Below the pieces are notes generated by a model. The model was not told the origin of the DNA. It saw only the letters and a list, made by a program, of their open reading frames with translations, and did not search any database. Made by a program: the position numbers and the translations under genes. Below, in pieces: positions 1 through 64,000 of a DNA stretch of 64,000 bases (positions are counted from its first letter, which is position 1; each line of letters begins with the position of its first letter). Source of the stretch: Methylosinus sporium (GTDB lineage: Bacteria; Pseudomonadota; Alphaproteobacteria; Rhizobiales; Beijerinckiaceae). The stretch is taken from contig NZ_PUIV01000014.1 in the NCBI RefSeq assembly GCF_003113265.1, positions 1 through 64,000 of the forward strand, given 5' to 3'.

Positions 1-10
1 TGACCGCCCA

Positions 11-71
11 GCGGCGCTCGGACGCGCTGCGCGTCGGCCTACGGCCTCCGCTCCGCGCGTCCGAGCGCCGC
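11..71. repeat. 16-bp perfect inverted repeat
   Basis: The left arm at 11-26 (GCGGCGCTCGGACGCG) is matched exactly by its reverse complement at 56-71, with a 29-base, also GC-rich, spacer. The RNA would fold into a very stable hairpin. There is no T-run, so it is not a typical intrinsic terminator. It could be a repeated palindromic element or an end structure of a mobile unit. Function unknown. Confidence 0.6.
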
Positions 72-404
72 TGCTACACCTCTCCAAGGGGCATGATCCA
101 CATGATTTGCTGGGACAGGGGGAGTTCAGTCCTGTGAAGTGGGTTGGTCCATTGGTCGGCCGATTCCAGTTGCTATGGTGACGGCTATTCGACGCAGGCG
201 AGAAAGGCCACCGCGGCGATTGAATCAATTCATTGAGCCTTACGATGTCCCCCACGCGCGGCTTCTTTTTCGTCCCAAATTTCTTGTCGGTGCCGGCCTC
301 CGCGTGCCCATAAGCCCATGGGCGTAGGCCATGTAATGAGCCGCGGTCGAGCGTGCTTTCCCGTCGAACCAGTGGCATGCGCCCTCAAGTCCATTCCATA
401 GGAT

Positions 405-418
405 CGAATTAAGTGGGG
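405..418 (+). repeat. Element motif copy 1 (CGAATTAAGTGGGG)
   Basis: First of three identical 14-base copies in the mobile element. It lies about 90 bases upstream of the ATG at 510, in the same orientation as the gene. Similarity to copy 2 extends two bases to the left (AT before CGAATT). It may be an operator or promoter part, or a remnant transposon end. Confidence 0.6.
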
Positions 419-509
419 GACCTGTCGAGTGGCGTCTCGCCATATGTGAAGGCGCCGGCCACGGGAGGTCGGTGAACTAAAATCAACTGCAACTTTAGTG
501 GGTTACGCG

Positions 510-911
510 ATGAACGAGCTTCGTGACCGATTTCTGGAGGCGCTGCATTCTGTGTATGGCCCACGTCGGCTGTCGGTGGCGCTCGGTATCATTGCCGGTT
601 TGATTTGGAGGGCCCGCGTCGACGCGACTTGGCTCCAAATCGCCGACGAGCTGTCTCTTGTGCTGGAATCTGCTGGAGGGTCAGCGATCACTGCCGATAC
701 GTTACGAGGGATGATGGGGCGCAAGCGGCGTCGTGGAGGAGCCGCTATTCCGGGGCCGGATTTCGAGCCTACGCCGCGTGCTCCTAACGCGGGCCTCGTA
801 TACAAGAACAATATCGAACCCACGTCGATGGTGCCGCCGTCGCTCGGCCGCATCGAAGAGCTGGCGTTGCGCCGTACGAGAATCCATGAATTCGGAGATG
901 AATCGAATTAA
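510..911 (+). CDS. Small hypothetical protein of the mobile element
   Basis: I do not recognise this 133-residue protein with certainty. The first half is helical, and a segment around residues 38-75 (TWLQIADELS, then TADTLRGMMGRKRRR) resembles the helix-turn-helix layout of small DNA-binding proteins encoded beside ParA-like ATPases on conjugative elements (TraK-like). That comparison is inference. The tail is basic and proline-rich. A GTG at 498 is an alternative start; the ATG at 510 is preferred, but neither has a clear ribosome binding site. Its TAA stop lies within motif copy 2. The ATPase gene follows after about 75 bases. Confidence 0.5.
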   Translation: MNELRDRFLEALHSVYGPRRLSVALGIIAGLIWRARVDATWLQIADELSLVLESAGGSAITADTLRGMMGRKRRRGGAAIPGPDFEPTPRAPNAGLVYKNNIEPTSMVPPSLGRIEELALRRTRIHEFGDESN

Positions 912-917
912 GTGGGG
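904..917 (+). repeat. Element motif copy 2 (CGAATTAAGTGGGG)
   Basis: Second identical copy. It includes the stop codon of the preceding gene (TAA at 909-911) and ends 67 bases before the ATG at 985 of the ParA-like ATPase gene. Same orientation as the genes. Confidence 0.6.
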
Positions 918-987
918 AATGGGCTGACTTTCCTCGACGCATCTTGCCGCGACGCAGAATGAACTGCGCAACGGATGGAGCGTTATG

Positions 988-1842
988 ATGAAGTTGGTCA
1001 TCGTTGCTAATGAGAAAGGCGGATGCAGGAAAACCGCCGTGACTACCGTGATCGCTGACGCGGCACTCGCGAGTGGGCAACCGGTGCAAATTTTTCAGGT
1101 TGATCGGCAGGGACGGTTGCCGGTCCTTTTTCGAGGCCTGGTCGCGACGATCGCGATGCCCAGCACGGAGACGTTGCGGCAAGACGATCTCGCAGATGCG
1201 GTAGCACTCGCGCCCTTGGACGACGCGTTGCGCGATTCCGCATCGAGGCTCGTCCTGGTGGAAATCGGGGCTAACCTCCCGTCCCGCGTCGCCGACTGCA
1301 TCGCCGCGGCGGAAACGGGCACTTTTCTGGCTCAGTCAGGCACAGAAGTGACGATCGTCGTTCCGACGACGACCGACCCGGAAGCGATCACACTGGGATG
1401 CAGGACGCTCAGGCAGTTGCGCGAAGCATTTCCAGGAGCTCGGGCGCTGGTCTGCCTCTGCCAGGATGGCGCGTCCTGGGAGGAAATCACGAATTCGAAA
1501 GCACGGGAGGCTTACGACGAGCAACTGTCACCGCTCATTACGGCCGGAGAATTTTTCCGTTTGCCGCGGCTTTTGCCGCGGGCGCTGGCCGCACTGGATG
1601 CATCGGCCTTGACGCCGCTCGGATTCGCCCGCTTGTCTGACACCGATCTGCTCGCCGTCACACACCTTCCGGGAGCTGTCGCGCGTCACGTCCGCGGCGA
1701 CATTGCGAAATATGTCTACGATGCGGTGGCCTCGCTACAAAAGGTGCTTCCTTTTCGCGACGCCTCGGAAGTTGGATCGGCTCCAGCGCGTCGGTCGAGA
1801 TCGGCTCCAACTCGCAGAGGCGTTGACGACGGCGAGAAGTGA
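988..1842 (+). CDS. ParA/MinD-like P-loop ATPase with altered Walker A
   Basis: A 284-residue protein that begins with a beta strand and the loop NEKGGCRKTAV. This is the deviant Walker A of the ParA/MinD/TraL superfamily (KGGxGKT), but the second glycine is replaced by Arg. An Asp after the second strand (IFQVDRQGRLP) fits the A' position. The C-terminal 30 residues are basic and look disordered. Proteins of this class act in plasmid partition or, as TraL, in conjugative transfer; which applies here is not shown by the sequence. The ATG at 988 is preferred over 985 because GGAG at 977-980 is then seven bases away. It abuts the small gene at 1844. Confidence 0.65.
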   Translation: MKLVIVANEKGGCRKTAVTTVIADAALASGQPVQIFQVDRQGRLPVLFRGLVATIAMPSTETLRQDDLADAVALAPLDDALRDSASRLVLVEIGANLPSRVADCIAAAETGTFLAQSGTEVTIVVPTTTDPEAITLGCRTLRQLREAFPGARALVCLCQDGASWEEITNSKAREAYDEQLSPLITAGEFFRLPRLLPRALAALDASALTPLGFARLSDTDLLAVTHLPGAVARHVRGDIAKYVYDAVASLQKVLPFRDASEVGSAPARRSRSAPTRRGVDDGEK

Positions 1843-1843
1843 C

Positions 1844-2059
1844 ATGCTCGCGACAATGCTTCCGTGGTTCGTCGACGATGACCGCGCGGTCATCCTGGCG
1901 GAAATCATTCGGATACGGGAACGACGGATCGATCTGGCGGCCTGGCGAGAAGGTTATCGGCAGGGGAGGCAGCAAGGTCGACGCGAGGCGTGGCTTGCGC
2001 TCTTCGCTGGCGTGATGGGCCTATTAGCCAGGATCGTGGGTCGATCCCGGCGTCAATAG
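1844..2059 (+). CDS. Small basic protein coupled to the ATPase gene
   Basis: A 71-residue product starting two bases after the ATPase stop, so probably translationally coupled. It has an acidic-hydrophobic N terminus, a middle segment rich in Arg and Glu (IIRIRERRIDLAAWREGYRQ) and a hydrophobic stretch near the C terminus (LALFAGVMGLLARIVG) flanked by Arg, which could be an amphipathic or membrane-associated helix. The frame remains open upstream to 1703, but that part overlaps the ATPase gene and is unlikely to be used. No family recognised; the position suggests work with the ATPase. Confidence 0.45.
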   Translation: MLATMLPWFVDDDRAVILAEIIRIRERRIDLAAWREGYRQGRQQGRREAWLALFAGVMGLLARIVGRSRRQ

Positions 2060-2507
2060 CCGCGGTATTTGCGGCAGTATCTGATCGTCAGCGGGCGCAA
2101 GTTCGCTGACGATTTTGCTCGGCAAAAGCTCCAGGCAAGCCGATAGTGCCGGGTCGTCGATGCCATTGAACTGATGCGCTATAGCGCGGAGACCGTATTG
2201 CGCGATGATCTCCGCTGCTCCTCTGTCAGAGGCCGGCCGGCGCCCACGACGTTCGAACTCCCCGATTGCCCGGGCCGCCTCGGCGAGGGGGCTCAGATAT
2301 TGCAATATATGTGACGCCGGGCCGCAAAGCTTGCCGTATCTGCCAGAGTAGTTCCGGCTGTTTGATGCGCTTAAAGTAATCAATATCTCCAGTAATAAAT
2401 ATTGCGAGGATGTGTGGATTAGAAATTAAATTTTTTGCCTCAAATATCGACCGCGGCATGGACACATTTTTGTCTATAATCGCCATTTGTCGCCTCGTGC
2501 CTGACAT
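2024..2507 (-). pseudogene. Frameshifted hypothetical gene, AT-rich 5' part
   Basis: Two overlapping minus-strand frames appear to be halves of one gene. The 5' half starts at 2507 and reads naturally to about residue 70 (KQPELLWQIRQALRPG). The reading then continues sensibly only in a second frame, which runs to 2024 (LAEAARAIGEFERRGR onward). The switch falls near 2300-2320. Joined, they would give about 160 residues. The 5' half is markedly AT-rich compared with the rest of the window. No family recognised; the frameshift could also be a sequencing error, or the two frames could be unrelated. Confidence 0.35.
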
Positions 2508-2539
2508 TATGCGTCCAGAACGAAAAATCTGCCCATTTC

Positions 2540-2553
2540 CGAATTAAGTGGGG
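2540..2553 (+). repeat. Element motif copy 3 (CGAATTAAGTGGGG)
   Basis: Third identical copy, 35 bases upstream of the TTG start at 2589, which opens the two-gene unit ending in the serine recombinase. Same orientation as the genes. Copies 1 and 3 are both followed by GACC or ACC. Confidence 0.6.
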
Positions 2554-2588
2554 ACCGTCCGATCTCGTGACGACGATGATAGCCGGAA

Positions 2589-2852
2589 TTGTCGAATCCG
2601 GAAAACGTCGTCGTGTCCTCGCCCCGAAAAATCACTGATCGGCGACAACCTCCGCCCCGAGCGAGATGGTCTTCCGAAACGCGCCTCGAGATTTCGACGG
2701 AGGAGATTGACTATATTATGATGGGCCTCGCTGGCGAAATTCGGGCGATCTTCCAGGGGAGCTACCATATATCGAATACGTCGGTGCAAGCCGAGGACGC
2801 GGCGGTCGAGGTAAAGAACATTTCGCCGAGAAACGAGGTTGATCGGAAATGA
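2589..2852 (+). CDS. Small protein overlapping the recombinase gene
   Basis: An 87-residue product from a TTG start at 2589; an in-frame ATG at 2718 would give a 44-residue version. Its stop overlaps the ATG of the serine recombinase (ATGA at 2849-2852), which indicates translational coupling. The N-terminal third is basic and proline-rich. The rest is a helix followed by an acidic stretch (EISTEEIDYIMMGLAGEIRA). No family recognised. Small genes in this place sometimes encode partners or directionality factors of large serine recombinases, but nothing in the sequence proves that. Confidence 0.45.
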   Translation: MSNPENVVVSSPRKITDRRQPPPRARWSSETRLEISTEEIDYIMMGLAGEIRAIFQGSYHISNTSVQAEDAAVEVKNISPRNEVDRK

Positions 2853-4438
2853 CGGTGAGAGTAGCCGCATATTACCGAGTGTCGACGCAGCGCCAAGCCA
2901 AGGAGGGGCTTTCTCTCGAAGATCAGCAGCGCGCCGTCCGATCGGACTGCGATGCGCGGGGAGAGGTGATCGTCGAAGAATATATCGAGCGAGGCGTCAG
3001 CGGGAGGACCGACGAGAGGGCCGAACTCCAGCGCCTGCTCGCGGACGCGAATTCGATTCCACGCCCATTCGACGCCGTCGTGGTACACTCTTTCTCGCGA
3101 TTTTTCCGTGACGCAGCGATTCTTGAGCTCACCGTCAGGGGCTTGCGGGCGAATGGCATACAATATCGCTCGATAACGCAGCCCACCGGAAACGATGACG
3201 CGGGCAGCATGATCAGGCAGGTGTTCGCCATTTTTGACGAGTATGGCTCGAAGGAGAACGCGAAGCACGTCCGCCGGACCATGGTCGCCAATGCGAAGGA
3301 AGGATTTTGGAACGGCGCGGCCCCGCCCTATGGCTACAAGACCATCGTCGCCGAGGTACGCGGAAAAAAGCAGAAGAAGAAGCTGGAGGTGGACGAAGTC
3401 GAGGCGCCGGTGGTGCGTCGCATATTTGATCTCGCCTCGAAGGGCGTTGGAAAATCGGGTCCGCTCGGCGTCAAAAAGATCGTCACGTACCTGAACCACA
3501 ATGGCTACCGAACCCGAAACGGCAATTTTTGGCATATCGGGCCCCTCCACCAACTCCTCACGCGCTCCACCTACAAGGGCGTGCATCAATATAATCGGTC
3601 CGACTCGCGAACCCGCGCCAAACGCAGTGAGGACGAGATCGTGGAGGTCGCCGTTCCGCCGATCGTCTCCGTCGATCAGTGGAGCGCCGTTCAGGAAATC
3701 CTCCGTTCGAAGAACCCGAAGGTCAGTCCGCCGCAGACGGTGAGCGGGCCCATTCTTCTCACAGGCATGGCGCGTTGCGCGGAATGCGGCTCCGCCATGA
3801 CGATCCGGACGGGCAAGTCGGGACGCTATCGATACTATTCTTGCGCGAACGCCCAGGCGCGCGGCAAAGCGGCGTGCTCCGGGCTTTCCGTCCGCATGGA
3901 GCGGCTCGACGAGGCGGTCACTTCGGCGTTGTGCGAGCGCGTGCTGGAGCCGAGCCGCCTCGAAAATCTTTTGCGGGAAATCGGCGATCGGATGCAGGAA
4001 GTCGACAGCCGAGATCGGGGGGAGATGCTTCGCGTCGAAGCCGAACTCGCGGAGGCCAAGCTGCGACTCGACCGTCTTCACGAGGCGATCGAAAAGGGAA
4101 TCGTGGACGCTTCGGACGCGCAGTTCGCGTCTCGTATCGCCAAGGCCACGACTGACCGGGACGTCGCGGCCGTGGCGAAAGAGCGCATTGTGGCCCGGCG
4201 CGTCAGCGGAGTCGACATCACGCCGGACAAGGTCGTGGCTTTTGGCGCTGTGATGCGCGACGCCATCACGGCGGGAGAGATCCCGTTCCGGAAGACCTAT
4301 CTTCGACTTTTTGTCGACGAGATCCGCGTCGGGCCGGAAGTCGCCCTGATCCGCGGTCGCCATGACCGGCTGCGTTCCCGCGTCGCCTCGGGCTCGCCGT
4401 TCGATGGCGGTGGCATGGTGCCCATTACTGTTCAGGAA

Positions 4439-4468
<30 letters not shown>
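2849..4468 (+). CDS. Large serine recombinase (integrase) of the element
   Basis: A 539-residue site-specific recombinase. The N-terminal resolvase domain (about 1-150) begins AAYYRVSTQRQ, with Ser12 as the expected nucleophile. A recombinase domain follows (about 170-290: GFWNGAAPPYGYK, then STYKGVHQYN). After it come a zinc ribbon (about 310-350: CAECGSAMTIRTG, with further Cys in YYSCAN and KAACSG) and a coiled coil (about 370-450). Members cut and join att sites to integrate or excise phages and islands. The last residues, RARRDSNP, are encoded inside the tRNA-Arg gene on the other strand, so the gene's 3' end lies in the attachment site. It is the rightmost gene of the element. Confidence 0.9.
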
Positions 4469-4515
<47 letters not shown>

Positions 4516-4607
4516 GTGAGGGCTTTTTATCTTCACTATCGCAAGAGCGCGAGGCCTGCAATCGCTCGAGGAGTCACTTTCGGGCATTTTATCCGTTTTG
4601 AGCGGGT

Positions 4608-5303
4608 TTACAGGTCGATATCCTCATCGAACATATCGAGCGGCAAAAGACGGCGGAAGCGGACCGCGAAACCGTCTTCGGTCTGGCGAATGACCTCTGC
4701 CTGCGTCCTTTTGCCGATCGTCACCTTCTCGCCGGGCGGAACCTGAACCGCGGTCCTCAGCGACGCGCCGCTGCGCGACAGATCGACGATCTCGCAGGGC
4801 AGAGTCACCTGCGCCACGGTGAAGGTCGTGAAACGCTGCTTGGGCCGCAGCCGCTCATGCGCGCGGCATCGCGTGGCGTCCGGCGCGAAATGCCGCGTCA
4901 GCCAGGCGAATTGCATCGCCACATGGGCCCGCGGCTGATCCGCCACTTCGAGATCCACGGTGAAGCCGCCTTCGAAGAGGCGAATCACCGCGCCGTCGAA
5001 ACGGCCCCAGCGGTCGAGATCGAGCGCGATCCGATCGCCGACCGTGGGCCGGAAATCGCTGCGCAAGGCCACGATCTCCGCCGACATGTCGATGGTGCGG
5101 CAGGCGTAGCGGCGATGGTCCGGCGGCAGCGAAAAGCGGCCGTCGAACCGCGGCTCGGCGATCGTCTCGGCGGCGAGTTGCGCCGCCCCGATCTTGGGGC
5201 GCAAATCTGGTCGTCTCAAGGCCGTCGCTCCACATGCGCGGGCGCTCGCCAGTCGCGCATGGACCGGAGCGCTGACGAGTTGCGGCCGCTCTACGACCGA
5301 CAA
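4608..5303 (-). CDS. PilZ-domain protein
   Basis: A 231-residue soluble protein that looks like two tandem PilZ-type beta barrels. The first lies around residues 55-125 (RFSLPPDHRRYACRTIDMS). The second, around 150-225, has the signature DLSRSG matching the DxSxxG part of the c-di-GMP binding motif, preceded by basic residues (RLRPKQRF). Such proteins bind cyclic di-GMP and alter motility, polysaccharide or surface behaviour. The start is uncertain: the longest frame begins with TTG at 5303, and the first 50 residues have low similarity to any domain. It stands alone between tRNA-Arg and crcB. Confidence 0.7.
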   Translation of the reverse strand: MSVVERPQLVSAPVHARLASARACGATALRRPDLRPKIGAAQLAAETIAEPRFDGRFSLPPDHRRYACRTIDMSAEIVALRSDFRPTVGDRIALDLDRWGRFDGAVIRLFEGGFTVDLEVADQPRAHVAMQFAWLTRHFAPDATRCRAHERLRPKQRFTTFTVAQVTLPCEIVDLSRSGASLRTAVQVPPGEKVTIGKRTQAEVIRQTEDGFAVRFRRLLPLDMFDEDIDL

Positions 5304-5476
5304 AGATTTAGAAAACTCAATTGCTTCAGTCAGTTTCAGCCAGAAGGCGGCACGCCGCCCTGCGCATTAGATTAAGCACTATAGCGGCGATACGTAAATC
5401 GGGCTTGAATCGAAGCTGCGCAATTGGCGGCGTCGCCATCCGTGACGCCGGCGCGAGCTTGCGATAGAAGGCGGTC

Positions 5477-5860
5477 ATGCGCACGCTTCTCATCATCTTT
5501 CTCGGGGCCGGATTGGGCGGAGTTCTGCGACATTCCGTCAATATCGGCTGTCAGCGCTGGCTCGGCGCGCAATTGCCCTGGGGCGTTTTTCTCATAAACG
5601 TCACTGGCTCTTTCGCCATGGGGCTGGCCGCCGGCTATTTCGCTTTCAAGGCGGGGGCGGGCTGGACGCAACAGATGCGGCTCTTCGTGACCACGGGCGT
5701 GCTCGGCGGCTATACGACATTCTCGGCCTTTTCCTTGGACGCAGTCACTCTGATCGAGCGGGGCGAGACGCTCGGCGCCGCGGCCTATATCGGCGGCTCG
5801 GTCGGCCTGTCGATCATGGCGTTGTTTCTCGGACTCTATCTGTTGAGGGCGCTGACATGA
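5477..5860 (+). CDS. crcB: Fluoride ion channel CrcB/FluC
   Basis: A 127-residue membrane protein with four predicted helices, the normal size for the family. Signatures seen are GAGLGGVLRHSVN near the N terminus, NVTGSF, and the pore segment TTFSAFSLD. FluC dimers export fluoride from the cytoplasm. The ATG at 5477 fits the conserved N terminus. The stop overlaps the ATG of the pseudouridine synthase gene (ATGA), so the two are cotranscribed. I looked for a fluoride riboswitch in the upstream gap and did not find one. Confidence 0.93.
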   Translation: MRTLLIIFLGAGLGGVLRHSVNIGCQRWLGAQLPWGVFLINVTGSFAMGLAAGYFAFKAGAGWTQQMRLFVTTGVLGGYTTFSAFSLDAVTLIERGETLGAAAYIGGSVGLSIMALFLGLYLLRALT

Positions 5861-6960
5861 GCGCGGCCGTGGCGCAGGCGCCGCAATCGCAATCGACCCC
5901 GGTGCAGACGCTGATCGTCGAGGAGGACGAGGCCGGGCTGCGCCTCGACCGCTGGTTCAAGCGGCGCTTTCCGGCGCTGGCTCTGTCCCATCTCGCCAAA
6001 ATCTGTCGCAAGGGCGAGGTGCGTGTCGACGGCAAGCGCGTCGACACATCCACTCGGCTCGAGCAAAATCAGAAGATTCGCGTGCCGCCGCTCAAGCTGG
6101 AGACGGTCGCGGCGCCGGCGGTGATGCGGGCGCGGCCCGAGGACGCCCGCGCGCTCGCCGAGATGACATTATTCGAGGACGCGCATCTCCTCGTCCTGAA
6201 CAAGCCTTATGGCCTCGCCGTGCAGGGCGGCTCGGGCATGAAGCGGCATATAGACGGAATGCTCGAATCGCTCGCGGTGGGCGACAAGCGGCCGGTGCTG
6301 GTGCATCGGCTCGATCGCGACACCTCCGGCGTGCTGCTGATCGCCAAGAACAGGCGCACCGCCGCCGATCTCGGGGAAATTTTCCGCTCGCGGCAGGCGC
6401 ACAAAATTTACTGGGCGCTGGTGGAGGGCGTGCCGAAGCCGTCGCAGGGGCGGGTCTCGCTCTATCTCGCCAAGGGCGCGGATATGGTCGACGAGCGCTC
6501 CCGCCGCAACGGCGAGCGGCGCGCCGCAGAGCCTGCCGACGCCCGGGAGAAGATGCGCGTCGCCCGTCACGGGGACGAGGGGGCGCAGCATTCGCTGACC
6601 TATTACGCCATCGTCGACAAGGCGGCGCCACGCTGCGCCTGGCTGTCGATGAAGCCCTTGACCGGCCGTACGCATCAGCTCCGCGCCCATGCGGAGGCGA
6701 TCGGCTGCCCGATTTTCGGCGATCCCAAATATGGCCACAGGCCGGAGGACGAGGTGCGCCGCCGCGATCCGATGCGCGCCATGCCCGCAGAGCTCGAGCC
6801 AAAGCTGCATCTTTTGGCGCGGCGGCTGATTCTGCCGCATCCCAAGGGCGGGACGCTCGACGTCACCGCGCCGCTGTCGCCGCATATGAAGGCGAGCTGG
6901 GAATTCTTCGGCTTCGATGTTGGGCAGGACGATCCCATATTGTCCGCGCCGGACGCGTGA
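5857..6960 (+). CDS. rluC: RluA/RluC-family 23S rRNA pseudouridine synthase
   Basis: A 367-residue enzyme with an N-terminal S4 RNA-binding domain (about 25-90: GLRLDRWFKRRFPAL) and a pseudouridine synthase domain (about 105-340). The catalytic motif HRLDRDTSGVLLIAKN carries the active-site Asp, and GRTHQLRAHAEAIGCPI is the second family motif. It isomerises specific uridines in rRNA; RluC is the closest named type, but exact sites cannot be read from sequence. It starts inside the crcB stop codon and ends where the ATP12 gene frame opens, giving a tight crcB-rluC-ATP12 unit. Confidence 0.9.
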   Translation: MSAAVAQAPQSQSTPVQTLIVEEDEAGLRLDRWFKRRFPALALSHLAKICRKGEVRVDGKRVDTSTRLEQNQKIRVPPLKLETVAAPAVMRARPEDARALAEMTLFEDAHLLVLNKPYGLAVQGGSGMKRHIDGMLESLAVGDKRPVLVHRLDRDTSGVLLIAKNRRTAADLGEIFRSRQAHKIYWALVEGVPKPSQGRVSLYLAKGADMVDERSRRNGERRAAEPADAREKMRVARHGDEGAQHSLTYYAIVDKAAPRCAWLSMKPLTGRTHQLRAHAEAIGCPIFGDPKYGHRPEDEVRRRDPMRAMPAELEPKLHLLARRLILPHPKGGTLDVTAPLSPHMKASWEFFGFDVGQDDPILSAPDA

Positions 6961-6986
6961 GCCCCGATACGCCCGAGGAGAGCGCA

Positions 6987-7808
6987 ATGTCGAAGGAAAG
7001 CGAAAATCTCGCCGACGGCCTGTTCGTGCCCGATGAGGAGCGCAATCCGCTGCGCAACGCGGTGCAGAGGGGCGCCCGCCCGGAGCTTCCGAAGCGCTTC
7101 TATCAGTCGGCCGGCGTCGGCGAGGCAGAAGGCGGCTATGCCGTGCTGCTGGATGGGAGGACGGTCAAGACGCCGGCTCGCCGCATTTTGACGACCCCGT
7201 CCTCGCCTTTGACATCGGCGCTCGCCGAGGAATGGGGAGCGCAGGGCGAAAGACTCAATCCGACTTACATGCCTTTGACACGGCTCATCAATTCGGCGAT
7301 CGACGGGGTCGCCGACCGGCTCGAGGAGGTCGCCGCCGACGTCGCCAAATATGCGGGCTCCGACCTCGTGAGCTATCGCGCCGAGGAGCCGGCGGGCCTC
7401 GCCGCGGCGCAGGCGGCCGCCTGGGACCCGCTGCTCGCCTTCGCCAGGGAGCGGCTCGGCGCCGATCTCACCGTGACCTCAGGCGTCATGTTCGTCGCTC
7501 AGGCGCCGGAGGCGACGGCGGCGGTGGCGGAGGCTGTGCGCGCCTATGCGGGGCGGGGGGCGGAGGCGCCTTTCCGCCTCGCGGCGCTGCACGCCATGAC
7601 GACGCTCACCGGCTCCTGCCTCATCGCGCTCGCCGTCGCGCTGGGCGAGATGGACGCGGAGGCGGCCTGGGCGGCCGCCCACGTCGACGAGGACCATCAG
7701 ATCAAGGCCTGGGGCGCCGACGACGAGGCCATGGAAAGGCGGGCGCGGCGATTCGCGGAGATGAAGGCCGCCGCCCGGATCATCGAATTCTTCAGCGGCG
7801 CCGCCTGA
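6987..7808 (+). CDS. ATP12-family F1-ATPase assembly chaperone
   Basis: A 273-residue protein of the ATP12 family, which in mitochondria and alphaproteobacteria helps assemble the F1 alpha subunit. Typical segments are PKRFYQSAGVGE, the LLDGRTVKTPARR loop, AEEWGAQGERLNPTYMPLTRL, and a C-terminal HVDEDHQIKAWG. The ATG at 6987 is chosen because GAGGAG at 6975-6980 is well placed; a GTG at 6957 overlapping the rluC stop is an alternative. It is the last gene of the crcB-rluC unit. A gap of about 195 bases without a gene follows, before nuoA. Confidence 0.88.
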   Translation: MSKESENLADGLFVPDEERNPLRNAVQRGARPELPKRFYQSAGVGEAEGGYAVLLDGRTVKTPARRILTTPSSPLTSALAEEWGAQGERLNPTYMPLTRLINSAIDGVADRLEEVAADVAKYAGSDLVSYRAEEPAGLAAAQAAAWDPLLAFARERLGADLTVTSGVMFVAQAPEATAAVAEAVRAYAGRGAEAPFRLAALHAMTTLTGSCLIALAVALGEMDAEAAWAAAHVDEDHQIKAWGADDEAMERRARRFAEMKAAARIIEFFSGAA

Positions 7809-8003
7809 TCGACAGGCGCCGACGGGCATTTTTCCGCCGGGGGCGGGCGGGCGTAAGGTCCGCGCGCCCAATCCCTTCGGTAAAGACGCGCTCGGCTCTT
7901 GCTTTGACCTATACGCTGGGTTACGGAACGCGCGGTCAGACGGCGCCCGGGGCTCCCGCCCCGCGTCACATCGCCGCCCCAGCCGCAAACGTCGGACATC
8001 GCC

Positions 8004-8369
8004 ATGCCGAGCCTGCTCGAACAATATTTGCCGCTCGTGATCTTCATCGCCCTCGCGGCGATCATCGCCGGCGCTCTGCTCGTTCTCCCCTTCCTGGTCG
8101 CCTTCAAGGCGCCGGATCCGGAGAAGCTCTCCGCCTATGAGTGCGGCTTCAATCCTTTCGGCGACGCGCGCATGAAATTCGACGTGCGCTTCTATCTCGT
8201 CGCTCTGCTCTTCATCGTCTTCGACCTCGAGGTCGCTTTTCTCTTTCCCTGGGCGGTGGCCTTCAAGGAGGCGGGCAGCTTCGGTTTCTGGTCGATGATG
8301 TTCTTCCTCGGCGTGCTGACCGTCGGCTTCGTCTATGAATGGCGCAAGGGAGCGCTCGAATGGGATTGA
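8004..8369 (+). CDS. nuoA: NADH-quinone oxidoreductase subunit A
   Basis: A 121-residue membrane subunit of respiratory complex I with three transmembrane helices. The conserved loop [14 protein letters not shown], which lines the quinone channel, and [25 protein letters not shown] identify it. It opens the 14-subunit operon that couples NADH oxidation to proton pumping. The ATG at 8004 gives the family length. The end overlaps nuoB by ten bases. Confidence 0.97.
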
Positions 8370-8944
8370 TCACTCGCCAGAGCCCGACGCTCGTCGCGCC
8401 CTCCGCCAAGGGTCTCGTCGATCCGCGCACCGGCAAGCCGGTGGGCGCGGACGATCCCTTCTATCTCGGCCTCAATGACGAGCTCGCCGACAAGGGCTTT
8501 CTCGTCACCGCCACCGATGATCTCATCAATTGGGCGCGCACCGGCTCGCTGATGTGGATGACCTTCGGTCTGGCCTGCTGCGCGGTCGAGATGATCCAGG
8601 CGGCCATGCCGCGCTACGATCTCGAGCGCTTCGGCTTTGCGCCGCGCGCCAGCCCGCGCCAGTCGGACGTCATCATCATCGCCGGCACGCTGACCAACAA
8701 AATGGCCCCGGCGCTGCGCAAGGTCTACGACCAGATGCCGGAGCCGCGCTACGTCATCTCCATGGGCTCCTGCGCCAATGGCGGCGGCTATTACCACTAT
8801 TCCTATTCGGTGGTGCGCGGCTGCGATCGAATCATTCCCGTCGATATCTATGTCCCCGGCTGTCCGCCTTCGGCCGAAGCGCTCGTCTATGGCGTTCTGC
8901 TTCTGCAAAAGAAGATTCGCCGGAGTGGCACGATCGAGCGGTGA
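8360..8944 (+). CDS. nuoB: NADH-quinone oxidoreductase subunit B
   Basis: A 194-residue peripheral-arm subunit carrying cluster N2, the last iron-sulfur centre before quinone. Cys ligands are visible in [21 protein letters not shown] and [11 protein letters not shown]. The ATG at 8360, inside the end of nuoA, matches the family N terminus (MGLITRQSP); an ATG at 8339 in the same frame is less likely. A 97-base gap precedes nuoC. Confidence 0.97.
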
Positions 8945-9041
8945 CATTTCGCGCCTCCTCGGGAGCGCGCGCAAAAACGAAGAGTGCGATGCGAGCCGAC
9001 GCGCCCTGCGCGGTTGGTTTCTCATGACGCGAGGGTGAGAA

Positions 9042-9644
9042 ATGAGCGCGGAACTCGAAAAGCTCGGCGAGAAGGTCGCCGCGGCCCTGCCGGGCGTGGT
9101 GAAGGGCCTCAAGATCGCCTATGGCGAGCTCACCGTGGAAGTGGAGCGCTCGCGCTGGCTCGACGCCGCGCGCGTGCTGCGCGACGATCCCGAGCTTCTC
9201 TTCGTCAGCTTCACCGACATCACCGCAGCCGATTATCCGGAGAGAGACCTGCGTTTCGACGTGGTGCTGCACCTCCTCTCGCCCAAGCATAATCAGCGCA
9301 TCCGCGTGAAGACGCAGACCGACGAGGAGACGCCCGTCGCCTCGTTGACCAGCCTCTATCCGGGCGCCGACTGGTTCGAGCGCGAGACCTATGATCTCTT
9401 CGGCGTGCTGTTCGACGGCCATCCGGATCTTCGCCGCATCATGACCGACTACGGCTTCGACGGTCATCCGCTGCGCAAGGATTTCCCGATGTCCGGCTAT
9501 CTCGAGGTGCGCTACGACGACGAGCGCAAGCGGGTCGTCTATGAGCCCCTGAATCTCACCCAGGAATATCGGAAGTTCGATTTCCTCTCGCCTTGGGAGG
9601 GCGTTCAATACGATCTCCCCGGTGACGAGAAGGCGAGCAAGTGA
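9042..9644 (+). CDS. nuoC: NADH-quinone oxidoreductase subunit C
   Basis: A 200-residue 30-kDa subunit of the peripheral arm that supports the quinone site with NuoB and NuoD. Conserved parts are [24 protein letters not shown] and the following [23 protein letters not shown] region (residues about 100-155). The ATG at 9042 follows GAGGGTGAG. NuoC and NuoD are separate genes here, as usual in alphaproteobacteria, not fused as in E. coli. Confidence 0.97.
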
Positions 9645-9680
9645 GAGCGCCCGTCGTGAACATCGGCGCTCTCCGCAGTC

Positions 9681-9697
9681 TTCGCTATTCGCTCTTC
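9681..9697. repeat. 17-bp repeat TTCGCTATTCGCTCTTC, copy 1
   Basis: It lies in the 73-base gap between nuoC and nuoD and is identical to 51344-51360 at the end of glmM. The sequence is itself built of short TTCGCTA-like units. It looks like a small dispersed intergenic repeat; function unknown. Confidence 0.5.
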
Positions 9698-9717
9698 GCC
9701 CGCACGGGACACCACCG

Positions 9718-10908
9718 ATGAACGACCAGAGCCTCCGCAACTTCAACCTCAACTTCGGCCCGCAGCATCCGGCGGCGCATGGCGTGCTGCGTCTGATTCT
9801 CGAGCTCGACGGCGAGGTGGTCGAGCGCTGCGATCCGCATGTCGGTTTTCTGCATCGTGGCACAGAGAAGCTGATGGAGGCGCGCACCTATCTGCAGAAC
9901 GTGCCTTATTTCGATCGGCTCGACTATTGCTCGCCGATGAATCAGGAGCACGCTTTCTGTCTCGGCATAGAGCAACTGCTCGAAGTCGAGGTTCCGCGCC
10001 GCGGTCAGCTCATTCGCGTGCTCTATGCGGAGATCGGCCGTCTTCTCTCGCACCTGCTCAACGTCACCGCGCAGGCCATGGACGTCGGCGCGCTGACGCC
10101 GCCGCTCTGGGGCTATGAAGAGCGCGAGAAGCTCATGGTCTTCTACGAGCGGGCGTGCGGCGCGCGGATGCACGCCAATTATTTCCGTCCCGGCGGCGTC
10201 GCCCGCGATCTGCCGGATCGGCTCGTCGAGGATATAGGCGCGTTCTGCGATCCGTTCCTGAAGGTTCTCGACGATCTCGACGAGCTGTTCATCGGCAACC
10301 GCATCTTCAAGCAGCGCAACGCCGACATCGGCGTCATCTCGCTGGAGGACGCGTGGAAATTCGGCTTCTCCGGTGTGATGGTGCGCGGCTCCGGCGCGCC
10401 CTGGGATCTGCGCAAGGCGCGTCCCTATGATTGCTACGAGGAGATGGAGTTCGACATTCCCGTCGGCAAGAATGGCGACTGCTACGACCGCGCGGTGATC
10501 CGCATGGAAGAGATGCGCCAGTCGACCTACATCATGAAGCAATGCGTCGAGAAGCTGCTGAAGGCCGAGAATCGCGGCCCGGTGGCGACCGTGAACAATA
10601 AGATCTGCTCGCCGCCCCGCGCCGAGATGAAGCGCTCGATGGAGGCGCTGATCCACCACTTCAAGCTCTATACGGAAGGCTTCAAAGTGCCGGCCGGCGA
10701 GGTTTATGCCGCTGTCGAGGCGCCCAAGGGCGAGTTCGGCGTCTATCTCGTCTCCGACGGCGGCGACAAGCCCTATCGCTGCAAGATCCGCGCGCCGGGC
10801 TTCGCGCATCTGCAAGCCATGGATTTTCTCTGCAAGGACCATTTGCTCGCCGACGTCTCGGCGATCCTTGGTTCGCTCGATATCGTCTTCGGGGAGGTCG
10901 ATCGGTGA
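9718..10908 (+). CDS. nuoD: NADH-quinone oxidoreductase subunit D
   Basis: A 396-residue 49-kDa subunit that forms the quinone pocket together with NuoB; it is related to the large subunit of NiFe hydrogenases but without the metal ligands. Signatures are [18 protein letters not shown] at the N terminus and [12 protein letters not shown]. The ATG at 9718 fits this conserved start; the frame is open further upstream to 9622 but unrelated. The stop codon overlaps the GTG of the next, unknown gene. Confidence 0.97.
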
Positions 10909-11258
10909 TCGGCGCTGCGATGATGGCTACGTATCTGTCGCTCGGAGCGACTGTGCAGGCGATCGCGAGTCGCGGCTCGTGTCGGCGTTTCGAACGGCTC
11001 GGCGACCTGCCGACGTCATTCGTCTACGACGGTAACGCCATGGGCGACGACCCGGAGTCGGGCGGGCAATGGGAAGTTTCCTGGTATACGAACGGAAGCT
11101 GCATGTGTTCGTCGTTGTCGGGGGGCGGCCCGCAGTCGGCGAAGCTGAGGAGCGAGCATCCCGAGCGCGACTTCGTAAAAACCGATTGGTTCTGCGAAAC
11201 CATTCGTGAATTCAATGCTCGGTGGCGTTCCGGCGCCCCGACAAAGAAACGGAACTGA
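10905..11258 (+). CDS. Unknown small protein embedded in the nuo operon
   Basis: A 117-residue product starting with GTG at 10905 inside the nuoD stop codon, with its own stop four bases before the nuoE ATG. It is thus tightly built into the operon. I recognise no family. It has four Cys residues ([22 protein letters not shown]), a glycine-rich centre, aromatic residues in [12 protein letters not shown], and no membrane helix after the first 20 residues. In-frame ATGs at 10920 and 10923 are possible starts. It could be an accessory or assembly factor for complex I, but only its position suggests this. Confidence 0.6.
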
Positions 11259-11262
11259 CACT

Positions 11263-11889
11263 ATGTCCGTGCGTCGTCTCGCCGAAGAGCAGCCCGCGAG
11301 CTTCGAGTTCACGCCCGAGAACAAGGCGTGGCTCGAGGCGCAGATCGCCAAATATCCGGACGGCCGTCAGGCTTCCATGGTCGTGCCGGCCCTGTGGCAG
11401 GCGCAGAAGCAGAACGACTATTGGCTGCCGCAGAAGGCGATCGAGAAAGTCGCGGACACGCTCGGCATGCCGTATATTCGCGTGCTCGAGATCGCGACCT
11501 TCTACACGATGTTCAATCTCGAGCCGGTGGGTAAATTCTATGTCCAGCTCTGCGGCACCACTCCTTGCATGCTGCGCGGCTCCGACGAGCTGATCGCCGT
11601 GCTCGAGCGCCGGGTCGGTCCGCAGCGTCATGTGACGGCGGACGGGCTGTTCTCCTGGCTCGAGGTCGAGTGCCTCGGCGCGTGTTGCAATGCGCCGATG
11701 GTGCAGATCAACGACGACTATTACGAAGATTTGACGGCTGAGAATTTCGAGAAGCTGCTCGACGATCTCGCCGCCGGCCGGCCGGTGAAGATCGGCTCAC
11801 AGACGGGCCGCGTCTCCTCGGAGCCGGCGGGCGCGCTGACGAGCCTGACATCCTTCTACGGCGACGGCGCCAAAGCGCAGGCGGAGTGA
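11263..11889 (+). CDS. nuoE: NADH-quinone oxidoreductase subunit E
   Basis: A 208-residue subunit with a thioredoxin-like [2Fe-2S] domain (cluster N1a). The four Cys ligands lie in [12 protein letters not shown] and [10 protein letters not shown]. The N-terminal helical part (residues 20-80) resembles other 24-kDa subunits. The ATG at 11263 is chosen because it lies directly after the preceding stop; the upstream in-frame ATG at 11206 lies within the unknown gene. It works with NuoF in the NADH-oxidising module. Confidence 0.96.
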
Positions 11890-11896
11890 ACGACCC

Positions 11897-13201
11897 ATGC
11901 TCGCCGACAAGGACCGCATTTTCACCAATCTCTATGGCATAGGCGACAAGAGCCTCGCCGGAGCGCGCTCGCGCGGCGCATGGGACAACACCAAGGCGCT
12001 GCTGGCGCTCGGCCGCGACAAGATCATTCAGGAAATGAAGGATTCGGGGCTGCGCGGGCGCGGCGGCGCCGGCTTCTCCACCGGCCTCAAATGGTCCTTC
12101 ATGCCCAAGACGCCCGATCCCGCGCGTCCCTCCTATCTCGTCATCAACGCCGACGAGTCGGAGCCGGGCACCTGCAAGGATCGCGAGATCATGCGCAATG
12201 ATCCGCAGACGCTGATCGAGGGCGCGCTGATCGCCTCCTTCGCCATGGGCGCGCACGCCTCCTACATCTATGTGCGCGGCGAGTTCATCGCCGAGCGGAT
12301 CGCGCTGCAGAAGGCGATCGACGAGGCCTATGAGGCGCGGCTCATCGGCAAAGACAATATTCACGGCTATCCCTTCGACCTCTACGTCCATCACGGCGCC
12401 GGCGCTTACATCTGCGGCGAGGAGACGGCGCTGATCGAGAGCCTCGAGGGCAAGAAGGGCATGCCGCGCCTGAAGCCGCCGTTCCCGGCCAATGTCGGCC
12501 TCTATGGCTGCCCGACGACGGTCAATAATGTCGAATCCATCGCCGTCGCGCCGACAATTCTGCGCCGCGGCGCGAGCTGGTTCGCCGGCATCGGCAAGCC
12601 CAACAACACGGGCACTAAGCTCTTTTCCATCTCCGGCCATGTGAACAAGCCGTGCAATGTGGAAGAGGCCATGTCCATTCCCTTCCGCGAGCTGATCGAT
12701 CGCCATTGCGGCGGCGTGCGCGGCGGTTCGGACAATCTTCTCGCCGTCATTCCCGGCGGCTCCTCGGTGCGGCTCGTGCCGGCGGATCAGATCATCGACT
12801 GTCCGATGGATTTCGACAGCCTCGTCAAGCTCGGCTCCGGCCTCGGCACGGCGGCGGTCATCGTGATGGACAAGTCGACCGACATCATCCGCGCCATCGC
12901 CCGCATCTCGTATTTCTACAAGCATGAGAGCTGCGGCCAATGCACGCCCTGCCGCGAAGGCACGGGCTGGATGTGGCGCGTCGTCACGAGAATGGCGGAA
13001 GGCCGCGCCCACAAGCGCGAGATCGACATGCTGTTCGACGTGTCGAAGCAGATCGAGGGACATACGATCTGCGCGCTCGGCGATGCGGCGGCCTGGCCGA
13101 TCCAGGGCCTCATCAATCATTTCCGTGGCGAAATCGAGAAGCGCATCGATCGTTATGCGGCCAATCCGCATCCCGATCCGGTGCGCGTGGCGGCGGAGTA
13201 G
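11897..13201 (+). CDS. nuoF: NADH-quinone oxidoreductase subunit F
   Basis: A 434-residue 51-kDa subunit that binds NADH and FMN and holds cluster N3. The glycine-rich FMN/NADH segment [15 protein letters not shown] is at about residues 50-65, the NADH-binding region [15 protein letters not shown] near 180, and the [4Fe-4S] ligands are in [12 protein letters not shown] with a further Cys in HTICALGD. Eight bases separate it from nuoE and nine from nuoG. Confidence 0.98.
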
Positions 13202-13210
13202 GGCATTCCA

Positions 13211-15274
13211 ATGACCAGAATTCTCGTCGATGGCGTCGAGGTCGACGTTCCGGCCGAATATACGCTGCTGCAGGCCTGCGAGGAGGCCGGCGCCGAGGTG
13301 CCGCGCTTCTGCTTCCACGAGCGTCTGTCGATCGCCGGCAATTGCCGCATGTGTCTCGTCGAGGTGAAGGGCGGCCCGCCGAAGCCGCAGGCCTCCTGCG
13401 CCATCGCGGTCAAAGATCTGCGTCCCGGCCCCGACGGCGCGCCGCCGGAAGTCTTCACCAAATCCCCCATGGTGAAGAAGGCGCGCGAAGGCGTGATGGA
13501 GTTCCTGCTCGTCAATCATCCGCTCGACTGTCCGATCTGCGATCAGGGCGGCGAATGTGATCTGCAGGATCAGGCGCTGGCCTTCGGCGGCGACAGCTCG
13601 CGCTATGCCGAGAACAAGCGCGCGGTCGAGGACAAATATATCGGTCCGCTCGTCAAGACGGCGATGACCCGCTGCATCCATTGCACCCGCTGCGTGCGCT
13701 TCACGGCGGAGATCGCCGGCACCAGCGACATGGGCGCGATCGGCCGCGGCGAGGATATGGAGATCACCACTTATCTGCAGACGGCGATGACGTCTGAGCT
13801 GCAGGGCAATGTGACCGATCTCTGTCCCGTCGGCGCGCTTCTGCCCAAGCCGCAGAATTTTCGCGCGCGTCCCTGGGAGTATCAAAAGACCGAGACGATC
13901 GACGTGCAGGATGCGCTGGGCTCCGCCATCCGCGTCGACGCGCGCGGCCGTGAGGTGATCCGCATTCTGCCGCGCCTCAACGAGGCGGTGAATGAGGAGT
14001 GGATCTCCGACAAGACCCGACAGGTCGTCGACGGACTGAAGGCGCAGCGCCTCGACCGTCCTTATATTCGCGAGAATGGACGCCTGCGTCCGGCCAGCTG
14101 GCAGGAAGCGCTCGGAACTGTGGCCGCCAAGACCAAGGCGACGAAAGCGGAGAAGATCGGCGCCCTCGTCGGCGATCTCGCCGCGCTCGAGGAAATCTTC
14201 GCGCTGAAGCTTCTCGTCGAGGGACGCGGCAGCGCCAATCTCGACGCGCGCCAGGACGGGAGCAAGCTCGATCCGCGCTTCGGCCGCGCCTCCTATCTCT
14301 TCAACGCGTCCATCGCTGGAATCGACGAGGCGGATTCGCTGCTGATCGTCGGCTCCAATCCGCGTAAGGAAGCGCCCGTGCTCAACGCGCGCATCCGCAA
14401 GCGCTGGCTGAAGGGCGATTTCCTCATCTCGGCGATCGGCGAGCAGGCGGATCTGACTTACGACTACGATTATCTCGGCGCCGGCCCGGACGCTCTGGCG
14501 CGCTTCATCGAAAGCGCGCCGACGGCCTCCGCCAAGCGCATCGTGCTGATCGGTCAGGGCGCGCTGACGCGTCCCGACGGCCGCGCCATTCTGGCGCTCG
14601 CCGCTCAGGCCGCCAGGAAACACGGCGGTCTGTCTGAGGGCTGGAACGGCTTCAGCGTTCTGCACACCGCGGCTGCGCGCGTCGGCGCGCTCGATCTCGG
14701 CTTCACGCCGGGGCAGGGCGGCCTCGACGCGGCGGACATAGCGAAGGCCGGCGTGCTCGATCTCGTCTTCAATCTCGGCGCCGATGAAATCGCGATCGAG
14801 CCGGGCGCTTTCGTCGTCTATATCGGCACGCATGGCGACAAGGGCGCGCATCGCGCCGACGTCATTCTCCCGGGCGCGGCCTATACGGAGAAGTTTGGCC
14901 TCTATGTGAACACGGAAGGCCGTGTGCAGGAGGCGCTGCGCGCGACCTTCCCGCCGGGCGACGCCCGCGAGGATTGGGCGATTCTGCGCGCGCTCTCCGG
15001 CGCTCTCGGCGCGCCGCTGCCCTTCGACTCGCAAAAGCAGCTGCGCGCCAAGCTCGGCGAGGCGCATCCGCATCTCCTGCGGCTCGATCAGATCGGCTCC
15101 GCCTCGGCGGCCGATCTCGAAGCGGTGGCGCTGCAGCCGGCGACCGCGTGGAAGGACGATTTCGCGCCTGCGATCACGGATTTCTATCTCACCAATCCGA
15201 TCGCGCGCGCCTCGGCCACAATGGCGGAATGTTCGGCGCTGGCGCTGGATCGACTGAAGCAAGCGGCGGAATAG
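13211..15274 (+). CDS. nuoG: NADH-quinone oxidoreductase subunit G
   Basis: A 687-residue 75-kDa subunit. The N terminus is a ferredoxin-like [2Fe-2S] domain (CRMCLVEV), followed by a [4Fe-4S] site with a His ligand region ([18 protein letters not shown]) and the four-Cys motif TRCIHCTRC. The remaining 450 residues form a molybdopterin-oxidoreductase-like domain without cofactor function. The length fits the alphaproteobacterial type, shorter than E. coli NuoG. It conducts electrons from NuoF to NuoI. Confidence 0.97.
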
Positions 15275-15284
15275 GAGCAAGGAC

Positions 15285-16304
15285 GTGATCGACGGCTGGC
15301 TGCTGAACCTTCTCCTGATCATCGTGAAGAGCGTCGTTCTGACGGTCGTTCTGCTGGTCTATCTCGCCTATGCGATCTACATCGACCGCAAGGTCTGGGC
15401 CGCCGTGCAGCTGCGCCGCGGGCCCAATGTCGTCGGACCCTGGGGCTTGCTCCAGAGCTTCGCCGACATGCTCAAATTCGTGTTGAAGGAGCCGGTGATC
15501 CCGGACACGGCCAATAAGGGCGTGTTCCTGCTCGCGCCTTTCGTCACGGCCATGCTCGCCGTCGCCGCCTGGGCGGTCATCCCCGTCAATGACGGCTGGG
15601 CGGTCGCCGATCTCAATGTCGGCATTCTCTATATTTTCGCCATCTCCTCGCTCGGCGTCTATGGCATCATCATGGGCGGCTGGGCGTCGAACTCCAAATA
15701 TCCCTTCCTGTCGGCGCTGCGCTCGGCCGCGCAAATGGTGTCCTACGAAGTCTCGATCGGCTTCGTCATCATCACCGTTCTGCTCTGCGCCGGCTCGCTC
15801 AATCTCACCGAGATCGTGCGCGCGCAGGATTCGCAATACGGCATTCTCGGCTGGTATTGGCTGCGCCTGCTGCCGATGTTCATCATCTTCTTCATCTCGG
15901 CGCTGGCCGAGACGAACCGCCCGCCCTTCGACTTGGTGGAAGCCGAGTCGGAGCTGGTCGCGGGCTTCATGATCGAATATTCGGCGACGCCCTACATGCT
16001 GTTCATGCTCGGCGAATATGTGGCGATCCTGACCATGTGCGCCTTGCTGACGATCCTCTTCTTCGGCGGCTGGCTGCCGCCGGTGAATATCGCGCCCTTC
16101 ACTCTAATCCCGGGCGTGATCTGGTTCGTCCTCAAGGTCACATTCTTCTTCTTCTTCTTCGCCATGGTGAAGGCCTTCGTGCCGCGCTATCGCTACGACC
16201 AGCTCATGCGGCTCGGCTGGAAGGTGTTCCTGCCCATCTCGCTCGTCATGGTCATCGTCGTCGCCGGCATTCTCCAATTCGCCGGCTCGGCGGGCGCGAA
16301 CTAA
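15285..16304 (+). CDS. nuoH: NADH-quinone oxidoreductase subunit H
   Basis: A 339-residue membrane subunit with about eight helices that connects the peripheral arm to the proton pumps and closes the quinone channel. Signatures are [23 protein letters not shown] and the acidic loop [23 protein letters not shown]. The start is GTG at 15285, eleven bases after the nuoG stop and preceded by AGGAGCAAGGAC. Confidence 0.97.
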
Positions 16305-16316
16305 GGGAGTGACGTC

Positions 16317-16805
16317 ATGAAGCTCGATCAAGCGGCCAAGTCGCTCTTCCTCACTGAGTTCATCGCCGCCTTCTTCCTGTCGATGCGCTACTTCTTCAAG
16401 CCGAAGGCGACGCTCAACTATCCGCATGAGAAGAACCCGATCTCGCCGCGCTTTCGCGGCGAGCATGCGCTGCGCCGCTACCCCAATGGCGAGGAGCGCT
16501 GCATCGCCTGCAAGCTCTGCGAGGCGATCTGCCCCGCGCAGGCCATCACCATCGAGGCCGGTCCGCGCCGCAATGACGGCACTCGCCGCACGACGCGCTA
16601 CGACATCGACATGGTGAAATGCATCTATTGCGGCTTCTGCCAGGAGGCCTGCCCGGTGGACGCCATCGTCGAGGGACCGAACCAGGAGTTCGCCGTCGAG
16701 ACGCGCGAGGAGCTCTACTACAATAAGGAGCGCCTGCTCGAGAATGGCGCCCGCTGGGAGCGCGAGATCGCGCGCAACATCGCGCTCGACGCCCCTTATC
16801 GCTGA
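16317..16805 (+). CDS. nuoI: NADH-quinone oxidoreductase subunit I
   Basis: A 162-residue ferredoxin-like subunit with two [4Fe-4S] centres (N6a, N6b). The ligand motifs are [14 protein letters not shown] and [14 protein letters not shown]. The N-terminal helix ([16 protein letters not shown]) lies on the membrane. It passes electrons from NuoG to NuoB. The ATG at 16317 follows GGGAGTGACGTC. Confidence 0.98.
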
Positions 16806-16854
16806 GAACGCACGAGAGCCGGACGCAACGAGACGCTCGAGAGAGGACGACAAA

Positions 16855-17457
16855 GTGGCTGTGGCATTCTTCTATCTTTTCTCGGCGGTGCTGATCGCAT
16901 CGGCTTTCGCGGTGATCGTCTCGCGCAATCCGGTTCATTCGGTGCTCTATCTCATCCTCGCCTTCGTCAATGGCGCGGGGCTTTTCCTGCTCGCCGGGGC
17001 CGAATTCCTCGCCATGATCCTCGTCGTCGTCTATGTCGGCGCGGTCGCTGTGTTGTTCCTCTTCGTGGTGATGATGCTGGACGTCGATTTCGCCGAGCTG
17101 CGCCAGGGCTTCAGCAAGCATTTGCCGGTCGGCGCGGCCGTCGGAGCCGTGGTGCTCGGCGAGCTCGGCCTCGTCGCGCTCGGCTGGCAGAGCGCGCCCG
17201 GCGCGAAAGAGGCCGCCGCGGCTCCGATCGTCGCCGGCGTGTCGAACACGGCGGCGCTCGGTCAGGTGCTCTACACCAAATATTTCCTCTTCTTCCAGGC
17301 TTCGGCGTTGGTGCTGCTCACCGCCATGATCGGCGCGATCGTGCTGACGCTGCATCATCGTCCCGGCGTCAAGCGGCAGAAGATCGAGGAGCAGAACGCG
17401 CGCACGCGCGACAATGTCATCGAGATCAAGAAAGTGCCCTCACGGGCAGGCGTCTGA
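16855..17457 (+). CDS. nuoJ: NADH-quinone oxidoreductase subunit J
   Basis: A 200-residue membrane subunit with five helices. The conserved helix [20 protein letters not shown] contains the acidic residues of the proton path, and [11 protein letters not shown] follows. The GTG at 16855 is preferred because GAGAGG at 16841-16846 is correctly spaced and the protein then starts [10 protein letters not shown] like its relatives. The frame is open upstream, over the end of nuoI. Confidence 0.95.
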
Positions 17458-17470
17458 GGGGATCGCAGCA

Positions 17471-17779
17471 ATGGTCGTCGACCTCACCCATTATCTCGTC
17501 GTCTCGGCGATCGTGTTCACGCTCGGCGTCGCCGGCATCATCCTCAACCGCAAGAACATCATCATCATCTTGATGTCGGTGGAGCTGATCCTGCTGGCGG
17601 TGAACATCAACCTCGTGGCCTTCTCGGCCTCGCTCGGCGATCTGACCGGCCAGGTCTTCGCTCTGTTCATCCTCACGGTGGCGGCGGCGGAGGCGGCCAT
17701 CGGCCTCGCCATTCTCGTCACCTATTTCCGCAACCGCGGCACGATCGCGGTCGAGGACATCAACTCTCTGAAGGGCTGA
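17471..17779 (+). CDS. nuoK: NADH-quinone oxidoreductase subunit K
   Basis: A 102-residue subunit with three helices, typical length. The segment [20 protein letters not shown] holds the conserved Glu in the membrane that takes part in proton transfer, with a second acidic position in [12 protein letters not shown]. The ATG at 17471 lies 13 bases after the nuoJ stop. Six bases separate it from nuoL. Confidence 0.97.
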
Positions 17780-17785
17780 GCGCCG

Positions 17786-19837
17786 ATGATCCAAGCAATC
17801 GTCTTTCTGCCGCTCATCGGCTTTCTCATCGCGGGCCTGTTCGGGCGGCGCATCGGCGCGCGCGCGTCCGAGCTCGTGACGACGACGCTGCTGTTCATCG
17901 CGGCCGGCTTCTCCTGGATCGTGTTCTTCGATGTGGCGCTCGGCCACGGCCACGCCAGCGCGCCAGTGCTCGCCAATTGGTTCACCTCGGGCAAGCTCAG
18001 CGTCGATTGGGCCTTGCGCGTCGACTCGCTGACCGCCGTGATGCTCGTCGTCGTGAACACCGTCTCGGCGCTCGTGCATTTCTATTCGATCGGCTATATG
18101 CACGAGGATCCGAGTCGTCCGCGCTTCTTCGCCTATCTGTCGCTCTTCACCTTCGCCATGCTCTCGCTGGTGACGGCCGATAATCTCGTGCAGATGTTCT
18201 TCGGCTGGGAGGGCGTCGGTCTCGCCTCCTACCTTCTCATCGGCTTCTGGTATCAGAAGCCGTCGGCCAATGCCGCGGCCATCAAGGCCTTCGTCGTCAA
18301 CCGCGTCGGCGACTTCGGCTTCGCGCTCGGCATTTTCCTCGTCTTCCAGCTCACGCAATCCTTGAGCTTCGAGCAGGTGTTCGCCGCCGTTCCGGGCATC
18401 GCGGGCCATAAGATCCATGTGTTCGGCGCCGATTTCGACGCGTTGACGCTCGCGACCTTCCTGCTGTTCATCGGCGCGATGGGCAAATCCGCGCAATTCC
18501 TGCTGCACACCTGGCTGCCGGACGCGATGGAAGGCCCGACGCCGGTCTCCGCCCTCATCCATGCCGCGACAATGGTGACCGCCGGCGTGTTCATGGTCGC
18601 GCGCCTGTCGCCGATCTTCGAATATGCGCCGGACACGCTGGCTTTCGTCACGCTGATCGGCGCGATCACCGCCTTTTTCGCAGCGACGATCGGCCTCGTG
18701 CAGAACGACATAAAGCGCGTCATCGCCTATTCGACCTGCTCGCAGCTCGGCTATATGTTCGTGGCGGAAGGCGTCGGCGCCTATTCGCTCGGCGTGTTCC
18801 ATCTCTTCACCCACGCCTTCTTCAAGGCGCTGCTGTTCCTGGGCGCCGGCTCGGTCATCCATGCGATGCATCACGAGCAGGACATGCGGAACATGGGCGG
18901 CCTGTGGAACAAGATTCCCTTCACCTTCGCCATGATGACGATCGGCACTCTGGCGCTGACCGGCGTCGGCATTCCGGGGACGGAGCTCGGCTTCGCCGGC
19001 TTCTTCTCCAAGGACGCCATCATCGAGGCGGCCTTCGCCGCCGGCGAGCATCGCAGCGTCGCTTATCTCGCCTTCATCTCCACGGTGGTCGCGGCGGGCC
19101 TCACCTCCTTCTATTCCTGGCGTCTCGTCTTCATGACCTTCTTCGGCAAGGCGAAGGAGTCTCATGCGGACGCTCGTGCCGCGCATGGCCATGACGATCA
19201 CACGCATGCGGACGCTCACGCCCATGGTCATGACGATCATGCCCATGACGATCATGGCCACGGCCATCATGCGCCGCACGAGTCGCCGATCGTCATGCTG
19301 ATCCCGCTCGCTGTTCTGGCGGTGGGAGCGGTGGCGGCGGGCGCCGTGTTCATGGGCGATTTCGCCGGCCATGGCTATGACGAGTTCTGGAAGGGCGCGC
19401 TCTATACCGGCCACGACAATCACATTCTCCACGCCATGCATGAGATCCCGCATTGGGTGTCCTATGCCGCGACGGTGATGATGATCCTCGGCTTCCTCGG
19501 CGCTTTCTTCGTCTATCAGCTGGCGCCGGGCACGGCGCAGAAGATCGCGCACGCCTTTCCGCGGCTCTACCGTTTCCTGCTCAACAAATGGTATTTCGAC
19601 GAGCTCTATGACGCGATCTTCGTGCGTCCCGCCTTCGCGCTCGGTCGGCTGCTGTGGAAGGGCGGCGACGGCCGCATCATCGACGGGCTCGGCCCCGACG
19701 GCATTGCAGCGCGCGTCGTCGACGGCGCTCGCCTCGCGGTGAAGCTGCAGACCGGCTATGTCTATCACTACGCCTTCGCCATGCTGATCGGCGTCGCGGC
19801 GGTCGTCACCTGGTTCGTCGCAGGAGGTCTGCGCTGA
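17786..19837 (+). CDS. nuoL: NADH-quinone oxidoreductase subunit L with His-rich loop
   Basis: A 683-residue antiporter-like proton-pumping subunit with a long lateral helix near the C terminus. Typical segments are [47 protein letters not shown] and a conserved [30 protein letters not shown] region. An unusual insertion at about residues 458-500 carries some 15 His and many Asp residues in HGHDDH-type units and is encoded by short DNA repeats. It lies between helices and would face the solvent. The stop shares one base with the nuoM ATG. Confidence 0.97.
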
Positions 19838-21348
19838 TGTTCGGCTTCGGCATTCTCACCGGCCTCACTTTTCTGCCGCTGGTCGGCGCGGCCTTCATCC
19901 TCACGCTGAAGGGCGAGAGCGAGGCGACGCTTCGCAACGCCAAATGGGCGGCGCTGCTGACGACGATCGTCGTCTTCCTGCTTTCGCTCGTCGTCTGGGG
20001 GCGTTTCGACACGGCGAGCGCGGCTTTCCAGCTCGTCGAGGAGAGGGCCTGGTTCGGCGCCGGCCTCACCTATAAAATGGGCGTGGACGGCTTCTCCATT
20101 CCCTTCGTGCTGCTGACGACCTTCCTGACGCCCTTCGCCATTCTCGCCTCTTGGGAGTCGGTGAAGTTTCGCTTGAAGGAATATCTCGTCGCCTTCCTCG
20201 TCCTCGAGACGCTGATGATCGGCGTGTTCTGCGCGCTCGATCTCGTGCTCTTCTATCTCTTCTTCGAGGGCGGCCTCATTCCGATGTTCCTCATCATCGG
20301 CATTTGGGGCGGCAAGCGGCGCGTCTATGCGAGCTTCAAATTCTTCCTCTATACGCTCGCCGGCTCGCTGCTGATGCTCATCGCCATTCTGGCGATCTAT
20401 GGCAAAACGGGCACGACGGACATCGCCATTCTGCTCGAGACGAAATTCCCGCCGTCGATGCAGATCTGGCTGTGGCTCGCCTTCTTCGCCTCCTTCGCGG
20501 TTAAGATGCCCATGTGGCCGGTCCACACTTGGCTGCCGGACGCCCACGTCGAGGCGCCGACCGCGGGCTCGGTGATCCTCGCCGCCATTCTTCTGAAAAT
20601 GGGCGGCTATGGCTTCATCCGCTTCTCTCTGCCCATGTTCCCAGACGCGTCGGCCTATTTCGCGCCGCTCGTCTATGCGCTGTCGGTAATCGCCGTCATC
20701 TACACCTCACTGGTCGCGTTGGTGCAGGAGGACATAAAGAAGCTCATCGCCTATTCGTCGATCGCGCATATGGGCTTCGTCACAATGGGCCTGTTCACCC
20801 TGACGACGCAGGGCGTGCAGGGCGCTATGTTCCTGATGATCTCGCATGGCTTCGTCTCCGGCGCGCTCTTCCTCTGCGTCGGCGTGATCTACGACCGCAT
20901 GCACACGCGCGAGATCGCGGCCTATGGCGGCCTCGTCAATCGCATGCCGCTCTACGCCGTCACCTTCATGATCTTCACCATGGCGAATGTCGGCCTGCCG
21001 GGTACCTCCGGCTTCGTCGGCGAGTTTCTGACGCTCGCCGGGGCCTTCGTCGCCAATAGCTGGGTGGCGCTGTTCGCGACTTCGGGCGTCGTCCTGTCGG
21101 CGGCTTACGCGCTCTATCTCTATCGCCGCGTGGTCTTCGGCGCGCTCGAGAAGCCGTCGCTGCAGACGATCAGCGACCTCTCGGCGCGAGAGCTCGTCCT
21201 CTTCGTGCCGCTGATCGCGCTCACCCTCTATTACGGCGTGCGGCCGGGGCCGATCCTCGAGGCGTCCGCGGCTTCCGTCGCCAATCTTCTGCAATCTCAC
21301 ACGGCCCTGGCCAATGCGGCGCATGTCGTCGCCCAGGCCGCTCAATGA
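19837..21348 (+). CDS. nuoM: NADH-quinone oxidoreductase subunit M
   Basis: A 503-residue antiporter-like proton-pumping subunit with about 14 helices. Signatures are the acidic [21 protein letters not shown], the [31 protein letters not shown] segment, and [18 protein letters not shown] with the conserved Lys. The ATG at 19837 shares a base with the nuoL stop; the upstream open frame to 19654 lies inside nuoL and is not used. Confidence 0.97.
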
Positions 21349-21361
21349 TCGGTCGCTGACG

Positions 21362-22795
21362 ATGTCGTTCTCAACCGCCCTTGCGCATCACTTCCTGCCG
21401 GAAACCATCCTCGCCCTCGGCGTATTGGCGCTGATTCTCATCGGCGCCTGGCGCGGGACGCGCGCCTTCGGCCTCGTCAACGAACTCGCGGCGGGGCTGC
21501 TCGGCCTCGCCATTCTGGCGCTGTTCTTCGGCCAGACGTCGGAAGCCTCGCTCTTCGAGGGCGCCTTCGTCGACGACGCTTTCGCGCGCTTCGTCAAAGT
21601 GCTGACGCTGGTCGGCTCGCTCGTCACCGTACTGATGTCGCGGGACTATCTGCAGCGCGCCAAGCTCGGCAATTTCGAGTTTCCGGTGCTGGTTGTGCTG
21701 TCGACGATCGGCATGCTGCTGCTCGTCTCGGCGGATAATCTCATCGCGCTCTATCTCGGCATAGAGCTGATGTCGCTCGCGCTCTATGTCGCCGCCGCCT
21801 TCGATCGCGACGACGCCCGCGCCTCGGAAGCCGGCCTCAAATATTTCGTGCTCGGCGCGCTTTCCTCGGGAATGCTGCTCTATGGCGCCTCGCTGCTCTA
21901 CGGCTTCTCGGGGACGATCTCCTTCGACGGCATCGCCAAGGCGATCACTGGCGCGCCGCCGCTCGGCGTGATTTTCGGCCTCGTTTTCGTGCTGGCCGGC
22001 CTCGCCTTCAAAATGTCGGCAGCGCCTTTCCATATGTGGACGCCGGACGTCTATGAGGGCGCGCCGACGCCGGTCACCGCCTTTTTCGCCTCGGCGCCGA
22101 AGATGGCCGCCGTGGCGATCACCACGCGCATCGTCTTCACGGCCTTTCCGGGCATTGTCGGGCAGTGGCAGCAGATCGTGATCTTCCTCGCCATCGCCTC
22201 CATGCTGCTCGGCTCCTTTGCGGCGATCGGCCAGACCAGCATCAAGCGCCTGATGGCCTATTCCTCGATCGGCCATATGGGCTTCGCTCTAGTCGGCCTC
22301 GCCGCCGGCAATGAGGCGGGCGTGCGCGGCGTCGCGATCTATCTCGCCATCTATCTGGTGATGACGCTCGGCGCCTTCGCCGCCATTCTGCAGATGCGCG
22401 TCGAGGGTCGTCCGGTCGAGAAGATCAGCGATCTCTCGGGCCTCTCCCGCAATAATGGCACGGCGGCCTTCTTCCTCGCCATGCTGATGTTCTCGCTCGC
22501 GGGCGTGCCGCCGCTCGCCGGCTTCTTCGCGAAATATTACGTGCTGCTGGCGGCGGTGGACGCCGGGCTCTATCCGCTCGCCATCATCGGCGTGCTGGCG
22601 AGCGCGATCTCCGCCTTCTATTATTTGCGTGTCGTCAAGGTGATCTATTTCGACGAGCCGGCGCCGGCTTTCGATCAATCGCCTCTGTCGCTGCGCGCCG
22701 TGCTGGCGGTGTCGACCGTGTTCCTGCTCGGCTTCTGGCTCTATCCGGCTCCCGTGGTCGAGGCCGCGACGGCCGCCGCCAAGTCGCTGTTCTGA
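21362..22795 (+). CDS. nuoN: NADH-quinone oxidoreductase subunit N
   Basis: A 477-residue antiporter-like subunit, the third proton pump of the membrane arm. Recognisable parts are LYLGIELMSLALYVAAAFDR, FKMSAAPFHMWTPDVYEGAPT and QTSIKRLMAYSSIGHMGFAL. The ATG at 21362 is 13 bases after the nuoM stop; the upstream ATG at 21314 would overlap nuoM. It ends the complex I subunits; birA starts five bases later. Confidence 0.97.
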   Translation: MSFSTALAHHFLPETILALGVLALILIGAWRGTRAFGLVNELAAGLLGLAILALFFGQTSEASLFEGAFVDDAFARFVKVLTLVGSLVTVLMSRDYLQRAKLGNFEFPVLVVLSTIGMLLLVSADNLIALYLGIELMSLALYVAAAFDRDDARASEAGLKYFVLGALSSGMLLYGASLLYGFSGTISFDGIAKAITGAPPLGVIFGLVFVLAGLAFKMSAAPFHMWTPDVYEGAPTPVTAFFASAPKMAAVAITTRIVFTAFPGIVGQWQQIVIFLAIASMLLGSFAAIGQTSIKRLMAYSSIGHMGFALVGLAAGNEAGVRGVAIYLAIYLVMTLGAFAAILQMRVEGRPVEKISDLSGLSRNNGTAAFFLAMLMFSLAGVPPLAGFFAKYYVLLAAVDAGLYPLAIIGVLASAISAFYYLRVVKVIYFDEPAPAFDQSPLSLRAVLAVSTVFLLGFWLYPAPVVEAATAAAKSLF

Positions 22796-22800
22796 GCCCG

Positions 22801-23604
22801 ATGGAGGGCGCGAGGCTCGGCGACCGCGCGCTCTCGCGCGGAGTTCGTCTCGAGATTTACAGCGAAATCGACTCGACCAACGACGAAGCCAAGCGTCGCG
22901 GCGAGGCGGGCGACGCCGGTCCCTTGTGGATCGTCGCCGCGCGCCAGACCAAGGGGCGCGGCCGCCTCGGCCGCAGCTGGAGCTCACTGACCGGAAATCT
23001 CCATGCGAGCCTGCTCGTCTCCGGCTTTGGGCCGGCGGCGCTCGCGCCGCAGCTCGGCTTTGCGGCTGGCCTCGCGACGATCGGCGCATTGATCGAGGCG
23101 ACCGGCGCGGTCGATCGGCTCGCGTTGAAATGGCCGAATGATGTGCTGCTGGACGGCGAGAAGCTGGCGGGCGTTCTTCTCGAGGGCGTTCAGCCAGCGG
23201 GGCAGGGCGCGCCCTTCGGCTGCGTCATCGGCATAGGGGTCAATTGCGTCGCCTCGCCCGCCGATCTGCCCTATCCGGCGAGCGATTTGTCGCGATTGGG
23301 CGGTCCTTCGGCCGGCGCGCTGTTTGCTTTGCTCTCCGACAAAATGGAGGAGACGCTGGCCCTCTGGGCGGGCGGCTCCGGCTTCGCGGCGCTTCGCGAG
23401 CGCTGGCTCGGCCATGCGGCGGGATTGGGCGGGGAGATCGAGGCGCGTCTTCCACGCGAGACGGTGTCGGGCCTTTTCGAGACCATAGACGCCGACGGGC
23501 GCCTGATTATTTCGACCCGCAGCGGCCGTCGCGCCATAGAAGCGGGAGACATCTTCTTGCCGGCCCTCGCGGCGGCCCGGCCCGAGCCGGAGCGTGGCCG
23601 ATGA
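22801..23604 (+). CDS. birA: Biotin--[acetyl-CoA-carboxylase] ligase
   Basis: A 267-residue ligase that activates biotin with ATP and attaches it to the carrier protein of carboxylases. The biotin/ATP loop GRGRLGRSW and the LKWPNDVLLDGEKLAGVLLE segment are clear, followed by a short C-terminal SH3-like domain. There is no N-terminal helix-turn-helix, so it is the monofunctional type without repressor activity. It follows nuoN by five bases and overlaps the RNase J gene by four (ATGA), a linkage common in alphaproteobacteria. Confidence 0.95.
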   Translation: MEGARLGDRALSRGVRLEIYSEIDSTNDEAKRRGEAGDAGPLWIVAARQTKGRGRLGRSWSSLTGNLHASLLVSGFGPAALAPQLGFAAGLATIGALIEATGAVDRLALKWPNDVLLDGEKLAGVLLEGVQPAGQGAPFGCVIGIGVNCVASPADLPYPASDLSRLGGPSAGALFALLSDKMEETLALWAGGSGFAALRERWLGHAAGLGGEIEARLPRETVSGLFETIDADGRLIISTRSGRRAIEAGDIFLPALAAARPEPERGR

Positions 23605-25271
23605 ATGAGGAAGTGAGCGAATTCGTCTTTGCGCCTTTGGGCGGTCTCGGCGAGATCGGCATGAACGCCGCTCTCTACGGGTTCGGCCCGCCGAAGACCC
23701 GCAAATGGCTGATGGTCGATTGCGGCCTCGCCTTTCCGGGGCCGGAACTGCCGGGCGTCGATCTCTTGATGCCGGACGTCACTTTCGTGGAAAAGATCCG
23801 CCGCGATCTGGTCGGGCTGGTAATCACCCACGCCCATGAGGACCACATCGGGGCGCTCTCCTTCCTCTGGCCCAAACTCGGCTGCACGGTCTATGCTACT
23901 CGTTTCGCCGCGAGCCTTTTGGAGGCGCGGCGTCTGCAGGAGGCGGGCTCGCCTAATATAGAGGTCGTCACTGTGGCGACGGGCCAGCGCCTCGACATTG
24001 GTCCTTTCGATGTCGAATTCGTCGCCGTGGCGCATTCCATTCCGGAAGCCAATGCGCTGGCGATCCGCACGCCGGTCGGGCTCGCCATTCACACCGGCGA
24101 CTGGAAGATCGACCCGGAGCCGGGCGTCGGCCACCGCATCGACGCGGCGCGTTTCCGGGCGCTCGGCGATGAAGGCGTCGACGCGCTCATCTGCGATTCG
24201 ACCAATATTCTGCGCGAGGGCGACAGCTTCTCCGAGAGCGATGTGGCGCAGACGCTGCGCAAGCTCATCGGCGACGCCAAGGAGCGCGTGCTGGTGACGA
24301 CCTTCGCCTCCAATGTCGCGCGCATCCGCGCCGTGGCGGAGGCGGCGCAGGCGGCCGGGCGCAGCGTCGTCGTCGCCGGCCGCGCCATGGAGCGCGTCAT
24401 TCAGGTCTCGCGCGAATGCGGCTTTCTCGACGGACTGCCGCCGTTTCTCTCGCTCGACATGTTCACGGCCCTGCCGCGCGACAAAATCGTCGTGCTGGCG
24501 ACGGGCAGTCAGGGCGAGCCGCGTGCGGCCATGGCGCGCGTCGCCGAGAAGGAGCATCCGGTCATCAAGCTCGTCTCCGGCGATACGGTCATCTTCTCCT
24601 CGCGCGCCATACCGGGCAACACGCGCGAGGTGCATCGCGTCGTCAACAAGCTCTGCGACCAGGGCGTCGAGGTCATCACCGATCACGACCATCTCGTCCA
24701 TTGCTCCGGCCATCCGCGTCGCGGCGAGGTCGCGCAGCTCTATGATTGGGTGCGGCCGCGCATATCGGTGCCGGCGCATGGCGAGGGGCATCATCTCTCC
24801 GTCCATGCTGCTTTCGCCAAGGCGCGCGGGGTGGAGCGCACCATCGGCGCCCGCAATGGCGACATTGTGCGTCTGTTTCCGGGGGAGCCCGGCGTGGTCG
24901 CCAAGGCGCCGACGGGGCGCCTGCTGAAGGACGGCGACGTGCTCGTCTCGGAGGATGACGGCGCCGTGCGCGAGCGCGCGCGTCTGAGCTTCTCCGGCGT
25001 GGTGTCGCTGGCGCTCGCCATCGACAAGCGCGGCGATCTCGTCGGCGATCCGGATGTTCTGATCTCCGGCCTACCGAAGAAGGGGCGCGACGGCGCGGAC
25101 ATGGGCGAGGTGGTGGACGACGCCATCTTCCGCACCTTCGACAATCTGCCACGGCAGAAACGGCGGGATTTCGACGCCGCCGCGACGGCGGTCGAGCGCG
25201 CCGTGCGGGCCAGCGTCAATGCGGTGTGGGGCAAGAAACCGCAAGTGCATGTATTGATCATCGAGGCGTGA
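23601..25271 (+). CDS. rnj: Ribonuclease J
   Basis: A 556-residue metallo-beta-lactamase/beta-CASP ribonuclease. The zinc motif THAHEDHIGAL is near residue 75, with further ligands in THTGDWKIDP-type and CDSTN segments and the HCSGHPRRGE motif near 370. RNase J has 5' exonuclease and endonuclease activity and matures rRNA and mRNA in alphaproteobacteria. The ATG at 23601 overlaps the birA stop. The frame is open far upstream within birA but this is not coding. The C-terminal domain (about 460-556) is complete. Confidence 0.94.
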   Translation: MNEEVSEFVFAPLGGLGEIGMNAALYGFGPPKTRKWLMVDCGLAFPGPELPGVDLLMPDVTFVEKIRRDLVGLVITHAHEDHIGALSFLWPKLGCTVYATRFAASLLEARRLQEAGSPNIEVVTVATGQRLDIGPFDVEFVAVAHSIPEANALAIRTPVGLAIHTGDWKIDPEPGVGHRIDAARFRALGDEGVDALICDSTNILREGDSFSESDVAQTLRKLIGDAKERVLVTTFASNVARIRAVAEAAQAAGRSVVVAGRAMERVIQVSRECGFLDGLPPFLSLDMFTALPRDKIVVLATGSQGEPRAAMARVAEKEHPVIKLVSGDTVIFSSRAIPGNTREVHRVVNKLCDQGVEVITDHDHLVHCSGHPRRGEVAQLYDWVRPRISVPAHGEGHHLSVHAAFAKARGVERTIGARNGDIVRLFPGEPGVVAKAPTGRLLKDGDVLVSEDDGAVRERARLSFSGVVSLALAIDKRGDLVGDPDVLISGLPKKGRDGADMGEVVDDAIFRTFDNLPRQKRRDFDAAATAVERAVRASVNAVWGKKPQVHVLIIEA

Positions 25272-25311
25272 TGACGCATTTAGGTCCCTGGAGAAATTTC
25301 AGGGAAACGTC

Positions 25312-25716
25312 ATGATCGGACGCTTGAATCATGTGGCCATCGCCGTCTCGGACCTCGCGGCGGCGACGGCGACATATAAAAATACGCTCGGCGCAAAGGT
25401 CTCCGAGCCGGAGTCTCTTCCCGAGCACGGCGTCACGGTCGTCTTCGTCGAGCTGCCCAACACCAAGATCGAGCTGCTGCAGCCGCTCGGCGAAGCGTCG
25501 CCGATCGCCGGCTTCGTCGCCAAAAATCCGGCCGGCGGCATTCATCATCTCTGCTATGAGGTGGATGATATTCTGAAGGCGCGCGACCAGCTGAAAGCCT
25601 CCGGCGCGCGCGTGCTGGGCGATGGCGAGCCGAAGATCGGCGCCCATGGCAAGCCGGTGCTCTTCCTGCATCCGAAGGATTTCAACGGGGCCTTGGTCGA
25701 GCTCGAGCAGGCCTGA
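25312..25716 (+). CDS. mce: Methylmalonyl-CoA epimerase
   Basis: A 134-residue protein of the vicinal oxygen chelate (glyoxalase) fold made of two beta-alpha-beta-beta-beta units. Metal ligands are expected at His in RLNHVAIAVSDL, Gln/Glu in IELLQPLGE, His in GGIHHLCYEVDDI and the final ALVELEQ. It interconverts the two epimers of methylmalonyl-CoA, linking propionyl-CoA to succinyl-CoA and, in methylotrophs with an ethylmalonyl-CoA pathway, to glyoxylate regeneration. It follows rnj by 40 bases. Confidence 0.92.
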   Translation: MIGRLNHVAIAVSDLAAATATYKNTLGAKVSEPESLPEHGVTVVFVELPNTKIELLQPLGEASPIAGFVAKNPAGGIHHLCYEVDDILKARDQLKASGARVLGDGEPKIGAHGKPVLFLHPKDFNGALVELEQA

Positions 25717-25763
25717 ACGAGCGAGGGCCGAAAGGCCCGGCGCGAGGTCGAGGAGCGCGGATT

Positions 25764-25997
25764 TTGCCATTTACGACGCCGCTCGCCGTAGCGATCTACC
25801 TCACGATATGGTGGATCGTGCTGTTCGCGATCCTTCCTTTCGGCATCCGCTCCTCGGAAGAGGAGGACGACACGCCGACGGGAGGGGATCCGGGCGCGCC
25901 CGTGGCTCCCAAGCTGTGGATCAAGGCTGTCGTGACGACGATCGTCTCGGCGATCTTGTTCTGGCTCTTCGTGCTCTATGTGAAATGGATGGCCTGA
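25764..25997 (+). CDS. DUF1467 family membrane protein
   Basis: A 77-residue protein with two transmembrane helices (residues 7-27 and 52-73) joined by an acidic, proline-rich loop containing the conserved PFGIRS segment. DUF1467 proteins are typical of alphaproteobacteria and often lie after mce at the end of the complex I region; function unknown. The start is TTG at 25764, preceded by GAGGAGCG. Confidence 0.85.
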   Translation: MPFTTPLAVAIYLTIWWIVLFAILPFGIRSSEEEDDTPTGGDPGAPVAPKLWIKAVVTTIVSAILFWLFVLYVKWMA

Positions 25998-26050
25998 AGA
26001 GCGATCCGCTCGAGCCGGGGTTGACCGGCCCCTCGCCAACAGGTAGGGGT

Positions 26051-26097
26051 CGAGCCGCGGGGTGACGACGAACCGCGCGGGCGCGCCCCGCGGCTCG
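26051..26097. other. 12-bp perfect inverted repeat before tRNA-Lys
   Basis: The arms CGAGCCGCGGGG (26051-26062) and CCCCGCGGCTCG (26086-26097) pair perfectly around a 23-base loop that is itself GC-rich. It lies between the DUF1467 gene and tRNA-Lys and has no T-run. It may stop the long nuo-birA-rnj-mce transcript by a factor-dependent route or may be a repeated palindrome. Confidence 0.45.
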
Positions 26098-26112
26098 AAG
26101 CGAAATTCCAGC

Positions 26113-26188
26113 GAGCGCGTAGCTCAGTCGGTAGAGCATCTGACTTTTAATCAGAGGGTCATGGGTTCGAGTCCCATCGCGCTCACCA
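26113..26188 (+). tRNA. tRNA-Lys (TTT)
   Basis: A complete 76-base cloverleaf with acceptor stem GAGCGCG/CGCGCTC and D stem GCTC/GAGC. The anticodon stem TCTGA/TCAGA encloses CTTTTAA, giving anticodon TTT; the T loop is TTCGAGT. Discriminator A and an encoded CCA end at 26188. It decodes AAA and AAG. A broken permease gene follows directly. Confidence 0.97.
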
Positions 26189-26209
26189 CAATAGCAAAGA
26201 CATAGAGAT

Positions 26210-26557
26210 CCGCCCCGCTGGGGCGTCGCCCCGACTCTCGGTTCGCTGGCGCAGACGGCGCTCGGCCTCATCGTCATTTGGAGCGCAGGACTTCGCGATC
26301 TGCTGGAATTCGCCGGCGTCACGCTGAGTCTTTCGGCAGGAGCTGTCGTCATCGGCTGGTTTCGACAAGAAATGCGCCATGGCCTCGCGCCCGGGAAGCT
26401 TCCCGAGCTATGCGCCGCCATCGTGTTTCTGACGACGACGACAGGCATCATGGTCTCCGCTCTGATCATGCGGCCGGCCTCGGCGATTGCCGCCGCCATG
26501 CTGATCGGCGTCGGCCTTTTGGCTTACGCGCTGAGCCGCCCGAGGACGGCGAATTAG
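26210..26557 (+). pseudogene. C-terminal remnant of an APC-type permease
   Basis: From about 26228 the frame reads APTLGSLAQTALGLIVIWSAG, then LLEFAGVTLSLSAGAVVIGWF and, after a short basic loop, two more hydrophobic helices ending RPRTAN at 26557. This is the layout of the last four membrane helices of an amino-acid/polyamine permease. No start codon or upstream part exists: tRNA-Lys ends only 40 bases before. The piece could only be translated from the ATG at 26372 (61 residues, two helices). I read it as a 5'-truncated relic; the family assignment is by pattern and only moderately sure. Confidence 0.5.
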
Positions 26558-26630
26558 CCTGGGCGTGTTCTTCGCTGCGGTGGAGACGACAGGAGGCGGG
26601 GGGCGTTGCGCGTCATGGCGGGAGGTGTTA

Positions 26631-26645
26631 GAACAAAAAAAGAAC
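26631..26645. promoter_or_regulatory. Predicted LexA (SOS) box upstream of ssb
   Basis: GAAC, seven A bases, GAAC. Read on the other strand this is GTTC-N7-GTTC, exactly the LexA operator of alphaproteobacteria. It lies 93 bases upstream of the ssb start. ssb is a known SOS gene in this class, often divergent from uvrA. uvrA is not present here. Confidence 0.7.
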
Positions 26646-26737
26646 ATCGCGTGAATTGTGGACAAGGCGGCGGAACGCCTTCGCGCTCGCGCGTTTCGGA
26701 CTAAGGTGCCGCGAGCATCATCAAGGCGGAGAGGGTC

Positions 26738-27262
26738 ATGGCGGGCAGCGTCAACAAGGTCATATTGGTCGGCAATCTCGGGCGTGACCCTGAAGTGCGC
26801 ACGCTGCCCTCGGGCGACCGCGTCGTCTCTTTCTCCGTGGCGACGACGGAATCCTGGCGCGACCGCAACACAGGCGAGCGCAAGGACCGCACGGAGTGGC
26901 ACAATGTGTCTATCTTCAACGAGAATTTGGGGAAGATCGCCGAGCAATATTGCCGCAAGGGCTCCAAGATCTATCTCGAGGGCCAGCTGCAAACGCGCGA
27001 ATATCAGGACAAGGACGGCATTCAGCGCCGCGCGACCGACGTGGTGCTGCAGCGTTTCCGCGGCGAGCTGACTCTGCTCGACAGCAAGGGCGGCGGCCGC
27101 GGCGAGGACGAGGGTGGCGGCGGCGGCTATCAGTCGAGCGGCGGCGGCTCCAGCTTCGGCCGCTCCTCGCCGATGGAGCGCGTGCCCGCCGAGCGCTCTC
27201 CGGCGCCGGCCGGCGGCGGTGGGCGTCTGTCGGATCAGCTTGACGACGATATTCCGTTCTGA
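26738..27262 (+). CDS. ssb: Single-stranded DNA-binding protein
   Basis: A 174-residue protein with an N-terminal OB fold (1-110; NKVILVGNLGRDPEVR, WHNVSIFNENLGKIAEQY), a glycine/serine-rich flexible linker (about 118-150), and the acidic tip DDDIPF, which docks replication and repair proteins. It binds and protects single-stranded DNA as a tetramer. The ATG at 26738 follows GGAGAGGGTC. A LexA box upstream predicts induction by DNA damage. Confidence 0.97.
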   Translation: MAGSVNKVILVGNLGRDPEVRTLPSGDRVVSFSVATTESWRDRNTGERKDRTEWHNVSIFNENLGKIAEQYCRKGSKIYLEGQLQTREYQDKDGIQRRATDVVLQRFRGELTLLDSKGGGRGEDEGGGGGYQSSGGGSSFGRSSPMERVPAERSPAPAGGGGRLSDQLDDDIPF

Positions 27263-27345
27263 GTCCGGAGGGAGATCGCGAGCCCTCGATGAAGGGCGGA
27301 TCTGCTCCCTCTCCCGCGAAGCAGGGGAGGGGGCGCTCGAAATCT

Positions 27346-29403
27346 CTATGAGCTCCGCGAGCGCAGCCCATTCGTCCGGAATTCCCGCGACTGCGGCCGC
27401 GCGCTCTTCTGGCCTATGCGGCGGCCTTCGCCGGCCTTGCCTGTTCCCACCGGTTGCCAGCCCGGCACGAGATGATGCTTGCCGGGGCCGATGAGATCGG
27501 CGCGGCCCATGGCTTTCAGCGCCTCGCGCAGCACCGGCCAATTCTCGGGATCGTGATAGCGCAGAAAGGCCTTGTGCAGGCGGCGCTGGCGCAGGCCCTT
27601 CACGGCGTCGACCTTCTCCGACGCGCCGCGGCGCACCGGCTTCAGCGGATTGAAGCCCGAATGATACATGGCCGTCGACAGCGCCATGGGCGACGGCAGA
27701 TAGGTCTGCACCTGATCGGCGCGATAGCCGTTCTTCTTCAGCCATAGCGCCAAATTCATCATGTCTTCGTCGCTGGTGCCCGGATGCGCGGCGATGAAAT
27801 AGGGGATGAGGAAATATTGCTTCTTGGCCGCCTGCGCCGCCGCGTCGAACAGACGCTTGAAGCGGTCGTAGGAGCCAATGCCCGGCTTCATCATCTTGGA
27901 GAGCGGGCCGCTCTCCGTATGTTCGGGCGCGATTTTGAGATAGCCGCCGACATGATGCTCGACCAGTTCGCGCACATAGGCCGGGCTCTTCACCGCGAGA
28001 TCATAGCGCACGCCCGAGGCTACCATCACTTTCTTGACGCCGGGAAGCGCGCGCGCCTTGCGATAGAGCTGGATCAGCGCGTCGTGGCTCGTCTCGAGAT
28101 TCTTGCAAATATCCGGATAGACGCAGGAGGGCCGCCGGCACAGCGCCTCGGTCTCGCGATCCTTGCAGGCGAGGCGATACATATTCGCCGTCGGCCCGCC
28201 AATGTCGGAGATGATGCCGGTGAAACCTTCGGTCTGGTCGCGGATCGTCTCGATCTCTTTGAGGATCGATCCTTCCGAGCGCGATTGGATGATGCGTCCC
28301 TCATGCTCGGTGATGGAGCAGAAGGAGCAGCCGCCGAAGCAGCCGCGCATGATCGTCACCGAATGACGGATCATCTCCCATGCAGGGATAGGCTGCGTGT
28401 AGGAGGGATGCGGCGCGCGCGCAAAGGGCAGATCATAGACGCCGTCCATCTCCGCCATGGTCAGCGGAATGGGCGGCGCGGTGAGCCAAATATCGCGCGT
28501 TCCATGACGCTGCGTCAGCGGCCGCGCATTGCCCGGATTGCTCTCTCGATGCAGCACGCGCGAGGCGCGGGCGTAGGATTCGGGGTCATTGGCGACCTGC
28601 TCGAAAGCGGGCAGGCGAATGACGACAGTCTCGCTCTGCGCATCCTTGCGGATGCGGCCTTCGTCGGGCTCGTCAATGTCCTCGGCCGAGGCCTCGAGCC
28701 AGCCTTCGGACGTGGCGTCGCGCGTGAAGGCGACGCCGCGGATATCGGAGAAATCCTGCGCCATGCCACGCTTGGCGATGCGATGCGCAACCTCGACCAG
28801 TGCGCGCTCGGCATTGCCATAAAGCAGCAAATCGGCCTTGGCGTCGAAGAGGATGGAGCGGCGGACCTTGTCGGACCAATAGTCGTAATGGGCGATGCGC
28901 CGCAGCGAGGCCTCTATGCCGCCGAGCAATATTGGCGCATCGGGAAAAGCCTCGCGGCAGCGCTGGGCGTAGACGATGACGGCGCGATCCGGCCTTTTGC
29001 CGCCTTCGCCGCCGGGCGTGTAGGAATCATTGTGCCGCAGCCGCCGGTCGGAGGTGTAGCGGTTCACCATCGAATCCATGTTGCCGCTGGTGACGCCGAA
29101 GAAGAGATTGGGCTTGCCGAGCGCGCGGAAGGCGGAAGCGTCGCGCCAATCCGGCTGGGCGATGATGCCGACGCGAAAGCCCTGCGCCTCGAGCAGGCGG
29201 CCGATGATGGCCATGCCGAAGCTCGGATGGTCGATATAGGCGTCGCCCGTGACGAGGACGATGTCGCAGCTGTCCCAGCCGAGCGTCTCCATTTCGGCGC
29301 GCGACATGGGCAGAAAAGGCGCGACGCCGAAGCGATGCGCCCAATGTTTGCGATAGGAGAACAGCGGCTTGGCCGCGCCTCGATTTTCGGCGGCTTTCGT
29401 CAT
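27346..29403 (-). CDS. YgiQ-family radical SAM protein
   Basis: A 685-residue protein of the YgiQ family (UPF0313). An N-terminal B12-binding-like region (about 30-200: [18 protein letters not shown]) precedes a radical SAM domain whose cluster-binding Cys are in [18 protein letters not shown] (about 345-360). The C-terminal third ([18 protein letters not shown]) is typical. The reaction is unknown in any organism to my knowledge. The last residues are Arg/Ser-rich. It stands alone, convergent with ssb. Confidence 0.9.
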
Positions 29404-29463
29404 GGTCTCGTGAATATCATGGAAGGCGGGCCGGATGCGAGGAGTCTGACACCCCGGCCCTCG

Positions 29464-29877
29464 CTACACGATCTTCGCGAAGGCCGCGGCGCCGGCCTTG
29501 CCCGGCGGCTCGCGCTCGACCTGCGGCGCGCGCAGCGCCTCGGCGAGGGCGCCTTGCGGATCGGCGGCGCCTTCGAAGATCGCCTCGACGCATTTGACGC
29601 AGAGCGTCACCTTCGCATCGGCTAGGCGGTAGAAGACCTGCTTGGCGGCGCGGCGCGTCTCCACCAGCTCGGCGCGGCGCAGCTCGGCGAGCTGCTGGCT
29701 CAGAGCCGGCTGCTGAATCGCCGTCGCGGCTTCGATCTCGCCGACCGTGTGCTCGCCGGCGAGGAGATAGGACAGGATCATCAGCCGCTGCGGCTGCGCG
29801 AAAATCTTCAGCCTTTCGGCGGCCTCATTGGCGCGCTCGCGCGATTGGTAGAGTGCAGTCATTTGGAGTGTGGTCAT
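29464..29877 (-). CDS. bigR: BigR-type ArsR-family repressor (sulfide sensing)
   Basis: A 137-residue winged-helix repressor. The helix-turn-helix lies at about 40-85 (EHTVGEIEAATAIQQPALSQQLAELRRAELVETRR), followed by the wing (AKQVFYRLAD). A C-terminal helix carries CVKCVEAIF, similar to the Cys-bearing helix of BigR/SqrR, which sense persulfides by forming Cys bonds; I do not see the partner Cys of BigR in the recognition region, so the sensing Cys may differ. The ATG at 29877 overlaps the stop of the peroxiredoxin gene (ATGA). The divergent sulfide genes and the AT palindrome at 30581-30599 are its likely targets. Confidence 0.82.
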   Translation of the reverse strand: MTTLQMTALYQSRERANEAAERLKIFAQPQRLMILSYLLAGEHTVGEIEAATAIQQPALSQQLAELRRAELVETRRAAKQVFYRLADAKVTLCVKCVEAIFEGAADPQGALAEALRAPQVEREPPGKAGAAAFAKIV

Positions 29878-30533
29878 TTGCCTGAATCTTTGCAAGTCCG
29901 ATAGAACCAGCTGTCGGTCGCGCCGGGCGCGAGCGCCTCTTGCGCGGCGCTGGTCGGCGGCAGCAGAAGATCGCCGCCGGGCGTCCAGCCCTCCGGCGTC
30001 ATCACCTCGCCGGAGGCGGCCTTCTTCAGCGCCGTGACGAGGCGCAGCATCTCCTCCACCGAACGCCCGACCGTCAGCGGATACCAAGTGAGCGCCCGCA
30101 CGATTCCTTCCGGGTCGATGTAATAGGTCGCGCGCATCGCCGAGGAATCTCGGGCGGTCTCGTCCAACATTCCATAGGCGCGACCAATGGTCATGGTCGG
30201 GTCCTCGACGATGGGGAAGGGGACGGCGACGCCGAAAAGGTCGCGGATCGCCCGCACCCAGGCGAGATGCGAATAGAGGCTGTCGACCGAGAGCCCCAGC
30301 AGCGCGCAGCCCACCTCCTCGAATCGCGGCGCGGCGCGCGCCAGCGCCACGAATTCGCTGGTGCAGACCGGCGTGAAATCCGCCGGATGCGAGAAGAAGA
30401 TCAGCCAGCGGCCGCGGAACTGATCGAGACGAATGTCGCCGCCGGTGGAGCGCGCCTGAAAAACCGGCGCGAGATCGCCGACGCGCAGCGCCCGCGCGGC
30501 CGTCGTCGGAGCCGGAATCGGTTCTTTTTCCAT
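29874..30533 (-). CDS. 1-Cys (Prx6-type) peroxiredoxin
   Basis: A 219-residue thioredoxin-fold peroxidase with the motif HPADFTPVCTSEF, in which the Cys attacks peroxides, and an Arg in the later ATYYIDPEGIVRA region. The length and the C-terminal domain (GEVMTPEGWTPGGDLLLPP) fit the Prx6 group rather than the 2-Cys AhpC group. The ATG at 30533 is chosen because GGAGG precedes it by about 11 bases; a GTG at 30566 is upstream in frame. It is cotranscribed with the repressor gene, and the pair diverges from the persulfide dioxygenase operon. Confidence 0.9.
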   Translation of the reverse strand: MEKEPIPAPTTAARALRVGDLAPVFQARSTGGDIRLDQFRGRWLIFFSHPADFTPVCTSEFVALARAAPRFEEVGCALLGLSVDSLYSHLAWVRAIRDLFGVAVPFPIVEDPTMTIGRAYGMLDETARDSSAMRATYYIDPEGIVRALTWYPLTVGRSVEEMLRLVTALKKAASGEVMTPEGWTPGGDLLLPPTSAAQEALAPGATDSWFYRTCKDSGK

Positions 30534-30559
30534 GGCTTTCAAATGCCTCCATTCCTCGC

Positions 30560-30588
30560 TTGACACAAGCAGACTATATAATTACATA
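30560..30588 (+). promoter_or_regulatory. Predicted promoter of the sulfide operon
   Basis: TTGACA at 30560-30565 and TACATA at 30583-30588 with a 17-base spacer, 35 bases upstream of the dioxygenase ATG. The -10 element overlaps the palindrome at 30581-30599, so a bound repressor would block transcription. Confidence 0.55.
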
Positions 30589-30599
30589 AATAATGTAAT
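30581..30599. promoter_or_regulatory. Predicted BigR-like operator palindrome
   Basis: ATTACAT and ATGTAAT form a perfect inverted repeat around AAATA. It is strikingly AT-rich in a GC-rich genome and sits in the gap between the divergent bigR and dioxygenase operons. BigR of Xylella and Agrobacterium is known to bind an AT-rich palindrome in the same position. Assignment to this repressor is inference. Confidence 0.65.
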
Positions 30600-30623
30600 C
30601 ATGAAATTAAAGGGGAGGTTGCC

Positions 30624-31544
30624 ATGATGGATGCAGCGCTCGAGCGGGCCGGGGAACAGATCCTCGCCGCCGCGAAACGGCCGTCGGTCCAGGTCGAGAC
30701 CTTCTTCGACGAGCCGACCTTCACAGCGTCTCACGTCGTCTACGATCCAGCGACCCGCCATGCGGCGATCGTCGACAGCGTGCTGAATTTCGATGCGGCG
30801 TCCGGCCGCACCTCGACCAAGGGCGCAGATGAGATCATCGCTTACGTGAATCGTGAAAGTCTGATGATCGACTGGCTGCTGGAAACCCACGCCCATGCCG
30901 ATCATCTCTCGGCGGCGCCTTATCTCCAGACCAAGCTCGGCGGCAAGCTCGCGATCGGCCGCGAGATCACTACGGTTCAGAACGTATTCGGCAAGGTCTT
31001 CAACTTCGGGACGGAGTTCGCCCGCGACGGCTCGCAATTCGATCATCTGTTCGACGATGGCGAGAGTTTCGCGATCGGCGAGATTCCTGCGATCACGCTG
31101 CATGTGCCCGGTCATACGCCGGCCGATGTCGCCTATGTGATCGGCGATGCGGCCTTTGTCGGCGACACGCTTTTCATGCCCGACTATGGCACGGCGCGCG
31201 CCGATTTTCCGGGCGGCGACGCCCGCGCGCTCTATCGCTCGATCCGTCGGCTGATGGCGCTGCCGGACGAGACGCGGCTGTTCCTCTGCCACGACTATAA
31301 GGCGCCGAACCGCGACACATACGCATGGGAGACGACGGTCGGCGCCGAGCGCAAGGGCAATGTCCATGTGCATGATGGAATCGGCGAGGACGAATTCGTC
31401 GAGATGCGCACGCATCGCGACGCGACCTTGGACCTGCCGCATCTGATCCTGCCCTCCGTGCAGGTGAATGTGCGCGGCGGTCGTCTGCCGCCGCCGGAGG
31501 ACAATGGCGCGCGCTATCTCAAGCTCCCCTTGGACGTGTTCTGA
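30624..31544 (+). CDS. Persulfide dioxygenase-like metallo-beta-lactamase protein
   Basis: A 306-residue MBL-fold protein of the ETHE1/Blh group. The metal motif is THAHADHLSAAPYLQ (about residues 88-102), with further ligands in HVPGHTPADV, FVGDTLFMPDYG and LCHDYKAP. The family uses mononuclear iron to oxidise glutathione persulfide to sulfite. It lacks the N-terminal DUF442 domain found in Xylella Blh; that domain occurs here on the SQR gene. The ATG at 30624 has AGGGGAGG before it (a second ATG follows directly). It leads the plus-strand sulfide operon. Confidence 0.9.
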   Translation: MMDAALERAGEQILAAAKRPSVQVETFFDEPTFTASHVVYDPATRHAAIVDSVLNFDAASGRTSTKGADEIIAYVNRESLMIDWLLETHAHADHLSAAPYLQTKLGGKLAIGREITTVQNVFGKVFNFGTEFARDGSQFDHLFDDGESFAIGEIPAITLHVPGHTPADVAYVIGDAAFVGDTLFMPDYGTARADFPGGDARALYRSIRRLMALPDETRLFLCHDYKAPNRDTYAWETTVGAERKGNVHVHDGIGEDEFVEMRTHRDATLDLPHLILPSVQVNVRGGRLPPPEDNGARYLKLPLDVF

Positions 31545-31975
31545 TGACGCTTCTCTCCTCGATGACGCAGGGTCTCGCCGGCGGGCTGATGATCGGCGCG
31601 AGCGCGTCGATCATGCTGCTCGCAGCCGGGCGCATCGCCGGCGTTAGCGGTCTCTTCGCCCGCACGATCGGCCTCACCAAGGCCTGCGGGCCGGATGGTC
31701 TGGCCGCGGGCTTCGTCGTCGGCCTGCCGCTCGGCGCGGGGGCGCTCGTTCTTCTCACGGGGCCGATCGAGATGCGCTTTCCGCCGCTGGCGATGTTGCT
31801 GATCGGCGGGCTGCTCGTCGGCTATGGCGCGCGGCTCGGCTCCGGCTGCACCAGCGGCCATGGCGTCTGCGGCCTGTCGCGCCTCTCCAAACGCTCGCTC
31901 GTCGCGACGGGAGTGTTCATGAGCGTCGCGGCGGCGACGGTGGCGGCGATGAATGCGGCGGGGCTCGCATGGTGA
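31544..31975 (+). CDS. YeeE/YedE transporter half, first
   Basis: A 143-residue membrane protein with about four helices. The family signatures are a GLMIGASASIMLLAAGRIAGVSG segment and GARLGSGCTSGHGVCGLSRLS, the latter with the conserved Cys that handles sulfur compounds. YeeE-like proteins take up thiosulfate; short paired versions occur in BigR operons. The ATG shares a base with the stop of the dioxygenase gene, and the end overlaps the second half gene by seven bases, so the two likely form a heteromer. Confidence 0.88.
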   Translation: MTLLSSMTQGLAGGLMIGASASIMLLAAGRIAGVSGLFARTIGLTKACGPDGLAAGFVVGLPLGAGALVLLTGPIEMRFPPLAMLLIGGLLVGYGARLGSGCTSGHGVCGLSRLSKRSLVATGVFMSVAAATVAAMNAAGLAW

Positions 31976-32391
31976 AAAGCTCCACTCTCCTCGGCCTTCT
32001 CAGCGGCGCGATCTTCGGCCTCGGCCTCGCCGTTTCCGGCATGGCCGATCCGGCGCGCGTGCGCGGCTTTCTCGATGTCTTCGGCGCTTTCGATCCGACG
32101 CTCGCTTTCGTCATGATCGGCGCGCTCGCGCCAATGGCGATCGCTTGGCGCGTCATGCGCCGGCTGGAGCGCCCGCTCGCCGCCGAGAGCTTCGATCTGC
32201 CGCCGACCTCGCCGATCGACGTGCGCCTCGTTTCGGGCGCGGCGATCTTCGGTCTCGGATGGGGCGTCGCCGGCCTTTGTCCCGGTCCTGCGCTCGCCGA
32301 TCTCGCCCTCGCGCCGCTCGCTGTCGCGCCCTTCGTCGCGGCCATGGCGCTCGGAATGGTTCTGCAGCGCCTCACCGCGCAGAAAATGTGA
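31969..32391 (+). CDS. YeeE/YedE transporter half, second
   Basis: A 140-residue membrane protein with about four helices. Signatures are SGAIFGLGLAVSGMADPARVRGFLD and GAAIFGLGWGVAGLCPGPALADLA with the conserved Cys. It pairs with the preceding gene as the second half of a YeeE/YedE (DUF6691-like) sulfur transporter. The two halves probably move thiosulfate or another sulfur species produced in persulfide oxidation, by analogy with other bigR operons. Confidence 0.88.
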   Translation: MVKSSTLLGLLSGAIFGLGLAVSGMADPARVRGFLDVFGAFDPTLAFVMIGALAPMAIAWRVMRRLERPLAAESFDLPPTSPIDVRLVSGAAIFGLGWGVAGLCPGPALADLALAPLAVAPFVAAMALGMVLQRLTAQKM

Positions 32392-32423
32392 AAGCCCGAG
32401 CGCTCGAACGAAAGGCCCGAGTC

Positions 32424-32627
32424 ATGACCAGGAATGTCGGAACATTAGACCGCATTTTCCGTCTCGTCATCGTCGCCGCCATTGCATTGGCCTATTGGCT
32501 CGGCGCGCTCTCCGGCGGCCTCGCCATCGCGCTCGGCGTTGTGGCGATCATCGCCTTGGCGACCAGCATCGTCTCCTTCTGCCCCGCCTATCGTCTCTTC
32601 GGAATCTCGACCTGCAAGCGCGTCTGA
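32424..32627 (+). CDS. DUF2892 (YgaP-like) membrane protein
   Basis: A 67-residue protein with two helices. It begins MTRNVGTLDRIFRLVIVAAI and ends CPAYRLFGISTCKRV, the standard DUF2892 pattern found as a separate protein or fused to rhodanese domains in YgaP. A role in sulfur metabolism is suggested by the family and the operon. The ATG at 32424 gives the exact family length; the frame is open upstream but not conserved. Confidence 0.85.
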   Translation: MTRNVGTLDRIFRLVIVAAIALAYWLGALSGGLAIALGVVAIIALATSIVSFCPAYRLFGISTCKRV

Positions 32628-32705
32628 ACCGACGCGCTCCGCTGGTCGCAGCTTCTCCCCGACACACACCCAAAAAAGCGAACAAAAAAAGAGGAACGCA
32701 CCGTC

Positions 32706-34397
32706 ATGAGCTTTACGAAATTATCGTCCGCTTTCTCCGTTTCGCCGCAGATCTCCGAAGCCGATGTCGAGCGCGCCGCGCGCGACGGGTTTCGTCTCGT
32801 CGTCGATTGTCGTCCCGACGATGAGGAGCAGGGCCAGCCCAATTTCCACGACGTCGCCGAATGGGCGGCGAAGCATGGTCTTTCGGCGAGGCATGTTCCG
32901 GTGACGCCCTCGAACATAGACGACGCTTCCGTCGCCGATTTCGCCGGCGCGCTCGCGACTGCGGGCGGTCCCGCGCTCGGCTATTGCAAGAGCGGCAGGC
33001 GCGCGAGCGCATTATGGGCGCTGTCGCGGGCCATGCCGCTCGGCGCCGAGACGGTTCTTTCCGCGGCGAAAGAGGCCGGCGTCGATCTCGAGCCGTGGAA
33101 GACGCGCATTATCGCGCGTGGCGGCGCGCCGGCCGGCGACCGCGGTCCTGGCTCCTATGATGTGGTGATCGTCGGCGGCGGCAGCGGCGGCGTCGCCGCG
33201 ACGGCGAGCCTTTTGAAGCGTCGGCCCTCGCTCTCCGTCGCCATCGTCGAGCCGGCCGATGTTCATTATTATCAGCCCGGATTCACCCTCGTCGGCGCCG
33301 GCGTGTTCAAGCCGGAAGTGACGAAGCGTTCGATGGCCTCGGTCATTCCCGACAAGGCCATCTGGATCAAGAAATCCGTTGCCGAATTCGCGCCCGATTC
33401 CGATGAGGTCGTGCTCGACGACGGCTCGCGCCTGCGCTATCGCGCGCTCGTCGTCTCGCCTGGCATAAAGCTCGATTGGGAGGCCATTCCCGGTCTCGTC
33501 GAAACGCTCGGCAAGAATGGCGTCACCTCTAATTATCGCGCCGATCTCGCGCCCTACACGCATTACCTCGCGCAGACTCTGCGCGGCGGACGCGCGCTGT
33601 TCACGCAGCCACCGATTCCGATCAAATGCGCGGGCGCGCCGCAAAAGGCGATGTATCTCTCCTGCGACGCATGGCGGCGCGCTGGCGCGCTCTCCAACAT
33701 AGAGGTCGAGTTCCACAACGCCGGCCCCGTGCTGTTCGGCGTGCCGGCCTATGTGCCGGCGCTGATGGAATATGTGAAGCGTTACGGCATCGATCTGCGC
33801 CTCGAATCCAAGCTCGTCGCCGTCGACGGTCCGGGCAAGATCGCGACCTTCGAGGAGAAGGACGCCAATGGCGCGATCATTCGCGTCGAGCGCGATTTTG
33901 CGATGATGCACGCCGTGCCGCCGCAGCGCGCGCCTGATTTCGTCGCCAAAAGTCCGCTGGCCGCAGAGAGCGGCTTCATCGCCGTCGATCCCGAGTCGCT
34001 GCGCCATACGCGCTACGGCAATGTCTTCGCGCTCGGCGACGCCATAGCGACGACCAACGCCAAGACGGCGGCCGCCGCGCGCAAGCAGGCGCCGGTCGTC
34101 GCCATCAATGTGCTCTCGGTTCTCGACGGCAAGGCGCCGCATGTCGGATATGACGGCTATGGCTCCTGTCCGCTCACAGTGGAGCGCGGCAAGATCGTGC
34201 TCGCCGAGTTCGGCTATGGCGGCAAGCTGCTGCCGAGCTTCCCCAAATGGCTGATCGACGGCACGCGGCCGTCGCGCGCGGCGTGGTTCCTGAAGGAGCG
34301 GCTGCTGCCGCCGATCTATTGGAGCGTGATGCTCAAGGGCCAGGAATGGCTCTGCGCTCCGCATATGATCGAGAAGGGCGAGCAGCCCGCCGAATGA
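32706..34397 (+). CDS. DUF442 - sulfide:quinone oxidoreductase fusion
   Basis: A 563-residue two-domain protein. Residues 1-110 are a DUF442 (Blh-type, phosphatase/rhodanese-like) domain with the active-site loop GYCKSGRRASALW. After a short linker, residues 148-563 form an FAD-dependent oxidoreductase starting YDVVIVGGGSGGVAATASLL, with ALGDAIATTNAKTAAAARKQ near the C terminus, as in sulfide:quinone oxidoreductases. SQR oxidises sulfide to persulfide at the membrane and reduces quinone; the DUF442 part may take up the sulfane sulfur. The enzyme would feed the persulfide dioxygenase of the same operon. Confidence 0.88.
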   Translation: MSFTKLSSAFSVSPQISEADVERAARDGFRLVVDCRPDDEEQGQPNFHDVAEWAAKHGLSARHVPVTPSNIDDASVADFAGALATAGGPALGYCKSGRRASALWALSRAMPLGAETVLSAAKEAGVDLEPWKTRIIARGGAPAGDRGPGSYDVVIVGGGSGGVAATASLLKRRPSLSVAIVEPADVHYYQPGFTLVGAGVFKPEVTKRSMASVIPDKAIWIKKSVAEFAPDSDEVVLDDGSRLRYRALVVSPGIKLDWEAIPGLVETLGKNGVTSNYRADLAPYTHYLAQTLRGGRALFTQPPIPIKCAGAPQKAMYLSCDAWRRAGALSNIEVEFHNAGPVLFGVPAYVPALMEYVKRYGIDLRLESKLVAVDGPGKIATFEEKDANGAIIRVERDFAMMHAVPPQRAPDFVAKSPLAAESGFIAVDPESLRHTRYGNVFALGDAIATTNAKTAAAARKQAPVVAINVLSVLDGKAPHVGYDGYGSCPLTVERGKIVLAEFGYGGKLLPSFPKWLIDGTRPSRAAWFLKERLLPPIYWSVMLKGQEWLCAPHMIEKGEQPAE

Positions 34398-34440
34398 CGA
34401 GGGCGTCCGACAGATCGCTTCGCGCAATCTGCGCCGCATC

Positions 34441-34464
34441 CTTCTCCCCGCTCGCGGGGAGAAG
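34441..34464. repeat. Palindromic REP-like element
   Basis: CTTCTCCCCGC and GCGGGGAGAAG form an 11-bp perfect inverted repeat with a two-base loop, in the gap between the SQR fusion gene and the TauE gene. A related, imperfect C-rich/G-rich palindrome lies after ssb at about 27303-27335. Such elements are often dispersed in intergenic DNA and can stabilise or end mRNA. Confidence 0.5.
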
Positions 34465-34493
34465 GTGGAAATTCGCGACATGACGAGGGCGAT

Positions 34494-35279
34494 GTGCAAC
34501 TCGAGCTCATTCAATATGTGATCGGCGCCGGCTGCGGCGCCGCCATCGGCTTCACGCTCGGCCTCATCGGCGGCGGCGGCTCGGTGCTCGCCGTGCCGCT
34601 GCTGGTCTATGTGGTCGGCGTGAAGGATCCGCATGTGGCGATCGGCACCAGCGCATTCGCGGTCGCCGTCAATGCGGCCTTCAGCCTGTGGAATCATGCG
34701 CGCTCGGGCTCGGTGAAATGGCGCTGCGGCGGCATATACGCTGCGGCCGGAATGCTGGGGGCCGTCGTCGGCTCGACGATCGGCAAGAGCTTCGACGGAC
34801 AGCGACTGCTGTTTCTCTTTGCTCTGGCGATGATCATGACCGGCGTGATGATGCTGCGCAGGCGCGGCGCCGCGGGCGACGCCGCTGTCGAATGCACGGT
34901 GGAGCGCGCGCCGCGCGTCGCCTCCTTCGGACTCGTCACGGGATTGTTCTCGGGCTTTTTCGGCATAGGCGGCGGCGTGCTCGTCGTGCCGGGCCTCGTC
35001 GGCTCGACCGGAATGCCGATGATCAACGCCGTCGGCACGTCGCTCGTCGCCGTCACCGTCTTCGGCCTGACGACGGCGGCGACTTACGCGGTCTCCGGCC
35101 TCATAGACTGGCTGCTCGCGATCGTCATCATCGCCAGCGGCGCGATGGGAACGCTGATGGGCGCGGCTATGGCGCGACGCCTCTCGAAGAAGACGGGGCA
35201 GCTCACCGTCGCCTTCTCGATCGTCGTCTTCGCCGTCGCCGCCTACACGCTGTTCAACTCGCAGCTCATCGCGAGATGA
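34494..35279 (+). CDS. TauE/SafE-family sulfite exporter
   Basis: A 261-residue membrane protein with about eight helices in two similar halves. Each half has the family glycine motif: IGFTLGLIGGGGSVLAVPLLVY in the first and GLFSGFFGIGGGVLVVPGLV in the second, followed by GTSAFAV and GTSLVAV. TauE/SafE proteins export sulfite or organosulfonates. Here it would expel the sulfite made by the dioxygenase. The start is GTG at 34494. It is the last gene of the operon. Confidence 0.88.
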   Translation: MQLELIQYVIGAGCGAAIGFTLGLIGGGGSVLAVPLLVYVVGVKDPHVAIGTSAFAVAVNAAFSLWNHARSGSVKWRCGGIYAAAGMLGAVVGSTIGKSFDGQRLLFLFALAMIMTGVMMLRRRGAAGDAAVECTVERAPRVASFGLVTGLFSGFFGIGGGVLVVPGLVGSTGMPMINAVGTSLVAVTVFGLTTAATYAVSGLIDWLLAIVIIASGAMGTLMGAAMARRLSKKTGQLTVAFSIVVFAVAAYTLFNSQLIAR

Positions 35280-35410
35280 GGCGCGAGAAGACGATTTCGG
35301 CCGCGCCTCTCACGCCGCCGACTCGTCGTTCCATCACAGGCATTCTCTGGAAGGCGCGGCCGCAGCGCGACCTTCGCCGGGCGGTCGCGCCTGCTCGGCG
35401 CAGATCCCGC

Positions 35411-35731
35411 TCAGCCCATTCCCGCCGTCTTCAAAATCGTGCGCGCATCGACGAGGGCGGCTTCGACGCCTTCGTTTTTGTCGAGCGCTTCGACCAGCTG
35501 CTTGAGACAATCGATTGCCGTGGGTTCGAAGAGACGCTTCGTCGAGAGAGTGTGCTCCCGCGATTCTTCGACAGCGCGAAGGATCGCGCGAACGTGCCGC
35601 AGCTTGTCCGCGAGCGGCTCGCCGAGCGACGACTTTTGCGCTTGCTCGTCGGAAAGGGGAGGGAGTTGACGCCGGCGCGCGCGCGTCGGATCTCGCCCGA
35701 AATTGATCGAGGGCTCGTTTTTTTTGGTCAT
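35411..35731 (-). CDS. Hypothetical helical protein
   Basis: A 106-residue product from the ATG at 35731 (alternative ATG at 35743). No family recognised. It has a basic N terminus (NFGRDPTRARRRQLPPL) followed by two or three amphipathic helices (LADKLRHVRAILRAVEE; TAIDCLKQLVEALDKN). An opposite-strand frame covers part of the same DNA, but this one has the more natural residue composition. It is convergent with the exporter gene. Confidence 0.45.
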   Translation of the reverse strand: MTKKNEPSINFGRDPTRARRRQLPPLSDEQAQKSSLGEPLADKLRHVRAILRAVEESREHTLSTKRLFEPTAIDCLKQLVEALDKNEGVEAALVDARTILKTAGMG

Positions 35732-35743
35732 CGTCGATGTCAT

Positions 35744-36086
35744 CTGTATCGTTTTGGCGCGGTCGAGAGCTCCACAACGCGAGACTCTCAATGCATTGGA
35801 ATTACGCATTTTTTTACAAGAACGCGTGATCCCGCCGCTTCCAAAATGGGACGCGTCGACGATCGTTCGTACGGTATCGCAAGCGCCGTGCCTCCAAATC
35901 CTTCGATCGGAGGAGATCGGGGAAACGATCGCATCGGGCGCGTCGCATTCGGCGCGTTCGGGCGCTTGCGGCATTATGATGCGGCGCTCGCCGCGCGATG
36001 GCGACGACGGCGCGAGAGGCGGCCGCTAGACTGCGCTTGTCGGGATTTGTCCGACGGGGGCCGAGGGCGGCGAAAGGCGTTCACCG
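35744..36086. other. No clear gene before folD
   Basis: About 340 bases with somewhat lower GC and long T/A runs. Frames on both strands continue into it from the neighbouring hypothetical gene, but none has a good start or recognisable product. It should contain the promoters of the hypothetical gene (minus) and of folD (plus). Confidence 0.4.
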
Positions 36087-36947
36087 ATGCAGAAAATCTA
36101 CAGCAGAGAAATCGTCGCCGCGCGCAAGGCGGCGCTCGTCGAAGCGATCGGCGCGCTGAGGGCGCGCGGCGTCGTCCCCAAGCTCGCGGCCGTCGTCTGC
36201 TCGGCCGATCCGGCGGCTCTGAGCTATGTCGCCGTCAAGCGCAAGCACGCCGAGGAAGTCGGCGCCGATTTCGAGGGCGTCGATCTCTCCCATGCCGGCT
36301 CTTACGGAGAAATCGCGATGCATATGCGTGCGCTCTGCGCGCGGCCCGATATTCACGGCGTCATTGTCGTCATGTCGTCCAAGCCCGAGGTCGACGAGAT
36401 CGACGTGACCAATCTCGTCCCGGCGCATAAGGACGTCGACGGCCTCTCGGTCGGCAATCTCGGCGCGCTGCTGCAGAACGGACCGCATCAGCGCTTCATC
36501 GCGCCGGCGACGCCGCGCGCCTGCATCGCGCTGGCGGAGACGCAGGAGCCGCTCGCGGGCAAAACTGTCGTCGTCATCGGCCGCGGCCGCACAGTCGGCA
36601 AGCCGCTCGCCAATATGCTGGTCAACGCCGGCGCCACCGTCACGGTCTGCCATTCGGCGACGCAGGACATTCCGAAATTCTCGCGCGCGGCGGACATCGT
36701 CTTCGTCGCGACCGGCCGTCCGCATTTCTTCGGGCGCGACTATTTCTCCGAAGGCCAGCTCGTCGTCGACGCCGGCGTCGGCTTCATCGACGGCAAGCTC
36801 GCCGGCGATGTGGACGGTGCTGCGCTCGAGGGTTTCGACATTCGCCTCACGGCGGTTCCCGGCGGCGTCGGCCCGCTGACCTCCGTCCTCATTCTCGAAA
36901 ATCTCTTGGCGCTGATCGCGCACGCCGAGGCGGCGCATCGACTGTGA
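36087..36947 (+). CDS. folD: FolD-like methylenetetrahydrofolate dehydrogenase/cyclohydrolase
   Basis: A 286-residue protein matching FolD over its length. The catalytic Tyr-Lys motif is in LSYVAVKRKHAEEVG, the folate-side segment reads HKDVDGLSVGNLG, the NADP loop VVIGRGRTVGKPLANML, and the end PGGVGPLTSVLILENLL. It would convert methylene-THF to methenyl- and formyl-THF in one-carbon metabolism. Several motif positions differ from the E. coli type (for example GLSVGN where GFHPYN is usual), so it may be a divergent paralog. The ATG at 36087 follows GGCGAAAGGCG. Confidence 0.85.
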   Translation: MQKIYSREIVAARKAALVEAIGALRARGVVPKLAAVVCSADPAALSYVAVKRKHAEEVGADFEGVDLSHAGSYGEIAMHMRALCARPDIHGVIVVMSSKPEVDEIDVTNLVPAHKDVDGLSVGNLGALLQNGPHQRFIAPATPRACIALAETQEPLAGKTVVVIGRGRTVGKPLANMLVNAGATVTVCHSATQDIPKFSRAADIVFVATGRPHFFGRDYFSEGQLVVDAGVGFIDGKLAGDVDGAALEGFDIRLTAVPGGVGPLTSVLILENLLALIAHAEAAHRL

Positions 36948-37067
36948 CCGATAAGCTCCGGGGCTGGAAGGCGCGCGCTCGCGAGAGCGGGCGGCGCCGG
37001 CCGGATCGGCTCTGGTCCGCAACTTGCGTGTCGTGGCGGGAAGCTTCTTGAAACGAGGGCGATCCCG

Positions 37068-37406
37068 ATGGCGTTCACCTTTATCTGCAACACCAGCGCC
37101 GTGAGCGAAGGGGCCATGGGCCTGTTTCAGGCCGGCCGCAAGAGCGTCCTGCTGGTCTGGCCGGCCGGCGGCGAGCTGAAGGCTTTTCGCGGCCGCTGTC
37201 CACATGCCGACATGCCGCTCAATGAAGCCAGTTTCGACGGCAAGACCGTGCTCTGCAATTATCACAATTGGGGCTTCGACGGCGTCAATGGCAAATGCGT
37301 GACGCATCTCGTGCGCAACGCCCTGCATCCTTACGAGCTGAAGATCGAGGGCGACGAGATTCAGGTCGATCTCGGCCCGGCGAAGGCGGCGCGCGCCCCG
37401 GCGTGA
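37068..37406 (+). CDS. Rieske [2Fe-2S] ferredoxin-like protein
   Basis: A 112-residue soluble Rieske protein. The cluster ligands are CPHADMPL (Cys-x-His) and CNYHNWGFD (Cys-x-x-His), separated by 17 residues, as in the ferredoxins of aromatic and alkene oxygenases. The N terminus shows no signal peptide. It is probably an electron carrier or part of a small oxygenase or nitrite-type system, but no partner reductase lies nearby. The SRPBCC gene follows after 60 bases. Confidence 0.85.
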   Translation: MAFTFICNTSAVSEGAMGLFQAGRKSVLLVWPAGGELKAFRGRCPHADMPLNEASFDGKTVLCNYHNWGFDGVNGKCVTHLVRNALHPYELKIEGDEIQVDLGPAKAARAPA

Positions 37407-37466
37407 GCCGTCGCCGGGCGCTTTGGCAGGGTTGTTGCTTCTAATTCTGAAACAGGAGCGACAGCC

Positions 37467-37928
37467 GTGCCCGAGACGCGAAGCATCACGACCGAGAAAG
37501 ATTTCGAGCATCCGGTCGACGCAGTCTGGCGCGCCATGACGGATTCGGAATGGCTCGCCGTCTGGTTTTTCCCCAATGACATCCGGCCCGAGGTCGGACA
37601 TTCCTTCACCATTTGGAGTCGCCCGATCGAGCGTTGGGACGGAGAATTCCAATGCAAGGTGCTCGAGGTCGTCCCCGGCGAGAAGCTCGGCTTCCGCTGG
37701 AAGGGCGGCCATGAGGAGCTCAAGGGCTTCGGTCACTATATGGATGTGACCGTCACCTGGACGATCTCCGCCCTGCCGAATGGCGGCACGCATTTCCACT
37801 TCGTCCAGGAGGGGATCTCTACCGATCCGACCTCCGACGCGCTCTATGACATCATGCTCAAGGGCGCGGACAGCGTGATGCGCAGCCTCGCCAAGCGCAT
37901 TCCCGACCTCCTCGAGCACGAGCCCTGA
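37467..37928 (+). CDS. SRPBCC (AHSA1-type) domain protein
   Basis: A 153-residue protein with the START/Bet v1-like helix-grip fold of the AHSA1 group. It begins with VEHPVDAVWRAMTDSEWLAVWFFPND-like sequence, has LEVVPGEKLGFRWKGG in the middle and WTISALPNGGTHFHFVQEGI before the C-terminal helix. Such proteins bind hydrophobic ligands or act as Hsp90 activator relatives; the ligand is unknown. The start is GTG at 37467, preceded by CAGGAG. Confidence 0.8.
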   Translation: MPETRSITTEKDFEHPVDAVWRAMTDSEWLAVWFFPNDIRPEVGHSFTIWSRPIERWDGEFQCKVLEVVPGEKLGFRWKGGHEELKGFGHYMDVTVTWTISALPNGGTHFHFVQEGISTDPTSDALYDIMLKGADSVMRSLAKRIPDLLEHEP

Positions 37929-38052
37929 CGCAACGAGCCCAGACACACGGGGTCCGACCTCGGGCCGGGCTCCCGGTGGGTGGCGTAAAGGCGCGTCCGC
38001 ACGTAAAATCAGCGACGCGCCGCTCTCGGCGCGATCGACCGACGGGGGGCAT

Positions 38053-38466
38053 ATGGAGGAGATCGCTGCATCTGTCGGCAATTACGTCGGCATATCGGCG
38101 CCGACCGCCCGTCTGGCGATCGGCCATATTTTCGCGTTTCTGGAGACGCGTGACGCCGCCATCGGCGGCGAGCTGATCGCGCGCGTGCCCGGCGGCCGCG
38201 AGGCCGTGGCGGAGGCGCTCGCCGCCCCGCGTCGCGGCCTGCTCGGATTGGCGCTCGGCGGCCTCGGGACTCTGGTCGGGAAAAATCAAAAAGACGTGAT
38301 CGAGCTGACCTCGCGGCTGACCAGCATGGGGCTTTCCGCCGCGCAGCTGCAAAAGCTCGCCAAAGCGGTGTTCGTGCTCGCCGAGCAGGCAGTCGGCCGC
38401 GCCGAGCTGCAGACGATCACCGATACGATTCCGGGCTTCTCGAAATTTCTCTGGCCGAACGGCTGA
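38053..38466 (+). CDS. Small helical protein (DUF2267/DUF2780-like)
   Basis: A 137-residue alpha-helical protein starting at ATG 38053. Its pattern (VGISAPTARLAIGHIFAFLE, GGELIARVPGGREAV, ELTSRLTSMGLSAAQLQKLA) resembles DUF2267/DUF2780 proteins with repeated helical hairpins, whose function is unknown. A glycine-rich hydrophobic stretch (LLGLALGGLGTLVG) is in the middle. It stands in a row of short unrelated genes after folD. A gap of about 220 bases without a gene follows. Confidence 0.6.
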   Translation: MEEIAASVGNYVGISAPTARLAIGHIFAFLETRDAAIGGELIARVPGGREAVAEALAAPRRGLLGLALGGLGTLVGKNQKDVIELTSRLTSMGLSAAQLQKLAKAVFVLAEQAVGRAELQTITDTIPGFSKFLWPNG

Positions 38467-38686
38467 GGCCGCTCGCTTTGGCCGGCGTCGAGCCGGTCGC
38501 CGTCAGATCGACCGCTCCATCCGCGCGAAAATTTCTGCCGACATGAAGCGCATCGAAATCCAGTCCTGCTCGGGTCTCAATGGTTAATTTCGATTCACCG
38601 TGAGAGCTTCGCCGGCCCCCTACGAGCCGAGGCTTCCGGCCTTATATGGCTGCCTATCGCAGACATGACGCTGGAGCGGCGACGCG

Positions 38687-41281
38687 ATGACGCCAGTAGA
38701 CGCCTCGGAGCGCGTCGACCTATCGATCTGCGATCGGGAGCCGATCCATGCGCCGGGCGCGATCCAGCCGCATGGCGTGCTGCTGGCTCTCGATCCGAAC
38801 GATATGCGCATCGCCCAGATCGCCGGGGACACGCAGGCGCTGCTCGGCGCGCCGCATAGCGCGCTGATCGGCCAGAACGTCGAGGCGCGGCTCGGCGCCG
38901 TGGCGGCGACGCGATTGACGCGGCTCGCCGCCGACGCCGCCGGGCCGCGCTCCTGTCTCGCCTTCGAGACTGAGGCCGGCGATGGCGCGCTCGCGCTCGA
39001 GGGCGTCGTCCATCTCGGCGATGGCGTCATTCTCGTCGAGCTGGAGCCGCGGCGCGACGGCGTCGAGAGCGATCCGCTCGGACTCGTGCAGAAAATGCTC
39101 GCCGCGACGGCGGCGGCCGAGACGTTGGAGACCTACGCCGAGGCGGTGGCGCGGGAAACGGCGCTCGCCACCGGCTTCGACCATGTCATGGTCTATCGCT
39201 TTTTTCCGGACCGCTCGGGGAGCGTGATCGCCGAGGCGGCGGCCGAGGGCTGCCCATCCTATCTCGGCCTGCGCTTTCCGGCCTCGGACATTCCGCAGCA
39301 GGCGCGCAGGCTCTATCTCACCAATTGGCTGCGCCTCATTCCCGACGTCCGCTACACGCCGGCGCCGATCGAGCCGGCGCTCTCGCCCGCGACCGGGCGG
39401 CCGCTCGATCTCAGCCATAGCGTGCTCCGCAGCGTTTCGCCGGTGCATTTGCGCTATCTCGCCAATATGGGGGTTCGCGCTTCCATGTCCTTGTCGATCG
39501 TCGTCGGCGGCGAGCTGTTCGGCCTCGTGGCCTGTCACCATCGCACGCCGCATTTCATCGATCTGCGCCGGCGCGCGGCCTGCGAATTATTCGCGCAGAT
39601 GATCTCACTCGAGTTCCAGAGCCGCATCGAGGCCGAGACGGCGAAGCGGCGTATGCGCGCCGGCGAGGTCCAGAGCCGGCTGGTCGGCGCGCTGTCGGGT
39701 CGCGCCGATCTCGCCGGCGCTCTGCTCGAGGGTAAGCCCGATCTGCTCGATCTGATCGAGGCCGACGGCTGCGCGGTCGTCGTCGAGGGGGAATGCGCGA
39801 CGCTCGGCCGCACGCCGTCGACGCAGGAGATCGGCGCGCTGCTGAGCTGGATTCACGCGCAGTCGAAACAGGGCCTCTTCGTCAGCGATCGTCTGCCTTT
39901 GTCCTATGCTCCGGCCGAGGCCTTTTGCGACGTCGCCTCCGGCGTGCTCGCCATCGCCATCTCGCGCACGCCGAAGGATTATGTGCTGTTTTTTCGCGGC
40001 GAGCTGCGGCAGCTGGTCCGCTGGGCCGGAAATCCGGCCGAGGCGGTCGCGATGGATGGCGAGACGCTGACGCCGCGCGCCTCTTTCGAAGCCTGGGACG
40101 AGACCGCGCGCCTGCAATCGTCGGCCTGGAGCGACACGGAGATCGAAATCGCGCGATCGCTGCGCTCGGCGATCCTCGAAGTCTTCGTCCATGCGCTCGA
40201 CCTCGCCGTGCGCGAGCGGCAGGCGGCGCAGGCGCATCAGCATTTTCTGATGGCCGAGCTCGAGCATCGCGCCAAGAACATATTGTCGGTGATCCAATCG
40301 CTGGTGCGCTTCACCGCGCGCTCCGCCGCTTCGCTCGAGGAATTCAACGCGACGCTGCAGAGCCGGCTCTCGACGATGGCGCGCGTGCAGACGCTGTTGA
40401 CGCAGAGCCGATGGGAGGGACTGTCGCTGCGCGCTATTGTCGAGGACGAGCTCGCGCCTTTTCGCCAGGGGAGGGAGAGCGCCTGCCGCATCGACGGCGA
40501 GCCCGTGGCCTTGAAGCCGAAGGCGGCGCTCGCCGTCAGCATGGCGATTCACGAGCTCACGACGAACGCCGCCAAATATGGCGCGCTGTCGACGCCGGGC
40601 GGCCGCGTGCGCGTCGAATGGCGCCGCCGCCGCGAAAAGGGCGAGAAGCGGCTGACGCTGACCTGGAAGGAGAGCGGCGGCCCGCCGACGGCGCCGCCGA
40701 AGCGATCGGGTTTCGGGCGTATGCTGATCGAGCGCACGATGGCGATCGATCTCGGCGGCGAGGCGGAGCTGCGCTTTCCGGCGACGGGAGTAGAATGCCG
40801 CATCCGCATTCCCGTGTCGCAGATCGCTTTCGCCAAAGGCCCGCAGGAGAGCGAGAGGCACCCGCGTTCCGCCGCCGCGGTCGAGCCGGCGGCGCTCGCG
40901 CGTCGCCGCGTGCTGCTGGTCGAGGATGCGGCGCTCGTCGCGCTGTCGGTCCGCGAGTTGCTCGAGGAATGGGGAATGGAGATCGCGCAGAGCTGCGCGA
41001 CTGTCTGGGATGGGCTGCGCGCGGCGCTGCGGCATGATTGCGACGTCGCTCTGCTCGACATAGACCTCGACGGCGAGCCCGTATGGCCGGTCGCCGACGC
41101 GCTCGCGGAGGCGCATGTCCCCTTCGTCTTCACCACGGGATTTGCGAATCGCGCCGTGACGCCTTCGCGATTTGCGGGCCGTCCCGTCGTGACCAAGCCT
41201 TATGCGGCGGAGGAGCTCGTCGGCGCGCTGTCGCGCGTCATGGCCCACAGCGCTTCGCCCCAAAAGGCGGGGCGGACATGA
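38687..41281 (+). CDS. bphP: Bacteriophytochrome HWE histidine kinase with C-terminal receiver
   Basis: An 864-residue light sensor. The N-terminal PAS domain starts with Cys15 in ICDREPIHAPGAIQPHG, the biliverdin-binding Cys. It is followed by GAF (about 135-310; FPASDIPQQARRLYLTNWLR) and PHY (about 320-490), a kinase of the HWE type (His527 in ELEHRAKNILSVIQSL), and a receiver domain (about 745-860) with Asp791 in VALLDIDLDGE as the likely phosphate acceptor. It senses red/far-red light. The fused receiver makes it a hybrid kinase. The stop overlaps the heme oxygenase ATG. Confidence 0.95.
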   Translation: MTPVDASERVDLSICDREPIHAPGAIQPHGVLLALDPNDMRIAQIAGDTQALLGAPHSALIGQNVEARLGAVAATRLTRLAADAAGPRSCLAFETEAGDGALALEGVVHLGDGVILVELEPRRDGVESDPLGLVQKMLAATAAAETLETYAEAVARETALATGFDHVMVYRFFPDRSGSVIAEAAAEGCPSYLGLRFPASDIPQQARRLYLTNWLRLIPDVRYTPAPIEPALSPATGRPLDLSHSVLRSVSPVHLRYLANMGVRASMSLSIVVGGELFGLVACHHRTPHFIDLRRRAACELFAQMISLEFQSRIEAETAKRRMRAGEVQSRLVGALSGRADLAGALLEGKPDLLDLIEADGCAVVVEGECATLGRTPSTQEIGALLSWIHAQSKQGLFVSDRLPLSYAPAEAFCDVASGVLAIAISRTPKDYVLFFRGELRQLVRWAGNPAEAVAMDGETLTPRASFEAWDETARLQSSAWSDTEIEIARSLRSAILEVFVHALDLAVRERQAAQAHQHFLMAELEHRAKNILSVIQSLVRFTARSAASLEEFNATLQSRLSTMARVQTLLTQSRWEGLSLRAIVEDELAPFRQGRESACRIDGEPVALKPKAALAVSMAIHELTTNAAKYGALSTPGGRVRVEWRRRREKGEKRLTLTWKESGGPPTAPPKRSGFGRMLIERTMAIDLGGEAELRFPATGVECRIRIPVSQIAFAKGPQESERHPRSAAAVEPAALARRRVLLVEDAALVALSVRELLEEWGMEIAQSCATVWDGLRAALRHDCDVALLDIDLDGEPVWPVADALAEAHVPFVFTTGFANRAVTPSRFAGRPVVTKPYAAEELVGALSRVMAHSASPQKAGRT

Positions 41282-41895
41282 GCATTGTCTCGCCGGCGCG
41301 CGCGGCGCTGCGCAGCGCGACGCGCGCCGCGCATCTGCGGCTTCACGATTATCCCGCGCTGGCGGCGCTCGCGGCGGGAGAGATCACGCCGACGCAATAT
41401 TTGCGACTGTTGGCGCGGCTCTATGGATTTCATCTGCCGTTCGAGCGGGCGCTGATCGAGGCGGCGCTGCGCCATGGCGTCGATGCGCGCATCGGCGCGC
41501 GGGCGCATCTGCTGGCGCGCGATCTCATCGATCTCGGCGCCGATGGCGCCGCAATCGCTAGCTTGCCGATGGCGGAGTCTCCCGCGCTGCGCAGTCCGGG
41601 CGAATGGCTCGGCGCGTTCTACATGCGCGAAGGCGCGACCTTGGGCGCGGCGCGCCTTTCCGCCGCGCTCGATCCGCTGCTCGGCGCCGGCTCCGCTCGC
41701 GGCCGGCGCTTCCTCTCCGATGCAGGAGGCTGGCGCGAATGCTGCGCGGCGCTGGAAGAGGGCGCATCGCGCGGCCTGCTGCCGGAGATGATCGACGGCG
41801 CGCGGGCGAGCTTCGAGGCGATCGAGCATTGGCTCGCCGATCAGAGTTTCACGCCGACCTCGCCGATCGCCCTGCGCGGCGCGCCGGGCAAATAG
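41278..41895 (+). CDS. bphO: Biliverdin-producing heme oxygenase (BphO)
   Basis: A 205-residue bacterial heme oxygenase. The proximal His is expected in SATRAAHLRLHDYPALAAL, and the distal helix carries FYMREGATLGAARL, the usual glycine-rich segment. It cleaves heme to biliverdin, the chromophore of the phytochrome encoded just upstream. The four-base overlap (ATGA) couples the two. The ATG at 41278 gives the correct length; the longer open frame lies inside bphP. Confidence 0.93.
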   Translation: MSIVSPARAALRSATRAAHLRLHDYPALAALAAGEITPTQYLRLLARLYGFHLPFERALIEAALRHGVDARIGARAHLLARDLIDLGADGAAIASLPMAESPALRSPGEWLGAFYMREGATLGAARLSAALDPLLGAGSARGRRFLSDAGGWRECCAALEEGASRGLLPEMIDGARASFEAIEHWLADQSFTPTSPIALRGAPGK

Positions 41896-41938
41896 AGCGC
41901 TCTTGGCGACGGAGCGAGACCAGCAGCTCCGGTCGCGC

Positions 41939-42745
41939 CTATTTCGCCACGACGGCGACGACGCGCGCCGGGCCGCCGGTGCCGCCGGAAATCTTCATCG
42001 GCAGAGCGAAGACCACCGCGCCGGTCGCCGGCAATTTGTCGAGATTATCGAGATTCTCGAGCCCGGCGGCGTCGGCGCCGGCGACGATTCGATGCACCAG
42101 AAAATCCTGCGACGGGCCATTGTCGACGCTAGCCGTGTCTATGCCGATGAGCTTGGCGCGGCGATCGACGACGAGCAGCGCCGCCGCCTGCGCGCCATAG
42201 CCGGGGAAATGCAGATGCGTCGCGTCGCCGGGCGTGTCATCGCCGAGATAGGCCTTGCGGTCGCTCCAGCGCGCGCTCCAGCCGGTGCGCAGCAGCACGA
42301 TCGCGCCTTGTGGAATGCGCCCATGCGCTTCCTCCCATTCCGCTATGTCTTCCGGCGTCAGCGTGTAATCGGGATTGGCGGCGGCCTTGGCGCTCACATC
42401 GATGACGAAGGCGGGCCCGACGAAGCGATCGACGGGAATTTCGGCGTTCGTCCAATGGCCTTGCGCGAAATGCAATGGCGCGTCGAGATGCGTGCCGCCA
42501 TGCTCGGGCGAGCAGAAGCTGTTCGCGGCGTAGAAATAGCCGCGCTCGGTGAGGCCATTGTGCAGTGATTTGAGCTCGAAGCCCGAGGGCGAGGTCGGCC
42601 AATAAATGGTTTTGGCGTCGAAGGAATGGGTGAGATCGACGATGGTCGATTTGGAGAGATCGAGGCTCTGGCCGAAGGCCGGCGCCGCGATCATGGATGA
42701 GAGAAAAGCGGCCAGGACCAAGCCGCGGATCGGGTGATGCGCCAT
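41939..42745 (-). CDS. Secreted cyclase (kynurenine formamidase-like)
   Basis: A 268-residue protein with a clear signal peptide (IRGLVLAAFLSSMIAAPAFG, cleavage near residue 26). The mature part is a cyclase-family domain with the metal motif HGGTHLDAPLHFAQG and later LRTGWSARW and GIDTASVDNG segments. Family members hydrolyse formylkynurenine, isatin and similar amides in the cytoplasm; this one is exported, so the substrate is unknown. The ATG at 42745 is chosen because GAGGAG precedes it and it starts the signal peptide. Confidence 0.85.
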   Translation of the reverse strand: MAHHPIRGLVLAAFLSSMIAAPAFGQSLDLSKSTIVDLTHSFDAKTIYWPTSPSGFELKSLHNGLTERGYFYAANSFCSPEHGGTHLDAPLHFAQGHWTNAEIPVDRFVGPAFVIDVSAKAAANPDYTLTPEDIAEWEEAHGRIPQGAIVLLRTGWSARWSDRKAYLGDDTPGDATHLHFPGYGAQAAALLVVDRRAKLIGIDTASVDNGPSQDFLVHRIVAGADAAGLENLDNLDKLPATGAVVFALPMKISGGTGGPARVVAVVAK

Positions 42746-42830
42746 CGATCGATCTCCTCGCAAAGAGAAGCGATCCTGCCATACGCGAAAGCTCCGGCTC
42801 AATCGTGTGGAGGCCGGAGCGATTCCGTCA

Positions 42831-43535
42831 TCAGGGCTCCAGGCTACGCCAGCGGAACAGCAGGCCGGCCGTCAGCCCGCCGAGCAACGGCGCCGCGAAG
42901 AACAGCCAGAGCTGCTCCAGAGCCTTGCCGCCGACGAACACCGCCGGGCCGAGCGAGCGCGCCGGATTGACGGAGGTGCCGGTCACACGAATGAGCGCGA
43001 TATGGATGACGACGAGGGCGAGGCCGATGGCCACGCCAGCCGAGGCGGTGCCGCCATTGGTCGAGGTCGCGCCGAGGATGACGACCAGAAACAGGAATGT
43101 GCCGACGAATTCCGCCAGAAAGGCCGAGGTCGTCGAAATATTGCTCCATCCATTCTGGCCGAGGCCGGCGGCGGCGACGTCATATCCGCCTTCGCGGCCT
43201 TTCAATATTGCGTAGAGGATCGCCGCGCCGGCGATGGCGCCGAGACATTGCGCGATGATGTAGCCGATGAGATTGAGCGTCGAGAGCCGTCCCGCGGACC
43301 AGACGCCGATCGAGACAGCCGGATTGATGTGGCAGCCCGAGACTGGACCTATGCCATAAGCGAATGCCGTCACAGTGAGGCCGAAGGCGAAGGCGATGGG
43401 CAGCACGGCGAGCGGGCCGATCCCTTGCGTCGAGCTCAGCACGCCGCCGAGCTCGCCGAGCGTCACCGAGCCGCATCCGAGCAGCACCAGAGCGCCTGCG
43501 CCGATCGCCTCGGCGACATATTTCTTGATTGTCAT
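42831..43535 (-). CDS. aqpZ: Aquaporin Z-type water channel
   Basis: A 234-residue channel with six membrane helices and two NPA half-helices: SGCHINPAVSIGVW and TGTSVNPARSLGPAVF. The residues around the second NPA and the HINPAV context fit the water-specific aquaporin Z type. The ATG at 43535 starts the conserved MTIKKYVAEAIGAGALVLLG. It is downstream of no close gene and divergent from the amidase. Confidence 0.93.
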   Translation of the reverse strand: MTIKKYVAEAIGAGALVLLGCGSVTLGELGGVLSSTQGIGPLAVLPIAFAFGLTVTAFAYGIGPVSGCHINPAVSIGVWSAGRLSTLNLIGYIIAQCLGAIAGAAILYAILKGREGGYDVAAAGLGQNGWSNISTTSAFLAEFVGTFLFLVVILGATSTNGGTASAGVAIGLALVVIHIALIRVTGTSVNPARSLGPAVFVGGKALEQLWLFFAAPLLGGLTAGLLFRWRSLEP

Positions 43536-43660
43536 TTCCGCACCTGTCGTTTCGTGAAAATCGAATCCGCATCTTGCAAAAGTCGGATCACCGTCGAAAA
43601 TCGGCATCGCCGATGAACTGGAAATGAATAATCGCGCGGCGCTCGATGGGAGGAAACGGA

Positions 43661-44827
43661 ATGTCGGGCTCTTCGTCCGCTTTGACGCATTCGCTCGATG
43701 TTTCGGCGTCGGCGCAGGGGCCGCTTTCGGGCGCGCGCTTCGTCGTCAAGGAGAACATCGACGTCGAGGGCCTCGTCTCCGCCAATGGCCAGCCGACATG
43801 GGCGGCGACTCATGCGCCCGCCGCCATCAACGCGCCCGTCGTCGATCGGCTGCTCGCCTGCGGCGCGCGGCTGGTCGGCAAGGCGCATATGGACGAGATG
43901 GCCTATAGCCTGCTGGGCGCCAACGCCCATTACGGAACGCCAAAAAATCCCGCTGCGCCGGATCGCCATCCGGGCGGCTCCTCCTCCGGCTCGGCGGCGG
44001 CTGTCGCGGCGGGCCTCGCCGATTTCGCGCTGGGCACGGATACGGCAGGCTCCTGCCGCGCGCCGGCGGCTTTTTGCGGAATTTACGGATTTCGCTCCTC
44101 GCATGGCGCGATTTGCGTGAATGGCGTCGTTCCGCTCGCCGCCTCGCTCGACGTCATCGGCTGGTTCGCGCGCGATATCGATCTCATGGCGCGGGTCGGC
44201 GACGCGCTGCTGCCGCGCGATCTCACGCAAGGCGCATTCGACGAGGCCGTCTTCCTCGGCGAGACTTTCGCGCAATGCGACGCCGAGACCGCCGCGGCCA
44301 TGGCGCCGGCGCGGGCCATCGTCGCGCAAGGATTTTCCGAGCGAGACGTAACATTGGGCGAGGAATTCTGGGCCGAGTCGCTGCGTCATTTCCGCAATCT
44401 CCAGGCCTATGAGGCCTGGGGCGCGCATGGCGCCTGGATCGCGGCGGAACATCCGCAATTCGGTCCCGGCATAGCGCAGCGCTTCGACATGGCGTCGAAA
44501 GTGACGCCTGCCGCCAAAGCCGCGGCCGACGCGTTTCGGCGCGATGCGCGCGCGCGCGTCGCGGCCATGTTCGGCGAGAATAGCCTCATCGTCGTTCCGA
44601 CGACGCCTTTCGTCTCGCCGCGGCTGGGCGAGAGCGAGGAAGCGCTCGACGCCAAGCGCTATCAGATGTTCCGCACGTTTCTCTTCGCCAGCTTCTTCGG
44701 CCTGCCGCAGATCAGCGTTCCGCTTTCGCGGCCCGCGGGCGCGCCGCCGCTCGCGATTTCGTTGATCGGCCCGCGCTGGTCGGACCGTCGGCTGATCGCC
44801 GCGGCGCGGGGGCTTTCGGGGCTGTAG
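43661..44827 (+). CDS. Amidase-signature family protein
   Basis: A 388-residue amidase with the Ser-cisSer-Lys triad: the Lys is in FVVKENIDVEG, the glycine/serine signature in DRHPGGSSSGSAAAVAAG, and the nucleophile Ser in LGTDTAGSCRAPAAF. It is shorter than GatA and resembles stand-alone amidases. The substrate is not readable. The ATG at 43661 is preferred because GGGAGG precedes it; an ATG at 43646 is in frame. The last 116 bases overlap the HxlR gene on the other strand. Confidence 0.88.
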   Translation: MSGSSSALTHSLDVSASAQGPLSGARFVVKENIDVEGLVSANGQPTWAATHAPAAINAPVVDRLLACGARLVGKAHMDEMAYSLLGANAHYGTPKNPAAPDRHPGGSSSGSAAAVAAGLADFALGTDTAGSCRAPAAFCGIYGFRSSHGAICVNGVVPLAASLDVIGWFARDIDLMARVGDALLPRDLTQGAFDEAVFLGETFAQCDAETAAAMAPARAIVAQGFSERDVTLGEEFWAESLRHFRNLQAYEAWGAHGAWIAAEHPQFGPGIAQRFDMASKVTPAAKAAADAFRRDARARVAAMFGENSLIVVPTTPFVSPRLGESEEALDAKRYQMFRTFLFASFFGLPQISVPLSRPAGAPPLAISLIGPRWSDRRLIAAARGLSGL

Positions 44828-45158
44828 CCTTTTCCGCCAGCACATTGTCGACGCCCCAGCGGAACAAGAGCGCCAGCACCGGCTCCAGCGAGCGGCCGCG
44901 CTCGGTGAGGCTGTATTCCACGCGCGGCGGCACTTCCGCATAGACGTGGCGCGAGATCATGCGATCACGCTCGAGATCGCGCAATTGCTGGGTGAGCGTG
45001 CGCTGCGTGATCGTTTTCAGCAGCCGCTGCAATTCGGAAAAGCGCTTGGTTCCATCGGCGAGACGAAAGAGGATCGACGGCTTCCATTTGCCGCCGATGA
45101 TATCCATCGCGCCCTCGATCGGGCATTCGTCATATTCTACGTGCCGCTGCTTGCGCAT
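44712..45158 (-). CDS. HxlR-family transcriptional regulator
   Basis: A 148-residue winged-helix regulator: CPIEGAMDIIGGKWKPSILFRL, FSELQRLLKTITQRTLTQQLRDLERD, and VPPRVEYSLTERGRSL are the family pattern. The C-terminal 40 residues are Ala/Pro/Arg/Lys-rich and extend the protein past the usual length; this part is antisense to the amidase end. HxlR proteins often respond to quinones, aldehydes or disulfide stress. The divergent MAPEG gene is a likely target. Confidence 0.88.
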   Translation of the reverse strand: MRKQRHVEYDECPIEGAMDIIGGKWKPSILFRLADGTKRFSELQRLLKTITQRTLTQQLRDLERDRMISRHVYAEVPPRVEYSLTERGRSLEPVLALLFRWGVDNVLAEKATAPKAPAPRRSADGPTSAGRSTKSRAAARPRAAKAER

Positions 45159-45188
45159 GGGGTAGTATCCAATATTGCCGTATAGGCG

Positions 45189-45205
45189 GTATATGTCTGT
45201 ATATG
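45189..45205. promoter_or_regulatory. Direct repeat in HxlR/MAPEG gap, possible operator
   Basis: GTATATG occurs twice ten bases apart, with a third related GTATAG-like piece at about 45180. The repeats are on one face of the helix, in the gap between the divergent regulator and MAPEG genes, 31 bases upstream of the regulator start. This arrangement suits a dimeric winged-helix regulator. Confidence 0.45.
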
Positions 45206-45286
45206 CGAAATTTCTGCGTACTTCACCAATGAAAAGCGTTTCGCTACCTTCGCGGCGTCTTTGATCCTAGAGGAGCGCGACACACT

Positions 45287-45697
45287 ATGACCAACGCAAT
45301 TTCTCCCGAGCTCTATTGGACCGTGCTGACCGCCGGCCTCGCCTCGGTCTTGTGGATTCCCTATATTCTGCAGCGCATTTTGGAGCTGGGGCCGATCGCG
45401 ACATTCAGCGATCCGCTGCGTGATGTCGCAACCAAGGCGCCATGGGCGCAGCGCGCCAAGAACGCCCATACGAATATGATCGAAAATCTCGTCGTCTTCG
45501 CCGTGCTCGCATTGACGATTCAGATCATCGGCGGCGGCACGGCGGCGACGGCGCTCGCAGCGCTCTTGTTCTTCGCCTCGCGCGCCGCGCATTATGTCGT
45601 CTACACGCTCGGCCTGCCGTGGGTGCGCACGCCGATGTTTCTCATCGGTTTCTTCTGTCAGCTCACGCTGCTCTTCGCTATTCTGGCGCGTGGGTGA
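45287..45697 (+). CDS. MAPEG-family membrane protein
   Basis: A 136-residue protein with four helices. The NAHTNMIENLVVFAVLAL segment (second helix) and RAAHYVVYTLGLPWVRTPMF are the family marks. MAPEG proteins include microsomal glutathione transferases; bacterial ones are often of unknown activity. It faces the HxlR regulator gene divergently, which suggests control by it. Confidence 0.88.
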   Translation: MTNAISPELYWTVLTAGLASVLWIPYILQRILELGPIATFSDPLRDVATKAPWAQRAKNAHTNMIENLVVFAVLALTIQIIGGGTAATALAALLFFASRAAHYVVYTLGLPWVRTPMFLIGFFCQLTLLFAILARG

Positions 45698-45712
45698 TCT
45701 CGTGGCCTTCGT

Positions 45713-45741
45713 GTCTTCGTGGCGCATCACGCCACGAAGAC
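45713..45741. terminator. Inverted repeat between convergent genes
   Basis: GTCTTCGTGGCG and CGCCACGAAGAC form a 12-bp perfect stem with loop CATCA, between the ends of the MAPEG and phosphatase genes. No long T-run follows, but position and shape suggest a bidirectional stop signal or a palindromic repeat. Confidence 0.5.
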
Positions 45742-45750
45742 GAGGGGGCC

Positions 45751-46209
45751 TCAATCCGATCCATGCTCCACCGACAGCAGCTTCAAAATGCGCTTGGCCA
45801 GCGAATCCCGCACGGCGCGATAGGACTCCATGATCGTCTCGCGTGAGCCGCTGGTCGCGGTGGCGTCGAGCGTCGGCCAATAGACGACATCGACCGCCAT
45901 GGCGCGCGTGAATTCCAGCGCCTTGTGATGCGACTCCGGCGACAAAGTGACGATCAGATCGAAGTTGGAATCTTCCAAATCCTCGAAAGTGTGCGGCTTG
46001 TGGCGAGAGATGTCGACGCCGATCTCGTCCATCGCGGCGATGGCGAAAGGGTCGCTCTCGCCGCGTTTGAGGCCCGCGGAGGCGAAATAGATCTCGCGGC
46101 CGAAATAATGACGCCCCAGCGCCTCCGCCATGGGCGAGCGCACGGCGTTTTGCGTGCAGGCGAACAGCACGGCGCTCGGCCGCGATACGTGTCCGCCTCC
46201 CTCCGGCAT
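45751..46209 (-). CDS. Low-molecular-weight protein-tyrosine-phosphatase/arsenate reductase-like protein
   Basis: A 152-residue protein of the low-molecular-weight phosphatase fold. The P-loop is CTQNAVRSPMAEALG (CxxNxxRS). A later Asp, in VVYWPTLDAT-type sequence, is the likely general acid. It could dephosphorylate protein tyrosines or reduce arsenate; the hisD operon context, conserved in alphaproteobacteria, favours a housekeeping phosphatase. Four bases separate it from the UPF0262 gene. Confidence 0.85.
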   Translation of the reverse strand: MPEGGGHVSRPSAVLFACTQNAVRSPMAEALGRHYFGREIYFASAGLKRGESDPFAIAAMDEIGVDISRHKPHTFEDLEDSNFDLIVTLSPESHHKALEFTRAMAVDVVYWPTLDATATSGSRETIMESYRAVRDSLAKRILKLLSVEHGSD

Positions 46210-46213
46210 GGGC

Positions 46214-46693
46214 TCAGCCCTTCCAATGCAGGGCCGTGACCAGCGTGAAGAGGCGGCGCGCGGTGTCCGAATCGCAGTCGATCTTGCCCTTCAGCCGTTC
46301 GGCGAGCAGGGCCGCGCCTTCATTGTGCAGCCCGCGCCGGCCCATGTCGATCGCCTCGATCCGGCTCGGCGTCGCGGTGCGGATCGCGGCGTAATAGGTC
46401 TCGCAAACCAGAAAATAGTCTTTAAGCAGGCGCTTGAAGGGCGTCAGCGACAAAATATGCGTGACGATCGTGACGCCTGCCTCGTCGCGCACGTCGAAGA
46501 CGAGCTTGGCGTCATGCAGGGCGATGACGAGGGCGTAAGGCCCGCCGTCATGTCCTTCCAGCGCGAAGCTGTTGTCCTCGATGAGATCATAGATGGCGAT
46601 GGCGCGCTCATGCTCCTGATCCGCCGTGCCGCGCCCGATGGATGCCTCATCGAGCGTGACGGAGATCAGCCGCTTGGTCGCGCTTGTCGACAC
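46214..46693 (-). CDS. UPF0262 family protein
   Basis: A 159-residue protein of the alphaproteobacterial UPF0262 family, function unknown. Recognisable parts are [30 protein letters not shown] and [20 protein letters not shown]. The GTG at 46693 is chosen because it starts one base after the hisD stop and gives the family length. It lies between hisD and the phosphatase gene, its usual place. Confidence 0.9.
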
Positions 46694-46694
46694 C

Positions 46695-47996
46695 TCACGC
46701 CCCGCGCTGATCGAGGCGCACGGCCACAGAGCGCGCATGTGCCTGCAGCCGCTCGGCGTCGCCCAGAGCGACGGCGGCGGGGCCGATCTCCTTCAGCGAG
46801 GCGGCGTCGCATTTCAAGATCGACGTGCGCTTCACGAAATCCAGCACGCTGAGGCCCGACGAGAAGCGCGCCGAGCGCGCCGTCGGCAGAACGTGATTGG
46901 AGCCGCCGACATAATCGCCGATCGCCTCCGGCGTATAGGCGCCGATGAAGATCGCGCCCGCGTTGCGCACCTTGGCGGCCAGCTCCTCGGCGTCTTCCGA
47001 GACGATTTCCAAATGCTCGGCGGCGATGCGGTCGGCGAGCGGAATGGAGTCGGAGAGGTTCTTGGTCACGATGATCGCGCCATAGTCGCGCCAGCTCTTG
47101 GAGGCGATCTCGAAGCGCGAGAGCGTCGCCAGCTGGCGCTCGACGGCGGCGGCGGCCGCGTCGGCGAAGGAAGGATCGTCGGTGATGAGGATCGACTGCG
47201 CCGATTCGTCATGCTCCGCCTGGGCGAGCAGATCGATCGCCACCCAATCGGGATTGGCGGTCTTATCGGCGAGCACCAGAATTTCCGAAGGGCCGGCGAT
47301 CATGTCTATGCCGACGAGGCCGAAGACGCGGCGCTTGGCGGCCGCCACCCAGGCGTTGCCGGGACCGACGATCTTGGCCACGGGGCGAATGGACTTGGTG
47401 CCATAGGCCAGCGCCGCGACGGCCTGCGCGCCGCCGACGCGATAGACCTCGTCGACGCCGGCGCGCTTGGCGGCGGCCAGCACCAGCGGGTCGATCACCC
47501 CATGCGGGGCGGGGACCACCATCACCAGACGATCGACGCCGGCCACCTTGGCCGGCACGGCGTTCATCAGCACGGAGGAGGGGTAGGAGGCGGTGCCGCC
47601 CGGCACATAGAGGCCGACCGATTCGAGCGCGCTCCAGCGCCAGCCGAGCTCGACGCCGGCCTCGTCCTTATAGCGCAGGTCCTGCGGCCGCTGGCGCTCG
47701 TGGAAGGCTTTGATGCGGGCGTGGGCGAGATCGAGGGCGGCCAGCGTCTCCTTCGGGACCTTGGCCTCGGCCGCGTCGATCTCGGCTTTCGTCAGCGCAA
47801 TGCCGGTCTCGGCGAGGTCGATATGGTCGAAGCGCTTGGAATAATCGATCAGCGCCGGGTCGCCGCGGGCGGCCACATCCTCGATAATGCCGCGGACGGT
47901 GTCGTCGACGTCCTGGGCGGCCTCGCGCTTCGTCGCCAGCAGCGCGGTGAAGCGCTCCTCGAAATCCGCCGCCGACGCATCCAATCGCCAAGTCAT
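46695..47996 (-). CDS. hisD: Histidinol dehydrogenase
   Basis: A 433-residue enzyme that oxidises histidinol to histidine in two NAD-dependent steps, the last steps of histidine synthesis. Motifs: [14 protein letters not shown], a zinc-ligand region with [10 protein letters not shown], and the catalytic-His segment [23 protein letters not shown]. The ATG at 47996 starts the conserved [13 protein letters not shown]; the upstream open frame overlaps the DUF2948 gene and is not used. Other his genes are not in the window. Confidence 0.96.
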
Positions 47997-48024
47997 GTTC
48001 TTCTCCAACCGGTATTTCCGGTTG

Positions 48025-48504
48025 TCATGACCTTCCCTCGCCGTCTTCGTCAAGCTCATGTGACGGACAGGCTTTCGCGGCCCAGCGCGGACCGAGGTCC
48101 TGGAGGCGGGCCTCGACGCACTCCACGTCCAAGGAAATCGCCGCTCCGCCGGCGAAAATCAGCGTCACCACGCCACCGGGGGGCTCGACGGCGGGCTCGA
48201 AAGTGACGGCCAGCAGCTCCAAAATCGCCTCGGGCCGGTCGCGGGCGATTTTGAGCTGACGGACCCGCCGCACCCCGTCGAAATGCACGCCGGAATGGCA
48301 GCGCTCGCGTTTGCCCTGCTCGGCGGCGGCCCAATCATAGCGGCAGCCGAGAAAGGCGAAGCGACGCTGCTCGGGCAGAAAGGCGATATCGCCGACGCGG
48401 ACCAGCGCGTCCTGAAGCAGGGCGGAGAGGCAGGAGAGGTCCTCGGCGTCCATTGCCTGGAGCCTCAGACCATCGTGCTGTGGCGATGACGAGCGCTTGA
48501 ACAT
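48025..48504 (-). CDS. DUF2948 family protein
   Basis: A 159-residue protein of unknown function, conserved in alphaproteobacteria directly before hisD. The core is LRLQAMDAEDLSCLSALLQDALVRVGDIAFLPEQRRFAFLGCRYDW, followed by a C-terminal IFAGGAAISLDVECVEARLQDL. The ATG at 48504 has CAGGAGG well placed upstream. A gap of 28 bases with a small hairpin (AACCGG-TATTT-CCGGTT, 48007-48023) separates it from hisD. Confidence 0.88.
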   Translation of the reverse strand: MFKRSSSPQHDGLRLQAMDAEDLSCLSALLQDALVRVGDIAFLPEQRRFAFLGCRYDWAAAEQGKRERCHSGVHFDGVRRVRQLKIARDRPEAILELLAVTFEPAVEPPGGVVTLIFAGGAAISLDVECVEARLQDLGPRWAAKACPSHELDEDGEGRS

Positions 48505-48605
48505 GGAGCGGGCCTCCTGTTCGAGCATATGGCGAGCGCCGTTTCGCTGTGCAACCGCGCCGCTGAGGCGATGGCGCACGTCGAGTGGAAGTTTGCCGCG
48601 TGGTT

Positions 48606-50180
48606 TCAAAAGAGTGAGCCCTGGTCGCCGCCGCCCTTGTCTTTTCCGCGCTTCGGCCGTGCGGTAGGGGCCGGAGCGGGCGACGTGCCGCCGGATTCCG
48701 CTTGCGCGGCGATATGGCCGTCGGAAAATTGCACATCCAGCCTCTGGCCCGGCGCGATGTCGGCCGCCTGCCGCAGCAGTGCGCCCGTCTCGTCGCGCAC
48801 CAGGGCGAAGCCGCGCGCGAGCACCTGCTCATAGCCGAGCGTCTCGCGTAGCTGATCGAGCCGCTCGAGCCGCGCCTGCCGCTCGTCGATTATGCGGATG
48901 AAGGCCGAGCGCAGCCGTTGCTCGGCATGGTCGAGCCGTCTTTGCGCGCCCTCGGCCTCCCGGCGGGAGAGGGCGAGGCGGGCGGCGAGGCCCTGCCGCA
49001 GGCGCGCCTGGAGGCCCTTCAGCCGTTCGGAGGCGCGCGCCAGCTCCGCCTGCGGCGAATGGCGGGCGAGCACATGGGAGACGCGCGAGAGAGCGAGGCG
49101 GCGGCCGTCCAGCGCGCGGCGTAGATTGCCGCGCAGCCGCTCGCCGGCGCGATCGGCGCGTTGGGCGGGCGCGAGCAGCAATTGCGCGCCCGCGGGCAGC
49201 ATGCGCTGCAACGAGGCGAGCTGCCGCCGATTGGCGTCCAGAAGCCGCCGTTCCGCACCCGCGAGGCGGCGGGCGAGCGTCGCCGTATGCTCCACCAGCT
49301 CGGCGCGCACCGGCACGCATTTTTCTGCGGCGCCTGTGGGAGTGGGCGCGCGCAGATCGGCGACGAAATCGATGAGAGTCGTGTCGGTCTCATGGCCGAT
49401 GGCCGAGACCAGCGGAATGGCGCTCGCCGCCGCCGCGCGCACCACGATTTCCTCATTGAAGCCGAACAAATCCTCGAGCGAGCCGCCGCCGCGCGCGACG
49501 ATCAGCACATCCGGCCGCGGAATCGGGCCGCCGGGGGGCAGAGCGTTGAAGCCGTCGATCGCCGCGGCGACTTCCGCGGCGCAGGTCTCCCCCTGCACGC
49601 GCACCGGCCAGACGAGCACGCGGCGCGGAAAACGATCCAGCAGCCGATGCAATATGTCGCGAATCACCGCGCCGGTCGGCGAGGTGACGACGCCCACGAC
49701 GAGGGGCAGGAAGGGCAGGAGCTTTTTGCGCTCGGCGTCGAACAGTCCCTCGGCGGCGAGGCGCTTGCGCCGCTCGTCGAGCAGCGCCATCAGCGCGCCG
49801 GCGCCGGCCGGCTCCAGAGTTTCGATGACGATCTGATAGGAGGATTTGCCCGGAAACGTGCTGATCTTGCCGGTGGCGACGACTTCCAGCCCCTCCTGCG
49901 GCTTCACGCGCAGGCGCAGGAAGGTCATCTTCCAGATCACGGCGTCGAGACGGGCGTTCTGGTCCTTGAGGCTGAAATAGACATGGCCCGAGGAATGCGG
50001 CCCCCGATAATTGGTGATCTCGCCGCGCACGCGCACATGGCCGAAGCGATCCTCCACCGTGCGCTTCAAGGCATTGGCGAGCTCGGAGACGGACAGCTCC
50101 GGCACATTCGGCCCGGCGGCGATCGGCGGGGCGGGATCGTCGCCCTCGGGGGCTGGGGATTTGGCGGGACGCTTGGCCAT
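48606..50180 (-). CDS. xseA: Exodeoxyribonuclease VII large subunit
   Basis: A 524-residue nuclease subunit. The N-terminal OB fold (about 30-125: VSELANALKRTVEDRFGHVRVRGEI, GHVYFSLKD) binds DNA. The catalytic domain contains VVTSPTGAVIRDIL, DVLIVARGGGSLEDLFGFN and AIGHETDTTLIDFVADLRAPTP. A long coiled coil rich in Arg, Leu and Ala (about 320-460) follows. It needs XseB, not seen here, to degrade single-stranded DNA. The ATG at 50180 fits the family start. The C terminus is basic and ends QGSLF. Confidence 0.94.
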   Translation of the reverse strand: MAKRPAKSPAPEGDDPAPPIAAGPNVPELSVSELANALKRTVEDRFGHVRVRGEITNYRGPHSSGHVYFSLKDQNARLDAVIWKMTFLRLRVKPQEGLEVVATGKISTFPGKSSYQIVIETLEPAGAGALMALLDERRKRLAAEGLFDAERKKLLPFLPLVVGVVTSPTGAVIRDILHRLLDRFPRRVLVWPVRVQGETCAAEVAAAIDGFNALPPGGPIPRPDVLIVARGGGSLEDLFGFNEEIVVRAAAASAIPLVSAIGHETDTTLIDFVADLRAPTPTGAAEKCVPVRAELVEHTATLARRLAGAERRLLDANRRQLASLQRMLPAGAQLLLAPAQRADRAGERLRGNLRRALDGRRLALSRVSHVLARHSPQAELARASERLKGLQARLRQGLAARLALSRREAEGAQRRLDHAEQRLRSAFIRIIDERQARLERLDQLRETLGYEQVLARGFALVRDETGALLRQAADIAPGQRLDVQFSDGHIAAQAESGGTSPAPAPTARPKRGKDKGGGDQGSLF

Positions 50181-50324
50181 GGACGAGATATGGCCGATTT
50201 TGCGCCGTCTCGCGAGGGGGACCGGGCGCTCGTCCAGAGGATTGCGACGGCGCACGCGCAAAACAAAAGGCGCGAGGCTCTCGCGAGCCGCGCGCCCTGA
50301 GGTTTCGGAAGAAGAGGCCGAAAG

Positions 50325-51173
50325 TCAGTATTTGCGGACCAGCGGGCCGGGAGGCGCCATCAGCATCGGCGCCGGCGCCATCAGCGCGTAGCGGAAGCCG
50401 AGGCGAATGTCGTGCGAGGCGAGCTGGAAGGTCTGGCGCTCGCCCGCGCAGCCGGCGGCGAGGCAGCCGATGACATTGGTCTGGAACTTGCCCATGTCGA
50501 GATAGCGATAGCCGAGCTCGACCTTGAAATTGGGCGTGATGTTATAGGCGAGGCCCGCCATCACGGCCCAGGCAAAATTGGTCTTGGTGGCGTCCTGGGC
50601 GATGCCGAAGCCGCCGGCCGGCTGCGCCGAGAGATCATAGAGATTGTTCAGCCAATTGACCGCGACGCCGACGCCGCCGCCGACGAAGGGCGTGATCCCG
50701 TACCAGGTGCCGAGATCGACATAGCCATTGGCCAGGAAGACTGCGGCGCTGTGCTGCGCGCTGTAGATGTCGTAGCAGCGCGCGCCGCAGGCGAGGCCGA
50801 AGATGTTGGCGTAGCTCTGCGTGGCGCGATAGTTGGAGGCGGTGCGATATTCGCCCGTCACGTCGACGCGGAACCAATTGTTGATCTGATAGCCGACGCC
50901 GCCGCCCGCGAAAGCGCTGTCGCCGATCGAATATTGATCGAACTGCGGCGCCGGCACCAGGACGGTGGGGCTGAAGGTCGAGCGAAGCTCGGAAATCTGA
51001 TTGACGCCGACGCCCACATCGCCGCGCAGATACCAGCCGCCGAAATCGGCGGGCGGCGGCGGCTCGATCGGCGGAGGCGGCGGCAGCAGAAGATCGGCGG
51101 CGAATGCGCTGAAGCTCATGGTCATGGCGGAAGCGAATGCGGCCGCTATGAAGAGGGCTCTCGTCTTGCCCAT
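50325..51173 (-). CDS. Outer membrane beta-barrel protein (Omp25/opacity-like)
   Basis: A 282-residue outer membrane protein. It starts with a signal peptide (ALFIAAAFASAMTMSFSAFA), then a proline stretch (LLLPPPPPIEPPPPADF) and GWYLRGDVGVGVNQI, followed by alternating beta strands of an eight-stranded barrel and a final LGFRYALMAP-type segment. It ends LVRKY. The family is common in Hyphomicrobiales; roles include envelope stability. It is transcribed after glmM, with a 185-base gap. Confidence 0.85.
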   Translation of the reverse strand: MGKTRALFIAAAFASAMTMSFSAFAADLLLPPPPPIEPPPPADFGGWYLRGDVGVGVNQISELRSTFSPTVLVPAPQFDQYSIGDSAFAGGGVGYQINNWFRVDVTGEYRTASNYRATQSYANIFGLACGARCYDIYSAQHSAAVFLANGYVDLGTWYGITPFVGGGVGVAVNWLNNLYDLSAQPAGGFGIAQDATKTNFAWAVMAGLAYNITPNFKVELGYRYLDMGKFQTNVIGCLAAGCAGERQTFQLASHDIRLGFRYALMAPAPMLMAPPGPLVRKY

Positions 51174-51299
51174 TAATGTCTTCCCTTCACGATAGAGGAC
51201 CGCGGCGCGGACCCTTGGCTGGCGCCAATGTGAAGGAAGATTGAGGGAGAACGCTTAAAGTGGAGTTAACCTTACTGGCGATGTACGTAGTCGAGCGGC

Positions 51300-51331
51300 A
51301 GTAGCGAGTAGCAAATCGGCTGCTCGCTACT
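51300..51331. repeat. 9-bp inverted repeat in OMP/glmM gap
   Basis: AGTAGCGAG and CTCGCTACT pair perfectly around a 14-base loop, 28 bases beyond the glmM stop. With the adjacent TTCGCTATT units this is a patch of short related repeats. It may help end the glmM transcript. Confidence 0.4.
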
Positions 51332-51343
51332 CCCAAAACCCTA

Positions 51344-51360
51344 TTCGCTATTCGCTCTTC
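51344..51360. repeat. 17-bp repeat TTCGCTATTCGCTCTTC, copy 2
   Basis: Identical to 9681-9697. This copy ends at the glmM stop codon (51359-51361 on the minus strand) and continues the repeat-rich gap. Confidence 0.5.
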
Positions 51361-52708
51361 ACGCCGCCTCGGCCCGGGTCAGCGCGTCGCAAATATCGTC
51401 CACGACGCTGACGACGATCTCGGGGTCGTCGCCTTCGCCCATCACGCGAATGACAGGCTCCGTGCCGGAGGGGCGGATGACGAGGCGCCCGGAGCCTTCC
51501 AGGCGCCGCCGTCCCGCCTCGATGGCGGCGATGACGCGCTCCTGCTCCAGCGCCTTCGCGCCGCGCGCGCGCACATTCTTCAGCACTTGCGGCAGCGGCT
51601 CGAAGCAGCGGCACACCTCGCTCACGCGGCGGCCGAGTTTCTTCACCGCGGCGAGCGCCTGCATGGCGGTCACGAGCCCGTCGCCGGTCGTGCTGTAATC
51701 GGAGAGGATCACATGGCCCGATTGCTCGCCGCCGAGATTGTAGCCGAGCTCGCGCATCCGCTCGATGACATAGCGGTCGCCGACGGCGGTGCGCTCGAGC
51801 GTCAATCCGAGCCCTTGCAAATGGCGCTCGAAGCCGAGATTGGACATGATGGTCGCGACGACGCCGGGCTTGGCGAGCAGGCCGTCGTCGCGCCAGCTGC
51901 GCGCGACGACGGCCATCAGCTGATCGCCGTCGATGACATGGCCGAGCTCGTCCACCATGATGACGCGGTCGGCGTCGCCGTCGAGCGCTATGCCCACATC
52001 GGCGCGCATCTCGCGCACCTTGTCGCGCAGCGCCTGCGGGGCGGTCGAGCCGACGTCGCGATTGATGTTGAAGCCGTCCGGCTGGTCGCCGATGGTGATG
52101 ACCTCGGCGCCGAGCTCCCAGAGAGCTTCCGGCGCGACCTTATAAGCGGCGCCATTGGCGCAATCGAGCACGACGCGCAATCCCTCGAAGCTCATGTTCC
52201 GCGGCAGCGTGCGCTTGGCGTATTCGATATAGCGGGCGCGCACATCCTCGACGCGCTTGGCGCGGCCGAATTGCTGCGGGCCGGCGAGGCGGCTGGTCAG
52301 ATCGCGGTCGATGAGCTTCTCGATCTCGGCTTCCGTCTCGTCGGTGAGCTTGAAGGCGTCCGGGCCGAACAGCTTGATGCCATTGTCCTCGAAGAGATTG
52401 TGCGAGGCGGAGATCATCACGCCGAGATCGGCGCGCATGGAGCGCGTCAGCATGGCCACAGCCGGCGTCGGCATGGGGCCGAGCAGCAGAACGTCCATGC
52501 CGACCGAGGTGAAGCCGGCGACCAGCGCATATTCGATCATATAGCCGGAGAGCCGCGTGTCCTTGCCGATGACGACGCGATGGCGTCTCTCGCTCTCGCG
52601 GTTGAACACGAGGCCGGCGGCCTGGCCGACCTTGAGCGCGAGCTCGGGCGTGATCTTCTGATTGGCGCGTCCGCGGATGCCGTCCGTACCGAAATAGCTG
52701 CGCGTCAT
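51359..52708 (-). CDS. glmM: Phosphoglucosamine mutase
   Basis: A 449-residue enzyme converting glucosamine-6-phosphate to glucosamine-1-phosphate for peptidoglycan and lipid A precursors. The phospho-serine loop is [18 protein letters not shown] (Ser near 102), the metal loop [14 protein letters not shown], the sugar loop [13 protein letters not shown], and the phosphate loop [15 protein letters not shown]. It starts [13 protein letters not shown]. In relatives it follows ftsH; here an opposite-strand arsC-ynfA pair separates them. Confidence 0.97.
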
Positions 52709-52980
52709 TGCTTGTCGTTCTCCGAGAAACGGCGGGGGCGGCGACGCCGGAAAGGCGCGAGCGCCGCCGCCGCGGCGCCAATCGACCTCGAGATTATGGG
52801 CGTTTTCGGACGAAATCCGTCCCTACGCGCATCATCGGAAAAGGATATGAAGAAATATCGCTTCTCATATTGGCTGCTTCCATCGCCTTTCTCGCCCTGT
52901 GGTCTGTGCGTATGGCCCGGTTTCGCCCTTCCGGCGGCGGGGCTATGCTCGCGCCACGCTAACATGATCCGGGGGGCTCG

Positions 52981-53331
52981 ATGAAGGTCGTCATCTATCA
53001 CAATCCCGCCTGCGGCACGTCTCGCAAGGTGCTCGCGCGGCTGAAGGAGGCCGGGCTCGAGCCCGAGATCGTGCAATATCTGAAGACGCCGCCGGACCGA
53101 AAGACGCTGAAGGCGCTGCTGAAGCAAATGGGGAAAAGCGTGCGCGACATTCTCCGCGAGCGCGGTACGCCTTACGCGGAGCTCGGCCTCGGCGATGCTT
53201 CGGTGACGGACGAGGCGATCTTCGATGCGATCGAGAAGCATCCCGTCTTGATCGAGCGGCCGATCGTCGTCATCGGCGACAAGGCCGCTCTGTGCCGGCC
53301 GCCGGAGGCCGTCGAGGCGCTGCTCGCGTGA
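52981..53331 (+). CDS. arsC: ArsC-type arsenate reductase (glutaredoxin-dependent)
   Basis: A 116-residue ArsC/Spx-fold protein. The catalytic Cys is in [15 protein letters not shown], and [20 protein letters not shown] contains the Arg residues used for arsenate binding. It reduces arsenate to arsenite with glutathione and glutaredoxin. The ATG at 52981 follows GGGGGGCTCG. The end overlaps ynfA by four bases. No arsenite pump gene is next to it. Confidence 0.92.
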
Positions 53332-53666
53332 GCGGGGTCGGCGCGGCGACGCTGCTCGCCTATGTCGGCGCCGCCTTCGCGGAAATCGGCGGCTGCTTCG
53401 CCTTCTGGGCTGTCGCGCGGCTCGGCAAATCGGCGTTCTGGCTCGCGCCCGGCGCGCTCTCGCTTTTCGCTTTCGCCGCTTTGCTCACCCGCGTGGAGAC
53501 GGAGGCCGCCGGCCGCGCCTATGCGGCCTATGGCGGCGTCTATATCGCCGCCTCGGTGCTCTGGCTCTGGGCGGTGGAGGGCGTGCGGCCGGATCGCTGG
53601 GATGCGATAGGCGCGACGATCTGCCTCATCGGCGCCGTGCTCATTCTTCTCGGCCCGCGCGGCTGA
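53328..53666 (+). CDS. ynfA: YnfA (UPF0060) family membrane protein
   Basis: A 112-residue protein with four helices, related to small multidrug resistance transporters. Marks are [45 protein letters not shown] and [18 protein letters not shown]. The start is GTG at 53328 inside the arsC stop (GTGA). A role in arsenic or metal resistance is possible from the pairing with arsC but not shown. Confidence 0.9.
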
Positions 53667-53675
53667 GCGCAAAAA

Positions 53676-53700
53676 AAGCCCGGCGGTTCGCGCCGGGCTT
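53676..53700. terminator. Bidirectional intrinsic terminator (ynfA/ftsH)
   Basis: AAGCCCGGCG and CGCCGGGCTT form a 10-bp stem with loop GTTCG. An A-run lies on the left and TTTTGTTT on the right, so the hairpin can stop transcripts from both ynfA (plus) and ftsH (minus). Confidence 0.85.
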
Positions 53701-53723
53701 TTGTTTGAAATCGGGTCCGTCGA

Positions 53724-55649
<1,926 letters not shown>

Positions 55650-55711
55650 GTCGAACCTTGCGAATGACGATTCCGCCCGAGCCATCCCGGAAAACGAAAG
55701 TCGTTTCCTGT

Positions 55712-55740
55712 AATCTAGGCGCGTCGGAAGCGATTGCCAA
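55712..55740 (-). promoter_or_regulatory. Predicted ftsH promoter
   Basis: On the minus strand TTGGCA (55740-55735), a 17-base spacer and TAGATT (55717-55712), about 60 bases upstream of the ftsH ATG. This is a good housekeeping-type promoter. The tandem repeats at 55741-55784 lie directly upstream of its -35 element. Confidence 0.6.
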
Positions 55741-55784
55741 GAGAGCGCCTCGCGCGCTTCCGAGAGAGCGCCTCGAGCGCTTCC
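55741..55784. repeat. Two 21-bp direct repeats upstream of ftsH promoter
   Basis: Copies at 55741-55761 and 55764-55784 differ at one base (C or A at the 13th position) and are offset by 23 bases, about two helix turns. Both contain GAGAGCGCCTCG followed by GCGCTTCC. They could be activator sites or a small duplication. Confidence 0.6.
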
Positions 55785-55816
55785 GAGCGAACGGCGCGCG
55801 TGTCGACGAGACCCTT

Positions 55817-55843
55817 CGATCGAAACGTCATACGATCGAAACG
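55817..55843. repeat. Direct repeat CGATCGAAACG, two copies
   Basis: Copies at 55817-55827 and 55833-55843, offset 16 bases, between the tilS end and the ftsH upstream repeats. CGATCGAA also forms the arm of the hairpin upstream of rpoH (60608-60616). Confidence 0.5.
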
Positions 55844-55863
55844 GAGTGGCTTTTTTGCGGCCG

Positions 55864-56865
55864 TCAGGTGATTTCGGCGCGCCGTCGCGGCGGCTCGGGC
55901 GCGATGGCGACGGCGTCGCCCTCCAATGTCACAATGGCGCCGCCCAGCGTTGTTTTGAAGCGCCTTTCGGCCGCGAGCGCCGCGGCGAGCCCTTCCCCTG
56001 CGCGCTCCAGACGCTCGAGCCGCGGCTCGCCGCCGCCGATGCGCGCGATCTCCGCTGCGAGCAGGCGCAGCAGCAGCTCGCGCGGCAGAGCGCGCAAGGC
56101 CGCGGCCGCGACGTGGAATCGTTTCGTCGCGCGTTCGGCCGGCAGCTCCAGCGCAGCGCGCTCGGCGCTCCAGGCGAGCGCTTCTTCGGCGCGCGCGGCG
56201 CGGGCGGAAAGGCGCAGCAGAGCTTTAGAGTCCAGTCCTTCCGCCGCGAGAGTGGCGGCGAGACGCCGCAGCCGCACGCGGGCATAGGCGGGATTCTCAT
56301 TGGAAGGATCGCTGACGAAATCCTGTCCGGCGACGGCGCAGACATTTTCCAGCTCCGCTTTGCTAAAGCGCAGCAGCGGCCGCAGCAGCGGCTGCTCTTC
56401 TATGCGCGACTCCGCGGCCATTGCGGCGAGGCCGGCCGTTCCGCTGCCGCGGGTCAGACGGAACAGCACGGTCTCCGCCTGATCGTCGGCGTGATGGGCG
56501 GTGACGATGGCGCTCGCGCCGATCTCTCTCGCGCAGGCGCAGAGCAGGCGATAGCGCGCCTCCCGCGCGCGCTCTTGAATGCGCGTCGTCGGCTTTTTCC
56601 CCTGCCATCGAAGAATATGATGAACAAATCCGCGCGCGCGCGCCCAGTCGCCGACTTGCGCCGCCTCCCGCGCCGCTTCGGCGCGCAGCCCATGGTCGAC
56701 AGTGGCGATCTCGATGCGCTTCTGCGCCGCGAGCGGCCAACTCGCGGCGAGCAGCATCAGAGCGATGGAATCCGGCCCGCCGGAAACGGCGAGCAGCAAC
56801 GTTTCATGAGCGGCGAGCGGCGCCAGCGCGTCGGCGGGATCGGGAAGGGGCGGTTCGACGGGCAT
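55864..56865 (-). CDS. tilS: tRNA(Ile)-lysidine synthase
   Basis: A 333-residue enzyme that attaches lysine to C34 of tRNA-Ile(CAU), so that it reads AUA. The ATP pyrophosphatase loop is [18 protein letters not shown], and [14 protein letters not shown] and [16 protein letters not shown] are the family motifs. The protein is short in its C-terminal part, as is common in alphaproteobacteria. It lies between ybgF and ftsH on the same strand. Start at ATG 56865. Confidence 0.93.
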
Positions 56866-56890
56866 GAAGCGATTCAGACGAGAGCGCCCG

Positions 56891-57964
56891 TCAGCATCGC
56901 ACCTTCTTACTTTCTTGCTGAGCGATTTCTTTCACCCGCGCCGGGGCGCCCGGATATTTCACCGCAATTTCGCCGAATGAGGCGCAGGCCTGCTCATTGG
57001 CGCCGATCTCATGCAGCGATTGGCCGAGCCTCAGCATGGCCTCCGGCCCCTGCGGCGAGCTCGCATGTTTGGCCGTGATCTCGAGAAATTTCTCCGCCGC
57101 CTCGCGATAGCGCTTCCGCAAAAAATAGCTCTCGCCCAGGTTGAAGATCGCTTGCGGCGCGAGACGGCTCTTCGGGTTGCGGGTGAGGAAGCCGGCGAAA
57201 CCCGTTTCGGCGGCTTCATATTCGCCTTGACGCAGTTTGGAGACGGCGAGGTCGAACTCGTCTCTCGGCGTTTGCGGCGGGGTGACGGCCGGCGAGAGCG
57301 CAGCCGAGGTCGCGGCGGGCGGCGCTGGCGCTGGCGCGGCCGGCGGCGGCGCTTCGCCGAGACGCCCGTGCGTCAGATCGAGCGGAGCGCCGGGCGAACG
57401 CAGATCCGAGGTGCCGACTCCGCCCGCCGGAAGCGGCGCGCTCGGCGGAGTCGCGCCGATGGGGCGTGGCGCGCCGGGAGCATTCGGGTTGAGGCTGGGG
57501 TCGAAAGCGTCGCCGCGCCGCTGCCCGACAGGGGAGCCTGCGCCCGGGCCGGGCGGCGGCGCCTCCGGCGCGGCGACGGCGCGCGGCGGCGCCGATCCGG
57601 CGGCGGGCGGCAGGCCGGCGGCGTTCTCCTGCGAACGGCGCAGCTGATCTTCCAGCCGCCGCACGCTGTGCTGCAACTCCTCGACGAGACCGTTGAGCGA
57701 GCGGATCTGATTTTCGAGCCGGTCGATGCGGACGCTCGCCGCGCTGGCCTCGCGTCCGGCGGCGTCCTCCTCCGGGTCGCGATGGCCGAACAATTGCGTC
57801 ACATCGAGACGGCGGCCGATATTCTGGCCGATGTTCTGAAGGCCCTGGCCGATCTTGTCGAGGCGCGGTCCGTTATTTTCGGGCTCGGCCGCGAAGGCCG
57901 CGCCGGCGGCCATTACGACGCCGAGGACGGCGCCGACGAAAATGGAACGTGACGAAAGCTTCAT
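56891..57964 (-). CDS. ybgF: Cell division coordinator CpoB (YbgF)
   Basis: A 357-residue periplasmic protein. The signal peptide is SIFVGAVLGVVMAAGAAFAA. A coiled coil (about 70-115: RIDRLENQIRSLNGLVEELQ) is followed by a Pro/Ala/Gly-rich linker (about 120-225) and a C-terminal TPR domain (about 235-355: FDLAVSKLRQGEYEAAETGF, GESYFLRKRYREAAEKFL). CpoB couples outer membrane constriction to peptidoglycan synthesis with Tol-Pal. The tol-pal genes that usually precede it are absent; the next gene is divergent. Confidence 0.92.
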   Translation of the reverse strand: MKLSSRSIFVGAVLGVVMAAGAAFAAEPENNGPRLDKIGQGLQNIGQNIGRRLDVTQLFGHRDPEEDAAGREASAASVRIDRLENQIRSLNGLVEELQHSVRRLEDQLRRSQENAAGLPPAAGSAPPRAVAAPEAPPPGPGAGSPVGQRRGDAFDPSLNPNAPGAPRPIGATPPSAPLPAGGVGTSDLRSPGAPLDLTHGRLGEAPPPAAPAPAPPAATSAALSPAVTPPQTPRDEFDLAVSKLRQGEYEAAETGFAGFLTRNPKSRLAPQAIFNLGESYFLRKRYREAAEKFLEITAKHASSPQGPEAMLRLGQSLHEIGANEQACASFGEIAVKYPGAPARVKEIAQQESKKVRC

Positions 57965-58129
57965 GGCGGAATCATTCGCGGGGAGCCGTATGGGACGAGG
58001 CGTAGCATAAGCCCGGTTTCGGCCAAAGTTTGACGAAGCCGCGGCGAAGGTCGCGCGAGTTGTGGCGAAGCGTTTTCTTCGCGGCTACTCTCGCTATCGT
58101 TTCGCCGTCTTTCTCCATAGCCGGTCCGC

Positions 58130-58957
58130 ATGACGTGTCGTCGTCGCCCAGCCGTTTTTTTCGTGATCTGTGCCGCTTTTGCGGCGTCCCTGGCCCATGC
58201 GCAGGAGGCGGCCGGCGTCTGCGCGCCGGAGGCCGGCGCTCCGGTCGAGATCGCGTCCGTTGGCGCGGAGCTCGACCTGGCGACCATGGACGGGCGCCGT
58301 CTGACGCTCGCCGGCGTCGAATTTCCGTCGCGGGAGGCGGCGCGGGAGGATTTGCGGCGCTTTCTCTCCGAGCGTCTTTCGGCCGGCCGGCTGGTCTTCC
58401 TCTCCACCGCGACGGCGGCGCCGAATCGCTGGGGCGAGGTCGCCGCCGGGCTGTTCGTCGAAGGGGAGGGGGACGAGGCGCCGCTGATCTCGCTCGCGCA
58501 AGCGACGATCGCCGCGGGGCTCGCACGCTTTCGCCCCGATCCGGCCGCATTCGCCTGCCGCAATGGGCTGCTCGCCGCGGAGGCGCAGGCGCGTGGACGA
58601 AAGCTTGGACTTTGGGCCTCGGGCGAGTATCACATCGTCGACGCCGCTCGACCCGAAACGCTCGTCGAACAAAAGGGCATGGTTCTGGTGGAGGGCGTCG
58701 TCGGCAAGATCGGCGAGACCGGAGGCTCTCTCTATCTGAATTTCGGGCCGCGCCGGGGAGATTTCGCTGTCGTGATCTGGAAACGCAATCTCGAGACATT
58801 CACGCGGGCCGGAACGTCGCCCAGAATGCTCACGGGGCGGCGGGTGCGCGTGCGAGGATTGATTGACACAGCTTTTGGACCGCGCATGGAGCTTCTCTCT
58901 CCGGCGCAGATCGAGCTCCTCGGCGACGAACGCCCCGGCGCGCTCGGCCGGCCCTGA
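58130..58957 (+). CDS. Secreted thermonuclease-like (SNase-fold) protein
   Basis: A 275-residue protein with signal peptide (PAVFFVICAAFAASLAHA). The mature part looks like an SNase-type OB fold: MDGRRLTLAGVEFPSREAAREDLRRFLSERL, APNRWGEVAAGLFVEG, GLARFRPDPAAFACRNGLLAAEAQARGRKLGLW. The Arg/Glu catalytic set of true thermonucleases is not clearly complete, so activity is uncertain. The C-terminal 100 residues form a further beta domain (VEGVVGKIGETGGSLYLNFG). It is divergent from ybgF. Its end overlaps the next gene's presumed start. Confidence 0.72.
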   Translation: MTCRRRPAVFFVICAAFAASLAHAQEAAGVCAPEAGAPVEIASVGAELDLATMDGRRLTLAGVEFPSREAAREDLRRFLSERLSAGRLVFLSTATAAPNRWGEVAAGLFVEGEGDEAPLISLAQATIAAGLARFRPDPAAFACRNGLLAAEAQARGRKLGLWASGEYHIVDAARPETLVEQKGMVLVEGVVGKIGETGGSLYLNFGPRRGDFAVVIWKRNLETFTRAGTSPRMLTGRRVRVRGLIDTAFGPRMELLSPAQIELLGDERPGALGRP

Positions 58958-60437
58958 GGCGGGGCGGAGCGGCGCGCGTGTCGCCGCGCTCGCGGCTTCG
59001 CTGGCTTTCGGTCTTTCCGGCTGCGCCCAGCTCGAGCGGCAGGGCGAAATGCTCAATGGCGGAGCCGCGTCGCAAGCGCGATTGCCGCCGGCCGTGCCGC
59101 GCACCGTCGGCGGCGAGCAGCCCTCGACTGCCGAGCACAAGGATCTCGTCGCGCAATTCGGCGGCGAATATCGCTTTTTGTCGGCCGAGCGCTATCTCGA
59201 CGAGATTTTGGTCAAGCTCGCGCAGGCGAGCGACACGCCGGGCCAGGCCGCCTATAAGGTGACGATCCTCAACACGCCGGTGGTGAACGCTTTTGCTCTG
59301 CCGAGCGGCAATCTCTATGTGACGCGCGGCCTTCTCGCCCTCGCCGGCGACGCCTCGGAGGCGGCCGCCGTGATGGCGCATGAGATCGCCCATGTGAGCG
59401 CGCGCCACAGCGCGCTTCGCGCCGAGCGCGAGCGTGAGGCGGAGGTCATCAGCCAGGCCGCGGCCGTCATTCAGAGCAAGCAGAAGAGCGACGACGTGCG
59501 CGCCTCGCAGCGTCTGTCGTTCGCGAGCTTCTCGCGCCTACAGGAGCTGGAGGCGGACGCGATCGGCGTGCGCGTGGTGGCGCGCGCCGGCTTCGATCCG
59601 TATGGCGCCTCGCGCTTTCTCGCGGCGCTCGGCAAATCCGCGGAGCTGCGCGCCGTGCTGTACGGCAAGAAGAAAGCGCCCGACCTCGACATATTGGCGA
59701 CGCATCCCTCGACGCCCGATCGCATCGCCAAGGCGGTGGCGGCGGCGCGGCAGATCAGCGCCCCCGGCGTCGGAACGCGTGATCGCGAGGGCTATCTCGC
59801 CGCGATCAACGGCCTCGCTTATGGCGACGATCCCAATGACGGCTTCGTGCGCGGCCGCAAATTCGCGCATCCGCGGCTGCGCTTCACCTTCGTCGCGCCG
59901 GAAGGCTTTCTGCTCGAGAATTCGAGCGAGGCCGTCTTCGGCGTGAAGGAGGGCGACGACGAGGCGCTGCGGCTCGATCGCGTACGCGCGCCGGTCGGCA
60001 AGACGATCGAAGCCTATGTCGAATCCGGCTGGGTCGACGGGCTGTTGCGCTCGTCGATGAAGCGCATCGACGTCAACGGATTGCCGGCGGTGGTCGCCAG
60101 CGCGCGCGCCGGTGAATGGAATTTCAAGCTCGCGGTCATTCAGATCGACGATGAATTCTATCGGCTGATTTTCGCCGTGCGCGCGCTCGACGCGGAGGCG
60201 GAGCGACGTTTCGCCGCTTCCGTCGCCACATTCCGACGCTCGAGCTGGGAAGAGTCGCTCGATGTGCGCCCGCTGCGTCTCTCCATCGTGAGCGCGGGCG
60301 CAGAGGACACTGCGGAATCCATGGCGCAGCGCATGGTCGTTCCCAATCGTCCGCTCGAATATTTCCAATTGCTGAACGGCCTCGAGCATGGTGGCCGTCT
60401 CACGCCGGGCGAGAGATATAAGCTCGTCGTCGAGTGA
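58863..60437 (+). CDS. M48-family metalloprotease lipoprotein
   Basis: A protein of up to 524 residues. A basic N terminus is followed by VAALAASLAFGLSGCAQL, a lipobox with Cys near 54. The protease domain has the zinc motif VMAHEIAHVSARHS (about 178-190) and a downstream Glu in LQELEADAIGVRV, then HPSTPDRIAKAV. The C-terminal 200 residues are an extra domain common to alphaproteobacterial forms (related to BepA/LoiP), ending with a LysM-like LNGLEHGGRLTPGERYKLVV. The start is uncertain: only TTGs at 58863 and 58875 lie before the lipobox, both inside the nuclease-like gene. Confidence 0.87.
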   Translation: MTQLLDRAWSFSLRRRSSSSATNAPARSAGPEAGRSGARVAALAASLAFGLSGCAQLERQGEMLNGGAASQARLPPAVPRTVGGEQPSTAEHKDLVAQFGGEYRFLSAERYLDEILVKLAQASDTPGQAAYKVTILNTPVVNAFALPSGNLYVTRGLLALAGDASEAAAVMAHEIAHVSARHSALRAEREREAEVISQAAAVIQSKQKSDDVRASQRLSFASFSRLQELEADAIGVRVVARAGFDPYGASRFLAALGKSAELRAVLYGKKKAPDLDILATHPSTPDRIAKAVAAARQISAPGVGTRDREGYLAAINGLAYGDDPNDGFVRGRKFAHPRLRFTFVAPEGFLLENSSEAVFGVKEGDDEALRLDRVRAPVGKTIEAYVESGWVDGLLRSSMKRIDVNGLPAVVASARAGEWNFKLAVIQIDDEFYRLIFAVRALDAEAERRFAASVATFRRSSWEESLDVRPLRLSIVSAGAEDTAESMAQRMVVPNRPLEYFQLLNGLEHGGRLTPGERYKLVVE

Positions 60438-60594
60438 GAAACGCGCGTCCGCGATGGAACCGTCGCGCTTCGAAAATGTTGTAAGCCTTAGAATTCCCGG
60501 GGGGGCGGACAGGCAGGGCGCCGATCGCGCAGCCGCCGGTCGCGTGACCGTCTGGGAGTTCTCCTCAATCGAGGCATCGTCGCAGCGCTTCTCA

Positions 60595-60616
60595 TTCGAT
60601 CGATCTTTCGATCGAA
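60595..60616 (+). other. Hairpin in the rpoH leader
   Basis: TTCGATCGA and TCGATCGAA form a nine-base perfect stem with loop TCTT, 38 bases before the rpoH ATG. It would form in the mRNA leader. It could influence translation with temperature, as in other rpoH leaders, but it does not pair with the ribosome binding site as drawn. Confidence 0.5.
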
Positions 60617-60654
60617 GCCTCGATCGCGCGCGACAGCCACCCCGGAGAGCGAGA

Positions 60655-61521
60655 ATGGCTTATTTGCCCGGAGTCGGACGCGAACTCGTGAAGGCGGCGA
60701 TGGATGCGCCCTTTCTAGAACGCGAAGAAGAAAAACGTCTGGCCATCGCGTGGAAGGACAATAAGGATACGGATGCTCTGGATAAGCTCGCCTCCGCTCA
60801 TATGCGGCTGGTGATCGCGCTCGCTGTGCGCTTCCGTCATTACGGGCTGCCCGTCGCCGATCTCGTGCAAGAAGGGCATGTCGGCCTGCTCGAGGCCGCC
60901 GCGCGTTTCGCGCCGGAGCGCGACGTGCGCTTCTCCACTTATGCGACCTGGTGGATTCGCGCGTCCATTCAGGATTATGTGCTGCGCAACTGGTCGATCG
61001 TGCGCGGCGGCACCAGCTCCTCGCAAAAGGCGCTATTCTTCAATCTTCGCCGGCTTCGCGCCAAGCTCGCACATGCGCCGCAGTCGGAAGCGGGCGACGC
61101 TTTCCAGGCCATCGCCGGCGCCATCGGCGTCTCGCGCGCCGATGTGGAGCTGATGAACTCGCGTCTCGCCGGCTCCGATGTCTCGCTCAACAGCCAATTG
61201 GTCGAGGACGATTCCTCGACATCGGCCGAGCGCATGGATTTTCTCGTCGACGATCGGCCGCTGCCCGACGAGGTGGTCGAGGATCGCGTCGATTCCGGGC
61301 GTCGCGCACGCTGGCTCGCCGATGCGTTGACGCTTCTGTCCGAGCGCGAGCTGCGCATCGTGCAGGAACGGCGGCTCAGCGAGACTCTCGTTACGTTGGA
61401 GTCGCTCGGCGATCGCCTCGGAATATCGAAGGAGCGCGTCCGCCAGATCGAGAATCGCGCATTGTGCAAGCTGCGCAAGGCGCTGACCAAAGCCCAGGAG
61501 ACGGCGACGCCGGCCGAATGA
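60655..61521 (+). CDS. rpoH: RNA polymerase sigma-32 factor
   Basis: A 288-residue heat-shock sigma factor. Region 2 contains HMRLVIALAVRFRHYGLPVADLVQEGHVGLLEAAARF and RFSTYATWWIRASIQDYVLRNW, the RpoH box is QKALFFNLRRLRAKL, and region 4 is LLSERELRIVQERRL, then LGISKERVRQIENRAL. The ATG at 60655 has GGAGAGCG before it; the longer frame upstream overlaps the protease gene. It drives chaperone and protease genes, probably including ftsH of this window. Confidence 0.97.
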   Translation: MAYLPGVGRELVKAAMDAPFLEREEEKRLAIAWKDNKDTDALDKLASAHMRLVIALAVRFRHYGLPVADLVQEGHVGLLEAAARFAPERDVRFSTYATWWIRASIQDYVLRNWSIVRGGTSSSQKALFFNLRRLRAKLAHAPQSEAGDAFQAIAGAIGVSRADVELMNSRLAGSDVSLNSQLVEDDSSTSAERMDFLVDDRPLPDEVVEDRVDSGRRARWLADALTLLSERELRIVQERRLSETLVTLESLGDRLGISKERVRQIENRALCKLRKALTKAQETATPAE

Positions 61522-61543
61522 CGCGGCTCCGCCGGCTCGAAAG

Positions 61544-61577
61544 AAAAAACGCGGCCCCGTTCGGGGCCGCGTTTTTT
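61544..61577. terminator. Bidirectional intrinsic terminator (rpoH/carD)
   Basis: AAAAAACGCGGCCCCG and its exact reverse complement, separated by two T bases, form a 16-bp palindrome with an A-run on the left and a T-run on the right. It lies between the convergent rpoH and carD genes and can stop both transcripts. Confidence 0.93.
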
Positions 61578-61604
61578 CTTTTGCGTTCGAGATTGCGCGC
61601 GATG

Positions 61605-63374
61605 TCAGGCGGCGCGCTCTTCCACGTCGTCCTCTTCGCCCTCTTCGCCGGCGTCGTCACTGGCGTCGGCGTCATCGCCGCCCTTGGGACCGCCGCGGCG
61701 CGGGCCCTTCTGCAGGAAGGATTCGATCAGCTTGAGCGATTCCGAATCGATGAGCTTGCGCACTGCTGCGACCTCGCGCGCCATGCGGTCGAGCGCCGCC
61801 TCATAGAGCTGACGCTCCGAATAGGACTGCTCCGGCTGCGTGTCGGACCGATAGAGGTCTCGCACCACCTCGGCGATGGTGACGAGATCGCCCGAATTGA
61901 TCTTGGCCTCATACTCCTGGGCGCGACGCGACCACATTGTGCGCTTGACGCGCGCGCGGCCGCTCAGCGTGGAGAGCGCCTTGTCGACGACCTCGTTCTC
62001 GGCCAGCTTGCGCATTCCCACGGCGGCGACCTTGCTGGTCGGCACCTTCAACGTCATCTTGTCCTTGATGAAGCTGACGACGAACAGCTCGAGGCTGAAG
62101 CCGGCCACTTCCTGCGTCTCGATCGCGATGATCTGTCCGACGCCATGCGCCGGATAGACGATGAATTCGTTCGTCTTGAACCCGAGCTTCTGCGCCGATG
62201 TCTTCGCCTTCGCGGCGGGCGTCGGCGGTTTGATGGGGGCCGCAGCCGCGGCGCGCGCGGCGACGATGGCCTTGGGCGAAAGGGCCGAGCTCGCCGCTGC
62301 GCTCGTGGGAGCGGCGGGGGCTCTGGGCGCCGGCGAAGATTTGGCGTTGACCGCCTTTCCTTGTGTCTGTTTTGGCACTGGAATGGTTTCGCTCGAAGCT
62401 GGAGTTGAAACGGCCGCCGTCGCATTCCCCCCGCTCGCGCCCGCATCGGGGGCGGCGCTCGGAGAGACGACGTCGGAGTGCTCGATATCGATATTGGTCG
62501 CGCTCTGGCGCAAGGGCGTGGTGATTCTCGTCTCCCCGGTTACGCCGGCCGCAACGGCGATTGAAGTCTGATGCGTCTGCGGAGCCTCCGAGGAGGTCTG
62601 CGGGCGGATGGTCTCGACACGCGTCGCTTCGACGCTCGGCGCGGTCTTTTGGGTCGCCTCGATCTCGATGCGGCGCTCCGTCGCGCACGCAACCTCGCCG
62701 CTGCGCTTGGCTTCGCTGCTGCGGGTGGCGCTGGCGCGCGCCCGCGCCGGCGCTTCGGCGACGGCGGCCTTGGCGACCGCGATCTTGGCGATGGCCGCCT
62801 TGGCGATGGTGGTCTTGGCCGAAGCCGCGGTCTTGGCGCTATTCTGGGTCACTTCGGCGGCGGTCTTGGCGCTTCGCGCCGCGATGGATTTCGCCGCTCC
62901 AGACCGAGCCGCGCTGGCTTTGGCGGCGGTCTTGGCGGCGGCGCGCGTCCGAGAGGAGGCGGTTTTCTGCGTTCTGGCGGAGCCGCGCTCGGCGCTCGCC
63001 GCCGAGCGACCCCCAGAAGACTTGCGGCCGGCCGAAGGCGCGGCTCCTGCGCCGACGCTCGTCCGCGCGGGTTTGGCGGCTGTCTTCCCCGCCGCGGCGG
63101 CTGTACGCGCGCTCGTTTTCGCGGTCTTGGCGGCCGCGGTCTTGGCGGAAACGCTCTTTCCCGAAGCCGTCTTTCCCGAAGCCGTCTTGCCCGAAGTAGT
63201 CTTGGTGGAAGCCGTGGTCTTCGACGTCTTGCCTGCGGCGGTCGCGCTAGCCGACCTTTGGGTCCGCGTCTCGGAAGCTGCGGCCGTCCGCGCCGTTTTG
63301 CCCTCAGCGCCGCGTCGCGCTCCGGCGACGGACGCCTTGCGATTCTTTGCGGTCTTCTTGCTGGACGAGGGCAT
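61605..63374 (-). CDS. carD: CarD-family regulator with long histone H1-like N-terminal tail
   Basis: A 589-residue protein. Residues about 398-565 are a normal alphaproteobacterial CarD: the Tudor-like RNA-polymerase-binding part (FKTNEFIVYPAHGVGQII, FSLELFVVSFIKDKMTLKVP) and the helical DNA-binding part (SRRAQEYEAKINSGDLV, LYEAALDRMAREVAAVRKL). Before it lie about 397 residues of low-complexity Lys, Ala, Thr, Ser and Arg, full of KTA/AKTA units like histone H1 tails. The C terminus is acidic (DDAGEEGEEDDVEE). The ATG at 63374 has GAAGGAG correctly spaced upstream, supporting the long form. CarD stabilises open promoter complexes; the tail probably binds DNA. Confidence 0.9.
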   Translation of the reverse strand: MPSSSKKTAKNRKASVAGARRGAEGKTARTAAASETRTQRSASATAAGKTSKTTASTKTTSGKTASGKTASGKSVSAKTAAAKTAKTSARTAAAAGKTAAKPARTSVGAGAAPSAGRKSSGGRSAASAERGSARTQKTASSRTRAAAKTAAKASAARSGAAKSIAARSAKTAAEVTQNSAKTAASAKTTIAKAAIAKIAVAKAAVAEAPARARASATRSSEAKRSGEVACATERRIEIEATQKTAPSVEATRVETIRPQTSSEAPQTHQTSIAVAAGVTGETRITTPLRQSATNIDIEHSDVVSPSAAPDAGASGGNATAAVSTPASSETIPVPKQTQGKAVNAKSSPAPRAPAAPTSAAASSALSPKAIVAARAAAAAPIKPPTPAAKAKTSAQKLGFKTNEFIVYPAHGVGQIIAIETQEVAGFSLELFVVSFIKDKMTLKVPTSKVAAVGMRKLAENEVVDKALSTLSGRARVKRTMWSRRAQEYEAKINSGDLVTIAEVVRDLYRSDTQPEQSYSERQLYEAALDRMAREVAAVRKLIDSESLKLIESFLQKGPRRGGPKGGDDADASDDAGEEGEEDDVEERAA

Positions 63375-63390
63375 ACGCGGATACTCCTTC

Positions 63391-63767
63391 TATTGTCCCG
63401 CTGTGGAGACGGGACGAAGCCTCGTGACCGAAGGGGCTCATTGCGCCCCGGCCAGGATAGCGCCAATGATCGCGCATGGTTCGGCTGGCGAAAGTCCGAC
63501 GCTTCACAATATAGAGCCGACGCTGGCGGGCGCATCGCCGCCATCTTTGCCCATTCTCGACGTCGCGGGTTTATCTCCGATCGGGGCGCCGCGACGTTCG
63601 AGCCCTGCGCGCCCGAAAGTTAAGTCTTAATGTTCTGTATATCATGTGGTACGGCAGAAATCAAAGGAAAGGCGTCGGCGCCTTTCCGCATGGTTACGAT
63701 CGGCCGGGGAGCAGCCGTTGAATCTCTTAACGATTTCGACGGCGCGGAGGTTGTGGACGGCGCGGCG
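63391..63767. other. No gene between fdxA and carD
   Basis: About 380 bases without a convincing gene; open frames here are extensions of antisense reading. It holds the fdxA terminator-like hairpin (63666-63687) and must contain the carD promoter. An AT-richer patch (GTTAAGTCTTAATGTTCTG, about 63617-63637) is a candidate promoter area. Confidence 0.45.
63666..63687 (-). terminator. Terminator-like hairpin after fdxA
   Basis: GGAAAGGCG and CGCCTTTCC form a nine-base stem with a four-base loop, about 80 bases after the fdxA stop. On the minus strand it is followed by the T-rich TTTGATTTC. A weak but plausible intrinsic terminator. Confidence 0.5.
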
Positions 63768-64000
63768 TCAGTCGCCTTCGCCGGGCTCGGGCGAGAAATG
63801 CGCCTCCAGCTTGCCGGGCTTGCCGTCCCATTCCTTGGCGTCGGCCGGCGGCTCGCGCTTGACCGTGACATTGGGCCAAGTCTGAGCGTATTCGGCGTTC
63901 AGCGCCATCCATTTCTCGAGGTCCGGCTCGGTGTCGGGCTTGATCGCCTCGGCCGGGCATTCGGGCTCGCACACGCCGCAGTCGATACATTCGTCCGGAT
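63768..64000 (-). CDS. fdxA: Ferredoxin FdxA (5' end outside window)
   Basis: The 77 visible C-terminal residues of a seven-iron ferredoxin. The window edge cuts within the first visible codons, [22 protein letters not shown], which holds the [4Fe-4S] Cys motif and the following Cys-Pro. The rest ([24 protein letters not shown]) is the usual C-terminal extension of the [3Fe-4S][4Fe-4S] FdxA of alphaproteobacteria. It carries electrons in the cytoplasm. fdxA and carD are neighbours in many relatives. Confidence 0.92.

Follow-up and report, generated by a model that had tools for sequence, protein, structure and literature searches.

The CdnL gene of Methylosinus sporium raises the question of why a housekeeping promoter factor carries a long basic segment ahead of its RNA polymerase (RNAP)-binding core, and whether that segment is a genuine part of the protein. 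The gene lies in the window, by which we mean the whole stretch of DNA that was analysed (64,000 nucleotides, positions 1 to 64,000 of contig NZ_PUIV01000014.1), and its minus-strand frame runs unbroken from the ATG at 63374 to the stop at 61605. The conserved core begins at L397, so that the tail comprises residues 1-396 (62187-63374). The part of PMC4374960 that deals with protein size gives 160-200 residues for CdnL, a range outside which the 589-residue window protein falls: its core makes it a CdnL, but its architecture is atypical. The statement in the earlier note that alphaproteobacterial CarD is usually short agrees with this range and with our survey, in which 60 of the 158 called loci have 9-13 residues before the core. 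The uninterrupted frame with its strong ribosome binding site, the complete CarD domain and the acidic tail behind it, which that note had also described, are all borne out (Table 1). Our preferred reading, to which we give a probability of roughly 60%, is that the gene encodes a housekeeping CdnL equipped with a disordered arm, made up of a basic block of ~215 residues and a neutral linker of ~180 residues, and that this arm contacts DNA. Comparison among relatives and structure prediction show an arm that is encoded, translated, conserved in charge and predicted to be disordered.

Table 1. Features of the CdnL gene and its product, with positions in the window.
Feature	Position	Strand	Basis
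CdnL/CarD gene with long N-terminal basic tail, complete, 589 aa	61605..63374	-	Open frame, Pfam
Ribosome binding site region	63375..63398	-	AAGGAG 9 nt before ATG
Basic K/A/T/S-rich block, residues 1-215, net +40, KTA units	62730..63374	-	Composition, repeats
A/P/S/T-rich linker, residues 216-396, nearly neutral, net +6	62187..62729	-	AlphaFold2 block means 40-49 pLDDT to residue 390
RNAP-interacting domain (CarD_TRCF_RID), residues 399-457	62004..62180	-	Pfam PF02559, E 1e-11
CarD_C domain, residues 465-550, invariant W481/R483/R484	61725..61982	-	Pfam PF21095, E 1.2e-22
Acidic end, residues 557-589, net -9, last residues Ala-Ala	61608..61706	-	Composition, end survey
Tandem repeats with a 15-bp period, coding for 5-residue (A)KTA/GKTAS units; candidate slippage site	63120..63215	-	Tandem Repeats Finder

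The gene is flanked on one side by a sigma-70 family gene (60388-61521, plus strand; regions 2 and 4 by Pfam), presumably RpoH-like, which is convergent with it. Between the two lies the palindrome AAAAAACGCGGCCCC-GTTC-GGGGCCGCGTTTTTT at 61544-61578, seen by eye and unlisted by the scan, which is probably a two-way terminator. Directly upstream, on the same strand as the CdnL gene, is a ferredoxin-type gene with a DUF3470 end (63768-64000, minus strand) that is cut by the window edge. The promoter scan returned no sigma-70-like promoter site.

The core identifies the protein. Both Pfam matches are above cut-off (PF02559, 45 bits; PF21095, 80 bits), solved CarD relatives align with it (2lwj, E 1.3e-24; 4kbm, E 6.5e-20), and W481, R483 and R484 are invariant in an alignment of 32 sequences. 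The AlphaFold2 model of the whole protein is of low confidence (mean pLDDT 51.5, pTM 0.28); in its core, strands and helices mostly reach pLDDT values of 70-89, and residues 441-480 form a weak patch. The sections of PMC5324124 that concern CdnL describe binding of the core to the β subunit of RNAP, the steadying of the open complex and a functional role for the Trp/Arg pair of the C-terminal domain; they also present alphaproteobacterial CdnL as highly conserved, with more than 90% coverage against the Caulobacter protein, in a section that mentions no extension. A search of the 3.79-Mb genome (completeness 100%) for PF02559 gave two matches, the CdnL gene and a 1178-residue frame that is taken to be Mfd, and we therefore regard this gene as the sole CdnL of the genome.

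As far as CdnL of Caulobacter crescentus and other alphaproteobacteria is described in the relevant parts of PMC5324124 and PMC11034885, the window protein shares with it the RID and CarD_C core and the Trp/Arg patch. It also shares the type of C-terminal Ala-Ala degron and the presumed housekeeping role, and it is present as a single copy in this genome. The difference lies in front of the core: theirs is a standalone protein, with a leader of ~10 residues in the short ones surveyed, whereas here a 396-residue basic disordered arm precedes the core. Ala-Ala terminates all 156 complete CdnL ends surveyed, the window's included (L089 and L139, from the same genome, account for the two of the 158 loci that lack a C-terminal end). 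According to the pertinent part of PMC11034885, ClpXP clears Caulobacter CdnL in starvation by means of the C-terminal Ala-Ala signal, and given the shared end, the long-tailed CdnL is probably turned over likewise.

The tail itself is uneven. Over its whole length it has a net charge of +46 and consists of 28% Ala, 13% Thr, 13% Ser, 9% Lys, 7% Arg and 6% Pro, with no aromatic residue among residues 1-396. Residues 1-215, however, contain 12.6% Lys and carry +40, against only +6 for residues 216-396. The tripeptide KTA occurs 12 times, whereas 2000 shuffled versions of the tail contain it 1.3 times on average and never more than 6 times. The basic low-complexity tail described in the earlier note thus stands as to its 396 residues and its KTA units, but it is strongly basic in its distal half alone. 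Its proposed likeness to histone H1 is partial: the net charge, the repeats and the predicted disorder agree with it, but with 9% lysine the tail is looser than those of some relatives, in which lysine reaches 23%. This share is also well below that of classical H1 tails. No AT-hook was found in the window's tail or in four other tails counted (0 RGRP, 0 GRP). Up to an E of 1, Pfam has no match within residues 1-398, and neither Pfam nor NCBIfam has a family name for the tail; the NCBIfam mfd model matches residues 362-472 with an E of 0.022, which is under its cut-off and mostly covers the shared RID. No second copy of the tail in the genome was listed at E up to 10 among the 150 of 435 first-look candidates that were scored. 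The tail is predicted to be disordered: in an AlphaFold2 run with 32 sequences, pLDDT block means stay at 39-49 throughout residues 1-390, and no secondary structure is placed before residue 404.

As far as we have seen, an arrangement comparable to this clade-wide, selected long basic arm on CdnL has been described only for a specialised myxobacterial relative. Among the matches listed in our literature search on tails or extensions of CdnL or CarD, and on CarD in these bacteria, none concerned a basic arm; most subscription journals lie outside the coverage of that search. In the portions of PMC9304148 and PMC4374960 that treat it, myxobacterial CarD likewise combines a CarD-type RNAP-binding core with a basic disordered K/A/P-rich segment, and an acidic segment is present in both proteins. 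The CarD tail is C-terminal (~140 residues in M. xanthus) and contains AT-hooks in most cases, whereas that of the window is N-terminal and lacks them; the remark in the earlier note that the Myxococcus tail sits at the opposite end is therefore correct. The C-terminus of the window protein is acidic, unlike the HMGA- or H1-like C-terminal domain of CarD, which the same portions describe as H1-like rather than HMGA-like in A. dehalogenans and V. incomptus. They further describe CarD as a dispensable global regulator that exists beside CdnL and works with CarG, whereas the arm described here sits on the sole CdnL. The genome contains no match to PF07998 (M54-type), the model that zinc-binding, metzincin-like CarG is assumed to fit. 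According to papers citing it, a study of 2009 concerned HMGA and H1-like domains as functional equivalents.

It should be noted how the literature delimits such proteins. Among the genomes analysed by the authors of PMC9304148, CarD with an HMGA or H1-like C-terminal domain is restricted to the Cystobacterineae. The relevant passages of PMC5324124 and PMC4374960 assign CarD with its own DNA-binding domain to myxobacteria only and state that CdnL probably reaches DNA via RNAP; a passage of PMC4374960 also reports that the HMGA domain of CarD can be replaced by other basic disordered domains. AlgP and PhaF of Pseudomonas likewise have a repeat-rich, K/A/P-containing, H1-like disordered tail, for which DNA binding is reported in the part of PMC9239181 concerned. 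Those tails are C-terminal, consist of KPAA units and are not joined to an initiation factor, whereas the window's is N-terminal on CdnL.

In the mechanism that we propose, the core would bind the β subunit of RNAP and stabilise the open promoter complex via the conserved tryptophan/arginine patch, as other CdnL proteins do, and the basic arm on its flexible linker would bind nearby DNA by charge, without sequence specificity. With this arm, CdnL would become locally more concentrated at promoters or on the nucleoid, and its stabilisation of the open complex would be supplemented by a DNA contact; the protein would be moderated and turned over by means of its acidic end and its Ala-Ala degron. 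We read the arm as a DNA grip because its charge is selected (see below) and because of the published replacement of the CarD HMGA domain. On these grounds DNA contact is the best reading of the tail; the DNA-condensing and nucleoid-binding roles put forward in the earlier note are putative.

The main rival to DNA contact, again by analogy, would be a role with polyphosphate like that of AlgP. In its broader form, the arm would mainly serve polyphosphate, RNA, RNAP itself or condensates, and would localise CdnL or buffer it in starvation. The H1-like AlgP is associated not only with DNA but also with polyphosphate granules (PMC9239181, in the part concerned), the charge of the tail is conserved more than its sequence, and the clearance of Caulobacter CdnL in starvation (PMC11034885, likewise) would fit a buffering function. 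The CdnL core, however, belongs to a factor that acts at promoters, and in the myxobacterial relative it is through DNA that the basic disordered domain works, according to the corresponding passage of PMC4374960; a main role with such other partners is therefore unlikely in our view.

A CdnL relative is present in 59 of 60 relatives, in 391 of 396 family genomes and in 293 of 297 order genomes; outside the order, open-frame lengths alone were listed, with starts uncalled. We examined 171 loci (L003-L173), of which five are cut by a contig end upstream and eight (L030, L064, L087, L093, L097, L098, L142 and L153) lack a callable start. The remaining 158, picked from best matches and by genus and hence an uneven sample, have 9-13 (60 loci), 26-51 (10), 69 (one), 114-137 (19) or 202-396 residues (68) before the core; the 68 long loci represent 63 distinct tails, five of which are counted twice because the genome concerned entered the set by two routes. 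The GTG starts of six tails of 38-40 residues and of 17 of the 19 with 114-137 residues were set by the motif V[ST]QK, and that of the 69-residue tail by the nearest GTG-like match to it, rather than by a Shine-Dalgarno (SD) sequence. Long tails were found at all ten genus loci and at all 20 callable loci among the 22 fetched from the sister genus, further genomes of which were surveyed by open frames alone, one of them being without a match. The architecture search proposed in the earlier note thus reveals a clade-wide feature instead of a peculiarity of one genome, and the length is variable as that note expected, ranging from 295 to 396 residues between species of the genus.

The long tails have a mean net charge of +46.5 (range -1 to +66), and 67 of the 68 are more basic distally than in the half next to the core. 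Weakly charged or neutral exceptions are L160 (+9) and L018 (-1). The latter belongs with L153 to a genus (g4) in which the tail is long but neutral and rich in D/E; its basic character may have been lost, or the start may be different. In Bradyrhizobium, Nitrobacter and similar loci (L060-L110), tails of 114-137 residues start at GTG (VSQK) and mostly end in TQR; the 19 mid-length tails contain on average 20% Lys and are more H1-like than the window's. L171 (G180:C43) shows a 1089-codon open frame in the genome search against a 251-codon CdnL frame from stop to stop. The closest named relative among the 80 kept from the contig search, from which the records nearest the window may be omitted, is Methylocystis suflitae (87%), and the genome contains a PF02461 (pmoA/amoA type) gene, which together suggest a methanotroph belonging to the Methylosinus/Methylocystis group.

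On a tree of the core (146 rows, duplicate and short domains removed), nearly all long tails fall within one Beijerinckiaceae-centred clade. This clade of 70 rows (support 91/85) holds 59 of the 61 long-tail rows, together with shorter tails, eight measuring 38-48 residues and three 69-127, and includes zero leaders of 9-13 residues. The other two long rows, L029 and L089, are outside it on long branches, and their placing is unsure. The character 'long' requires seven changes on this tree, whose many open forks and short domain make the number of gains unsure.

An open frame is weak evidence in GC-rich DNA, where a 350-residue antisense frame is open too, and we therefore relied on comparative tests. 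For the charge test, 24 of 30 tails from two genera were arranged into 12 disjoint species pairs within the similarity range, each aligned as DNA with the frame ignored. Of the 82 gaps in the tail, 70 have lengths that are multiples of three (mod 3 = 70:7:5), and codon phase is kept by 10572 of 10757 aligned tail bases. Charge-changing replacements number 71 among 418 single-base amino-acid replacements, compared with 138.5 expected under the simple mutation model on which the test rests (P 9e-14). The ratio of observed to expected is 0.51 in the true frame, versus 1.03 and 1.13 in the other sense frames; the three reverse frames give 1.13, 0.87 and 1.07, so that none shows significant charge constraint, the depletion at 0.87 being slight (P 0.066). 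An alignment artefact was rejected as the source of the signal by repeating a protein-guided test of overlapping pairs on the DNA-aligned disjoint pairs. Nine of the ten genus members have a net charge of +42 to +50 at tail lengths of 300-396 residues, and the tenth has +62 at 295; charge climbs weakly with length (Spearman 0.35), so that buffering is imperfect. Frame breaks in close relatives, raised in the earlier note as evidence against a long protein, were sought, and the 11 nearest loci all show an uninterrupted frame. These comparisons indicate that the tail is very probably read as protein, with its charge under selection and its sequence loosely held.

On the opposite strand, the 350-residue frame (62571-63623, plus strand) overlaps the tail and is probably a by-product of GC-rich codons. 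Coding there was rejected: plus-strand frames over the tail have stops in most of the nine loci counted, one reverse frame being open in two of the nine.

Slippage in GC-rich repeat DNA could also have produced the tail as a nearly neutral by-product, tolerated as disordered and soluble. Its 15-bp repeats, the large changes in length between species and a dN/dS that over nine pairs is 0.15-0.95 in the tail versus 0-0.08 in the core are consistent with such an origin. That charge-changing replacements are halved in the true frame only, that the basic-distal layout recurs in all but one of the long tails, and that reversion to a 9-13-residue leader is absent among the rows of the 70-row clade nevertheless make a merely tolerated tail quite improbable.

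The annotated start of the 589-residue protein appears sound. The ten genus loci have similar N-termini with KK after a conserved SD and ATG, the SD being AAGGAG or longer at eight of them and AGGAG or GGAG at one each. Between the ATG and the core, the window's frame contains only three further possible starts, a GTG, a TTG and a GTG that precede the core by 222, 109 and 64 residues, respectively, and have SD matches of 3 nt only; from the last of these to residue 423, inside the core, it contains no ATG, GTG or TTG. Initiation near the CarD domain, the other objection named in the earlier note, was looked for, and a wrong start was rejected, since start codons are absent near the core. Weak-SD ATG or GTG codons inside the tail of some relatives may serve as minor starts, but with the nearest candidate of the window so far upstream and so poorly preceded, and with the upstream SD and ATG conserved across the genus, it is highly improbable that the start is misannotated or that a second, internal start yields mostly an ordinary short CdnL.

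The ends of the tail suggest how it arose. Short CdnL proteins begin with MTTAKKTAQR or similar, with KK at residues 3-9 in 60 of 60 and K/R immediately before the core in 59 of 60. Of the 68 long tails, 55 have KK at residues 3-9, where 3.4 would be expected, and 63 have K/R as the last residue before the core (13.8 expected); 18 of the 19 mid-length tails end in TQR. Growth of the tail within an ancestral leader, MxxxKKTAQR, is the simplest reading; this leader would now be split between the two ends of the tail, and the growth was probably by repeat expansion inside it. The ~120-residue tails of Bradyrhizobium, Nitrobacter and their kin form a starred clade of 14 within a clade whose other ten members are short, and because of this nesting a second gain is likely. 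We put forward only tentatively the further view that in two alphaproteobacterial lineages the expansion of leader repeats turned the sole CdnL into both a promoter factor and a nucleoid-binding protein, a convergent and inverted counterpart of myxobacterial CarD.

If that view is true, open-complex stability and DNA packaging would be coupled via one proteolysis-controlled protein. A basic arm shared across a clade, and borne by the sole CdnL of a methanotroph and its relatives, is contrary in spirit to the statement that DNA-binding CarD is confined to myxobacteria. The statement that CdnL reaches DNA via RNAP becomes testable, since leaders of ~10, 40, 120 and 200-400 residues form a natural series in which to ask how an affinity of CdnL itself for DNA would contribute to stabilising the open complex. 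Finally, the split leader illustrates clearly how a disordered arm under charge selection has seemingly grown by in-frame repeat expansion.
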